Shown here: in pieces, positions 1 through 64,000 of the stretch
Layout: every line of letters begins with the position of its first letter
How positions within the stretch are numbered: position 1 is the first letter of the stretch
Assembly: GCA_020975725.1 (NCBI GenBank)
Contig: QXJR01000005.1
Coordinates: forward strand, 124,001-188,000
Direction: 5' to 3'
Length of the DNA: 64,000 nt
Source: Picocystis sp. L7
Lineage: Eukaryota > Chlorophyta > Picocystophyceae > Picocystales > Picocystaceae
Program-made: the position numbers and the translations under genes
The notes under the pieces: generated by a model
Told to the model about the DNA's origin: nothing
Database searches by the model: none
The model's input: only the letters and a program-made list of their open reading frames with translations

Positions 1-2
1 CT

Positions 3-1139
3 CTTTTGCAGCAGCTGCGCTTAACGTGCGATGACCGTTTAAACTGGGATGACTATTTACAGGCAGCTGCCCATGCTTATAATGACAGCGTACATGCTGT
101 TACAAAAGTTGCGCCGTTTGTCGCTTTGTTCGGATGCCCTTCAAGGTTGCCCTGGCACTTGCAGTTCCTAACCTTACAGGACAATACAGAGAGTCTCACA
201 GATATGATATCCACAGTAGACCAACGGGTTACTGTCCTACTAGACAAACAGCGACAATTGTACAGAACCATGCTAGAGCATTTGCATAAACAAGCTGAGA
301 AATTCCAGGCTCTGCGTTCACAATTACCGACTCGCTCTTTCAAGGTTGGTGATCAAGTGAAAGTCCAGTATGGCCTCAAGGGGCCAACTGATAAACACAA
401 ACTGGACCCATACTACGTCGGTCCATTCACCGTTACTGAAGACTTGGGAAAAGGGGCTTACAGGCTACAACTGCCCCCTGATTCGCCCTATTCTGACCGC
501 TTCAATGCTGACCGTTTGGCACCGTGGTTTGATTCAGATTTAACGCTCTTCCCTTCACAAGAACCTACTGGTGCATCCACCTCCCTTCCCGTGGATGCCA
601 ACGTGGAACCCGCCGCAATCATACAGCGCTATCTATTGAGAGACTATCAACTCTTCCCCCAACAGCCTGTTCGTTATTGGGTCAAGACAACTTCAACTAC
701 AGAACCCTACATGTGGGTCAATGAAACTAGTGAACTACTAGATGAGTTTTTGGTGCTGGAGGAAAACAATGGTTGCATTCCCGAACAGGGCATTACTGCC
801 TCTAACCTTGAGAAAGTGGAACAGCATAAACACCAAGTATATTTACAGTATCCAGCACCTATATTACTGAACACCTGGACTTCTTCAAAGCTACCATTCC
901 AGACCCGACGAAGACCGACTTACAAGTCACCCCATAACCTGCAACAGGCAGTGGTGCAACAGTTGTTTCATGCCTCCGATGGCACACAAGCATACTTTCA
1001 AGGCATGGTGATTGGCACATCGGGTGAAAACTATTGCGTGCGCTGGACTGATGGGATCGAGCAAAGTTATACAGCTGCTGAGATACGTGCGATGCTATAT
1101 GACCCCATCAGTTATGTGTATGACTTTCTTCACGTCTGA
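3..1139 (+). CDS. gypsy pol, integrase C-terminal part
   Basis: This frame enters from the left edge and stops before the LTR. It starts just after the integrase catalytic glutamate region, seen complete in the right-hand copy, and continues through the integrase C-terminal DNA-binding region. Around 345-530 is the usual gypsy block with VGDQVKV and YYVGPFTV. A long acidic and proline-containing linker follows. The last 50 residues (about 990-1101) contain YFQGMVIGTSGENYCVRW, a small beta-rich module like a chromo or tudor fold. Such C-terminal modules steer integration in chromoviruses; that role is inferred here. Confidence 0.88.
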   Translation, partial: LLQQLRLTCDDRLNWDDYLQAAAHAYNDSVHAVTKVAPFVALFGCPSRLPWHLQFLTLQDNTESLTDMISTVDQRVTVLLDKQRQLYRTMLEHLHKQAEKFQALRSQLPTRSFKVGDQVKVQYGLKGPTDKHKLDPYYVGPFTVTEDLGKGAYRLQLPPDSPYSDRFNADRLAPWFDSDLTLFPSQEPTGASTSLPVDANVEPAAIIQRYLLRDYQLFPQQPVRYWVKTTSTTEPYMWVNETSELLDEFLVLEENNGCIPEQGITASNLEKVEQHKHQVYLQYPAPILLNTWTSSKLPFQTRRRPTYKSPHNLQQAVVQQLFHASDGTQAYFQGMVIGTSGENYCVRWTDGIEQSYTAAEIRAMLYDPISYVYDFLHV

Positions 1140-1170
1140 TGTGTCAGTGACCTGACAGGAGCCAGGAGAA

Positions 1171-1752
1171 TGTAGCCTAGCAGGGACCCTACGAGACCCT
1201 GCGTGAAGACCCCGAGACTTTGGGGAGTAAAAGGGCAGTCATTGCCTTACTGCTCCCTACTACCGTTATACCATAGATCCGGGTCTGGATTGAATGTGGG
1301 TCAACAGAGCCCGGGAATAGATGCAGAACGCCCCGGGTCAATGGACATGTTTCAGTAAGGGATGAAGGGAACCCTTGACCGGTAGAGTTGAGTCGAAAGG
1401 ATTCCCTTTCCCCGTGTACTTCTAGAAGGTAGGGCTGGGGAGGCTGGACGGTGTCGATGACTCGGACAGCTGGCGGACGCCCCACGGCTGGCTGCACGGA
1501 CGGTCAGATTTGACCGTCAGCAGCACGTGGACCCTCCTTGTGCCCCACTTGCCCTCATCTCAACCGCCACTGAGTGGTTTTGAGAGACGGACCTCCAGTC
1601 CCTCTCTTTGCCTTGCAATTCACTTTTCTACTTGTCCTCCGAGACGACCTCCTCGCCTCATCAGCCTCTTCCAGGACCTCAACGACTGCTGAGAGCCGCA
1701 ACTCGCTCGTTGCACAAGTGTCCCCTGTCTGCGACCCTACTTGGACGCTACA
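1171..1752 (+). repeat. LTR of gypsy family A (left copy)
   Basis: The 582-bp LTR begins TGTAGCC just after the purine-rich tract AGGAGCCAGGAGAA and ends CTACA, giving the usual TG...CA ends. The same 582-bp sequence occurs at 51509-52090 and 58415-58996. On reading, the three copies look identical. Confidence 0.93.
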
Positions 1753-1928
1753 GATGTTTCGCCGACGAGGGACCAGGAGTCCACCGAAACCCGTCGAACG
1801 GACGAGGCTGGAGCGAATTTCGTTTCGAAACACGCTCTTGTATTACAAAGGAGAGATTCCGACGTTCGAAGCCCGAAAAACGATCGCCCTTATGTCCCTT
1901 CGATCGCGTCGGTCGCGGTCGGGCCGAC
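1753..1928. other. unassigned flank between LTR and GC-rich repeat
   Basis: This short stretch follows the LTR and contains many CG and TCG steps. I see no gene and no clear similarity to other parts of the window. Confidence 0.5.
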
Positions 1929-2725
1929 CTCCATGGCGTCGGCCGTCCGTGGCCCTGCGTCGCACGGGTCGTACGCGGAGCCACGGGCGCGCGAAACGCT
2001 CCGCACGCACGCGTCGACCCCCCACGGAGGAGGATCGACGGCGCGTGCGCGTCGCGCGCGTCCGTGGGACCGCGTCTGTCGGTGTCGCGTTTGCGCGCTG
2101 GTTCGGTCGCGCTTCGATTACCGCCTCTCCCCTCTCCCTGTCCCTCTCGCGCTCGCGAATGCCCCCCTTGGCCCTCTCAAACCCCCCACCCCGACCCCCG
2201 ACCCACTGTACCCCCCTTTCCCCCCCCCCACCCCCATGCGCGCCCGACGGGGTGGGATGCGCCCCACGCGCGATGGCGATGGAGAGGCCCCGCCGACGCC
2301 CCCACCCCGCTCCCCGACCGAAAGGACGCCCACGAACGAGGTCCCGGGGCGATGGCGGGTTCCCCGCCCCCCAACCCGAATCCCCCACGCCCGAAAAAAA
2401 AAAAAGGAACGAACGAAGGACGGGGGATCTGGCCCACGAGAAGCGGAAGAAAAAAAGGGGGGCACGGACGATTTCAAAAAGGGGGGCAAGCATCTATTTT
2501 GCGCAACTCAGCTTAGCTCGAGCATATTTGCAACCCTACTTGGCAACACCTAATACCTAATGCCCCCAATCGCAATCGCAAAAAGGTTCTTCCCTTTCAA
2601 AAAGGGGGGCAAGCATCTACTTTGCGCAACTCAGCTTAGCTCGAGCAAATTTGCAACCCTACTTGGCAACACCTAATACCTAATGCCCCCAATCGCAATC
2701 GCAAAAAGGTTCTTCCTAAAACCCC
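1929..2725 (+). repeat. GC-rich direct repeat, left copy
   Basis: This segment recurs at 39879-40575 in the same orientation. Shared anchors include GGCGTCGGCCGTCCGTGGCC, a C-rich tract (2180-2250 here), an A-run followed by GGAACGAACGAAGGACGG, and TTTGCGCAACTCAGCTTAGC. Similarity is high up to about 2521 and looser from there to about 2725. The overlapping open frames in several phases on both strands result from the GC-rich, stop-poor composition and show no recognisable domain. The two copies bracket the whole satellite block. Confidence 0.85.
2472..2717 (+). repeat. 123-bp tandem dimer
   Basis: Two head-to-tail copies lie at 2472-2594 and 2595-2717. Each begins TTTCAAAAAGGGGGGCAAGC and ends AAAAAGGTTCTTCC. 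They are nearly identical. The right-hand GC-rich repeat has a single, more diverged version of this unit, so the duplication is specific to the left copy. Confidence 0.88.
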
Positions 2726-2937
2726 AACCACACGTTCCTCGAAACCCTACCAAAGGGTAGAAACCCTAGATGCCCCCAAATGTAAAAGTGATCACTAATC
2801 TAGAAAAACCAGCCCCCGAGTTCTAATCAATACTCCCCTTGCCTACTAACACCCCGGAAGCCAAGGTTCACATAAAAACGAAAAAAAGCACCAACTTAGA
2901 AGCACCAGCTCTTTTAAAAGTGAGAATATCCCTCTAT
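2726..2937. other. AT-richer junction before the minisatellite
   Basis: No gene is visible. Scattered AAACCCTA motifs occur around 2740-2770 but do not form a tandem array. The minisatellite begins at the right end. Confidence 0.5.
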
Positions 2938-5459
2938 GAGACGTTGATTGTCCTCTGGGGGACGTCGCGTGTCCTCTGAGGGACATGGTGTCCTCTGGGG
3001 GACGTTGACTGTCCTCTGGGGGACGTCGAGTGTCCTCTGGGGGACGTCGAGTGTCCTCTGGGGGACGTCGAGTGTCCTCTGGGGGACGTCGAGTGTCCTC
3101 TGGGGGACATTGGGTGTCCTCTGGGGGACGTTGACTGTCCTCTGGGGGAAGTCGAGTGTCCTCTGGGGGACGTCGAGTGTCCTCTGGGGGACATTGGGTG
3201 TCCTCTGAGGGACGTTGACTGTCCTCTGGGGGACGTCGAGTGTCCTCTGGGGGACGTCGAGTGTCCTCTGGGGGATGTCGAGTGTCCTCTGGGGGACATG
3301 TCCTCTGGGGGACGTCGAGTGTCCTCTGGGGGACATTGAGTGTCCTCTGGGGGACATTGGGTGTCCTCAGGGGGACGTTGACTGTCCTCTGGGGGACGTT
3401 GAGTGTCCTCTGGGGGACGTCGAGTGTCCTCTGGGGGACGTTGACTGTCCTCTAGGGGGCGTCGCGTGTCCTTTGAGGGACAAGGTGTCCTCTGGGGGAC
3501 GTTGACTGTCCTCTGGGGGACGTTGAGTGTCCTCTGGGGGACATGTCCTCTGGGGGACATTGGGTGTCCTCTGGGGGACGTTGACTGTCCTCTGGGGGAC
3601 GTTGACTGTCCTCTGGGGGACGTTGAGTGTCCTCTGGGGGACATTGAGTGTCCTCTCGGGGACATGTCCTCTGGGGGACATTGAGTGTCCTCTGGGGGAC
3701 ATTGAGTGTCCTCTGGGGGACGTCGAGTGTCCTCTGGGGGACATGTCCTCTGGGGGACGTCGAGTGTCCTCTGGGGGACATGGTGTCCTCTGGGGGACGT
3801 TGACTGTCCTCTGGGGGACGTTGAGTGTCCTCTGGGGGACATTGGGTGTCCTCTGGGGGACGTTGACTGTCCTCTGGGGGACATTGAGTGTCCTCTGGGG
3901 GACATTGAGTGTCCTCTGGGGGACATGTCCTCTGGGGGACATTGGGTGTCCTCTGGGGGACGTCGAGTGTCCTCTGGGGGACGTCGAGTGTCCTCTGGGG
4001 GACGTTGACTGTCCTCTGGGGGACGTCGAGTGTCCTCTGGGGGACGTTGACTATCCTCTGGGGGACGTTGATTGTCCTCTGGGGGACGTCGCGTGTCCTC
4101 TGAGGGACGTCGAGTGTCCTCTGGGGGACGTTGACTGTCCTCTGGGGGACGTGGACTGTCCTCTGGGGGACGTCGAGTGTCCTCTGGGGGACATTGAGTG
4201 TCCTCTGGGGGACATGTCCTCTGGGGGACATTGGGTGTCCTCAAGGGGACGTTGACTGTCCTCTGGGGGACGTCGAGTGTCCTCTGGGGGACGTCGAGTG
4301 TCCTCTGGGGGACATTAAGTGTCCTCTGGGGGACGTCGAGTGTCCTCTGGGGGACATGTCCTCTGGGGGACGTTGAGTGTCCTCTGGGGGACATTAAGTG
4401 TCCTCTGGGGGACATGTCCTCTAGGGGACATTGGGTGTCCTCTGGGGGACGTTGACTGTCCTCTAGGGGGCGTCGCGTGTCCTTTGAGGGACAAGGTGTC
4501 CTCTGGGGGACGTTGACTGTCCTCTGGGGGACGTTGAGTGTCCTCTGGGGGACATGTCCTCTGGGGGACATTGAATGTCCTCTGGGGGACGTTGACTGTC
4601 CTCTGGGGGACGTCGAGTGTCCTCTGGGGGACGTCGAGTGTCCTCTGGGGGACATTGAGTGTCCTCTGGGGGACATGTCCTCTGGGGGACATTGGGTGTC
4701 CTCTGGGGGACGTTGAGTGTCCTCTGGGGGACATTGAGTGTACTCTCGGGGACATGTCCTCTGGGGACATTGAGTGTCCTCTGGGGGACATTGAGTGTCC
4801 TCTGGGGGACGTCGAGTGTCCTCTGGGGGACATGTCCTCTGGGGGACGTCGAGTGTCCTCTGGGGGACATGGTGTCCTCTGGGGGACGTTGACTGTCCTC
4901 TGGGGGACGTTGAGTGTCCTCTGGGGGACGTCGAGTGTCCTCTGGGGGACATTGAGTGTCCTCTGGGGGACATGTCCTCTGGGGGACGTTGGGTGTCCTC
5001 TGGGGGACGTTGACTGTCCTCTGGGGGACGTCGAGTGTCCTCTGGGGGACGTCGAGTGTCCTCTGGGGGACATTGAGTGTCCTCTGGGGGACATGTCCTC
5101 TGGGGGACGTTGAGTGTCCTCTGGGGGACATTGGGTGTCCTCTGGGGGACGTTGACTGTCCTCTGGGGGACGTCGAGTGTCCTCTGGGGGACGTCGAGTG
5201 TCCTCTGGGGGACATTGAGTGTCCTCTGGGGGACATGTCCTCTGGGGGACATTGGGTGTCCTCTGGGGGACGTTGACTGTCCTCTGGGGGACGTCGAGTG
5301 TCCTCTGGGGGACGTCGAGTGTCCTCTGGGGGACGTTGACTGTCCTCTGGGGGACGTCGAGTGTCCTCTGGGGGACGTTGACTATCCTCTGGGGGACGTT
5401 GATTGTCCTCTGGGGGACGTCGCGTGTCCTCTGAGGGACGTCGAGTGTCCTCTGGGGGA

Positions 5460-8400
5460 CGTTGACTGTCCTCTGGGGGACGTTGACTGTCCTCTGGGGG
5501 ACGTCGAGTGTCCTCTGGGGGACATTGAGTGTCCTCTGGGGGACATGTCCTCTGGGGGACATTGGGTGTCCTCTGGGGGACGTTGACTGTCCTCTGGGGG
5601 ACGTCGAGTGTCCTCTGGGGGACGTCGAGTGTCCTCTGGGGGACATTAAGTGTCCTCTGGGGGACATTGGGTGTCCTCTGGGGGACGTTGACTGTCCTCT
5701 GGGGGACGTTGAGTGTCCTCTGGGGGACAATGGGTGTCCTCTGGGGGACAATGGGTGTCCTCTGGGGGACGTTGACTGTCCTCTGGGGGACGTCGAGTGT
5801 CCTCTTGGGGACATTGAGTGTCCTCTGGGGGAAATGTCCTCTGGGGGACGTTGAGTGTCCTCTGGGGGACATTGAGTGTCCTCTGGGGGACATGTCCTCT
5901 GGGGGACATTGGGTGTCCTCTGGGGGACGTTGACTGTCCTCTGGGGGACGTTGAGTGTCCTCTGGGGGACATGTCCTCTGGGGGACGTTGAGTGTCCTCT
6001 GGGGGACAATGGGTGTCCTCTGGGGGACAATGGGTGTCCTCTGGGGGACATTGAGTGTCCTCTGGGGGACATGTCCTCTGGGGGACATTGGGTGTCCTCT
6101 GGGGGACGTTGACTGTCCTCTGGGGGACGTTGAGTGTCCTCTGGGGGACATGTCCTCTGGGGGACGTTGAGTGTCCTCTGGGGGACAATGGGTGTCCTCT
6201 GGGGGACAATGGGTGTCCTCTGGGGGACATTGAGTGTCCTCTGGGGGACATGTCCTCTGGGGGACATTGGGTGTCCTCTGGGGGACGTTGACTGTCCTCT
6301 GGGGGACGTCGAGTGTCCTCTTGGGGACATTGAGTGTCCTCTGGGGGACATGTCCTCTGGGGGACGTTGAGTGTCCTCTGGGGGACATGTCCTCTGGGGG
6401 ACGTTGAGTGTCCTCTGAGGGACGTCGAGTGTCCTCTGGGGGACGTTGACTGTCCTCTGGGGGACGTTGACTGTCCTCTGGGGGACGTCGAGTGTCCTCT
6501 GGGGGACATTGAGTGTCCTCTGGGGGACATGTCCTCTGGGGGACATTGGGTGTCCTCTGGGGGACGTTGACTGTCCTCTGGGGGACGTCGAGTGTCCTCT
6601 GGGGGACGTCGAGTGTCCTCTGGGGGACATTAAGTGTCCTCTGGGGGACGTCGAGTGTCCTCTGGGGGACATGTCCTCTGGGGGACGTTGAGTGTCCTCT
6701 GGGGGACAATGGGTGTCCTCTGGGGGACGTTGACTGTCCTCTGGGGGACGTCGAGTGTCCTCTTGGGGACATTGAGTGTCCTCTGGGGGACATGTCCTCT
6801 GGGGGACGTTGAGTGTCCTCTGGGGGACATTGAGTGTCCTCTGGGGGACATGTCCTCTGGGGGACATTGGGTGTCCTCTGGGGGACGTTGACTGTCCTCT
6901 GGGGGACGTTGAGTGTCCTCTGGGGGACAATGGGTGTCCTCTGGGGGACATTGAGTGTCCTCTGGGGGACATGTCCTCTGGGGGACATTGGGTGTCCTCT
7001 GGGGGACGTTGACTGTCCTCTGGGGGACGTTGAGTGTCCTCTGGGGGACATGTCCTCTGGGGGACGTTGAGTGTCCTCTGGGGGACAATGGGTGTCCTCT
7101 GGGGGACAATGGGTGTCCTCTGGGGGACATTGAGTGTCCTCTGGGGGACATGTCCTCTGGGGGACATTGGGTGTCCTCTGGGGGACGTTGACTGTCCTCT
7201 GGGGGACGTCGAGTGTCCTCTTGGGGACATTGAGTGTCCTCTGGGGGACATGTCCTCTGGGGGACATTGGGTGTCCTCTGGGGGACGTTGACTGTCCTCT
7301 GGGGGACGTCGAGTGTCCTCTTGGGGACGTTGAGTGTCCTCTGGGGGACAATGGGTGTCCTCTGGGGGACAATGGGTGTCCTCTGGGGGACGTTGACTGT
7401 CCTCTGGGGGACGTCGAGTGTCCTCTTGGGGACATTGAGTGTCCTCTGGGGGACATGTCCTCTGGGGGACGTTGAGTGTCCTCTGGGGGACATTGAGTGT
7501 CCTCTGGGGGACATGTCCTCTGGGGGACATTGGGTGTCCTCTGGGGGACGTTGACTGTCCTCTGGGGGACGTTGAGTGTCCTCTGGGGGACATGTCCTCT
7601 GGGGGACGTTGAGTGTCCTCTGGGGGACAATGGGTGTCCTCTGGGGGACAATGGGTGTCCTCTGGGGGACATTGAGTGTCCTCTGGGGGACATGTCCTCT
7701 GGGGGACATTGGGTGTCCTCTGGGGGACGTTGACTGTCCTCTGGGGGACGTTGAGTGTCCTCTGGGGGACATGTCCTCTGGGGGACGTTGAGTGTCCTCT
7801 GGGGGACAATGGGTGTCCTCTGGGGGACAATGGGTGTCCTCTGGGGGACATTGAGTGTCCTCTGGGGGACATGTCCTCTGGGGGACATTGGGTGTCCTCT
7901 GGGGGACGTTGACTGTCCTCTGGGGGACGTCGAGTGTCCTCTTGGGGACATTGAGTGTCCTCTGGGGGACATGTCCTCTGGGGGACATTGGGTGTCCTCT
8001 GGGGGACGTTGACTGTCCTCTGGGGGACGTCGAGTGTCCTCTTGGGGACGTTGAGTGTCCTCTGGGGGACAATGGGTGTCCTCTGGGGGACAATGGGTGT
8101 CCTCTGGGGGACGTTGACTGTCCTCTGGGGGACGTCGAGTGTCCTCTTGGGGACATTGAGTGTCCTCTGGGGGACATGTCCTCTGGGGGACGTTGACTGT
8201 CCTCTGGGGGACGTTGAGTGTCCTCTGGGGGACATGTCCTCTGGGGGACGTTGAGTGTCCTCTGGGGGACATGTCCTCTGGGGGACGTTGAGTGTCCTCT
8301 GGGGGACAATGGGTGTCCTCTGGGGGACAATGGGTGTCCTCTGGGGGACATTGAGTGTCCTCTGGGGGACATGTCCTCTGGGGGACATTGGGTGTCCTCT

Positions 8401-11330
8401 GGGGGACGTTGACTGTCCTCTGGGGGACGTTGAGTGTCCTCTGGGGGACATGTCCTCTGGGGGACGTTGAGTGTCCTCTGGGGGACAATGGGTGTCCTCT
8501 GGGGGACAATGGGTGTCCTCTGGGGGACATTGAGTGTCCTCTGGGGGACATGTCCTCTGGGGGACATTGGGTGTCCTCTGGGGGACGTTGACTGTCCTCT
8601 GGGGGACGTCGAGTGTCCTCTTGGGGACGTTGAGTGTCCTCTGGGGGACAATGGGTGTCCTCTGGGGGACAATGGGTGTCCTCTGGGGGACGTTGACTGT
8701 CCTCTGGGGGACGTCGAGTGTCCTCTTGGGGACATTGAGTGTCCTCTGGGGGACATGTCCTCTGGGGGACGTTGAGTGTCCTCTGGGGGACATTGAGTGT
8801 CCTCTGGGGGACATGTCCTCTGGGGGACATGTCCTCTGGGGGACATTGGGTGTCCTCTGGGGGACGTTGACTGTCCTCTGGGGGACGTTGAGTGTCCTCT
8901 GGGGGACATGTCCTCTGGGGGACGTTGAGTGTCCTCTGGGGGACAATGGGTGTCCTCTGGGGGACAATGGGTGTCCTCTGGGGGACATTGAGTGTCCTCT
9001 AGGGGACATGTCCTCTGGGGGACATTGGGTGTCCTCTGGGGGACGTTGACTGTCCTCTGGGGGACGTTGAGTGTCCTCTGGGGGACATGTCCTCTGGGGG
9101 ACGTTGAGTGTCCTCTGGGGGACAATGGGTGTCCTCTGGGGGACAATGGGTGTCCTCTGGGGGACATTGAGTGTCCTCTGGGGGACATGTCCTCTGGGGG
9201 ACATTGGGTGTCCTCTGGGGGACGTTGACTGTCCTCTGGGGGACGTCGAGTGTCCTCTTGGGGACATTGAGTGTCCTCTGGGGGACATGTCCTCTGGGGG
9301 ACATTGGGTGTCCTCTGGGGGACGTTGACTGTCCTCTGGGGGACGTCGAGTGTCCTCTTGGGGACGTTGAGTGTCCTCTGGGGGACAATGGGTGTCCTCT
9401 GGGGGACAATGGGTGTCCTCTGGGGGACGTTGACTGTCCTCTGGGGGACGTCGAGTGTCCTCTTGGGGACATTGAGTGTCCTCTGGGGGACATGTCCTCT
9501 GGGGGACGTTGAGTGTCCTCTGGGGGACATTGAGTGTCCTCTGGGGGACATGTCCTCTGGGGGACATTGGGTGTCCTCTGGGGGACGTTGACTGTCCTCT
9601 GGGGGACGTTGAGTGTCCTCTGGGGGACATGTCCTCTAGGGGACGTTGACTGTCCTCTGGGGGACGTTGACTTTCCTCTGGGGGACGTCGAGTGTCCTCT
9701 GGGGGACATTGAGTGTCCTCTGGGGGACGTCGAGTGTCCTCTGGGGGACATGTCCTCTGGGGGACGTTGAGTGTCCTCTGGGGGACAATGGGTGTCCTCT
9801 GGGGGACGTTGACTGTCCTCTGGGGGACGTCGAGTGTCCTCTTGGGGACATTGAGTGTCCTCTGGGGGACATGTCCTCCGGGGGACGTTGAGTGTCCTCT
9901 GGGGGACATTGAGTGTCCTCTGGGGGACATGTCCTCTGGGGGACATGTCCTCTGGGGGACATTGGGTGTCCTCTGGGGGACGTTGACTGTCCTCTGGGGG
10001 ACGTTGGGTGTCCTCTGGGGGACGTTGAGTGTCCTCTGGGGGACAATGGGTGTCCTCTGGGGGACAATGGGTGTCCTCTGGGGGACATTGAGTGTCCTCT
10101 GGGGGACATGTCCTCTGGGGGACATTGGGTGTCCTCTGGGGGACGTTGACTATCCTCTGGGGGACGTTGATTGTCCTCTGGGGGACGTCGCGTGTCCTCT
10201 GAGGGACGTCGAGTGTCCTCTGGGGGACGTTGACTGTCCTCTGGGGGACGTTGACTGTCCTCTGGGGGACGTCGAGTGTCCTCTGGGGGACATTGAGTGT
10301 CCTCTGGGGGACATGTCCTCTGGGGGACATTGGGTGTCCTCTGGGGGACGTTGACTGTCCTCTGGGGGACGTCGAGTGTCCTCTGGGGGACGTCGAGTGT
10401 CCTCTGGGGGACATTAAGTGTCCTCTGGGGGACGTCGAGTGTCCTCTGGGGGACATGTCCTCTGGGGGACGTTGAGTGTCCTCTGGGGGACAATGGGTGT
10501 CCTCTGGGGGACGTTGACTGTCCTCTGGGGGACGTCGAGTGTCCTCTTGGGGACATTGAGTGTCCTCTGGGGGACATGTCCTCTGGGGGACGTTGAGTGT
10601 CCTCTGGGGGACATTGAGTGTCCTCTGGGGGACATGTCCTCTGGGGGACATTGGGTGTCCTCTGGGGGACGTTGACTGTCCTCTGGGGGACGTTGAGTGT
10701 CCTCTGGGGGACATGTCCTCTGGGGGACGTTGAGTGTCCTCTGGGGGACAATGGGTGTCCTCTGGGGGACAATGGGTGTCCTCTGGGGGACATTGAGTGT
10801 CCTCTGGGGGACATGTCCTCTGGGGGACATTGGGTGTCCTCTGGGGGACGTTGACTGTCCTCTGGGGGACGTTGAGTGTCCTCTGGGGGACATGTCCTCT
10901 GGGGGACGTTGAGTGTCCTCTGGGGGACAATGGGTGTCCTCTGGGGGACAATGGGTGTCCTCTGGGGGACATTGAGTGTCCTCTGGGGGACATGTCCTCT
11001 GGGGGACATTGGGTGTCCTCTGGGGGACGTTGACTGTCCTCTGGGGGACGTCGAGTGTCCTCTTGGGGACATTGAGTGTCCTCTGGGGGACATGTCCTCT
11101 GGGGGACATTGGGTGTCCTCTGGGGGACGTTGACTGTCCTCTGGGGGACGTCGAGTGTCCTCTTGGGGACGTTGAGTGTCCTCTGGGGGACAATGGGTGT
11201 CCTCTGGGGGACAATGGGTGTCCTCTGGGGGACGTTGACTGTCCTCTGGGGGACGTCGAGTGTCCTCTTGGGGACATTGAGTGTCCTCTGGGGGACATGT
11301 CCTCTGGGGGACGTTGAGTGTCCTCTGGGG
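5460..11330 (+). repeat. internal segmental duplication, copy 1
   Basis: This part of the minisatellite matches about 12190-18070 unit for unit. The offset is 6,726 bp in the left part (up to about 6.9 kb) and 6,742 bp in the right part (from about 9 kb). The 16-bp difference equals one short unit. Private changes are shared, for example GACTTTCC near 9670 and 16412, and TCCTCCGGGGG near 9877 and 16619. Edges are approximate. Confidence 0.75.
7134..7854 (+). repeat. 721-bp higher-order unit (representative)
   Basis: The 721-bp unit is the sum 100 + 263 + 179 + 179. The 179-bp part has nine units with the spacer order AT, ATTGGGT, GTTGACT, GTTGAGT, AT, GTTGAGT, AATGGGT, AATGGGT, ATTGAGT. The 100-bp part has five units. 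The same 721-bp period recurs from about 18581, 22812, 24396, 26906 and 29962, with partial copies elsewhere. Confidence 0.8.
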
Positions 11331-12189
11331 GACATTGAGTGTCCTCTGGGGGACATGTCCTCTGGGGGACATGTCCTCTGGGGGACGTTGAGTGTCCTCT
11401 GGGGGACATTGAGTGTCCTCTGGGGGACATGTCCTCTGGGGGACATTGGGTGTCCTCTGGGGGACGTTGACTGTCCTCTGGGGGACGTTGAGTGTCCTCT
11501 GGGGGACATGTCCTCTGGGGGACGTTGAGTGTCCTCTGGGGGACAATGGGTGTCCTCTGGGGGACAATGGGTGTCCTCTGGGGGACATTGAGTGTCCTCT
11601 GGGGGACATGTCCTCTGGGGGACATTGGGTGTCCTCTGGGGGACGTTGACTGTCCTCTGGGGGACGTTGAGTGTCCTCTGGGGGACATGTCCTCTGGGGG
11701 ACGTTGAGTGTCCTCTGGGGGACAATGGGTGTCCTCTGGGGGACAATGGGTGTCCTCTGGGGGACATTGAGTGTCCTCTGGGGGACATGTCCTCTGGGGG
11801 ACATTGGGTGTCCTCTGGGGGACGTTGACTGTCCTCTGGGGGACGTTGAGTGTCCTCTGGGGGACATGTCCTCTGGGGGACGTTGAGTGTCCTCTGGGGG
11901 ACAATGGGTGTCCTCTGGGGGACAATGGGTGTCCTCTGGGGGACATTGAGTGTCCTCTGGGGGACATGTCCTCTGGGGGACATTGGGTGTCCTCTGGGGG
12001 ACGTTGACTGTCCTCTGGGGGACGTCGAGTGTCCTCTTGGGGACATTGAGTGTCCTCTGGGGGACATGTCCTCTGGGGGACATTGGGTGTCCTCTGGGGG
12101 ACGTTGACTGTCCTCTGGGGGACGTCGAGTGTCCTCTTGGGGACGTTGAGTGTCCTCTGGGGGACAATGGGTGTCCTCTGGGGGACAAT

Positions 12190-15100
12190 GGGTGTCCTCT
12201 GGGGGACGTTGACTGTCCTCTGGGGGACGTCGAGTGTCCTCTGGGGGACATTGAGTGTCCTCTGGGGGACATGTCCTCTGGGGGACATTGGGTGTCCTCT
12301 GGGGGACGTTGACTGTCCTCTGGGGGACGTCGAGTGTCCTCTGGGGGACGTCGAGTGTCCTCTGGGGGACATTAAGTGTCCTCTGGGGGACATTGGGTGT
12401 CCTCTGGGGGACGTTGACTGTCCTCTGGGGGACGTTGAGTGTCCTCTGGGGGACAATGGGTGTCCTCTGGGGGACAATGGGTGTCCTCTGGGGGACGTTG
12501 ACTGTCCTCTGGGGGACGTCGAGTGTCCTCTTGGGGACATTGAGTGTCCTCTGGGGGAAATGTCCTCTGGGGGACGTTGAGTGTCCTCTGGGGGACATTG
12601 AGTGTCCTCTGGGGGACATGTCCTCTGGGGGACATTGGGTGTCCTCTGGGGGACGTTGACTGTCCTCTGGGGGACGTTGAGTGTCCTCTGGGGGACATGT
12701 CCTCTGGGGGACGTTGAGTGTCCTCTGGGGGACAATGGGTGTCCTCTGGGGGACAATGGGTGTCCTCTGGGGGACATTGAGTGTCCTCTGGGGGACATGT
12801 CCTCTGGGGGACATTGGGTGTCCTCTGGGGGACGTTGACTGTCCTCTGGGGGACGTTGAGTGTCCTCTGGGGGACATGTCCTCTGGGGGACGTTGAGTGT
12901 CCTCTGGGGGACAATGGGTGTCCTCTGGGGGACAATGGGTGTCCTCTGGGGGACATTGAGTGTCCTCTGGGGGACATGTCCTCTGGGGGACATTGGGTGT
13001 CCTCTGGGGGACGTTGACTGTCCTCTGGGGGACGTCGAGTGTCCTCTTGGGGACATTGAGTGTCCTCTGGGGGACATGTCCTCTGGGGGACGTTGAGTGT
13101 CCTCTGGGGGACATGTCCTCTGGGGGACGTTGAGTGTCCTCTGAGGGACGTCGAGTGTCCTCTGGGGGACGTTGACTGTCCTCTGGGGGACGTTGACTGT
13201 CCTCTGGGGGACGTCGAGTGTCCTCTGGGGGACATTGAGTGTCCTCTGGGGGACATGTCCTCTGGGGGACATTGGGTGTCCTCTGGGGGACGTTGACTGT
13301 CCTCTGGGGGACGTCGAGTGTCCTCTGGGGGACGTCGAGTGTCCTCTGGGGGACATTAAGTGTCCTCTGGGGGACGTCGAGTGTCCTCTGGGGGACATGT
13401 CCTCTGGGGGACGTTGAGTGTCCTCTGGGGGACAATGGGTGTCCTCTGGGGGACGTTGACTGTCCTCTGGGGGACGTCGAGTGTCCTCTTGGGGACATTG
13501 AGTGTCCTCTGGGGGACATGTCCTCTGGGGGACGTTGAGTGTCCTCTGGGGGACATTGAGTGTCCTCTGGGGGACATGTCCTCTGGGGGACATTGGGTGT
13601 CCTCTGGGGGACGTTGACTGTCCTCTGGGGGACGTTGAGTGTCCTCTGGGGGACATGTCCTCTGGGGGACGTTGAGTGTCCTCTGGGGGACAATGGGTGT
13701 CCTCTGGGGGACAATGGGTGTCCTCTGGGGGACATTGAGTGTCCTCTGGGGGACATGTCCTCTGGGGGACATTGGGTGTCCTCTGGGGGACGTTGACTGT
13801 CCTCTGGGGGACGTTGAGTGTCCTCTGGGGGACATGTCCTCTGGGGGACGTTGAGTGTCCTCTGGGGGACAATGGGTGTCCTCTGGGGGACAATGGGTGT
13901 CCTCTGGGGGACATTGAGTGTCCTCTGGGGGACATGTCCTCTGGGGGACATTGGGTGTCCTCTGGGGGACGTTGACTGTCCTCTGGGGGACGTCGAGTGT
14001 CCTCTTGGGGACATTGAGTGTCCTCTGGGGGACATGTCCTCTGGGGGACATTGGGTGTCCTCTGGGGGACGTTGACTGTCCTCTGGGGGACGTCGAGTGT
14101 CCTCTTGGGGACGTTGAGTGTCCTCTGGGGGACAATGGGTGTCCTCTGGGGGACAATGGGTGTCCTCTGGGGGACGTTGACTGTCCTCTGGGGGACGTCG
14201 AGTGTCCTCTTGGGGACATTGAGTGTCCTCTGGGGGACATGTCCTCTGGGGGACGTTGAGTGTCCTCTGGGGGACATTGAGTGTCCTCTGGGGGACATGT
14301 CCTCTGGGGGACATTGGGTGTCCTCTGGGGGACGTTGACTGTCCTCTGGGGGACGTTGAGTGTCCTCTGGGGGACATGTCCTCTGGGGGACGTTGAGTGT
14401 CCTCTGGGGGACAATGGGTGTCCTCTGGGGGACAATGGGTGTCCTCTGGGGGACATTGAGTGTCCTCTGGGGGACATGTCCTCTGGGGGACATTGGGTGT
14501 CCTCTGGGGGACGTTGACTGTCCTCTGGGGGACGTTGAGTGTCCTCTGGGGGACATGTCCTCTGGGGGACGTTGAGTGTCCTCTGGGGGACAATGGGTGT
14601 CCTCTGGGGGACAATGGGTGTCCTCTGGGGGACATTGAGTGTCCTCTGGGGGACATGTCCTCTGGGGGACATTGGGTGTCCTCTGGGGGACGTTGACTGT
14701 CCTCTGGGGGACGTCGAGTGTCCTCTTGGGGACATTGAGTGTCCTCTGGGGGACATGTCCTCTGGGGGACGTTGAGTGTCCTCTGGGGGACATGTCCTCT
14801 GGGGGACGTTGAGTGTCCTCTGAGGGACGTCGAGTGTCCTCTGGGGGACGTTGACTGTCCTCTGGGGGACGTTGACTGTCCTCTGGGGGACGTCGAGTGT
14901 CCTCTGGGGGACATTGAGTGTCCTCTGGGGGACATGTCCTCTGGGGGACATGTCCTCTGGGGGACGTTGACTGTCCTCTGGGGGACGTTGAGTGTCCTCT
15001 GGGGGACATGTCCTCTGGGGGACGTTGAGTGTCCTCTGGGGGACATGTCCTCTGGGGGACGTTGAGTGTCCTCTGGGGGACAATGGGTGTCCTCTGGGGG

Positions 15101-18070
15101 ACAATGGGTGTCCTCTGGGGGACATTGAGTGTCCTCTGGGGGACATGTCCTCTGGGGGACATTGGGTGTCCTCTGGGGGACGTTGACTGTCCTCTGGGGG
15201 ACGTTGAGTGTCCTCTGGGGGACATGTCCTCTGGGGGACGTTGAGTGTCCTCTGGGGGACAATGGGTGTCCTCTGGGGGACAATGGGTGTCCTCTGGGGG
15301 ACATTGAGTGTCCTCTGGGGGACATGTCCTCTGGGGGACATTGGGTGTCCTCTGGGGGACGTTGACTGTCCTCTGGGGGACGTCGAGTGTCCTCTTGGGG
15401 ACGTTGAGTGTCCTCTGGGGGACAATGGGTGTCCTCTGGGGGACAATGGGTGTCCTCTGGGGGACGTTGACTGTCCTCTGGGGGACGTCGAGTGTCCTCT
15501 TGGGGACATTGAGTGTCCTCTGGGGGACATGTCCTCTGGGGGACGTTGAGTGTCCTCTGGGGGACATTGAGTGTCCTCTGGGGGACATTGGGTGTCCTCT
15601 GGGGGACGTTGACTGTCCTCTGGGGGACGTTGAGTGTCCTCTGGGGGACATGTCCTCTGGGGGACGTTGAGTGTCCTCTGGGGGACAATGGGTGTCCTCT
15701 GGGGGACAATGGGTGTCCTCTGGGGGACATTGAGTGTCCTCTAGGGGACATGTCCTCTGGGGGACATTGGGTGTCCTCTGGGGGACGTTGACTGTCCTCT
15801 GGGGGACGTTGAGTGTCCTCTGGGGGACATGTCCTCTGGGGGACGTTGAGTGTCCTCTGGGGGACAATGGGTGTCCTCTGGGGGACAATGGGTGTCCTCT
15901 GGGGGACATTGAGTGTCCTCTGGGGGACATGTCCTCTGGGGGACATTGGGTGTCCTCTGGGGGACGTTGACTGTCCTCTGGGGGACGTCGAGTGTCCTCT
16001 TGGGGACATTGAGTGTCCTCTGGGGGACATGTCCTCTGGGGGACATTGGGTGTCCTCTGGGGGACGTTGACTGTCCTCTGGGGGACGTCGAGTGTCCTCT
16101 TGGGGACGTTGAGTGTCCTCTGGGGGACAATGGGTGTCCTCTGGGGGACAATGGGTGTCCTCTGGGGGACGTTGACTGTCCTCTGGGGGACGTCGAGTGT
16201 CCTCTTGGGGACATTGAGTGTCCTCTGGGGGACATGTCCTCTGGGGGACGTTGAGTGTCCTCTGGGGGACATTGAGTGTCCTCTGGGGGACATGTCCTCT
16301 GGGGGACATTGGGTGTCCTCTGGGGGACGTTGACTGTCCTCTGGGGGACGTTGAGTGTCCTCTGGGGGACATGTCCTCTGGGGGACGTTGACTGTCCTCT
16401 GGGGGACGTTGACTTTCCTCTGGGGGACGTCGAGTGTCCTCTGGGGGACATTGAGTGTCCTCTGGGGGACGTCGAGTGTCCTCTGGGGGACATGTCCTCT
16501 GGGGGACGTTGAGTGTCCTCTGGGGGACAATGGGTGTCCTCTGGGGGACGTTGACTGTCCTCTGGGGGACGTCGAGTGTCCTCTTGGGGACATTGAGTGT
16601 CCTCTGGGGGACATGTCCTCCGGGGGACGTTGAGTGTCCTCTGGGGGACATTGAGTGTCCTCTGGGGGACATGTCCTCTGGGGGACATGTCCTCTGGGGG
16701 ACATTGGGTGTCCTCTGGGGGACGTTGACTGTCCTCTGGGGGACGTTGGGTGTCCTCTGGGGGACGTTGAGTGTCCTCTGGGGGACAATGGGTGTCCTCT
16801 GGGGGACAATGGGTGTCCTCTGGGGGACATTGAGTGTCCTCTGGGGGACATGTCCTCTGGGGGACATTGGGTGTCCTCTGGGGGACGTTGACTATCCTCT
16901 GGGGGACGTTGATTGTCCTCTGGGGGACGTCGCGTGTCCTCTGAGGGACGTCGAGTGTCCTCTGGGGGACGTTGACTGTCCTCTGGGGGACGTTGACTGT
17001 CCTCTGGGGGACGTCGAGTGTCCTCTGGGGGACATTGAGTGTCCTCTGGGGGACATGTCCTCTGGGGGACATTGGGTGTCCTCTGGGGGACGTTGACTGT
17101 CCTCTGGGGGACGTCGAGTGTCCTCTGGGGGACGTCGAGTGTCCTCTGGGGGACATTAAGTGTCCTCTGGGGGACGTCGAGTGTCCTCTGGGGGACATGT
17201 CCTCTGGGGGACGTTGAGTGTCCTCTGGGGGACAATGGGTGTCCTCTGGGGGACGTTGACTGTCCTCTGGGGGACGTCGAGTGTCCTCTTGGGGACATTG
17301 AGTGTCCTCTGGGGGACATGTCCTCTGGGGGACGTTGAGTGTCCTCTGGGGGACATTGAGTGTCCTCTGGGGGACATGTCCTCTGGGGGACATTGGGTGT
17401 CCTCTGGGGGACGTTGACTGTCCTCTGGGGGACGTTGAGTGTCCTCTGGGGGACATGTCCTCTGGGGGACGTTGAGTGTCCTCTGGGGGACAATGGGTGT
17501 CCTCTGGGGGACAATGGGTGTCCTCTGGGGGACATTGAGTGTCCTCTGGGGGACATGTCCTCTGGGGGACATTGGGTGTCCTCTGGGGGACGTTGACTGT
17601 CCTCTGGGGGACGTTGAGTGTCCTCTGGGGGACATGTCCTCTGGGGGACGTTGAGTGTCCTCTGGGGGACAATGGGTGTCCTCTGGGGGACAATGGGTGT
17701 CCTCTGGGGGACATTGAGTGTCCTCTGGGGGACATGTCCTCTGGGGGACATTGGGTGTCCTCTGGGGGACGTTGACTGTCCTCTGGGGGACGTCGAGTGT
17801 CCTCTTGGGGACATTGAGTGTCCTCTGGGGGACATGTCCTCTGGGGGACATTGGGTGTCCTCTGGGGGACGTTGACTGTCCTCTGGGGGACGTCGAGTGT
17901 CCTCTTGGGGACGTTGAGTGTCCTCTGGGGGACAATGGGTGTCCTCTGGGGGACAATGGGTGTCCTCTGGGGGACGTTGACTGTCCTCTGGGGGACGTCG
18001 AGTGTCCTCTTGGGGACATTGAGTGTCCTCTGGGGGACATGTCCTCTGGGGGACGTTGAGTGTCCTCTGG
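12190..18070 (+). repeat. internal segmental duplication, copy 2
   Basis: This is the partner of about 5460-11330. Spacer order and rare core variants match the first copy apart from one short-unit difference and a few substitutions. For example, copy 1 has CTAGGGG near 9639 where this copy has CTGGGGG near 16381. Confidence 0.75.
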
Positions 18071-21000
18071 GGGACATTGAGTGTCCTCTGGGGGACATGT
18101 CCTCTGGGGGACATGTCCTCTGGGGGACATTGGGTGTCCTCTGGGGGACGTTGACTGTCCTCTGGGGGACGTTGGGTGTCCTCTGGGGGACGTTGACTGT
18201 CCTCTGGGGGACGTCGAGTGTCCTCTGGGGGACGTCGAGTGTCCTCTGGGGGACATTGAGTGTCCTCTGGGGGACATGTCCTCTGGGGGACGTTGAGTGT
18301 CCTCTGGGGGACATTGGGTGTCCTCTGGGGGACGTTGACTGTCCTCTGGGGGACGTCGAGTGTCCTCTGGGGGACGTCGAGTGTCCTCTGGGGGACATTG
18401 AGTGTCCTCTGGGGGACATGTCCTCTGGGGGACATTGGGTGTCCTCTGGGGGACGTTGACTGTCCTCTGGGGGACGTTGAGTGTCCTCTGGGGGACATGT
18501 CCTCTGGGGGACGTTGAGTGTCCTCTGGGGGACAATGGGTGTCCTCTGGGGGACAATGGGTGTCCTCTGGGGGACATTGAGTGTCCTCTGGGGGACATGT
18601 CCTCTGGGGGACATTGGGTGTCCTCTGGGGGACGTTGACTGTCCTCTGGGGGACGTCGAGTGTCCTCTTGGGGACATTGAGTGTCCTCTGGGGGACATGT
18701 CCTCTGGGGGACATTGGGTGTCCTCTGGGGGACGTTGACTGTCCTCTGGGGGACGTCGAGTGTCCTCTTGGGGACGTTGAGTGTCCTCTGGGGGACAATG
18801 GGTGTCCTCTGGGGGACAATGGGTGTCCTCTGGGGGACGTTGACTGTCCTCTGGGGGACGTCGAGTGTCCTCTTGGGGACATTGAGTGTCCTCTGGGGGA
18901 CATGTCCTCTGGGGGACGTTGAGTGTCCTCTGGGGGACATTGAGTGTCCTCTGGGGGACATGTCCTCTGGGGGACATTGGGTGTCCTCTGGGGGACGTTG
19001 ACTGTCCTCTGGGGGACGTTGAGTGTCCTCTGGGGGACATGTCCTCTGGGGGACGTTGAGTGTCCTCTGGGGGACAATGGGTGTCCTCTGGGGGACAATG
19101 GGTGTCCTCTGGGGGACATTGAGTGTCCTCTGGGGGACATGTCCTCTGGGGGACATTGGGTGTCCTCTGGGGGACGTTGACTGTCCTCTGGGGGACGTTG
19201 AGTGTCCTCTGGGGGACATGTCCTCTGGGGGACGTTGAGTGTCCTCTGGGGGACAATGGGTGTCCTCTGGGGGACAATGGGTGTCCTCTGGGGGACATTG
19301 AGTGTCCTCTGGGGGACATGTCCTCTGGGGGACATTGGGTGTCCTCTGGGGGACGTTGACTGTCCTCTGGGGGACGTCGAGTGTCCTCTTGGGGACATTG
19401 AGTGTCCTCTGGGGGACATGTCCTCTGGGGGACATTGGGTGTCCTCTGGGGGACGTTGACTGTCCTCTGGGGGACGTCGAGTGTCCTCTTGGGGACGTTG
19501 AGTGTCCTCTGGGGGACAATGGGTGTCCTCTGGGGGACAATGGGTGTCCTCTGGGGGACGTTGACTGTCCTCTGGGGGACGTCGAGTGTCCTCTTGGGGA
19601 CATTGAGTGTCCTCTGGGGGACATGTCCTCTGGGGGACGTTGAGTGTCCTCTGGGGGACATTGAGTGTCCTCTGGGGGACATGTCCTCTGGGGGACATGT
19701 CCTCTGGGGGACATTGGGTGTCCTCTGGGGGACGTTGACTGTCCTCTGGGGGACGTTGAGTGTCCTCTGGGGGACATGTCCTCTGGGGGACGTTGAGTGT
19801 CCTCTGGGGGACAATGGGTGTCCTCTGGGGGACAATGGGTGTCCTCTGGGGGACATTGAGTGTCCTCTGGGGGACATGTCCTCTGGGGGACATTGGGTGT
19901 CCTCTGGGGGACGTTGACTGTCCTCTGGGGGACGTTGAGTGTCCTCTGGGGGACATGTCCTCTGGGGGACGTTGAGTGTCCTCTGGGGGACAATGGGTGT
20001 CCTCTGGGGGACAATGGGTGTCCTCTGGGGGACATTGGGTGTCCTCTGGGGGACGTTGACTGTCCTCTGGGGGACGTCGAGTGTCCTCTTGGGGACATTG
20101 AGTGTCCTCTGGGGGACATGTCCTCTGGGGGACATTGGGTGTCCTCTGGGGGACGTTGACTGTCCTCTGGGGGACGTCGAGTGTCCTCTTGGGGACGTTG
20201 AGTGTCCTCTGGGGGACAATGGGTGTCCTCTGGGGGACAATGGGTGTCCTCTGGGGGACGTTGACTGTCCTCTGGGGGACGTCGAGTGTCCTCTTGGGGA
20301 CATTGAGTGTCCTCTGGGGGACATGTCCTCTGGGGGACGTTGAGTGTCCTCTGGGGGACATTGAGTGTCCTCTGGGGGACATGTCCTCTGGGGGACATTG
20401 GGTGTCCTCTGGGGGACGTTGACTGTCCTCTGGGGGACGTTGAGTGTCCTCTGGGGGACATGTCCTCTGGGGGACGTTGACTGTCCTCTGGGGGACGTTG
20501 ACTGTCCTCTGGGGGACGTCGAGTGTCCTCTGGGGGACATTGAGTGTCCTCTGGGGGACATGTCCTCTGGGGGACATTGGGTGTCCTCTGGGGGACGTTG
20601 ACTGTCCTCTGGGGGACGTTGAGTGTCCTCTGGGGGACATGTCCTCTGGGGGACGTTGAGTGTCCTCTGGGGGACAATGGGTGTCCTCTGGGGGACAATG
20701 GGTGTCCTCTGGGGGACATTGAGTGTCCTCTGGGGGACATGTCCTCTGGGGCACATTGGGTGTCCTCTGGGGGACGTTGACTGTCCTCTGGGGGACGTCG
20801 AGTGTCCTCTTGGGGACATTGAGTGTCCTCTGGGGGACATGTCCTCTGGGGGACGTTGAGTGTCCTCTGGGGGACATTGAGTGTCCTCTGGGGGACATGT
20901 CCTCTGGGGGACATGTCCTCTGGGGGACATTGGGTGTCCTCTGGGGGACGTTGACTGTCCTCTGGGGGACGTTGGGTGTCCTCTGGGGGACGTTGAGTGT

Positions 21001-24000
21001 CCTCTGGGGGACAATGGGTGTCCTCTGGGGGACAATGGGTGTCCTCTGGGGGACATTGAGTGTCCTCTGGGGGACATGTCCTCTGGGGGACATTGGGTGT
21101 CCTCTGGGGGACGTTGACTATCCTCTGGGGGACGTTGATTGTCCTCTGGGGGACGTCGCGTGTCCTCTGAGGGACGTCGAGTGTCCTCTGGGGGACGTTG
21201 ACTGTCCTCTGGGGGACGTTGACTGTCCTCTGGGGGACGTCGAGTGTCCTCTGGGGGACATTGAGTGTCCTCTGGGGGACATGTCCTCTGGGGGACATTG
21301 GGTGTCCTCTGGGGGACGTTGACTGTCCTCTGGGGGACGTCGAGTGTCCTCTGGGGGACGTCGAGTGTCCTCTGGGGGACATTAAGTGTCCTCTGGGGGA
21401 CGTCGAGTGTCCTCTTGGGGACGTTGAGTGTCCTCTGGGGGACAATGGGTGTCCTCTGGGGGACAATGGGTGTCCTCTGGGGGACGTTGACTGTCCTCTG
21501 GGGGACGTCGAGTGTCCTCTTGGGGACATTGAGTGTCCTCTGGGGGACATGTCCTCTGGGGGACGTTGAGTGTCCTCTGGGGGACATTGAGTGTCCTCTG
21601 GGGGACATGTCCTCTGGGGGACATTGGGTGTCCTCTGGGGGACGTTGACTGTCCTCTGGGGGACGTTGAGTGTCCTCTGGGGGACATGTCCTCTGGGGGA
21701 CGTTGAGTGTCCTCTGGGGGACAATGGGTGTCCTCTGGGGGACAATGGGTGTCCTCTGGGGGACATTGAGTGTCCTCTGGGGGACATGTCCTCTGGGGGA
21801 CATTGGGTGTCCTCTGGGGGACGTTGACTGTCCTCTGGGGGACGTTGAGTGTCCTCTGGGGGACATGTCCTCTGGGGGACGTTGAGTGTCCTCTGGGGGA
21901 CAATGGGTGTCCTCTGGGGGACAATGGGTGTCCTCTGGGGGACATTGAGTGTCCTCTGGGGGACATGTCCTCTGGGGGACATTGGGTGTCCTCTGGGGGA
22001 CGTTGACTGTCCTCTGGGGGACGTCGAGTGTCCTCTTGGGGACATTGAGTGTCCTCTGGGGGACATGTCCTCTGGGGGACATTGGGTGTCCTCTGGGGGA
22101 CGTTGACTGTCCTCTGGGGGACGTCGAGTGTCCTCTTGGGGACGTTGAGTGTCCTCTGGGGGACAATGGGTGTCCTCTGGGGGACAATGGGTGTCCTCTG
22201 GGGGACGTTGACTGTCCTCTGGGGGACGTCGAGTGTCCTCTTGGGGACATTGAGTGTCCTCTGGGGGACATGTCCTCTGGGGGACGTTGAGTGTCCTCTG
22301 GGGGACATTGAGTGTCCTCTGGGGGACATGTCCTCTGGGGGACATGTCCTCTGGGGGACATTGGGTGTCCTCTGGGGGACGTTGACTGTCCTCTGGGGGA
22401 CGTTGGGTGTCCTCTGGGGGACGTTGACTGTCCTCTGGGGGACGTCGAGTGTCCTCTGGGGGACGTCGAGTGTCCTCTGGGGGACATTGAGTGTCCTCTG
22501 GGGGACATGTCCTCTGGGGGACGTTGAGTGTCCTCTGGGGGACATTGGGTGTCCTCTGGGGGACGTTGACTGTCCTCTGGGGGACGTCGAGTGTCCTCTG
22601 GGGGACGTCGAGTGTCCTCTGGGGGACATTGAGTGTCCTCTGGGGGACATGTCCTCTGGGGGACATTGGGTGTCCTCTGGGGGACGTTGACTGTCCTCTG
22701 GGGGACGTTGAGTGTCCTCTGGGGGACATGTCCTCTGGGGGACGTTGAGTGTCCTCTGGGGGACAATGGGTGTCCTCTGGGGGACAATGGGTGTCCTCTG
22801 GGGGACATTGAGTGTCCTCTGGGGGACATGTCCTCTGGGGGACATTGGGTGTCCTCTGGGGGACGTTGACTGTCCTCTGGGGGACGTCGAGTGTCCTCTT
22901 GGGGACATTGAGTGTCCTCTGGGGGACATGTCCTCTGGGGGACATTGGGTGTCCTCTGGGGGACGTTGACTGTCCTCTGGGGGACGTCGAGTGTCCTCTT
23001 GGGGACGTTGAGTGTCCTCTGGGGGACAATGGGTGTCCTCTGGGGGACAATGGGTGTCCTCTGGGGGACGTTGACTGTCCTCTGGGGGACGTCGAGTGTC
23101 CTCTTGGGGACATTGAGTGTCCTCTGGGGGACATGTCCTCTGGGGGACGTTGAGTGTCCTCTGGGGGACATTGAGTGTCCTCTGGGGGACATGTCCTCTG
23201 GGGGACATTGGGTGTCCTCTGGGGGACGTTGACTGTCCTCTGGGGGACGTTGAGTGTCCTCTGGGGGACATGTCCTCTGGGGGACGTTGAGTGTCCTCTG
23301 GGGGACAATGGGTGTCCTCTGGGGGACAATGGGTGTCCTCTGGGGGACATTGAGTGTCCTCTGGGGGACATGTCCTCTGGGGGACATTGGGTGTCCTCTG
23401 GGGGACGTTGACTGTCCTCTGGGGGACGTTGAGTGTCCTCTGGGGGACATGTCCTCTGGGGGACGTTGAGTGTCCTCTGGGGGACAATGGGTGTCCTCTA
23501 GGGGACAATGGGTGTCCTCTGGGGGACATTGAGTGTCCTCTGGGGGACATGTCCTCTGGGGGACATTGGGTGTCCTCTGGGGGACGTTGACTGTCCTCTG
23601 GGGGACGTCGAGTGTCCTCTTGGGGACATTGAGTGTCCTCTGGGGGACATGTCCTCTGGGGGACATTGGGTGTCCTCTGGGGGACGTTGACTGTCCTCTG
23701 GGGGACGTCGAGTGTCCTCTTGGGGACGTTGAGTGTCCTCTGGGGGACAATGGGTGTCCTCTGGGGGACAATGGGTGTCCTCTGGGGGACGTTGACTGTC
23801 CTCTGGGGGACGTCGAGTGTCCTCTTGGGGACATTGAGTGTCCTCTGGGGGACATGTCCTCTGGGGGACGTTGAGTGTCCTCTGGGGGACATTGAGTGTC
23901 CTCTGGGGGACATGTCCTCTGGGGGACATGTCCTCTGGGGGACATTGGGTGTCCTCTGGGGGACGTTGACTGTCCTCTGGGGGACGTTGGGTGTCCTCTG

Positions 24001-27000
24001 GGGGACGTTGACTGTCCTCTGGGGGACGTCGAGTGTCCTCTGGGGGACGTCGAGTGTCCTCTGGGGGACATTGAGTGTCCTCTGGGGGACATGTCCTCTG
24101 GGGGACGTTGAGTGTCCTCTGGGGGACATTGGGTGTCCTCTGGGGGACGTTGACTGTCCTCTGGGGGACGTCGAGTGTCCTCTGGGGGACGTCGAGTGTC
24201 CTCTGGGGGACATTGAGTGTCCTCTGGGGGACATGTCCTCTGGGGGACATTGGGTGTCCTCTGGGGGACGTTGACTGTCCTCTGGGGGACGTTGAGTGTC
24301 CTCTGGGGGACATGTCCTCTGGGGGACGTTGAGTGTCCTCTGGGGGACAATGGGTGTCCTCTGGGGGACAATGGGTGTCCTCTGGGGGACATTGAGTGTC
24401 CTCTGGGGGACATGTCCTCTGGGGGACATTGGGTGTCCTCTGGGGGACGTTGACTGTCCTCTGGGGGACGTCGAGTGTCCTCTTGGGGACATTGAGTGTC
24501 CTCTGGGGGACATGTCCTCTGGGGGACATTGGGTGTCCTCTGGGGGACGTTGACTGTCCTCTGGGGGACGTCGAGTGTCCTCTTGGGGACGTTGAGTGTC
24601 CTCTGGGGGACAATGGGTGTCCTCTGGGGGACAATGGGTGTCCTCTGGGGGACGTTGACTGTCCTCTGGGGGACGTCGAGTGTCCTCTTGGGGACATTGA
24701 GTGTCCTCTGGGGGACATGTCCTCTGGGGGACGTTGAGTGTCCTCTGGGGGACATTGAGTGTCCTCTGGGGGACATGTCCTCTGGGGGACATTGGGTGTC
24801 CTCTGGGGGACGTTGACTGTCCTCTGGGGGACGTTGAGTGTCCTCTGGGGGACATGTCCTCTGGGGGACGTTGAGTGTCCTCTGGGGGACAATGGGTGTC
24901 CTCTGGGGGACAATGGGTGTCCTCTGGGGGACATTGAGTGTCCTCTGGGGGACATGTCCTCTGGGGGACATTGGGTGTCCTCTGGGGGACGTTGACTGTC
25001 CTCTGGGGGACGTTGAGTGTCCTCTGGGGGACATGTCCTCTGGGGGACGTTGAGTGTCCTCTGGGGGACAATGGGTGTCCTCTGGGGGACAATGGGTGTC
25101 CTCTGGGGGACATTGAGTGTCCTCTGGGGGACATGTCCTCTGGGGGACATTGGGTGTCCTCTGGGGGACGTTGACTGTCCTCTGGGGGACGTCGAGTGTC
25201 CTCTTGGGGACATTGAGTGTCCTCTGGGGGACATGTCCTCTGGGGGACATTGGGTGTCCTCTGGGGGACGTTGACTGTCCTCTGGGGGACGTCGAGTGTC
25301 CTCTTGGGGACGTTGAGTGTCCTCTGGGGGACAATGGGTGTCCTCTGGGGGACAATGGGTGTCCTCTGGGGGACGTTGACTGTCCTCTGGGGGACGTCGA
25401 GTGTCCTCTTGGGGACATTGAGTGTCCTCTGGGGGACATGTCCTCTGGGGGACGTTGAGTGTCCTCTGGGGGACATTGAGTGTCCTCTGGGGGACATGTC
25501 CTCTGGGGGACATGTCCTCTGGGGGACATTGGGTGTCCTCTGGGGGACGTTGACTGTCCTCTGGGGGACGTTGAGTGTCCTCTGGGGGACATGTCCTCTG
25601 GGGGACGTTGAGTGTCCTCTGGGGGACAATGGGTGTCCTCTGGGGGACAATGGGTGTCCTCTGGGGGACGTTGACTGTCCTCTGGGGGACATGTCCTCTG
25701 GGGGACATTGGGTGTCCTCTGGGGGACGTTGACTGTCCTCTGGGGGACGTTGAGTGTCCTCTGGGGGACATGTCCTCTGGGGGACGTTGAGTGTCCTCTG
25801 GGGGACAATGGGTGTCCTCTGGGGGACAATGGGTGTCCTCTGGGGGACATTGGGTGTCCTCTGGGGGACGTTGACTGTCCTCTGGGGGACGTCGAGTGTC
25901 CTCTTGGGGACATTGAGTGTCCTCTGGGGGACATGTCCTCTGGGGGACATTGGGTGTCCTCTGGGGGACGTTGACTGTCCTCTGGGGGACGTCGAGTGTC
26001 CTCTTGGGGACGTTGAGTGTCCTCTGGGGGACAATGGGTGTCCTCTGGGGGACAATGGGTGTCCTCTGGGGGACATTGAGTGTCCTCTGGGGGACATGTC
26101 CTCTGGGGGACATTGGGTGTCCTCTGGGGGACGTTGACTGTCCTCTGGGGGACGTCGAGTGTCCTCTTGGGGACATTGAGTGTCCTCTGGGGGACATGTC
26201 CTCTGGGGGACGTTGAGTGTCCTCTGGGGGACATTGAGTGTCCTCTGGGGGACATGTACTCTGGGGGACGTTGAGTGTCCTCTGGGGGACATGTCCTCTG
26301 GGGACAATGGGTGTCCTCTGGGGGACATTGAGTGTCCTCTGGGGGACGTCGAGTGTCCTCTGGGGGACATGTCCTCTGGGGGACGTTGAGTGTCCTCTGG
26401 GGGACAATGGGTGTCCTCTGGGGGACAATGGGTGTCCTCTGGGGGACGTTGACTGTCCTCTGGGGGACGTCGAGTGTCCTCTTGGGGACATTGAGTGTCC
26501 TCTGGGGGACATGTCCTCTGGGGGACGTTGAGTGTCCTCTGGGGGACATTGAGTGTCCTCTGGGGGACATGTCCTCTGGGGGACATGTCCTCTGGGGGAC
26601 GTTGACTGTCCTCTGGGGGACGTTGAGTGTCCTCTGGGGGACATGTCCTCTGGGGGACGTTGAGTGTCCTCTGGGGGACAATGGGTGTCCTCTGGGGGAC
26701 AATGGGTGTCCTCTGGGGGACATTGAGTGTCCTCTGGGGGACATGTCCTCTGGGGGACATTGGGTGTCCTCTGGGGGACGTTGACTGTCCTCTGGGGGAC
26801 GTTGAGTGTCCTCTGGGGGACATGTCCTCTGGGGGACGTTGAGTGTCCTCTGGGGGACAATGGGTGTCCTCTGGGGGACAATGGGTGTCCTCTGGGGGAC
26901 ATTGAGTGTCCTCTGGGGGACATGTCCTCTGGGGGACATTGGGTGTCCTCTGGGGGACGTTGACTGTCCTCTGGGGGACGTCGAGTGTCCTCTTGGGGAC

Positions 27001-30000
27001 ATTGAGTGTCCTCTGGGGGACATGTCCTCTGGGGGACATTGGGTGTCCTCTGGGGGACGTTGACTGTCCTCTGGGGGACGTCGAGTGTCCTCTTGGGGAC
27101 GTTGAGTGTCCTCTGGGGGACAATGGGTGTCCTCTGGGGGACAATGGGTGTCCTCTGGGGGACGTTGACTGTCCTCTGGGGGACGTCGAGTGTCCTCTTG
27201 GGGACATTGAGTGTCCTCTGGGGGACATGTCCTCTGGGGGACGTTGAGTGTCCTCTGGGGGACATTGAGTGTCCTCTGGGGGACATGTCCTCTGGGGGAC
27301 ATTGGGTGTCCTCTGGGGGACGTTGACTGTCCTCTGGGGGACGTTGAGTGTCCTCTGGGGGACATGTCCTCTGGGGGACGTTGAGTGTCCTCTGGGGGAC
27401 AATGGGTGTCCTCTGGGGGACAATGGGTGTCCTCTGGGGGACATTGAGTGTCCTCTGGGGGACATGTCCTCTGGGGGACATTGGGTGTCCTCTGGGGGAC
27501 GTTGACTGTCCTCTGGGGGACGTTGAGTGTCCTCTGGGGGACATGTCCTCTGGGGGACGTTGAGTGTCCTCTGGGGGACAATGGGTGTCCTCTGGGGGAC
27601 AATGGGTGTCCTCTGGGGGACATTGAGTGTCCTTTGGGGGACATGTCCTCTGGGGGACATTGGGTGTCCTCTGGGGGACGTTGACTGTCCTCTGGGGGAC
27701 GTCGAGTGTCCTCTTGGGGACATTGAGTGTCCTCTGGGGGACATGTCCTCTGGGGGACATTGGGTGTCCTCTGGGGGACGTTGACTGTCCTCTGGGGGAC
27801 GTCGAGTGTCCTCTTGGGGACGTTGAGTGTCCTCTGGGGGACAATGGGTGTCCTCTGGGGGACAATGGGTGTCCTCTGGGGGACGTTGACTGTCCTCTGG
27901 GGGACGTCGAGTGTCCTCTTGGGGACATTGAGTGTCCTCTGGGGGACATGTCCTCTGGGGGACGTTGAGTGTCCTCTGGGGGACATTGAGTGTCCTCTGG
28001 GGGACATGTCCTCTGGGGGACATTGGGTGTCCTCTGGGGGACGTTGACTGTCCTCTGGGGGACGTTGAGTGTCCTCTGGGGGACATGTCCTCTGGGGGAC
28101 GTTGAGTGTCCTCTGGGGGACAATGGGTGTCCTCTGGGGGACAATGGGTGTCCTCTGGGGGACATTGAGTGTCCTCTGGGGGACATGTCCTCTGGGGGAC
28201 ATTGGGTGTCCTCTGGGGGACGTTGACTGTCCTCTGGGGGACGTTGAGTGTCCTCTGGGGGACATGTCCTCTGGGGGACGTTGAGTGTCCTCTGGGGGAC
28301 AATGGGTGTCCTCTGGGGGACAATGGGTGTCCTCTGGGGGACATTGAGTGTCCTCTGGGGGACATGTCCTCTGGGGGACATTGGGTGTCCTCTGGGGGAC
28401 GTTGACTGTCCTCTGGGGGACGTCGAGTGTCCTCTTGGGGACATTGAGTGTCCTCTGGGGGACATGTCCTCTGGGGGACGTTGAGTGTCCTCTGGGGGAC
28501 ATGTCCTCTGGGGGACGTTGAGTGTCCTCTGGGGGACATTGAGTGTCCTCTGGGGGACATGTACTCTGGGGGACGTTGAGTGTCCTCTGGGGGACATGTC
28601 CTCTGGGGACAATGGGTGTCCTCTGGGGGACATTGAGTGTCCTCTGGGGGACGTCGAGTGTCCTCTGGGGGACATGTCCTCTGGGGGACAATGGGTGTCC
28701 TCTGGGGGACAATGGGTGTCCTCTGGGGGACAATGGGTGTCCTCTGGGGGACAATGGGTGTCCTCTGGGGGACGTTGACTGTCCTCTGGGGGACGTCGAG
28801 TGTCCTCTTGGGGACATTGAGTGTCCTCTGGGGGACATGTCCTCTGGGGGACGTTGAGTGTCCTCTGGGGGACATTGAGTGTCCTCTGGGGGACATGTAC
28901 TCTGGGGGACGTTGAGTGTCCTCTGGGGGACATGTCCTCTGGGGACAATGGGTGTCCTCTGGGGGACATTGAGTGTCCTCTGGGGGACGTCGAGTGTCCT
29001 CTGGGGGACATGTCCTCTGGGGGACGTTGAGTGTCCTCTGGGGGACAATGGGTGTCCTCTGGGGGACAATGGGTGTCCTCTGGGGGACGTTGACTGTCCT
29101 CTGGGGGACGTCGAGTGTCCTCTTGGGGACATTGAGTGTCCTCTGGGGGACATGTCCTCTGGGGGACATTGGGTGTCCTCTGGGGGACGTTGACTGTCCT
29201 CTGGGGGACGTCGAGTGTCCTCTTGGGGACATTGAGTGTCCTCTGGGGGACATGTCCTCTGGGGGACGTTGAGTGTCCTCTGGGGGACATTGAGTGTCCT
29301 CTGGGGGACATGTACTCTGGGGGACGTTGAGTGTCCTCTGGGGGACATGTCCTCTGGGGACAATGGGTGTCCTCTGGGGGACATTGAGTGTCCTCTGGGG
29401 GACGTCGAGTGTCCTCTGGGGGACATGTCCTCTGGGGGACGTTGAGTGTCCTCTGGGGGACAATGGGTGTCCTCTGGGGGACAATGGGTGTCCTCTGGGG
29501 GACGTTGACTGTCCTCTGGGGGACGTCGAGTGTCCTCTTGGGGACATTGAGTGTCCTCTGGGGGACATGTCCTCTGGGGGACGTTGAGTGTCCTCTGGGG
29601 GACATTGAGTGTCCTCTGGGGGACATGTCCTCTGGGGGACATGTCCTCTGGGGGACGTTGACTGTCCTCTGGGGGACGTTGAGTGTCCTCTGGGGGACAT
29701 GTCCTCTGGGGGACGTTGAGTGTCCTCTGGGGGACAATGGGTGTCCTCTGGGGGACAATGGGTGTCCTCTGGGGGACATTGAGTGTCCTCTGGGGGACAT
29801 GTCCTCTGGGGGACATTGGGTGTCCTCTGGGGGACGTTGACTGTCCTCTGGGGGACGTTGAGTGTCCTCTGGGGGACATGTCCTCTGGGGGACGTTGAGT
29901 GTCCTCTGGGGGACAATGGGTGTCCTCTGGGGGACAATGGGTGTCCTCTGGGGGACATTGAGTGTCCTCTGGGGGACATGTCCTCTGGGGGACATTGGGT

Positions 30001-33000
30001 GTCCTCTGGGGGACGTTGACTGTCCTCTGGGGGACGTCGAGTGTCCTCTTGGGGACATTGAGTGTCCTCTGGGGGACATGTCCTCTGGGGGACATTGGGT
30101 GTCCTCTGGGGGACGTTGACTGTCCTCTGGGGGACGTCGAGTGTCCTCTTGGGGACGTTGAGTGTCCTCTGGGGGACAATGGGTGTCCTCTGGGGGACAA
30201 TGGGTGTCCTCTGGGGGACGTTGACTGTCCTCTGGGGGACGTCGAGTGTCCTCTTGGGGACATTGAGTGTCCTCTGGGGGACATGTCCTCTGGGGGACGT
30301 TGAGTGTCCTCTGGGGGACATTGAGTGTCCTCTGGGGGACATGTCCTCTGGGGGACATTGGGTGTCCTCTGGGGGACGTTGACTGTCCTCTGGGGGACGT
30401 TGAGTGTCCTCTGGGGGACATGTCCTCTGGGGGACGTTGAGTGTCCTCTGGGGGACAATGGGTGTCCTCTGGGGGACAATGGGTGTCCTCTGGGGGACAT
30501 TGAGTGTCCTCTGGGGGACATGTCCTCTGGGGGACATTGGGTGTCCTCTGGGGGACGTTGACTGTCCTCTGGGGGACGTTGAGTGTCCTCTGGGGGACAT
30601 GTCCTCTGGGGGACGTTGAGTGTCCTCTGGGGGACAATGGGTGTCCTCTGGGGGACAATGGGTGTCCTCTGGGGGACATTGAGTGTCCTCTGGGGGACAT
30701 GTCCTCTGGGGGACATTGGGTGTCCTCTGGGGGACGTTGACTGTCCTCTGGGGGACGTCGAGTGTCCTCTTGGGGACATTGAGTGTCCTCTGGGGGACAT
30801 GTCCTCTGGGGGACATTGGGTGTCCTCTGGGGGACGTTGACTGTCCTCTGGGGGACGTCGAGTGTCCTCTTGGGGACGTTGAGTGTCCTCTGGGGGACAA
30901 TGGGTGTCCTCTGGGGGACAATGGGTGTCCTCTGGGGGACGTTGACTGTCCTCTGGGGGACGTCGAGTGTCCTCTTGGGGACATTGAGTGTCCTCTGGGG
31001 GACATGTCCTCTGGGGGACGTTGAGTGTCCTCTGGGGGACATTGAGTGTCCTCTGGGGGACATGTCCTCTGGGGGACATTGGGTGTCCTCTGGGGGACGT
31101 TGACTGTCCTCTGGGGGACGTTGAGTGTCCTCTGGGGGACATGTCCTCTGGGGGACGTTGACTGTCCTCTGGGGGACGTTGACTGTCCTCTGGGGGACGT
31201 CGAGTGTCCTCTGGGGGACATTGAGTGTCCTCTGGGGGACATGTCCTCTGGGGGACATTGGGTGTCCTCTGGGGGACGTTGACTGTCCTCTGGGGGACGT
31301 TGAGTGTCCTCTGGGGGACATGTCCTCTGGGGGACGTTGAGTGTCCTCTGGGGGACAATGGGTGTCCTCTGGGGGACAATGGGTGTCCTCTGGGGGACAT
31401 TGAGTGTCCTCTGGGGGACATGTCCTCTGGGGGACATTGGGTGTCCTCTGGGGGACGTTGACTGTCCTCTGGGGGACGTCGAGTGTCCTCTTGGGGACAT
31501 TGAGTGTCCTCTGGGGGACATGTCCTCTGGGGGACGTTGAGTGTCCTCTGGGGGACATTGAGTGTCCTCTGGGGGACATGTACTCTGGGGGACGTTGAGT
31601 GTCCTCTGGGGGACATGTCCTCTGGGGACAATGGGTGTCCTCTGGGGGACATTGAGTGTCCTCTGGGGGACGTCGAGTGTCCTCTGGGGGACATGTCCTC
31701 TGGGGGACGTTGAGTGTCCTCTGGGGGACAATGGGTGTCCTCTGGGGGACAATGGGTGTCCTCTGGGGGACGTTGACTGTCCTCTGGGGGACGTCGAGTG
31801 TCCTCTTGGGGACATTGAGTGTCCTCTGGGGGACATGTCCTCTGGGGGACGTTGAGTGTCCTCTGGGGGACATTGAGTGTCCTCTGGGGGACATGTCCTC
31901 TGGGGGACATGTCCTCTGGGGGACGTTGACTGTCCTCTGGGGGACGTTGAGTGTCCTCTGGGGGACATGTCCTCTGGGGGACGTTGAGTGTCCTCTGGGG
32001 GACAATGGGTGTCCTCTGGGGGACAATGGGTGTCCTTTGGGGGACATTGAGTGTCCTCTGGGGGACATGTCCTCTGGGGGACATTGGGTGTCCTCTGGGG
32101 GACGTTGACTGTCCTCTGGGGGACGTTGAGTGTCCTCTGGGGGACATGTCCTCTGGGGGACGTTGAGTGTCCTCTGGGGGACATTGGGTGTCCTCTGGGG
32201 GACGTTGACTGTCCTCTGGGGGACGTCGAGTGTCCTCTGGGGGACATGTCCTCTGGGGGACATTGGGTGTCCTCTGGGGGACGTTGACTGTCCTCTGGGG
32301 GACGTCGAGTGTCCTCTTGGGGACATTGAGTGTCCTCTGGGGGACATGTCCTCTGGGGGACATTGGGTGTCCTCTGGGGGACGTTGACTGTCCTCTGGGG
32401 GACGTCGAGTGTCCTCTTGGGGACGTTGAGTGTCCTCTGGGGGACAATGGGTGTCCTCTGGGGGACAATGGGTGTCCTCTGGGGGACGTTGACTGTCCTC
32501 TGGGGGACGTCGAGTGTCCTCTTGGGGACATTGAGTGTCCTCTGGGGGACATGTCCTCTGGGGGACGTTGAGTGTCCTCTGGGGGACATTGAGTGTCCTC
32601 TGGGGGACATGTCCTCTGGGGGACATTGGGTGTCCTCTGGGGGACGTTGACTGTCCTCTGGGGGACGTCGAGTGTCCTCTTGGGGACATTGAGTGTCCTC
32701 TGGGGGACATGTCCTCTGGGGGACGTTGAGTGTCCTCTGGGGGACATTGAGTGTCCTCTGGGGGACATGTCCTCTGGGGGACATGTCCTCTGGGGGACGT
32801 TGACTGTCCTCTGGGGGACGTTGAGTGTCCTCTGGGGGACATGTCCTCTGGGGGACGTTGAGTGTCCTCTGGGGGACAATGGGTGTCCTCTGGGGGACAA
32901 TGGGTGTCCTCTGGGGGACATTGAGTGTCCTCTGGGGGACATGTCCTCTGGGGGACATTGGGTGTCCTCTGGGGGACGTTGACTGTCCTCTGGGGGACGT

Positions 33001-36000
33001 TGAGTGTCCTCTGGGGGACATGTCCTCTGGGGGACGTTGAGTGTCCTCTGGGGGACAATGGGTGTCCTCTGGGGGACAATGGGTGTCCTCTGGGGGACAT
33101 TGAGTGTCCTCTGGGGGACATGTCCTCTGGGGGACATTGGGTGTCCTCTGGGGGACGTTGACTGTCCTCTGGGGGACGTCGAGTGTCCTCTTGGGGACAT
33201 TGAGTGTCCTCTGGGGGACATGTCCTCTGGGGGACATTGGGTGTCCTCTGGGGGACGTTGACTGTCCTCTGGGGGACGTCGAGTGTCCTCTTGGGGACGT
33301 TGAGTGTCCTCTGGGGGACAATGGGTGTCCTCTGGGGGACAATGGGTGTCCTCTGGGGGACGTTGACTGTCCTCTGGGGGACGTCGAGTGTCCTCTTGGG
33401 GACATTGAGTGTCCTCTGGGGGACATGTCCTCTGGGGGACGTTGAGTGTCCTCTGGGGGACATTGAGTGTCCTCTGGGGGACATGTCCTCTGGGGGACAT
33501 TGGGTGTCCTCTGGGGGACGTTGACTGTCCTCTGGGGGACGTTGAGTGTCCTCTGGGGGACATGTCCTCTGGGGGACGTTGAGTGTCCTCTGGGGGACAA
33601 TGGGTGTCCTCTGGGGGACAATGGGTGTCCTCTGGGGGACATTGAGTGTCCTCTGGGGGACATGTCCTCTGGGGGACATTGGGTGTCCTCTGGGGGACGT
33701 TGACTGTCCTCTGGGGGACGTTGAGTGTCCTCTGGGGGACAATGGGTGTCCTCTGGGGGACAATGGGTGTCCTCTGGGGGACATTGAGTGTCCTCTGGGG
33801 GACATGTCCTCTGGGGGACATTGGGTGTCCTCTGGGGGACGTTGACTGTCCTCTGGGGGACGTCGAGTGTCCTCTTGGGGACATTGAGTGTCCTCTGGGG
33901 GACATGTCCTCTGGGGGACATTGGGTGTCCTCTGGGGGACGTTGACTGTCCTCTGGGGGACGTCGAGTGTCCTCTTGGGGACGTTGAGTGTCCTCTGGGG
34001 GACAATGGGTGTCCTCTGGGGGACAATGGGTGTCCTCTGGGGGACGTTGACTGTCCTCTGGGGGACGTCGAGTGTCCTCTTGGGGACATTGAGTGTCCTC
34101 TGGGGGACATGTCCTCTGGGGGACGTTGAGTGTCCTCTGGGGGACATTGAGTGTCCTCTGGGGGACATGTCCTCTGGGGGACATTGGGTGTCCTCTGGGG
34201 GACGTTGACTGTCCTCTGGGGGACGTTGAGTGTCCTCTGGGGGACATGTCCTCTGGGGGACGTTGACTGTCCTCTGGGGGACGTTGACTGTCCTCTGGGG
34301 GACGTCGAGTGTCCTCTGGGGGACATTGAGTGTCCTCTGGGGGACATGTCCTCTGGGGGACATTGGGTGTCCTCTGGGGGACGTTGACTGTCCTCTGGGG
34401 GACGTTGAGTGTCCTCTGGGGGACATGTCCTCTGGGGGACGTTGAGTGTCCTCTGGGGGACAATGGGTGTCCTCTGGGGGACAATGGGTGTCCTCTGGGG
34501 GACATTGAGTGTCCTCTGGGGGACATGTCCTCTGGGGGACATTGGGTGTCCTCTGGGGGACGTTGACTGTCCTCTGGGGGACGTCGAGTGTCCTCTTGGG
34601 GACATTGAGTGTCCTCTGGGGGACATGTCCTCTGGGGGACGTTGAGTGTCCTCTGGGGGACATTGAGTGTCCTCTGGGGGACATGTACTCTGGGGGACGT
34701 TGAGTGTCCTCTGGGGGACATGTCCTCTGGGGACAATGGGTGTCCTCTGGGGGACATTGAGTGTCCTCTGGGGGACGTCGAGTGTCCTCTGGGGGACATG
34801 TCCTCTGGGGGACGTTGAGTGTCCTCTGGGGGACAATGGGTGTCCTCTGGGGGACAATGGGTGTCCTCTGGGGGACGTTGACTGTCCTCTGGGGGACGTC
34901 GAGTGTCCTCTTGGGGACATTGAGTGTCCTCTGGGGGACATGTCCTCTGGGGGACGTTGAGTGTCCTCTGGGGGACATTGAGTGTCCTCTGGGGGACATG
35001 TCCTCTGGGGGACATGTCCTCTGGGGGACGTTGACTGTCCTCTGGGGGACGTTGAGTGTCCTCTGGGGGACATGTCCTCTGGGGGACGTTGAGTGTCCTC
35101 TGGGGGACAATGGGTGTCCTCTGGGGGACAATGGGTGTCCTTTGGGGGACATTGAGTGTCCTCTGGGGGACATGTCCTCTGGGGGACATTGGGTGTCCTC
35201 TGGGGGACGTTGACTGTCCTCTGGGGGACGTTGAGTGTCCTCTGGGGGACATGTCCTCTGGGGGACGTTGAGTGTCCTCTGGGGGACATTGGGTGTCCTC
35301 TGGGGGACGTTGACTGTCCTCTGGGGGACGTCGAGTGTCCTCTGGGGGACATGTCCTCTGGGGGACATTGGGTGTCCTCTGGGGGACAATGGGTGTCCTC
35401 TGGGGGACGTCGAGTGTCCTCTTGGGGACATTGAGTGTCCTCTGGGGGACATGTCCTCTGGGGGACATTGGGTGTCCTCTGGGGGACGTTGACTGTCCTC
35501 TGGGGGACGTCGAGTGTCCTCTTGGGGACGTTGAGTGTCCTCTGGGGGACAATGGGTGTCCTCTGGGGGACAATGGGTGTCCTCTGGGGGACGTTGACTG
35601 TCCTCTGGGGGACGTCGAGTGTCCTCTTGGGGACATTGAGTGTCCTCTGGGGGACATGTCCTCTGGGGGACGTTGAGTGTCCTCTGGGGGACATTGAGTG
35701 TCCTCTGGGGGACATGTCCTCTGGGGGACATGTCCTCTGGGGGACGTTGACTGTCCTCTGGGGGACGTTGAGTGTCCTCTGGGGGACATGTCCTCTGGGG
35801 GACGTTGAGTGTCCTCTGGGGGACAATGGGTGTCCTCTGGGGGACAATGGGTGTCCTTTGGGGGACATTGAGTGTCCTCTGGGGGACATGTCCTCTGGGG
35901 GACATTGGGTGTCCTCTGGGGGACGTTGACTGTCCTCTGGGGGACGTTGAGTGTCCTCTGGGGGACATGTCCTCTGGGGGACGTTGAGTGTCCTCTGGGG

Positions 36001-37112
36001 GACATTGGGTGTCCTCTGGGGGACGTTGACTGTCCTCTGGGGGACGTCGAGTGTCCTCTGGGGGACATGTCCTCTGGGGGACATTGGGTGTCCTCTGGGG
36101 GACGTTGACTGTCCTCTGGGGGACGTCGAGTGTCCTCTTGGGGACATTGAGTGTCCTCTGGGGGACATGTCCTCTGGGGGACATTGGGTGTCCTCTGGGG
36201 GACGTTGACTGTCCTCTGGGGGACGTCGAGTGTCCTCTTGGGGACGTTGAGTGTCCTCTGGGGGACAATGGGTGTCCTCTGGGGGACAATGGGTGTCCTC
36301 TGGGGGACGTTGACTGTCCTCTGGGGGACGTCGAGTGTCCTCTTGGGGACATTGAGTGTCCTCTGGGGGACATGTCCTCTGGGGGACGTTGAGTGTCCTC
36401 TGGGGGACATTGAGTGTCCTCTGGGGGACATGTCCTCTGGGGGACATTGGGTGTCCTCTGGGGGACGTTGACTGTCCTCTGGGGGACGTCGAGTGTCCTC
36501 TTGGGGACATTGAGTGTCCTCTGGGGGACATGTCCTCTGGGGGACATTGGGTGTCCTCTGGGGGACGTTGACTGTCCTCTGGGGGACGTCGAGTGTCCTC
36601 TTGGGGACGTGGAGTGTCCTCTGGGGGACAATGGGTGTCCTCTGGGGGACAATGGGTGTCCTCTGGGGGACGTTGACTGTCCTCTGGGGGACGTCGAGTG
36701 TCCTCTTGGGGACATTGAGTGTCCTCTGGGGGACATGTCCTCTGGGGGACGTTGAGTGTCCTCTGGGGGACATTGAGTGTCCTCTGGGGGACATGTACTC
36801 TGGGGGACGTTGAGTGTCCTCTGGGGGACATTGAGTGTCCTCTGGGGGACATGTCCTCTGGGGACATTGGGTGTCCTCTGGGGGACGTTGACTGTCCTCT
36901 GGGGGACGTCGAGTGTCCTCTGGGGGACATTGAGTGTCCTCTGGGGACATTGAGTGTCCTCTGGGGGATATGTCCTCTGGGGGACATGTCCTCTGGGGGA
37001 CGTTGACTGTCCTCTAGGGGGCGTCGCGTGTCCTTTGAGGGACAAGGTGTCCTCTGGGGGACGTTGACTGTCCTCTGGGGGACAATGGGTTTCCTCTGGG
37101 GGACATGTCCTC

Positions 37113-39226
37113 AGGGTCCAAGATCCACGACCCTTCCGTCCCTTGCGCGCAGCTCGTCCTTCCGATGGAGGTCCCGATGGAATTTCGTCGTTTCGGTAGG
37201 AATTGATCCCAAAACACGGCCACCCCCCTTTCGAAGCCAGCGGAAGAGGATGGAGGGGTCGGGAAACCCATCGGGGGTGTCTCGCATCGGCCACGGAGTC
37301 GCTTGGTGGATCCACGACCCTTCCGTCCCTTGCGCGCAGCTCGTCCTTCCGATGGAGGTCCCGATGGAATTTCGTCGTTTCGGTAGGAATCGATCCCAAA
37401 ACACGGCCACCCCCCTTTCGAAGCCAGCGGAAGAGGATGGAGGGGTCGGGAAACCCATCGGGGGTGCCTCGAATCGGCCACGGAGTCGCCTGGTGGATCC
37501 ACGACCCTTCCGTCCCTTGCGCGCAGCTCGTCCTTCCGATGGAGGTCCCGATGGAATTTCGTCGTTTCGATAGGAATCGATCCCAAAACACGGCCAACCC
37601 CCTTTCGAAGCCAGCGGAAGAGGATGGAGGGGTCGGGAAACCCATCGGGGGTGTCTCGCATCGGCCACGGAGTCGCCTGGTGGATCCACGACCCTTCCGT
37701 CCCTTGCGCGCAGCTCGTCCTTCCGATGGAGGTCCCGATGGAATTTCGTCGTTTCGATAGGAATCGATCCCAAAACACGGCCAACCCCCTTTCGAAGCCA
37801 GCGGAAGAGGATGGAGGGGTCGGGAAACCCATCGGGGGTGTCTCGCATCGGCCACGGAGTCGCCTGGTGGATCCACGACCCTTCCGTCCCTTGCGCGCAG
37901 CTCGTCCTTCCGATGGAGGTCCCGATGGAATTTCGTCGTTTCGGTAGGAATCGATCCCAAAACACGGCCACCCCCCTTTCGAAGCCAGCGGAAGAGGATG
38001 GAGGGGTCGGGAAACCCATCGGGGGTGTCTCGCATCGGCCACGGAGTCGCCTGGTGGATCCACGACCCTTCCGTCCCTTGCGCGCAGCTCGTCCTTCCGA
38101 TGGAGGTCCCGATGGAATTTCGTCGTTTCGGTAGGAATCGATCCCAAAACACGGCCACCCCCCTTTCGAAGCCAGCGGAAGAGGATGGAGGGGTCGGGAA
38201 ACCCATCGGGGGTGTCTCGCATCGGCCACGGAGTCGCCTGGTGGATCCACGACCCTTCCGTCCCTTGCGCGCAGCTCGTCCTTCCGATGGAGGTCCCGAT
38301 GGAATTTCGTCGTTTCGGTAGGAATCGATCCCAAAACACGGCCAACCCCCTTTCGAAGCCAGCGGAAGAGGATGGAGGGGTCGGGAAACCCATCGGGGGT
38401 GCCTCGAATCGGCCACGGAGTCGCCTGGTGGATCCACGACCCTTCCGTCCCTTGCGCGCAGCTCGTCCTTCCGATGGAGGTCCCGATGGAATTTCGTCGT
38501 TTCGGTAGGAATCGATCCCAAAACACGGCCAACCCCCTTTCGAAGCCAGCGGAAGAGGATGGAGGGGTCGGGAAACCCATCGGGGGTGCCTCGAATCGGC
38601 CACGGAGTCGCCTGGTGGATCCACGACCCTTCCGTCCCTTGCGCGCAGCTCGTCCTTCCGATGGAGGTCCCGATGGAATTTCGTCGTTTCGGTAGGAATC
38701 GATCCCAAAACACGGCCAACCCCCTTTCGAAGCCAGCGGAAGAGGATGGAGGGGTCGGGAAACCCATCGGGGGTGCCTCGAATCGGCCACGGAGTCGCCT
38801 GGTGGATCCACGACCCTTCCGTCCCTTGCGCGCAGCTCGTCCTTCCGATGGAGGTCCCGATGGAATTTCGTCGTTTCGATAGGAATCGATCCCAAAACAC
38901 GGCCAACCCCCTTTCGAAGCCAGCGGAAGAGGATGGAGGGGTCGGGAAACCCATCGGGGGTGCCTCGAATCGGCCACGGAGTCGCCTGGTGGATCCACGA
39001 CCCTTCCGTCCCTTGCGCGCAGCTCGTCCTTCCGATGGAGGTCCCGATGGAATTTCGTCGTTTCGGTAGGAATCGATCCCAAAACACGGCCAACCCCCTT
39101 TCGAAGCCAGCGGAAGAGGATGGAGGGGTCGGGAAACCCATCGGGGGTGCCTCGAATCGGCCACGGAGTCGCCTGGTGGATCCACGACCCTTCCGTCCCT
39201 TGCGCGCAGCTCGTCCTTCCGAAGGT
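37113..39226 (+). repeat. 187-bp satellite, about 11 tandem copies
   Basis: A 187-bp unit repeats head to tail. Each unit contains CCACGACCCTTCCGTCCCTT, GATGGAGGTCCCGATGGAAT, ATCCCAAAACACGGCCA and GGAAGAGGATGGAGGGGTCG. Copies differ at a few positions: GTCTCGCAT in the left half against GCCTCGAAT mostly in the right half, GGTAGG against GATAGG, and CCACCCC against CCAACCCC. The period is 3n+1 and the minus strand of the unit has no stop in any frame, so all three minus frames stay open across the array. These frames look like by-products. The length falls in the nucleosome-scale range common for heterochromatic satellites. Confidence 0.96.
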
Positions 39227-39878
39227 GGCCAGGGGATTCGCACGATGTGTGGGAGAAGACTTCCAATCACTCATCTCGAGCTGTTTCAACTTTAATAACC
39301 TTGTATTCTGGTATGGCTGTCATCTGAAGTTTTTCGAGATCGAATCGGCGTAGTTCCGTGATTCGAAGCTCGTTTGGCGCTGCTTGTTTCGACAACACGT
39401 TTGTAGAAGATCGGAGGAAGAAAACAGATCAAAGTGCCCCCCTTTGTACCTCCCAACCGCGTCGATTTCGAGTCTCCAATACCCCCCTTCGTTCTCGCTT
39501 GCGATTGGTCCAGACCCGACGGGATCCTCGACAGGTTCCTTCTTCGAATGCTAGCAGCGATAGGTTTTATTCCACGATCTGGAACAAAAAGGGAACAACT
39601 ACCGAAGAGAGACTCGAAGGTGCGGGATTCCTCCGTGGACCTCTCGATCCCCTCCTCTTCGGACCTCTCAACCGCGGTTTTTTAACCAATCGAAGAGAGG
39701 GAATCCCTACTCATAGGTGCGGATTTCCTTTTGTAAACCGTATCAAGATGGGGGGATCCCGGTACGGTTCCTCTCAAATTCATACGAAATGTCCTCTGGG
39801 GGACGTTCGATGTCCTTTGGGGGACGTCCCCAAAACAACCCCTAATCCCTATTCGGGCACGGGCATTTTGGGGTACCC
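39227..39878. other. unique spacer between satellite and right GC-rich repeat
   Basis: About 650 bp of ordinary complexity with no recognised gene; short open frames show no domain. It carries two stray minisatellite units near its right end, listed separately. Confidence 0.55.
39789..39831 (+). repeat. two-unit minisatellite island
   Basis: The stretch reads TGTCCTCTGGGGGACGTTCG, then ATGTCCTTTGGGGGACGTCC, and runs on into CCCA. It contains the same 14-bp core as the 34-kb array, once exact and once with one change. The second unit runs into the palindrome GGGGACGTCCCC. This pair lies 2.7 kb beyond the array and could be a seed or a relic. Confidence 0.85.
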
Positions 39879-40575
39879 CTCCGTGGCGTCGGCCGTCCGT
39901 GGCCCTGCGTCGCATTGGTCGTACGCGGTGCCACGGGCGCGCGAGACGCGCCGCACGCACGCGTCGACCCCCCACGGAGGAGGATCGACGGCGCGTGCGC
40001 GTCGCGCGCGTCCGTGGGACCGCGTCTGTCGGTGTCGCGTTTGCGCGCAGGTTCGGTCGCGCTACCAGTACCGCCTCTCCCCCTGTCCCTCTCGCGATCG
40101 CGAATGCCCCCCCTGGCCCCCTCAAACCCCCCACAAACCCCCCGAGCCCCTGTACCCCCCTTTCCCACCCCCACGCGCGCCCGACGGGGTGGGATGCGCC
40201 CCACGCGCGATGGCGATGGAGAGGCCCCGCCGACGCCCCCACCCCGCTCCCCGACCGAAAGGACGCCCACGAACGAGGTCCCGGGGCGATGGCGGGTTCC
40301 GCGCCCCCCCAACCGAATCCCCCACGCCCGAAAAAAAAAAAGGAACGAACGAAGGACGGGGGAGCTGCCCCACGAGAAGCGGAAGAAAAAAAGGGGGGCA
40401 CGGACGATTTCAAAAAGGGGGGCAAGCATCTACTTTGCGCAACTCAGCTTAGCTCGACCTCCAGCAACTACTTTGCGCAACCCAGCTTAGCTCGAACCGT
40501 TTTGCGAGCCTGTTTTTGAAACCCTAAACCTTAATTGGTCCCACGCGCATCGCAAAAATCCTCTTCCTAAACCAG
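39879..40575 (+). repeat. GC-rich direct repeat, right copy
   Basis: This is the partner of 1929-2725. It shares the same order of anchors: the CCGTGGCGTCGGCCGTCCGT start, the C-rich tract near 40110-40190, the A-run, and TTTGCGCAACTCAGCTTAGC. After about 40457 the similarity loosens, but the sequence stays alignable through ATCGCAAAAATCCTCTTCC. It has one version of the unit that is doubled in the left copy. No gene is recognised. Confidence 0.85.
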
Positions 40576-40589
40576 TTTCCCCGGGTCGC

Positions 40590-41128
40590 ATTGAAGCACG
40601 GTCGACCCCGATCAGAACGGGCTTCCTGTAAGGAGATCCGAAGACCTTGATCGAGACAGACCGAAAGGAACCAGCCGACCCCGCCCCTATCTACAATGGT
40701 TGCGGATGGGACTGTGGGGCTGAACGGTGTCGAGCAAGTGACAGCTCACAGTCGCCCCGGGGCGAGCAAAATGGACGGTCAGGTGTGACTTAGAGGAGGA
40801 CGAAGGCGGATAAGACACCCCCTTTGCTCCGATTCAAACTAAAAGTGAGAGGCAGTGAGAGGGGTAGACCTACCGCCCCTCTTTGTTTTGTGATACACTT
40901 CTTGACTTTGCCCAACACAAGCGCGCCTCCTTCCGTCCTCTCTTCACGACTTGGTGAGGCCAACGCGCTTGCCCAACCACCACGAGACGGACCTCGCTAA
41001 GCACCAAGCCTCGAGTCGGCAAGAGGAGTACCTCGTCCGCAAGTGAGAAGACCCCCGTCCGGGACCGGAGGACCGTCCTCTTTCCGTCAATTCGCTCTCC
41101 TCCAAGGCACGTGTGTTAGTGTTCTACA
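40590..41128 (+). repeat. possible diverged solo LTR related to gypsy family A
   Basis: Several short blocks occur in the same order as in the family A LTR: CCCCGGGTC just before the start, CTTGATCGAGACAGACCGAAAGGA, GGGGCTGAACGGTGTCGA, GACGGTCAGGTGTGAC, and a CT-rich stretch with TCCGTCCTCTCTTCACGAC. It could end at CTACA (41128). No internal element sequence and no clear target duplication are seen, so the boundaries are guesses. If real, it is much older than the other LTR copies. Confidence 0.35.
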
Positions 41129-41707
41129 CTCACGGACACTTTTGCAACACTCCGGGACACATGAATCCCCTAGTTCTTTCAAAAGAGTCCCTAGTTCTCA
41201 AGCCGCAAAAGCTCTCTTGCGCCGTCCTCCAATCCCTAAAGCACGTTGGAGGCTTCGAGCTTTCGTTCACTCAGTTTGAACCTCCGGTACAAGTAGCATC
41301 GCTCGGAAGTATGTCGAGTAGATTTTCCTAGTATCCTGCCTACATCCGTCTCAAGTGTTGTAATTTGGCGCCAACTTTTTTGTAGGCGCCAAACAATGCG
41401 GATGTAATATGGATTGAAAGTATTCAAGCTAATGTTCTCTCCTCGCCAATAAAAGTGAACGAGTAACCCTGCTCAGGGAATATCATCGAAACGAGAAGGA
41501 TTAAACTTCGTAAGGTTACCTCGAAAATAGAAGCATCTCGCCCACTAGAAGTATTGGAAGGGAAACATTGTGGGGTGTACATATTCTTTCCTTGGCATTT
41601 TCCCCACACATTCTCTTCACAAAATCTTATTTGTTTTGCACCAATCACTACGTGGTGATTCATGCCTAGTACCTGAACCAAAAAGGATGGATGATGAATC
41701 CATTAGA
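41129..41707. other. gene-free stretch downstream of the TTL-like gene
   Basis: The 3' flank of the minus-strand TTL-like gene. Short open frames on both strands show no domain, and I see no RNA gene. Confidence 0.5.
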
Positions 41708-43096
41708 TCACATTCCCTCGTACTCGATCATACTTGCAAACTTTTGCTCATGGTTGTATAGAATTGCATCATTCAATTCTTGTGCATTCGAGTGTAAATG
41801 TTGAAGAAAGGTTACCAATTGTAAGAGTGACATACCATCAAGCACTGCTTTGTACATCTCTGATGATACGACAACATCGCTCCCTGAGCACACGCCTCTT
41901 TCCTTCAGAATGTATGCGTTTATATCTGCCTCCATTAGATAAACATTTCCATAAGTGTCCACGATTGCGTCAAACATAATGAAGAATGGACTTGAGGCAT
42001 TGTTTTGCTCAAGTATTTCAGAGTGATAAGCAGCTATTGCCCATATTATCTTTTGCTTTAGTGTATGAAATACAACGGAAGAATTCAGTCCATTAGCAGG
42101 TAGTACCACATTCCAAAATTTGGTCAAAGTACCGAAAGAAGCCTGTTCCTGCTCGCTGGAATCTTTGTTTTCAACAAAATGGAACCTTCGCTTCCCATAA
42201 TGGCAGTTTGTAATTGCCGTACTCAAGTCATTAATGTGTGTAGGGTCGTATTTCTTTCCAGGGAATGTGGAACGAAACATACCTCTCTTAGATATATATA
42301 TTCGAAGAGGTTTGACGGAAGTGACAGCAGCAAATACACGGAGGTCAGTCTTGTATCCATTGTAGAGGATAGGTCTGTCTACATAACCTTGCAGCACACC
42401 AGTCCTGTATTTTGGAGGAGGAGTATGGCCCTTTCGAGGGATCAATCTGATTCCTGCTCCACCACTGCCCCCAGCAGGCTTCCAAATGAAGGTTGAAAAC
42501 AAACTTGCTTCCCCGCCCATCCAATCTGATATCTGGTCACCTGACAAATTCCCTGTTGCCAGGCAAGGCGGAGTATTCAGACCAAACATGTTTGCCCTCT
42601 GGCAAAAATTACGCTTGTCTTCAAAGGCAGAGGTAACACCAGTAATAAATGGTAACGAAGCGATGTATGAATGGCCTTGTTGCGTAGAGTAACTTTTCCA
42701 GCAGCCATTAATGGATTCATGCCAGTTGCTTGCGCAGTGTGCATACAATCCAATAGTCATAGAGTGATTTCCCCCAGTTAATTGTGTAAGGTACTGCGAT
42801 AACCGAGGTAGACTTCCCTTGTCTAATGCCTGCACACATTTACCGACTAGGTTGTATACGGCCTGTATCCCCGGGTCCTCTGATCGTTGAATTGAAGTGT
42901 GGTGGTCGCGGCACGACCAGCTGGATCTTTGGGCCTTGTCTTTACTGCACTTAGTAGAGTGAAAAAGACAAAGGAATATGAATGGAGCAAATACAATTTT
43001 CCAACCGCCTCCCTCAAATTCAGTGGCTCCTCTAGGACTTACCAAAGCAGTAATCCCAAGATGGCAAGGAGTGAATCCTCTTCTGACCAGTGTCAT
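41708..43096 (-). CDS. tubulin-tyrosine-ligase (TTL)-like ATP-grasp protein
   Basis: The 462-residue frame matches the TTL/TTLL family, ATP-grasp enzymes that add amino acids to protein chains, classically tyrosine or glutamate on tubulin tails. Visible family blocks are the nucleotide-binding WKPAGGSGGAGI (205-216), GYVDRPILYNGYKTDLRVF (237-255), PLRIYISKRGMFR (263-275), HINDLSTAITN (287-297), and the metal-binding FFIMFDAIVDTYGNVYLMEA (371-390). The family usually ends that last block LLEVN; here it reads LMEADIN. A hydrophobic stretch (33-46, KIVFAPFIFLCLFH) near the start suggests a membrane anchor, unusual for the family. The first methionine is taken as the start because the next one (residue 113) would remove the anchor but not the ATP-grasp core. 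The substrate is unknown. No intron is needed. The gene diverges from the glycosyltransferase gene. Confidence 0.82.
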   Translation of the reverse strand: MTLVRRGFTPCHLGITALVSPRGATEFEGGGWKIVFAPFIFLCLFHSTKCSKDKAQRSSWSCRDHHTSIQRSEDPGIQAVYNLVGKCVQALDKGSLPRLSQYLTQLTGGNHSMTIGLYAHCASNWHESINGCWKSYSTQQGHSYIASLPFITGVTSAFEDKRNFCQRANMFGLNTPPCLATGNLSGDQISDWMGGEASLFSTFIWKPAGGSGGAGIRLIPRKGHTPPPKYRTGVLQGYVDRPILYNGYKTDLRVFAAVTSVKPLRIYISKRGMFRSTFPGKKYDPTHINDLSTAITNCHYGKRRFHFVENKDSSEQEQASFGTLTKFWNVVLPANGLNSSVVFHTLKQKIIWAIAAYHSEILEQNNASSPFFIMFDAIVDTYGNVYLMEADINAYILKERGVCSGSDVVVSSEMYKAVLDGMSLLQLVTFLQHLHSNAQELNDAILYNHEQKFASMIEYEGM

Positions 43097-43598
43097 ACTT
43101 GGCCGAGCTTACGTGTTCGCTTGTATACGATCCCGTGCGCGTATCCTTGTTCAGCGGCGGAGTTCGCGACGATCGTGCAGAGTCTCACGTCCGGCGCTCA
43201 GAGTTGCACGTCTTCTAAAGAGGTGAGATTCCCCGATTCTCCGATCGTCCCAAAAGCGAACCTATGATACCGGCTCTGTTAACAGCCTTCATTTTTTCAC
43301 CCCAAAATTTCGATTCCTCGCATAAAACCAAAGCAACCTTGTTGAACAGAGGTGACGAAATTCCACGAGGAGGTCGCTCGTTGGGTTGTGATGTTTCCGA
43401 ACGAAACAAAGCAAAAGGCTTTGTTGGAAAGCCAGGGCAGTTGATTGCGCGCAGCTGCACATCAATTTGCAAAAAAATTATCCTGTTTCAAGTCTCAACT
43501 AGCCGCGTTAAGGAAACACTGTTCTGTAGAAATAGGGTTGAGAAAGCGGAACATTTTGCTCGCGGGCAATATTTGCTAAGCACCCCCCAGTCCACTCA
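43097..43598. promoter_or_regulatory. shared intergenic region of a divergent gene pair
   Basis: These 502 bp separate the starts of the TTL-like gene (minus) and the glycosyltransferase gene (plus), so both promoters should lie here if the starts are right. I see no convincing TATA box. The part nearer the TTL-like gene is rich in CG steps. Confidence 0.5.
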
Positions 43599-45140
43599 AT
43601 GGCAATCATGGTATGGATGCGGCGCATGGTCCCATTGGTAGGATTGATAGTCTTGTTGCACATACCTATGGACATCAAACTTGCTAATAGCTCCTTCGCA
43701 TGGAGCGCACAAGTAGATTGCATGCCCTGGTCTTCTTTAATGTCATGCATTATGGAAATGGATGCCCCGTGCAGTGAAGGATTCGGAGGTGTGCATCACT
43801 ATGCCCTCCTCCTTGGCGTCTCGGGACGAAAAGCCACCATTCCCGGTCTGCTACATGTGTTCTTAAAAACTGTCCAACTAAGTGAAGGCGTTGTTTTACT
43901 AAAGGGCTTTATTTTCTTTGAAGCAATGAACGTGCCAAGTCGGTCGTTCGGACATTATAACCAGCCAGCGCAAACGTTTAGGAAGCTCAAGTTTCGAGTA
44001 AAGAGCAAATATGGCAATGAAGAATACAAGGTTTTTCTGGGCACAGATCCAACTGACATGCATTTGTACATGAAATCCCCTGCTATATTGTTCACCGAAC
44101 TTCCTGCCCACTCCACAGACTTACAATTACATGTGAGTGGGAGCCAGCGCTCAATTCTTCTAGATGAGGTTCTGTATAAGCCCTGCCAGCCACATATGGA
44201 CGCTCCTGTTGCATTCGTGAAGCATTTACGCACTAGCACACGCGACCTACATGTCAGCGCATATGTTGAACTGTTAAAAGTATCATTCAGGTATCACCAA
44301 AGCCTGGGGTTCAAGAAGTTCATAGTGTACGAGAGGCCAGAAGTGATATTGAAGCTTCTACGGCATTCACAAGTACATGATTTATTGCAGGACGGTTTAG
44401 TCATTATCCGGTGGAAGGCGTTAGAACGCCCTCTAGAAACCAAATCCAGTGGTTATGACAGTGTTCTGCAATTTTATCACGTTGCCCTTTCTTTTTGGGG
44501 GGCAAACGTTCGTATTCTGCTAACAGATTTGGATGAATTCATTGCTCTTCCAGATGGGAAGACTCTCAGTCAAGAAGTGGAAGGCTGCCTGGAACAGTGG
44601 AACGGGTGTGAACTTCAAAGGTTCGGCGTAGTAGAAGAAGTTGGAGGAAATGCTCCGCATGATGTCTTTGATGTGTTCAATGCAAAATATTGGAATGCTA
44701 ACAAGGAAGCATGGGGATTGAGTGGGATTGGTGCTCCCTTGGGGGGCTTAGTTCCGGTTCGACCACCTCTAAAAGCGGGTAAGGTGATTTTGAATCCAAA
44801 CACAGATGTCTTCTTCAACATTCACCACTGTTTTAGGTGTAGAGTGAGCATCCCTGCAAGAATGAAACTGCCGTCATCCAGAGCATCACTTTTTGGTCTG
44901 CAGGGCATTTCCACAAATGGAAGTGAAGGTCCACAAGGGATGCAAAATTTGCTAGAGTTGTGTACAAGCCAACCTAGACGCTTTTCCATAGCACTTCCAA
45001 CATGTGTGTTTGTTGTACACGTACAGCAAATGCTCTTCATGAGAGATCTTGAAAAGAACCGGGGTCGACTCTTGAACCAGAGCGTGTCTTGGGTACATGC
45101 TGATTCAAAAGCTCATACTTCCATCCGTTCTAATCAGTAG
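43599..45140 (+). CDS. GT92-like (DUF23) glycosyltransferase, predicted type II membrane protein
   Basis: The 513-residue frame has the layout of a Golgi-type glycosyltransferase: a short basic N-terminus, a single membrane segment at about 10-23 (MVPLVGLIVLLHIP), a stem, and a catalytic domain from about 215. Family marks are HVSAYVELLKVSFRYHQSLG (218-237), the type seen at the start of GT92 domains; LLTDLDEFIALP (307-318), holding the DxD-type metal and sugar-nucleotide site; and KVILNPNTDVFFNIHHC (395-411), the late K...P...HH block of GT92. GT92 enzymes transfer galactose or related sugars onto glycans; the sugar used here is not known. The start gives a proper signal anchor. It sits head-to-head with the TTL-like gene and tail-to-tail with the kinase-like gene. 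Confidence 0.8.
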   Translation: MAIMVWMRRMVPLVGLIVLLHIPMDIKLANSSFAWSAQVDCMPWSSLMSCIMEMDAPCSEGFGGVHHYALLLGVSGRKATIPGLLHVFLKTVQLSEGVVLLKGFIFFEAMNVPSRSFGHYNQPAQTFRKLKFRVKSKYGNEEYKVFLGTDPTDMHLYMKSPAILFTELPAHSTDLQLHVSGSQRSILLDEVLYKPCQPHMDAPVAFVKHLRTSTRDLHVSAYVELLKVSFRYHQSLGFKKFIVYERPEVILKLLRHSQVHDLLQDGLVIIRWKALERPLETKSSGYDSVLQFYHVALSFWGANVRILLTDLDEFIALPDGKTLSQEVEGCLEQWNGCELQRFGVVEEVGGNAPHDVFDVFNAKYWNANKEAWGLSGIGAPLGGLVPVRPPLKAGKVILNPNTDVFFNIHHCFRCRVSIPARMKLPSSRASLFGLQGISTNGSEGPQGMQNLLELCTSQPRRFSIALPTCVFVVHVQQMLFMRDLEKNRGRLLNQSVSWVHADSKAHTSIRSNQ

Positions 45141-46164
45141 GTTGGTGTTTGAGAGCACCCGAAACACTAGCTTACAGGATGAAGGGATGTCCATTATGTT
45201 TCTCAATGTATGTGTGCTTAGAAGCTTAACAGCGGAGAAGAACTGATTTCTTATCGATCCGCATAGTTCTATTTTTTACCAATTGAACTCCTATGTACGA
45301 GTGTATACTGAGCAAGTACTTTACGGCTAAGCGATCGGGAAATGTCTGTGCAGATTTGCGATGACGTGGAGCCGCTCACGACACCGACGTAAAATCCAAA
45401 AGGTCAAGCGTGTGGTTTGGGCACTATAGTAATGGATCCCATACCTTCATTTCGTTCTTCGCAAAACCCTAGGTCTTTATCCTCGACCACCCTACGACAC
45501 GCATTTCACTCCCAAGCTTGTTGTCCCAAAGGCTCAAGGCATCGCCGTAGTTCTAGAGAAGTTTCGGGTCGGTCAAGCGAGGAGAATGTACAATATTGCA
45601 CGAGTAATCTTGATAAAAGCAGGGATGAACATTGTTGCGAGTAAGCCTTCTTGTAATGTTGTTTTCAGCCTCACTTGTGCTTCAGGGGTTGCAGAGAAAT
45701 AGCACTCAGGAAACAACCAAGATGACACCTTCAAGTCAGAGTACAAAAACTAGTTATTAGTCTTGTGGAAACAACCTTTTTCTTGAAGCAACCAACGTGC
45801 ATAAGGCTATAGCTCCGTGACAAAAATTCTCGAGAACAAATGTATAGACAACTTCTGCAAATGTCACTATTCATACGAATCCTTGGTAACTGTCTTCCAA
45901 CTTTATTTTGCCAAATATGTCACTTCCAACATCCTTAGAGAAATACCCAAAGGTTCTATGAAGTTTACTTTCGAAAATCATCAGAAGCTCCAAGACAAGA
46001 GGCTTTGCGCGAAGTGAGTCGCTACATAGGCAAGTCCACAATTGATACTCTAATGTTGGTGGTCAAGTTCTTGTTTGCTTATCTTCATTCACCAAAGGGC
46101 CATCTTGCTTACCTTAGAACGAAAGTACGCTTTAATATTCAGATTTAAGTGAAAGTGGCAAGAA
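45141..46164. other. intergenic region between two convergent genes
   Basis: About 1 kb of AT-richer sequence between the 3' ends of the glycosyltransferase and kinase-like genes. Short open frames (for example 45417-45644 and 45817-46017) show no domain. I see no repeat and no RNA gene. Confidence 0.55.
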
Positions 46165-47409
46165 CTAAGTTCTAGCTCTTTTAGCTTCCTCCACTTCAAA
46201 AGGGAGGAGTTGACTCTTCTCAAAGGCAGAAAGCTTATTGGTGTAGCTGTAGTCCAGCACATTCTTTAAAAATTCAAAGAGGAAGCGGTTTACAGGGTTC
46301 TCTTCGTGCAACAATGCACTAAAGTTGAATTTCCTTTGAGTACGGGCAGTAGTCTTCGAAACTCCATTCAACCTAATGTTGTATTTATGTTCATATCTTT
46401 GTAGGTTCTCAGTGCCAAGTAGGTCCACCAGCTTTGAGATTCTTGTGAGGGGTTGAACGTCTGGATGACCCAACAAGGCTAGGATATGTGAGGCTGTGGT
46501 TAGTAAAGGGTCGAAGGATTTAATGACCTTCTCCTGCTTCCAAACTTTACTCATAAAAACTTCAGACTTTTGTTCGTTTACTGCCATCAAAGTACTTGTC
46601 CTTACTTTTTTCATACCATCCAAGTCAATGATACAAACTTGGTTGTGCAGGCGGTTGAACAAAACATTGGGTCGGCCCATGTCAGTAAGCAAGATACCCC
46701 TCCTCAACATGCATAAAATTGCGCTCACAAGCTGGCGTAGAATGCTAGCAATCTCCACGTGGTGTAATTGAGCGACACACCTTTCACCATAGAACGAACT
46801 TAAAGGCTCACCCGTGCAAGGTTGTAAAATGGCAATCAGCTTGCCTCTGTGACATGCCACATCCTTCACACGCATTACATTCGGACAGGCACGTGTTCTC
46901 ATACCAGCCTCAATTAGTCCCTTTTGAGACTCAGTGTTATCAAGCAGGTGTTGGACTGCCTTCAAGCTAGCTGCCCTATCTCCTTGTAACTTGCAACCCT
47001 TACCATGATGCAACTTCACCAAGCCCGTTGCGTTGCTCTGTAAATGATGAACAAGCACTGCGTAAGCAATGCACCCGCTTCCAATTACTTGAGCAAACTT
47101 GTAGTGACTAGAGAAATCTGCAGACTTGGGGCATTCTTTGATGACTTTCGCAGCGTTGTGAAGGTTTTCCCCATCGTCAGAGGCAAGAGGTGATCCTATC
47201 CCGACAAAAAATGAAGTTTGCTCAAGCGCTATTGTGACCAGTGCGTGCTTTGGCAGTCCGTAGCCTGGATATATTCTGTTAACTGCACGCGAGTGAATTC
47301 CTTGCGTACTAGTAAATGGTGGCAAACAAGATAGATATATAAGCAAACAAGCCGAATCCGCCCTTCTCTTTAATCTCCTCTTGCGTCGGTGCTTATCTGA
47401 TATGTCCAT
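46165..47409 (-). CDS. divergent protein-kinase-like protein with N-terminal hydrophobic segment
   Basis: The 414-residue frame shows the order of kinase marks but with unusual residues. A glycine-rich loop candidate VIGSGCIAYAVLV lies at 108-120, a possible ATP-binding lysine in GLVKLHH (Lys132), a catalytic-loop candidate LLTDMGRPNVLFN (240-252, with Asp243 and Asn248) and a metal-binding candidate CIIDLDGMKK (259-268) in the place of DFG. The usual HRD is replaced by LTD. The protein starts with a very basic segment (8-16) followed by a short hydrophobic stretch (20-31), like a signal anchor, which recalls secretory-pathway kinases such as the FAM69/FAM20 group. It could be an active atypical kinase or a pseudokinase; its substrate is unknown. 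No intron is needed. It converges on the glycosyltransferase gene. Confidence 0.6.
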   Translation of the reverse strand: MDISDKHRRKRRLKRRADSACLLIYLSCLPPFTSTQGIHSRAVNRIYPGYGLPKHALVTIALEQTSFFVGIGSPLASDDGENLHNAAKVIKECPKSADFSSHYKFAQVIGSGCIAYAVLVHHLQSNATGLVKLHHGKGCKLQGDRAASLKAVQHLLDNTESQKGLIEAGMRTRACPNVMRVKDVACHRGKLIAILQPCTGEPLSSFYGERCVAQLHHVEIASILRQLVSAILCMLRRGILLTDMGRPNVLFNRLHNQVCIIDLDGMKKVRTSTLMAVNEQKSEVFMSKVWKQEKVIKSFDPLLTTASHILALLGHPDVQPLTRISKLVDLLGTENLQRYEHKYNIRLNGVSKTTARTQRKFNFSALLHEENPVNRFLFEFLKNVLDYSYTNKLSAFEKSQLLPFEVEEAKRART

Positions 47410-48100
47410 CTTGGCGGTGAAATCGAACCCAGCAGTGGCTCCTACTCCTCAGTCAAAGGCCACTTTGATTGCACAAACTTTGTGTTTCGTTCGTGATTGT
47501 GAGAGGTCAAAGAAACCCCGCAAGATGCCTTGCGTCCCTTCGGTTTAGGGCGGATGCGTAATGGAAGGGCAACCCGGGAAACACTGTTCTCCCGTACCCC
47601 CGATCCCCGTTGGATCGTTCGCCCCATCCCCGTACTCGGACGCCGTACGCCGGGGAAACACAGGAAACATCGTGTGAAGAACTCTAACCAGTTGATCCTC
47701 ATTTGAGTGAGGATTCCCTTGGGCTGGTTGGTCGGTATGTATTGAGAAAAGGGGTGTAGGATCCCTCTGTGGGAGTATATTCTCTACCGCAGACGAGGAC
47801 GTCGTCCCCGAAAACCAAGCCGTGTCCGTGCTCGCCTCATCATGCGCGTGACTTAACTTTGATGAAATACCACCCACTATATGTACTGAGTGGGTTAATG
47901 CATGTGTTACACTCTCTGGTATCCACGTCGAGCAACCCCTTGAGCCGCCACGCCATCGTCCCATCCATCGTCCAAAACCACCACGCTCGGTTCGGCCAGG
48001 GGATTTCAGACCCCCTTTTCAGGCAGGACAGACGAGTCTCACAATAGGTTAACAGCCTTGCAAGCTCGTATTTCAGCGAAGTAAAGCTTCGAGAACAAAA
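47410..48100. other. region upstream of the kinase-like gene and the copia element
   Basis: It should hold the kinase-like gene's promoter (minus) and the left end of the copia element, but no LTR edge, primer-binding site or TATA box is clear. Minus-strand open frames at 47442-47702 and 47545-47964 have no recognisable domain. Confidence 0.45.
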
Positions 48101-51100
48101 ATGGCGTCCAACCAAACCCTAGAATCCGTGGATCGGGATGGAATCCCCGAGCTAAGCAACACGAATTGGCCGGAATGGTCCTACAAGATGAAAAATAGTC
48201 TCATCTTGATGGACCTTTGGGACTATGTGGATCAAGAACCCCGACTTTCAACAACCAATGCCGAGCATTACACATCCGACGACCTTGAGAAGGTAAGAAT
48301 CGCCGCAAAGGCGCAAGCTCGTATCCTCATGAGAGTGCCGCATTGTTTCAAAGGGATCCTTGAAGGGTGCACAACGACGAAGAGCATATGGGAAAAGCTC
48401 CAATCCCTTTACAAGCAACAATCGCTCTCTCGGACTTCTCACCTCCTCAAGACACTCCACAACATACGGATGGAAGACAAGGAGCAATCGGATGACTTCA
48501 TCAAGCGAGTCACAAGTCTTGCAAGCGAGCTCCGAGACAATGGTTACGACATTGGTGAAATGGCCATATGCACGGCCATACTCAGCGGCTTGCCATGTCA
48601 ATACTCCATGATCAAACATGTGGTTGAAAATTACCATCAAGAACTCAGCATCAAGAATGTCCGCAATGCAATGTTGCGATTCGAGTCCATGGAGTTTAGT
48701 GGAAAGGCAATGATAGCCTCCTCCACCAAAGGGAAGCCTAGAAAATCAAGACTATTTCGCACATATTGCAAATTTCATGGACACGTCCGTTTCGAGTGTC
48801 GCAAACTGAAGAAAAAGAACAGCCAAGGTGGAAAACATCGAACACCTAGACAGAATGAGGTGTTGGAAGCTCAACATGGGCCCAAACGTGAAGAAAGTCC
48901 CATTGGATTCTCTCTCACGGCCATCTGCACCACGCATCCAAGCATGCCAAGACAAAATGGTCTCACAGCCCATTCCTCTACACCATCAGGCATATCACTC
49001 TCTTCAAGTGGCAGCTTCAGCATGGAGAAAACCTGGATCATTGATTCTAGTGCCTCATTTCATATGACAGGTGACCCCGGCTTGATTGACCCAGCAACTC
49101 GTCAAACAGCCCATGTGGCAATCACATGTGCCAACGGGCAGCACTTAACAAGTAAATTTAAGGAAAACAGTGTGATTAGATCAAAAACAGGCACACCTGT
49201 GCGCCTCACAAATGTTTACTACATCCCTGGTTTTGCACACAACCTGTTTTCAGTACCTGCTGCCACAAAGGCAAGGGCCCAGGTCCTATTCACCCATGGG
49301 ACCTGCAGGGTGGAATGTGCAAAAGGGGTCATCGAGACTACCCCGAGTGCTGACCACGTCTATGCCCCGGTGACTACCGCTCAGCGATGGCATAAACGCC
49401 TTGGGCACGCAAGTGCACCCCGGCTGAAGCTTCTTGGATCGCCCCACAAGCTAGACGGGCCTGTGAGTCCTGTATCCAAGCGAAGCAGAGTGCTCAATCA
49501 TTTCGCCTCAGTAACTATACCTATGAGCCCTTGGATCTTGTCTATACAAACCTTGTCGGACCCATACCAGAAACTCCTGATGGAGAGACTTACTATTTGT
49601 CCTTGTATGACGAGGCTTCCAAAGCAAGTCTCGTGTTTCTCTTACCCAACAAGTCCAGTGCATCGGGTGCGCTCATGGAAGGAATCAACACATTTGAGAA
49701 AATCGCAAAAGCAAGCTACAGAGTGAAAGCCATACGATCAGATCTGGGATCAGAATTTCAGCCAAATGCATTGTAGAAGTTCCTCAAAGATCGAGGTATC
49801 ACGCATGAAACAACAACAGGATACACGCCTCAGCAAAACGCAGCTGAACGATTGCACAGAACGCTTCATGACAACGCCCGTGCAGGACTCCCTGACACTC
49901 TCAAAGGGAGAGGCTGTGCGTTGTGCCAACTTTGTGCGCAGTCGCACCCCAGTTTCCCTCGCCTTGGATGGCAAAACACCACTCGAAGTATTGACGGGCA
50001 CCTTGCCCAACTTGAACCAATTCCGCACCTTTGGGTGCGATGCCTGGGTCCTCATACCTCTTGAGAAGCGAAGCAGCAAATTCAGCGCAAGGTCAGTGAA
50101 AGGCACATTCACCGGCTATCACAACAGTTCCACTTACCGCGTCCTAGTGGATGACAAGATTGCTCTCAGCAGAAACGTGAGCCTTGTGGAAGACAAATTC
50201 AGCACTAAGTCATTGAATCAAAGCCAAACACCCGACAGCACACAGGTCGTCCCATACCTGCTCCGAGAACCTCCACAGTTCAGCCAATCATGTGCAGCAA
50301 GTATGGATGGATCGTGAGGGTCAAATCACGCATCACGACCACTCAACGAGTTGCAAACAACCATCCACTAGGATGGTGTAGCAACAGACAACTCGTAGTT
50401 GCTGCCTAAAGACGGCAGCAACATGCCCACAACTGCTTGTCCAAACAATGCTCCAGGTGTGTCCTCCACACCTCCTGAGCATTGTGAAAGTGCTGAGGAA
50501 GCCACTCTTGTGGCTAAAGAAGCTCCCTCATCACTTCCGGAATCTGACCACTTAGAAACTGGCCATCCGCAAGCAGTGGAACCCAAGTCCATCCATCTTG
50601 CAACTCCAGCGCATCCATACAATCTGCGTCCAAGAAAAGGCAGCGCCATGAGAGCGAAAGCAACGCCTCAGTGGGAGCTTGACGACAGCTTTTCCGGTTA
50701 TGCTCGCCCAAACGCCGAGCTCTAGCAGCACACCATCACCGCCGAGCTCACCTCTTTGGCCAAGAACGGCACTTGGCGCCTGGTCACTCTTCCTCCTCGT
50801 CGCACCCCCTTGACCACCACGTGGGTGTTCAAGGTGAAGACCGACGGCAACGGTTAGGTGGAGCGCTACAAAGCCCGCCTGTGCGTGCATGGCTTCGAGG
50901 AGCGTGCAGGAGTGGATTTCCACGAGGTGTTTGCCTCTACCTCGGACAAAGTGGCTCAAAGGGCCTTTCTCACCTATGCAACCATGGTTAACTACAAGGT
51001 TTAGTAGGTGGACACCAAGATTGCTTTCCTCAACGCAGAACTAGACAAAGAAATTTACCTCGAGATCCCTCACGGAGTGAGGGACGACCGACAACTTAAC

Positions 51101-51508
51101 CACGAACCTAACCTGGTACTTAAACTGGAGAAGTCCCTCTATGGATTGAAGCAGGCCCCCAGAATGTGGTATCAACACCTCACAAACACAAAGAAGAAGG
51201 AACTAGGATTCCAATGCAACTCTGTGGATGACACCATCCTCAAGTGCAAGCATCAGAAAACTGGCAAGGAGTGCCTCATCCTAGTGTATGTGGATGACCT
51301 GCTCGTTGTTGCTCAAGATCTTAATACCATCCTAGCAATGATAGATACCATCTAGAGGCACTATGATGCCATGGACCTTGTGTGGTGCGGCCCACTATGT
51401 TAATTCAAGAATGCGGGTAAAATGGGCTTCACGCAAGCTTGGGCAATAGGCCTACTTGGATGTTGAAAAGTTTTAGCTCTTGGGAATGAATGGACCTGTT
51501 GAAGCTTG
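48101..51508 (+). mobile_element. Ty1/copia element, old and broken
   Basis: The parts run in copia order: a gag region starting at 48101 (with NWPEWSYKMKNSLILMDLWD, as in copia gag of the UBN2 type), a CCHC-like knuckle near 48760-48800, a protease block (WIIDSSASFHMTG, near 49030), a pre-integrase block (RWHKRLGHAS, near 49387), integrase pieces (49.5-50.3 kb), and reverse transcriptase with LYGLKQAPRMWYQHL and YVDDLLVV (51.1-51.3 kb). It is broken by roughly half a dozen or more changes and is further interrupted by the gypsy element at 51509. No matching LTR pair was found. It must be older than that gypsy element. Confidence 0.88.
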
Positions 51509-52090
51509 TGTAGCCTAGCAGGGACCCTACGAGACCCTGCGTGAAGACCCCGAGACTTTGGGGAGTAAAAGGGCAGTCATTGCCTTACTGCTCCCTACTA
51601 CCGTTATACCATAGATCCGGGTCTGGATTGAATGTGGGTCAACAGAGCCCGGGAATAGATGCAGAACGCCCCGGGTCAATGGACATGTTTCAGTAAGGGA
51701 TGAAGGGAACCCTTGACCGGTAGAGTTGAGTCGAAAGGATTCCCTTTCCCCGTGTACTTCTAGAAGGTAGGGCTGGGGAGGCTGGACGGTGTCGATGACT
51801 CGGACAGCTGGCGGACGCCCCACGGCTGGCTGCACGGACGGTCAGATTTGACCGTCAGCAGCACGTGGACCCTCCTTGTGCCCCACTTGCCCTCATCTCA
51901 ACCGCCACTGAGTGGTTTTGAGAGACGGACCTCCAGTCCCTCTCTTTGCCTTGCAATTCACTTTTCTACTTGTCCTCCGAGACGACCTCCTCGCCTCATC
52001 AGCCTCTTCCAGGACCTCAACGACTGCTGAGAGCCGCAACTCGCTCGTTGCACAAGTGTCCCCTGTCTGCGACCCTACTTGGACGCTACA
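51509..52090 (+). repeat. 5' LTR of gypsy family A
   Basis: 582 bp, TGTAGCC...GCTACA, the same as 1171-1752 and 58415-58996. No standard tRNA primer-binding site (one starting TGG) is recognised directly after it. Confidence 0.95.
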
Positions 52091-52111
52091 TTGTCGAAGC
52101 CTCGCTTGGCG

Positions 52112-53386
52112 ATGAGCGACTCGGAGGAAGAATTCCTCTCCGGAACCGCCACACGAATGCAACGGTTGAGAGGTGAATTGGAACGTGAGCAACAAGCTCG
52201 ATCCGTCCTTGCTCAGCAAGTGGAGGAGTTGGAAAGTCAACTACGTCGTTTGCGTAACGACACCCCCGCTCAAGACCCGCAAGTGCAAGAAGAAGAACCG
52301 CTTGGGGAAGAGGATCTCCCTCGCGAGGACAATGGACCTACTCCACCATCAGTTGAACCCAATGAGAAGGCAGCTGGGAATGCTTCCCACCTGGCTATGC
52401 AACCATTGAGCCAACAAGGACTTCATTCACTCACCAAGATGTACCAAGCTATGGAAGGCTCCCACCGGTTGCAAGGAGTGGCATTGTCCAAGCCAAAAAG
52501 CTTCTCTGGAACGGAAGTGATAGATGACCCATATGCACTCACCCACTGGTATAGGGAGGTTGCTTGTTGGGTCGAAGGTTACGCGAGCGATCCAACTCAG
52601 CAGGTAGTACTAGCTCTCCAGACCTTGACAGGCACAGCCCGCATCATGGTCGATAATATTATCATGGCTGATCGGGAGCGCGTTCCAAACTTACCGTCTC
52701 TCTTCAGTCTACTCAAGGAGACCTTTCAAAGAAGAGACCCAGGGCCTGATGCTTGGAAAGAATTTCAGCGGGCTCGTTTACGTCAAAACAAGGAGAATGT
52801 GATCACTTACTTGAACCGCCTCCTTCTTCTGAGTTTTGTGATTAATATGAGCGATGACCCCACCTGTCCAAGGGTTGATGAGGATGACATCGCCACCAGG
52901 TTACGCATCGGCCTGCCATATGACAGTGGCAATAAGGTGGAGCAACACATGCAACTGATGGTTGATTTGGAACGCAAGCCAGATGTGTCCCCATGGGGCA
53001 TAGCAGCCATCGCATTGAAAGTGGAAGCCCAGGACAGAGAGAAAGCTCGGCGTGTTTCACGCACGGTCAGGCCGCTCAATCAAAATGGTCATGGAGCCAA
53101 ATCTGTGGCCACTGTCCATGCCTTACCTCAGAAGGAAGGGAGCTACCGCCCCAACGTACGATCGATCGAAGGACGGGCCGCCAAGCGATTCAGAGATTTA
53201 TCGGAGGAACTTCAAAAAAGGATAGTGGCTGCGCAGACACAGATGAAAAGTCTGCCTTTGGGAGCCAGTCTTTCTCAAGACCAACTTCAACTCTGTCAGA
53301 GTAATTCCTTGTGCATCAAGTGTAGACGCTACGGGCATGACGCAAAACATTGCCGTCACACCCAGCCAATGATGCCAAAAAACTGA
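52112..53386 (+). CDS. gypsy family A gag (capsid/nucleocapsid)
   Basis: The gag frame encodes the structural protein that packages the element RNA. I take the start at the methionine at 52112 (MSDSEEEF), because the earlier in-frame methionine lies inside the LTR. An early coiled-coil-like stretch (about residues 10-45, rich in Glu, Gln and Leu) is followed by an acidic linker, a retrotransposon gag domain (LTHWYREVACWVEGYA and following, about 145-300), and one zinc knuckle near the end, CIKCRRYGHDAKHC (CX2CX4HX4C). The frame ends right after a -1 slippery heptamer and overlaps pol by 37 bp. Confidence 0.9.
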   Translation: MSDSEEEFLSGTATRMQRLRGELEREQQARSVLAQQVEELESQLRRLRNDTPAQDPQVQEEEPLGEEDLPREDNGPTPPSVEPNEKAAGNASHLAMQPLSQQGLHSLTKMYQAMEGSHRLQGVALSKPKSFSGTEVIDDPYALTHWYREVACWVEGYASDPTQQVVLALQTLTGTARIMVDNIIMADRERVPNLPSLFSLLKETFQRRDPGPDAWKEFQRARLRQNKENVITYLNRLLLLSFVINMSDDPTCPRVDEDDIATRLRIGLPYDSGNKVEQHMQLMVDLERKPDVSPWGIAAIALKVEAQDREKARRVSRTVRPLNQNGHGAKSVATVHALPQKEGSYRPNVRSIEGRAAKRFRDLSEELQKRIVAAQTQMKSLPLGASLSQDQLQLCQSNSLCIKCRRYGHDAKHCRHTQPMMPKN

Positions 53387-56300
53387 ACAGGCTCCTCCCG
53401 ACGGAAGAGGCCGTCGGGATGGAGCCAAGAGAGGTGCCACCCGCAAGCGCGAGGTCTGATCCGTTGACTCTCAACAACTTATACCCAGATCAGGTGGTAA
53501 CCTTACGAGCGTCGCCAAACCCTCGCCCCCGTTGTGAGTTCCTCACAGCCAGCAGTACTATTGGACCTACAGGTCCTACTGACCTGTCCACACAGGCGTA
53601 CGTGGACACGCTTGCCAGCAACTCCTTCTTAAGCATTCATTACTTTGAAAAACTGAAGAAGCATGACCCAACACAGCAGAATTGGAGGCCTACTGGCCAA
53701 TACTTTGATTTCAGCCTAGCAGTAGGGACAGAAGTGCACCAGGCCCAAGTTATTCAAGCACAGATTACAATCGATACCTTTCAGGTGAGTCATTATTTTG
53801 GTGTGGCCCCCATTGAGACCTTTGAATGCATACTAGGTGTCGACTTCTGCCACCTCTTCTTGCTGCACATAAACTGGCAGCATCAGTACATGGAACTTAA
53901 ACATCCTGATGGGACAGTTCATAAAGTACAGGGCGACACAGCATTTTTAAAAGCCCGTAAACTTGACCTTATAGTGCCCCCCTCTGAAATCAAAGAGGCC
54001 ATGCAAACAGAAGGATGTTTATTACTAATGGTGCAACCTCTTGATGTCACCTGTGAGCTAACATCTGAAGAACTAGAAACTTCGACCTTCCGCAGTAAGC
54101 TCAGTGATGCCTGCACGCTGTCACCCAACGAACAAGAGAGACTGCAGAAGCTGCTCAGCAAGTACGCGCTCTGCTTTGAAAAGCGTACCACCTTACCTTG
54201 CGAACGCGTACCCGGTGAGTCATTCAAGATTCAGCTGGAACCTAGTACTCAGCCGGTGCATCGCAACTATTATCGGTTGTCCCCACAACAGCAGGATGCT
54301 CTACGCGAACTGCTGACCGAATACGTGGACGCTGAGAAAATGGATGTCTGTGCGGGATCGAGTTGGGGGGCACCTGTCCTCCTCATCCCAAAGAAGGATG
54401 GGGGGTGGAGGGTCGTGTTCGACTATCGAATGCTAAATGCAGCCACAATTAAGGACCGCTACCCGTTGCCGCGAATAGATGACCACCTGCAGAACTTGAG
54501 AGGGTCAAGTATCTTCTCATCAGTAGACGCCCTAGACGGCTTTCACCAGCTTCCCATGAATGGAGAAGATGTTGACAAGACAGCAATTGTTACTCCTTTC
54601 GGCAGCTATGTATGGAGGGTTATGCCAATGGGTCTGGCCAATGCCCCTGCAATGTTCCAGAGAATGATGAATCGAATTTTTGGGGCATTGCCCTTTTTAA
54701 AGGTCTATATGGATGACATATTGATACACTCTGTAGATCAAGAGAAACACTTTGAACATTTGGAAGACTTCCTCGAGGTATGCCAGCGTAACGACATACG
54801 ACTGAAAGAGTCAAAATGTCACTTCTTCCACCGAACGCTGGAATGGGTAGGTTTTCGCATACATGCTGGCCAGCTCAGTTGTGCAGACCATTTGGTGGAG
54901 CGCATACAAAAGTTCCCTAAACCTGTCACACACAAACAAAACTTAGCATTCCTGGGACTTTGTCAATTCTACATGCGTTTTGTACGCAATTATGCAGAGA
55001 TTGCTTCACCTCTTACAGAGCTCACTCGCAAACAGTACCGCCACGACTTCTGTCGTTTCTGGAAGGCTCAACATGACCAGGCCTTTGAACACCTTGTGCG
55101 TATGCTCACTACTGGACCTATTTTACAGTTATTTGATGAAGACCGGCCTATACGCGTTGAGACTGACGCTTCGGATTTGGGTATGGGGGCTGTACTACTA
55201 CAAGAAACCTCCCCCAACACCTGGGAACCAGTTGAGTATTACTCTAAAAAGTTCAATTCAGCACAAAGAAACTATCATCCAGCAGAGAAGGAGACTTGTG
55301 CTATCGTCTACGCTCTGCAGCATTGGCGGCACCTTCTCTTTGGACAGAGATTCACTGTCCTTACAGACAACAAAGCCAGCATGTACTTGCAAAGCAAGTC
55401 CGCAGAACAACTCAGTCCCCGGGATCAGCGCTGGACGGCGAAGTTGGCATACTTTGCACCTTTCGCTGTCGAGTACCGCCCAGGATCTCAAAATATTACT
55501 GCAGATTACTTATCGCGCAACCCCCCTAGCACAGGTCCTCCCATCATCCGGATTTTAGACTTATGTGCAGGTATGGGCACAGTCCTTCGAGCTCTGTGGC
55601 ATCTCATACCAACTGGCTATCCAATACAAGTTGATTACATAGCAGTCGAAATAGAAGAGCATGCCCGAAAGGTAATACAGAGGGTGTTTGCTGAGGTGAA
55701 CCTCGATCGACCTGGACTCTTTCACCGCACAGATATTTTCCGTTATGGCAATGATGTACGAGTATTGGCGCATCGAAGAAAGCTACCACCTGTCCACCTG
55801 CTTATCGCGGGGGTACCATGCCAGCCGTTCTCCAAAGCCAATACCTCGCCAGACTACCCCAGTTATGGGCTGCGGGATGAAAGAGAACTTTTTACAACGG
55901 TACATACCCTTTACAACCGACTTGGTCGACCAGATTATATCATCGAATGTACTCCTTTTGCAGGCCACCTTTACAAAGATTTTCAGCAGGTTGCGGAAAT
56001 GTTTGGAGAGCCCGCCTTACACGACATGTCCCAGTACTGCCCCCAGAAAAGGAGCAGGTACTGCTGGACTTCGCTTCCGTCCAATTCACGTATATGGCAT
56101 GTACCCGGTCTGCCCCTTACCTGGTAAGATTGTTTGACCGATGGAGCTACGGTTCCTACTGGCGCAATGAACCAGCCCGTTCTTAAATGCCCCACTTTGA
56201 TGGCCACGAGTAACTCGCATAGTGACCGCAATCGGACAACATGGGTACGTAACTCAGATGGAACTGAAAGAGCGCTGACAGTTGCAGAAAAAGAGCGCTT

Positions 56301-58383
56301 GGTTGGGATGGAAATTGGAGACACAGCTGCCGAGAATGTCTCAACAAGCAGGCGACATCGGTTGTGCGGCAATGCATTCCCCGTAGCGTGGATAGCCAAC
56401 CTTCTGGACCTTTACTTTAAAACACCCACAGGGACGCTTCGACCGCTAGCTAGCCGCAGTCTCACCGAGGCTGTGTGTGTTCAAGGCAAACAGTCCAGAA
56501 TCCTGTCCGCGTTGGCCGATCCGGGCAGTCCCTCTTTTGTGCAGCGCCTACGGTCCGCCGCTCTATCTGACCCTCAGTATGAGGCATGGCTGCAAAAGCC
56601 GCCCCCACATTTGCGTGCCACCAATGGACTGCTTTTTGAAGTCAGCCCTCCAAATCAGATCGATGTCTTCGACGGCCCTGCTGTGGTACTGGTTCCCGCA
56701 GATGACGCCTTACGTCAGGACTTATTACACCTAGTACATGACCAGGCGCACTTCGGTGCAGAGCGTACCTTCGCAAACGCCAAGCGCCACTTCACTTGGA
56801 AAGGAATGAAACAGCATATAAATCACTTTGTCGCGCGCTGTCCAACTTGTCAGATGCAAAAACCAGGAACAACATCTAGGCACCAGCCCCTCTTTGCCGA
56901 GACTAAGTTTTATCCCTATCCATTTCACACAGTGGTAATGGATGTGGTCGAAGGATTGCCCCTTACAGCCAAGGGGCATAATGGGGTGCTTACTGTTGTC
57001 GATCGTTTTACGAAGTATGCGATCTACATTGCTATACACACTTCCTGGAGTTCTTTCCGACAAGCGCAATGCTTGCTAGATGCGCTCGTGTACCGCTTCC
57101 ATACGCCGCAGCGCATTCACACTGACAATGGGCCAGCGTATCGCGACCTTTTCCAAGCATTCTGCGCTGCAATGGGAGTTCAGCATTCCACTGGAACACC
57201 GTATCATTCACAATCCCAAGGAGGTGCAGAGCGACAGCATCGCACTCTTTTGCAGCAGCTGCGCTTAACGTGCGATGACCGTTTAAACTGGGATGACTAT
57301 TTACAGGCAGCTGCCCATGCTTATAATGACAGCGTACATGCTGTTACAAAAGTTGCGCCGTTTGTCGCTTTGTTCGGATGCCCTTCAAGGTTGCCCTGGC
57401 ACTTGCAGTTCCTAACCTTACAGGACAATACAGAGAGTCTCACAGATATGATATCCACAGTAGACCAACGGGTTACTGTCCTACTAGACAAACAGCGACA
57501 ATTGTACAGAACCATGCTGGAGCATTTGCATAAACAAGCTGAGAAATTCCAGGCTCTGCGTTCACAATTACCGACTCGCTCTTTCAAGGTTGGTGATCAA
57601 GTGAAAGTCCAGTATGGCCTGAAGGGGCCAACTGATAAACACAAACTGGACCCATACTACGTCGGTCCATTCACCGTTACTGAAGACTTGGGAAAAGGGG
57701 CTTACAGGCTACAACTGCCCCCTGATTCGCCCTATTCTGACCGCTTCAATGCTGACCGTTTGGCACCGTGGTTTGATTCAGATTTAACGCTCTTCCCTTC
57801 ACAAGAACCTACTGGTGCATCCACCTCCCTTCCCGTGGATGCCAACGTGGAACCCGCCGCAATCATACAGCGCTATCTATTGAGAGACTATCAACTCTTC
57901 CCCCAACAGCCTGTTCGTTATTGGGTCAAGACAACTTCAACTACAGAACCCTACATGTGGGTCAATGAAACTAGTGAACTACTAGATGAGTTTTTGGTGC
58001 TGGAGGAAAACAATGGCTGCATTCCCGAACAGGGCATTACTGCCTCTAACCTTGAGAAAGTGGAACAGCATAAACACCAAGTATATTTACAGTATCCAGC
58101 ACCTATATTACTGAACACCTGGACTTCTTCAAAGCTACCATTCCAGACCCGACGAAGACCGACTTACAAGTCACCCCATAACCTGCAACAGGCAGTGGTG
58201 CAACAGTTGTTTCATGCCTCCGATGGCACACAAGCATACTTTCAAGGCATGGTGATTGGCACATCGGGTGAAAACTATTGCGTGCGCTGGACTGATGGGA
58301 TCGAGCAAAGTTATACAGCTGCTGAGATACGTGCGATGCTATATGACCCCATCAGTTATGTGTATGACTTTCTTCACGTCTGA
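53350..58383 (+). CDS. gypsy family A pol region: protease, RT, RNase H, methyltransferase, integrase
   Basis: Domains in order: an aspartic protease (AYVDTLASNSFLSI near 53600; ECILGVDF near 53830); reverse transcriptase (GGWRVVFDYRMLNAATIKDR near 54400; YMDD near 54707); RNase H (VETDASDLGMGAVLL near 55155; LTDNKA near 55360); C5-cytosine methyltransferase (55546-56420); and integrase with an HHCC finger ending CPTCQMQK (56740-56864), the DDE core (VMDVVEG near 56935, HTDNGPAY near 57118, GGAERQHR near 57224) and a C-terminal chromo/tudor-like module (about 58240-58345). It is expressed by -1 frameshifting from gag. The region is near-whole, with about one break at most. Confidence 0.9.
53377..53383 (+). 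promoter_or_regulatory. -1 programmed frameshift heptamer between gag and pol
   Basis: The sequence AAAAAAC sits in the gag frame as A-AAA-AAC, the classical X-XXY-YYZ form, and the gag stop TGA follows it directly. The pol frame is the -1 frame and is open across this point. Gypsy elements and retroviruses are known to use such sites to make a Gag-Pol fusion. I did not work out a downstream pseudoknot. Confidence 0.85.
55546..56420 (+). other. C5-cytosine DNA methyltransferase domain within gypsy family A pol
   Basis: The ordered C5-methyltransferase motifs are visible. They are motif I for the methyl donor (ILDLCAGMGTVLRAL), motif IV with the catalytic Pro-Cys (LLIAGVPCQPFS), motif VI (IIECTPFAG), motif VIII (QKRSRYCWTSLP), and motif X (CGNAFPVAWIANLL). 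The block TLMATSNSHSDRNRTTWV resembles the RTITTRSNSI region of DNMT3-type enzymes, so a DNMT3-like origin is possible. It lies between RNase H and integrase. Family knowledge: cytosine methyltransferases captured by retrotransposons have been reported in some algae and dinoflagellates. The function here is inferred and could be methylation of the element's own DNA or of its target. Confidence 0.88.
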
Positions 58384-58400
58384 TGTGTCAGTGACCTGAC

Positions 58401-58414
58401 AGGAGCCAGGAGAA
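58401..58414 (+). other. polypurine tract of gypsy family A
   Basis: AGGAGCCAGGAGAA lies immediately before the 3' LTR. It is the usual place for plus-strand priming. Confidence 0.65.
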
Positions 58415-58996
58415 TGTAGCCTAGCAGGGACCCTACGAGACCCTGCGTGAAGACCCCGAGACTTTGGGGAGTAAAAGGGCAGTCATTGCCTTACTGCTCC
58501 CTACTACCGTTATACCATAGATCCGGGTCTGGATTGAATGTGGGTCAACAGAGCCCGGGAATAGATGCAGAACGCCCCGGGTCAATGGACATGTTTCAGT
58601 AAGGGATGAAGGGAACCCTTGACCGGTAGAGTTGAGTCGAAAGGATTCCCTTTCCCCGTGTACTTCTAGAAGGTAGGGCTGGGGAGGCTGGACGGTGTCG
58701 ATGACTCGGACAGCTGGCGGACGCCCCACGGCTGGCTGCACGGACGGTCAGATTTGACCGTCAGCAGCACGTGGACCCTCCTTGTGCCCCACTTGCCCTC
58801 ATCTCAACCGCCACTGAGTGGTTTTGAGAGACGGACCTCCAGTCCCTCTCTTTGCCTTGCAATTCACTTTTCTACTTGTCCTCCGAGACGACCTCCTCGC
58901 CTCATCAGCCTCTTCCAGGACCTCAACGACTGCTGAGAGCCGCAACTCGCTCGTTGCACAAGTGTCCCCTGTCTGCGACCCTACTTGGACGCTACA
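58415..58996 (+). repeat. 3' LTR of gypsy family A
   Basis: 582 bp, reads the same as the 5' LTR. It is followed by CTTG, the right half of the target duplication. Confidence 0.95.
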
Positions 58997-59000
58997 CTTG

Positions 59001-59128
59001 CTTGGAAGAGTGTGAATGCTTGAGTGCTATGGTGATCCGGACTTGGAACTAGCGAAGGCAACGGAGTGATGCGCGGCTAGTCAAGTCATAGTAGAACTCA
59101 TCTATTACAACACAGCGTGTGCCATATG
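59001..59128. other. short flank between the two gypsy elements
   Basis: After the target duplication the sequence should continue the interrupted copia element, but I cannot recognise copia RNase H in it. No gene is seen. Confidence 0.4.
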
Positions 59129-60081
59129 TAGGGGCTGTCCGAAGTCGAATCGTTGACCAATTGACTATGGGGGGCACCCCTATGCCACTTTTTGGGCGTG
59201 TGAGTCCGAGAGGGTCACGTGCCGCCTCGTGGTCCATTCCGCACGTGCTTGGCCTCCCTCAGCATGATTTTCGATGCTCTTTCCGGTGGTGTGGGTCTCG
59301 CGTGCAGGATTCACGCCCCGGACATCGAACTCGTGCGGGTTCACTCTCGCGACTTTTGAAACCCAGGCCAATTTGGGCTGTTTGGGACCACAGATGGGAA
59401 TGCGTCGGAGGACGCCCATCACGCTGATTGAGTGCGCTTCTCTTCTCGCGTCCGTGAAACCGCTTCCGTTCTTTCTTTGAGGACTTGTTTCGCCCCCTTC
59501 CCGGGCGTGGTTGGGGAGATGTGATCCAAATCTGCCCTTTGCGCCGGTCAGGCGGACCTTGTTCGAGGTGCATGCCTATTTCGGTCTCTTAAATCGCGCA
59601 GAGTCCGTTTCAGAGCATGTCAAGGACATCATTCAAAAGAACGCAACAAGAGCTAGCGAACGAGAGTACTTACAAGTCAATCCAACACGTCATTGCGAAG
59701 ATACAGAGGTTTGAAGTCGAACTCGTCGACCGCTAGTAGATGGGACCCCAACGGACCCACGCGCCTGCCCACACGGGAAGGCTCCGAGGCGTGCAGGGAA
59801 GATCGTTTCGGGACATGTGTCATCGACCGAAACGATGCACCGTAAAACGTAGAACAACTTTGATCGAAGACTCTGAGCCTGGATCGGCCGTCCCCGGCCA
59901 AGGCGGTGGGAAACGCAGAAGTACCCCCACAACCCACCAAAAATAGTGGCACAGGGGTGGGGACCCTGTCCATAAGGGACCTGGTAGAGACCCTGCGATT
60001 CTGTTCGGTCTATAGGGTCTTCACCGAGACACAACGTGTTTATATCAAAGTTTATAGTGTGACGAGGCAAGGGGCGTGACA
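59129..60081 (-). repeat. 3' LTR of gypsy family B (outer edge uncertain)
   Basis: Read on the minus strand, the LTR begins TGTCACGCCCCTTGCC at 60081, directly after a purine-rich tract. The outer end is a guess: CCCCTACA at 59129 would give TG...CA ends and a length of 953 bp. The second LTR lies outside the window, so neither this end nor a target duplication can be confirmed. TATAAACTTTGATATAAAC near 60032-60050 (minus) is a possible promoter element. Confidence 0.5.
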
Positions 60082-63000
60082 GTCCCCCCTCCTTAGATAC
60101 CAAGCGTCCTCATTTGAAAGATTTTCAGGGGACCCTAGAGTAAATGGACAAGTTCTTCACGTGATATGTAATCTACGTCTCGTGGTTCATATCTGATCTT
60201 GTACCCTTCCTTCGTAAAATCCATCACTTTACCCTTGTACCATCATTCCTGATCCGTCTCATCTACAAACCGTTTGTAGACAATTCGGTATAATAGATTC
60301 TCTCGAGGATCCAATACTTGTAGTTGGCTCGGCTTTACAGATCGGTGACAGTCTGTTAATGTGAATGTCTTCATTGAATGTTCCGTAATCCAAGTGTGGT
60401 GGAGCGGTGGAAAATACTGATGATAGGACTTGTATTTGTGATGTGATACTTGTTCATGATGTTCATGTCGTTGTTGTGAAGTTGCACCTCGAGTAATGTT
60501 GAGTTATGGTATTGGTCCATGCTAATATTCCTAGTCTAAAATAGCTTGAACACCACCTTGTGCTTTTTGTTCACCTAGAAACAATTCGCGATTTGTTCCT
60601 TTCAGACCTTTCCAGCGCGCCAGTATCGTGGTGGGATTGTATTCGAGTCGCGCAGGACGTACTGGTCAACAACATGATTCTGTGTATCAGGGGACAAAAG
60701 TGCATCATCATGATCTGCGGATGCTTCTTGAGTACCTGAAAATGGTTCAATATGTTCTACATTGATCCATGGACTGATGCGCGAACCTGCTGGCAAATCT
60801 AGTTTTATAGCCCCTGTTGGTTGTATCGCCAGAATTTTGAATGGTCCACATGATTGTGTTGCATATTTTGCAAGCCGGCCGAGTCTTCGTAACTTTACCA
60901 GCTGCCTAATAGAAAACTGCAACAATTTTTCACTTCGAGACTGATTGGCATATTTTTTAGTCTTGAATACTGTGCATCCATGTTTTCAAATACTTCATGA
61001 TATCTATTTGCTAAGTCCTCCTCATCGTGTTCACCACGCGTACTCACAGTTTGCAACGCGGTGACAAGTGTTGGTAAGCGTGGTGATCTGCTCAAATGTA
61101 AATAAAATGGCGAGTACTTGGTTGAGGATGTAACGGCATTGTTGTGCGCAAACTGAATCATCGGCAGTAAACTGTCCCAATCAGTTGGATGTGTCATCAT
61201 CGTACGTAAGGCTGCTTTTAAAGTCTGATTCTGACGTTCCGTTTGTCCGTCGGACTGTGGATGGTATGGTGTACTGCGATGCAGTTTTGTACCCAGCATC
61301 GATCCAAAGTCGTTCCAAATTTCTCCAACAAAGCGTGAATCATGGTCTGTGAATATCTTTTCTGGAGCACCATAATGACAAACAACATGCCTTAGAAATA
61401 GTTGAACCAGCATGGAGGCAGTTGCTGCTTTCACTGTGGGTATGTAAATTGTCATCTTGGTGAACTTGTCCACTATCACAAACACTGAATCATATCCTGT
61501 AGTTGTAAGAGGCAGGCCTGTAGTCAAGTCACAATATACATATGTGAACGGTCCAGTGGGTGAGGGCATTCGCTGGAGTAAATGCGATTTACGTTTGTGC
61601 GATGGTTTCGCAAGCTGGCACGCTCTGCGGTTTTCCACATACTGTACAATATCCCTTGACATACCTGGCCACATGTATGGTCTCTTCATCAGTTCCACCA
61701 TCCTTTTCTGTCCAGGGTGTCTTGCAGTGGGTAAGTCATGATGTATATGCATGAGGTACTTCCTAAGGTCAGCATCATTTGGTACTGGGATGCGACCTTC
61801 AACGGATTGCAAACCTGAAGAGTCATCCTCAGCTGCGGCTTGAAGTAGGCGTTGATGCAATTCGTCTAACACAACATAACTGTCGATTGTATGTACTAGC
61901 TGGACACTTTTACATACATCGTCGGCCCGAGTACTCGGTTGGGTTGTATTTGTGTGAAACTGAATTGTGGTAGGCCCACGCTGAAATACCCACTTTGGTA
62001 TAAAGTGTTTAAGAAGGAGCTGCAAGAACGGTACGGGCACTGCGTTGCCGAGAAAACGCTGCTTCTGTTGTTCGTTACCCATCACCAGACTGGCGGATGG
62101 TATGCCAACCAATTTGGCTTTCTCGTCCAGTGTCATCGGACGTAACTTCATGGCCTGGTGGATATCATGCACCCACATAGATTTGTTTCTGTCACTATAA
62201 GTGTTTGCAGATGCCATCAATGTTGCGGACTTTCGAACGAGGCAGACCGTTCGTGTCCAGTTGTGGTACTGCATTCGATAAACAATCGATCCACAAGGGC
62301 GCTGATTCGGCACAAGTTCTGTTAATCTATTCACTGTCAAGCTTGATGTTGGCCCATAGCCTGCGTATGCGTTTCTGCGCGGTATATCGCTCCAGGTGAT
62401 GTACCTGAGGTTTACAGCGTAACATTGTATTGATGACCTGTAAATCTTCCTTTAAGTGATCTGCGAACGGTACGCACTCAATAGCAAAGGGCTGTGGTTG
62501 CAATAACTAAATTAAAGCTACGGGCTGCGTAAAACACTGACGCTCATCCTTTAATCCTTTTGCAGAGTTCTTTGCTGCTTGTGAGAAAGGTCGACATGGT
62601 ACCCCTGCAAATAGGAAATGTATGCATGGTAGTTCCTGCGGTTGCAATTCAGTAATTGTTGGTCCAAAGTAGTTGACATTGTCTACTGATCCCAAGAATG
62701 TATGGGGCCGCAATTTCTGTATATGAGCGAAAGGAGACTTGAGCGAGTTTGCCGCTGCTACGTCCTTTTCCACAGCGTAATACAAAACTTGTACGTAGTC
62801 GGGTGATTCTGCAGCAAGGGCATGTAGCAAAGTTCCTGTACCACCTGCACATAACTCTAGTACATTGAGTGTGGGGTATGTGCTCCATCTGGAAATGGCA
62901 TCGGCGACAACGTTCTTTGGTCCAGGTTCATACTGTGGAGTGTAATCAAATTGCGACAGTATGTCAATCCAACCTTGTTCCACTCTAGTAAGTTGTTCAG

Positions 63001-64000
63001 CCTTCTTTGTTTACAAATATTGAATCCCGATATGATCGGTGAACAATTCGAAGTGCTGACCCTGCAAGTAGAATTTCCATTTTCGCAAGCAGGAAATCAC
63101 AGCAAGTGTTTCTTTGCCAGTAGTTGAATACCGCTGTTGGGCTGGATGCATTACTTGGGAATGAAAAGCCACAGGATGCCATTTTCCCCATGCAACTGTG
63201 ACAAGCACCCTCCAATAGAATGATTGCTGGCATCAGTATGTACTCTGATGGGCTTTTCTGGATCAAAGACACGTATGATGGGTGGTTCTCCATTTAGAAA
63301 GATATCTTTGAGCCTTACAAAGGCTTGCTGCTGCTCACTCTCCCAACACCATTGTTCTTCTTTCTTTATGAGTTTGATAATAGGTGCAGCAATGCGAGCA
63401 AACTGCGGAATGAGTTGCCGATAAAATCCTACAAGCCCTAGAAACGATCGGGCCTGACTGATAGATTGTGGTGCCTGTGCAATGCGTATCGCCTCCAGTA
63501 AGTGTTGAGCAGGTGTAAGTGTACCCTTTTGAATAGTATATCCCAAAAAATCCACTTCTGTTTGACAGTAATATGCTTTACTGCTTTTCAACCGTACATG
63601 CTGTTGGTGACATAATTCAAAGAAACGCCGGGTGCTGCGTACATGCGATGCATAGTCAGCAATATGTACTAAGTAGTCATCCAAGTATATTTCAAAGTAG
63701 ACCACTCATGCACCAACTCTGCAAATGCATGGTTGACAAACCTTTGAAAAGTGGCCGGTGCATCGAACAGTCCCATCGGCATCACTACCCACTCACAGTG
63801 TCCAAAAGGTGTTGTTACCGCTGTCTTAGCAATATCTTCTTCTCGAATTCTCATATGGCAGTACCCATCCTGTAAGTCAAATGTTGAATAGATTATACTA
63901 CCATACAATGTGTCAAATAATTCGTGACTGCGAGGGATGGTGTGACGATCCTTGACAGTGATCGCATTGAGTGCCCGAAAGTCAAATACGATGCGCCACT
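60082..64000 (-). mobile_element. Ty3/gypsy element family B, partial, broken, carrying a DNA methyltransferase domain
   Basis: The minus-strand element runs out of the window on the right. From right to left it has reverse transcriptase (about 64000-63550; TTPFGHCEWVVMPMGLFDAP and IYLDDYLVHI), RNase H (about 63260-62880; VHTDASNHSIGG), C5-cytosine methyltransferase (62863-62001), integrase (about 61800-60750; ENRRACQLAKPSHK, YCDLTTGLPLTTTGYDSVFV, IFTDHDSRFVG, HPQSDGQTERQNQTL), a C-terminal chromo/tudor-like module (60240-60135), a purine-rich tract (60082-60095) and an LTR. It carries several breaks, so it is older than family A. Its proteins differ clearly from family A although the domain order is the same. 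Confidence 0.88.
62001..62863 (-). other. C5-cytosine DNA methyltransferase domain within gypsy family B
   Basis: Motifs visible in this broken copy are motif I (VLELCAGGTGTLLHAL), motif IV (FLFAGVPCRPFSQ), the DNMT3-like block TLMASANTYSDRNKSMWV, and motif X (RFLGNAVPVPFLQLLLKHF). It sits between RNase H and integrase, the same place as in family A. The two domains are clearly homologous but well diverged. This fits one capture in a shared ancestor. Confidence 0.82.

Follow-up and report, generated by a model that had tools for sequence, protein, structure and literature searches.

Why would a retrotransposon keep an enzyme of the kind that is used to silence it? DNA methyl marks are often used by cells to silence jumping genes, and elements that carry a silencing-type enzyme appear self-defeating; why the enzyme is kept is the question raised by a locus in Picocystis sp. 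L7. It lies within a stretch of 64,000 nucleotides (contig QXJR01000005.1, positions 124,001 to 188,000), here called the window, whose own numbering is used below.

The element belongs to a family that we call A, and is a Ty3/Gypsy long terminal repeat (LTR) retrotransposon spanning positions 51509-58996 on the + strand. Its 5' LTR (51509..52090) and 3' LTR (58415..58996) are on the + strand, 582 bp long, bounded by TG...CA and equal at 582/582 bases, and the target-site repeat CTTG flanks them (left 51505..51508, right 58997-59000, unstranded). Judged by these identical LTRs, which had already been read as such, the window element is a young copy. The internal features are all on the + strand. 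The gag frame (52031..53386, 451 aa from stop to stop) has a CX2CX4HX4C zinc knuckle close to its end, and a Pfam search at E 0.01 gave no match to it. The pol frame falls into two pieces. Piece 1 (53341..56127) encodes the reverse transcriptase (RT; 54385..54861, PF00078, E 2.8e-35, with YMDD at 54700-54732), RNase H (55060..55455, PF17919/PF17917) and the initial 202 residues of a methyltransferase (MTase), and closes with TAA. Piece 2 (56128..58383) holds the remainder of the MTase and the integrase, with an H2C2 zinc-binding domain (56701..56865, PF17921), the rve core (56920..57210, PF00665) and a Tf2-1-like SH3 domain (57625..57765, PF24626).

Assignment to Ty3/Gypsy follows from the Pfam order, with RT-RNase H upstream of the rve integrase, from an RT nearest to Ty3, and from direct TG...CA LTRs with short target repeats. 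The RT of copy L012, which is 99% identical to that of the window, has Ty3 RT as its best PDB match (E 1.4e-87); the RT trees comprised 14 loci, 7 or 6 database proteins, and Ty3. Many element copies in the genome have an LTR identity of >=99%, and a target repeat of 4-5 bp was detected automatically at 11 of the 20 loci with a repeat pair, and not at the other 9. Over 12,955 columns, paired LTRs differ by 39 transitions, of which 10 lie in CpG context, and by 19 transversions; this count takes in the overlong L027 and L028 repeats and is too small for use. A search for self-priming, that is, complements of >=8 bases to the 20 bases past the 5' LTR, found none inside the LTR, and Rfam returned nothing for the window at the gathering threshold.

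Two further Ty3 elements lie at the ends of the window. Positions 1..1752 (+ strand) contain the 3' portion of a further copy of family A, from integrase to LTR (1171-1752), with its left LTR outside the window at C3:118274; just the last 192 residues of its MTase region, L046, align in one frame (76%). A broken family-B element (about 60602..63998, - strand) has its RT, MTase (62510-63010, 60898-62451) and integrase in separate frames and runs past the window.

The MTase domain of the window element (55519..56457, + strand; delimited by tblastn using the L012 domain as query, and assigned to family and fold through its relatives) sits inside Pol, with RNase H on one side and integrase on the other. 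As the original prediction held, five motifs occur in order, all on the + strand: motif I (RILDLCAGMGT, 55549-55581), motif IV (LLIAGVPCQPFS, 55798-55833), motif VI (IIECTPF, 55939-55959), motif VIII (PQKRSRYCW, 56041-56067) and motif X (RHRLCGNAFPVAW, 56353-56391), the numbers being those that we take these stretches to correspond to. What the prediction overlooked is an in-frame TAA at 56125..56127 (+ strand), residue 203 of 313. The domain is present in the young element, but the stop interrupts it, so the window copy is incapable of producing a whole enzyme by normal translation. The C5-methyltransferase profile PF00145 matches piece 1 weakly (E 4.2e-4, 20.3 bits, under the 22-bit cut-off) and does not match piece 2; on the same domain in the uninterrupted copy L012 the match is significant, at E 5.5e-9. 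Intact copies may have mobilized the window copy in trans, or its stop may have arisen after insertion; the identical LTRs are compatible with either origin.

The domain is by no means confined to this copy. There are at least 150 scored MTase matches in the 20.5-Mb genome, spread across several families. Among the 150 RT matches listed, 119 are followed 1146-1306 bp downstream by an MTase match, 25 by another spacer without catalytic motif and 5 by MTase pieces, and 1 lies at a contig end; the MTase domain is thus present in most scored Ty3 elements of the genome. By our reading, 15 of the 150 MTase N-halves among the matches listed carry stops. A chance occurrence or an insertion in one copy only, raised beforehand as a possible refutation, is ruled out by the number of genomic matches together with the PF00145 match in 23/23 aligned members.

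Those 23 members were picked for open frames and diversity, to the exclusion of near-identical copies and of both L006 and the window copy, a choice that favours conserved residues. They diverge down to 33% identity, and the catalytic residues remain invariant: Pro-Cys-Gln, the motif VI Glu and Gln-x-Arg-x-Arg are kept in every one. Among family-A copies, 18 non-synonymous and 13 synonymous changes were counted in the MTase (0.44); in the dS range 0.005-0.05 its median ratio is 0.37, versus 0.17 for RT and integrase, so that either recent constraint is weak or the changes are too few. A low dN against saturated dS was also observed. In this comparison, the integrase row of L025 comes from a neighbouring family-A copy.

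Profile, fold and tree together show that, at the level of sequence, the domain is a DNMT3-type C5-cytosine MTase. DNMT3A and DNMT3B are its best profile and fold matches, with the same motif order and about 26% identity over 261 residues; one ranking comprises the best 50 matches, and MTase families missing there are not counted as excluded. The MTase part of P0019 had no match in a PDB search at E 0.1. DNMT3A/DNMT3B possess PCN and Arg836, whereas the element domain has PCQ, no Arg at that place, and a location within Pol. Arg836 of DNMT3A makes a CpG contact. At the aligned position, the 23 members have Ser (19), Asn (2), Thr (1) or Ala (1) and never Arg; CpG specificity, therefore, cannot be assumed.

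A phylogeny had been suggested as a check, and in it the domain falls among the C5 MTases, in the DNMT3-type group. Support for grouping with DNMT3, with phage-type enzymes apart, was 90/70 in one tree (14 of the 23 aligned members and 4 of 20 database proteins, the DNMT1 row P0076 being absent) and 50/18 in another, which leaves out P0019, L065, L067 and L069; union of the element domain with the phage-type enzymes is not rejected (p-AU 0.42). The phage-type proteins P0041, P0043 and L064 (IMG/VR) share with it, by eye, ExTP at motif VI and a SAQxRxRLxWTNI-like stretch, and the best PDB matches of P0041 are also DNMT3B/C. They differ in having neither RT nor integrase, and in showing 29-33% identity to the element domain over partial length. 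We infer a phage origin for this type because L064 belongs to a viral collection. The plant DRM enzymes are likewise DNMT3-type relatives, but their rearrangement is absent from the element domain: in the host DRM-like L070, motif X precedes motif I, an order shared by its best-matching DRM rows, whereas the element keeps the order I-IV-VI-VIII-X. A DRM-like or bacterial Dcm origin was considered and is contradicted by motif order and ranking.

The host has enzymes of its own, with DNMT1 and CMT-, DRM- and DNMT2-like genes alongside; the CMT-like gene shows a chromodomain by eye. The 947 residues of host DNMT1 used as query are 100% identical to a DNMT1 in a EukProt set labelled Pavlova lutheri, which is a haptophyte, and its next-best named relatives among the 7998 candidates scored are plants. 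A host light-harvesting (LHC) protein matches chlorophyll a-b binding proteins, and together with the DNMT1, CMT-like and DRM-like genes it places the host in the green lineage. Dinucleotide counts were also considered as a possible trace of self-methylation. In the RT region, MTase families have a CpG observed/expected ratio of 0.61-0.83, and D, a single family, reaches 0.97; values as low as those of the MTase families occur in host DNMT1 (0.68), a host LHC gene (0.68) and a copia piece (0.66), and host DNMT2 has 0.90. At codon junctions D has 0.73 and the rest 0.40-0.80, and TpG/CpA of host genes is 1.18-1.28. Against host genes and codon junctions, CpG depletion gives no clear signal.

What, then, might the enzyme do? 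We infer that these families descend from a shared ancestor that already had the MTase domain, and we lean, with modest confidence, towards the reading that this Pol-borne DNMT3-type enzyme marks the element's own cDNA or new insert. Methylation of its own cDNA by the element is plausible. As a component of Pol, the MTase would accompany RT and integrase. Either ahead of integration or immediately following it, the enzyme would methylate cytosines in newly synthesized double-stranded cDNA or in the inserted copy. The resulting insertion would thereby bear a mark used by the host itself and enter chromatin pre-methylated, which may hide it from systems reacting to unmethylated foreign DNA, or leave it in a quiet, tolerated state.

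One might instead expect the enzyme to act on the target, methylating flanking host DNA together with the integrase complex or, through DNA binding, steering integration to methylated, gene-poor chromatin. The MTase lies directly before the integrase in Pol, and contigs C3 and C4, together 11.6% of the assembly, hold 68/159 MTase matches; however, 22/33 matches to the catalytic-motif-free D spacers are likewise on these contigs, so the clustering is equally well accounted for by counter-selection of insertions in other regions, and we regard an action on the target as fairly unlikely. The D family, whose spacer occupies the same position and lies in frames reaching 2672 aa, bears on other readings too. 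It has spread without PCQ, so transposition does not in all cases require the activity, and its spacer resembles the N-half of the MTase minus the PCQ loop, as might be expected if the domain were a structural Pol part that mainly binds protein or nucleic acid, much as DNMT3L assists DNMT3A in mammals, with methylation secondary. That likeness is suggestive, and binding alone would not require the catalytic residues that are invariant in the 23/23 members of other families; we find this account doubtful. A bolder proposal, which we consider improbable, is that a non-CpG DNMT3-type enzyme, fixed in the ancestor of nearly all Ty3 elements here, drives methylation of much of the repeat chromatin, the D spacer being a catalytically dead, maintained, DNMT3L-like part of Pol.

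A functionless passenger, acquired once and now decaying slowly, would account for the interrupted window copy, the stops in N-halves and the absence of the catalytic motif from D, yet catalytic residues invariant down to 33% identity and low dN against saturated dS make it very improbable. We give equally little credence to a host benefit, in which the element's enzyme methylates invading viral DNA and hosts tolerate the element, as proposed in the available text of PMC6338049 with an argument from algal large DNA viruses. MTase-bearing families and a catalytic-motif-free sister family, side by side in one genome, offer a natural comparison.

Retrotransposon-borne enzymes of this kind have precedents. 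The cases in the available text of PMC5890265 are DIRS and LINE elements of Symbiodinium and a Gypsy of Klebsormidium, the one Gypsy example; no further Gypsy-borne DNMT is described in the portions available of PMC12344493, PMC6338049, PMC9998398 and PMC10538959. Database hits of the element domain included none named Klebsormidium, and most lacked an organism name. According to the same part of PMC5890265, SymbioDIRS-Dnmt3 and SymbioLINE-Dnmt likewise carry a DNMT, in hundreds of copies, and SymbioDIRS-Dnmt3 is of DNMT3 type like the element domain; they are tyrosine-recombinase (DIRS) or LINE elements, whereas ours is a Ty3 element with an rve integrase. KnitGypsy-Dnmt3 of Klebsormidium nitens (de Mendoza et al. 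2018, PMC5890265), compared here by its description in the available text, is likewise a Gypsy with a DNMT3-related domain in the Pol frame, with key residues conserved and the domain under purifying selection. Its repeats are in a DIRS-like arrangement (Fig. 4 legend), whereas the element here has plain direct LTRs and 4-bp target repeats, and at least 150 domain matches in 20.5 Mb. The Picocystis element is a new, abundant DNMT3-bearing Gypsy in another green-lineage genome.

The window carries, at 51509-58996 on the forward strand, a Ty3/Gypsy LTR retrotransposon, identified by its LTRs, frames and Pfam domains. Its LTRs had been read as identical, and this is borne out (582 bp each, TG...CA ends); the target repeat is CTTG, and the gag frame contains a zinc knuckle. 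The Pfam order of pol is RT, RNase H, MTase, integrase H2C2, rve and a Tf2-1-like SH3, which confirms the original prediction of a C5-cytosine methyltransferase (MTase) between RNase H and integrase. The MTase lies where it had been placed (55546-56420), though its extent is slightly wider (55519-56457), and motifs I, IV, VI, VIII and X all stand in the classical order, as expected. The closest solved structure to the RT of L012, an uninterrupted copy with an RT 99% identical to that of the window, is Ty3 RT (E 1.4e-87). A TAA at 56125-56127, at residue 203 of the 313 of the MTase, breaks the window pol frame between motifs VIII and X; therefore, normal translation of this copy would yield neither a whole MTase nor an RT-joined integrase. 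Copies without such a break exist among the matches scored, with 67 of 150 MTase matches in open frames of at least 1500 aa.

The MTase N-half is found at 150 or more genomic places (150 scored of 178 candidates); identity is 98–100% at 9 of the scored places and 48–79% at the others. Family B adds 9 MTase places (76–100% identity to L005), one of them inside the window, where a second Ty3 element, broken across several frames, occupies 60602-63998 on the reverse strand. In a PF00078 survey of the best-scoring 150 of 273 RT candidates, 119 of the 150 matches are followed by an MTase match 1146–1306 bp onward in the reading direction and 25 by a D-type spacer instead; the other 6 comprise five loci with MTase pieces by tblastn (L046, L059, L060, L061 and L063) and one match at a contig end. 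No RT partner was seen for 40 of 159 MTase matches among these best 150 of 273, as is expected of a survey confined to the best-scoring matches. The window LTR has 40 genomic matches. Read by eye, the 22 at 96% identity or more comprise 2 singles and 10 pairs with a spacing of about 6.9 kb. Contigs C3 and C4 make up 11.6% of the assembly and may be transposon-rich chromosomes; 68 of 159 MTase matches lie on them, as do 22 of the 33 D-spacer matches.

Other repeats share the window. A broken copia-type element (48053-51355) adjoins the gypsy element; copia gag, Pol_BBD and RVT_2 were recognized in the two pieces scanned, and no MTase match was found in these. A 34-kb satellite of approximately 21-bp units (GACGTTGAGTGTCCTCTGGGG), in which GpC dinucleotides are nearly absent, spans 2940-37104 and is followed by a 187-bp array in 11 copies (37122-39222).

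In the D family of Ty3 relatives, a spacer of 200 aa occupies the MTase position (33 matches, some places being split in two), in frames reaching 2672 aa (e.g., L050, C3:1012300-1015000). From the RNase H end, the spacer aligns colinearly with the N-half of the MTase (FRVLHVGPPAED / IRILDLCAGMGT; NRKRLPQAHVVLLA / HRRKLPPVHLLIAG; LLSRLPASTHVIHSATYNG / LYNRLGRPDYIIECTPFAG), and the PCQ loop and C-half are missing. Tests of its likeness to the MTase gave mixed results, and RT trees are compatible both with MTase loss in D and with D never having had one; as a lead, the spacer may be a dead vestige of the N-half of the MTase.

Among databases, 20 long proteins match the MTase, 18 at 46–94% identity and P0019 and P0020 at 30%, and precomputed Pfam lists give RT, MTase and H2C2 domains in all 20. 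The latter two belong to a far-diverged Ty3 lineage that keeps the RT-RNase H-MTase-integrase order, P0020 representing 139 member sequences. IMG/VR returned distant enzymes only (6 loci, 28–31% identity). A EukProt set labelled Pavlova lutheri supplies P0010, P0022, P0024, P0025, P0027, P0028, P0032, P0034, P0039, P0040 and P0063; P0024, P0032 and P0040 match loci of this genome at 100% identity, as P0063, a DNMT1, does its counterpart here. Since the genome looks green by its gene content, the label conflicts with the content of that set, and these identities seem to reflect a mix-up of label or sample.

Where did the MTase come from? In a first tree, 18 element MTases formed one group (support 99/96) and, with DNMT3A and three phage-type enzymes, stood apart from DNMT1, CMT, DNMT2 and bacterial enzymes (100/97). 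In a second, to which a piece of the host DRM was added and from which P0019, L065, L067 and L069 were taken out, support was 100/99 for a group of 17 element rows, 95/95 for DNMT3A with DRM and 93/95 for the DNMT3-type superset; as to whether DNMT3/DRM or the phage type is the nearer relative, it was 50/18 (p-AU 0.42). Both trees have long branches, and DNMT3 is represented by a single 222-residue row. Searched with a DNMT3A fragment, the genome gave 131 matches, the best being element MTases (coordinates read by eye), and one non-element gene stood out at C20:156487 (E 0.007, 41% over 46 residues). This gene (L070, C20:155700-157000) is DRM-like, with motif X preceding motif I; among PDB rows it matches best 4onj (E 4e-28; entry title DNA methyltransferase), a DRM structure, followed by DRM2 (E 9e-23); for DNMT3A the E-value is 4e-9. 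The element MTase, in contrast, is not rearranged, so L070, as it is arranged today, is unlikely to have been the direct donor. PMC12344493 reports DRM from streptophytes only, which makes the green-lineage position of this host of interest. Further host genes (L003, L001, L002 and L004) encode a CMT-like protein with a chromodomain recognized by eye, a DNMT1, a DNMT2-like protein, also by eye, and a PF00145-PWWP protein.

Age was sampled in 20 long element loci plus the window copy. A repeat pair was detected in 20 of the 21; 17 pairs have at least 99% identity and the others 98.8, 98.7 and 94.8%, with the detected repeat longer than an LTR in L027 and L028, which adjoin on C11. Synonymous sites are mostly saturated among the between-family pairs listed, for which dN is 0.20–0.39 in MTase, 0.09–0.23 in RT and 0.19–0.35 in integrase, so that the MTase evolves at about the pace of integrase. 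MTase dS could be computed and fell between 1 and 5 in 21 of 210 pairs, for which the ratio is 0.065–0.111 (median 0.10); at dS 0.05–0.3 the MTase median is 0.17 (6 pairs). Over the long term, constraint is strong. At dS 0.005–0.05, medians are 0.37 for MTase (39 pairs), 0.17 for RT (27) and 0.17 for integrase (41). Within family A, to which the window element belongs, there are 18 non-synonymous and 13 synonymous MTase changes (0.44), 20 and 30 in integrase (0.20), and approximately 69 and 40 in RT (0.49, a value that the rearranged L018 inflates). In recent time the MTase looks less constrained than integrase, on a small number of changes.

We infer that the element MTase is catalytically active. 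Arg836 of DNMT3A is the CpG-contacting residue; at this position, located in structure alignments by the R836A entry 6brr versus 6w89, element MTases have Ser, Asn, Thr or Ala, and a methylation context other than CpG is therefore possible. As part of Pol, the MTase should accompany RT and integrase, and its nearest substrate would then be cDNA. The authors of PMC5890265 propose this substrate for DIRS elements, and report de novo CG methylation in yeast by SymbioDIRS-Dnmt3 domains and no signal, which they call inconclusive, from the Klebsormidium Gypsy domain. In the RT region, CpG is 0.97 in D versus 0.61–0.83 in the MTase families, and TpG/CpA 1.01 versus 1.21–1.37; values of host genes and the copia piece overlap those of the MTase families, and codon-junction counts erase most of the contrast. 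Dinucleotide counts do not decide on self-methylation.

In the open literature, covered mostly by title listings, we found no report tied to this host. A DNMT3 in Gypsy Pol is a known kind, described from Klebsormidium in 2018 (PMC5890265). New here are another green-lineage genome with a DNMT3-type Gypsy Pol, in elements with plain LTRs; the presence of the MTase in a very large proportion of the scored Ty3 matches, across several families; and a sister family, D, without the catalytic motif beside MTase-bearing families.
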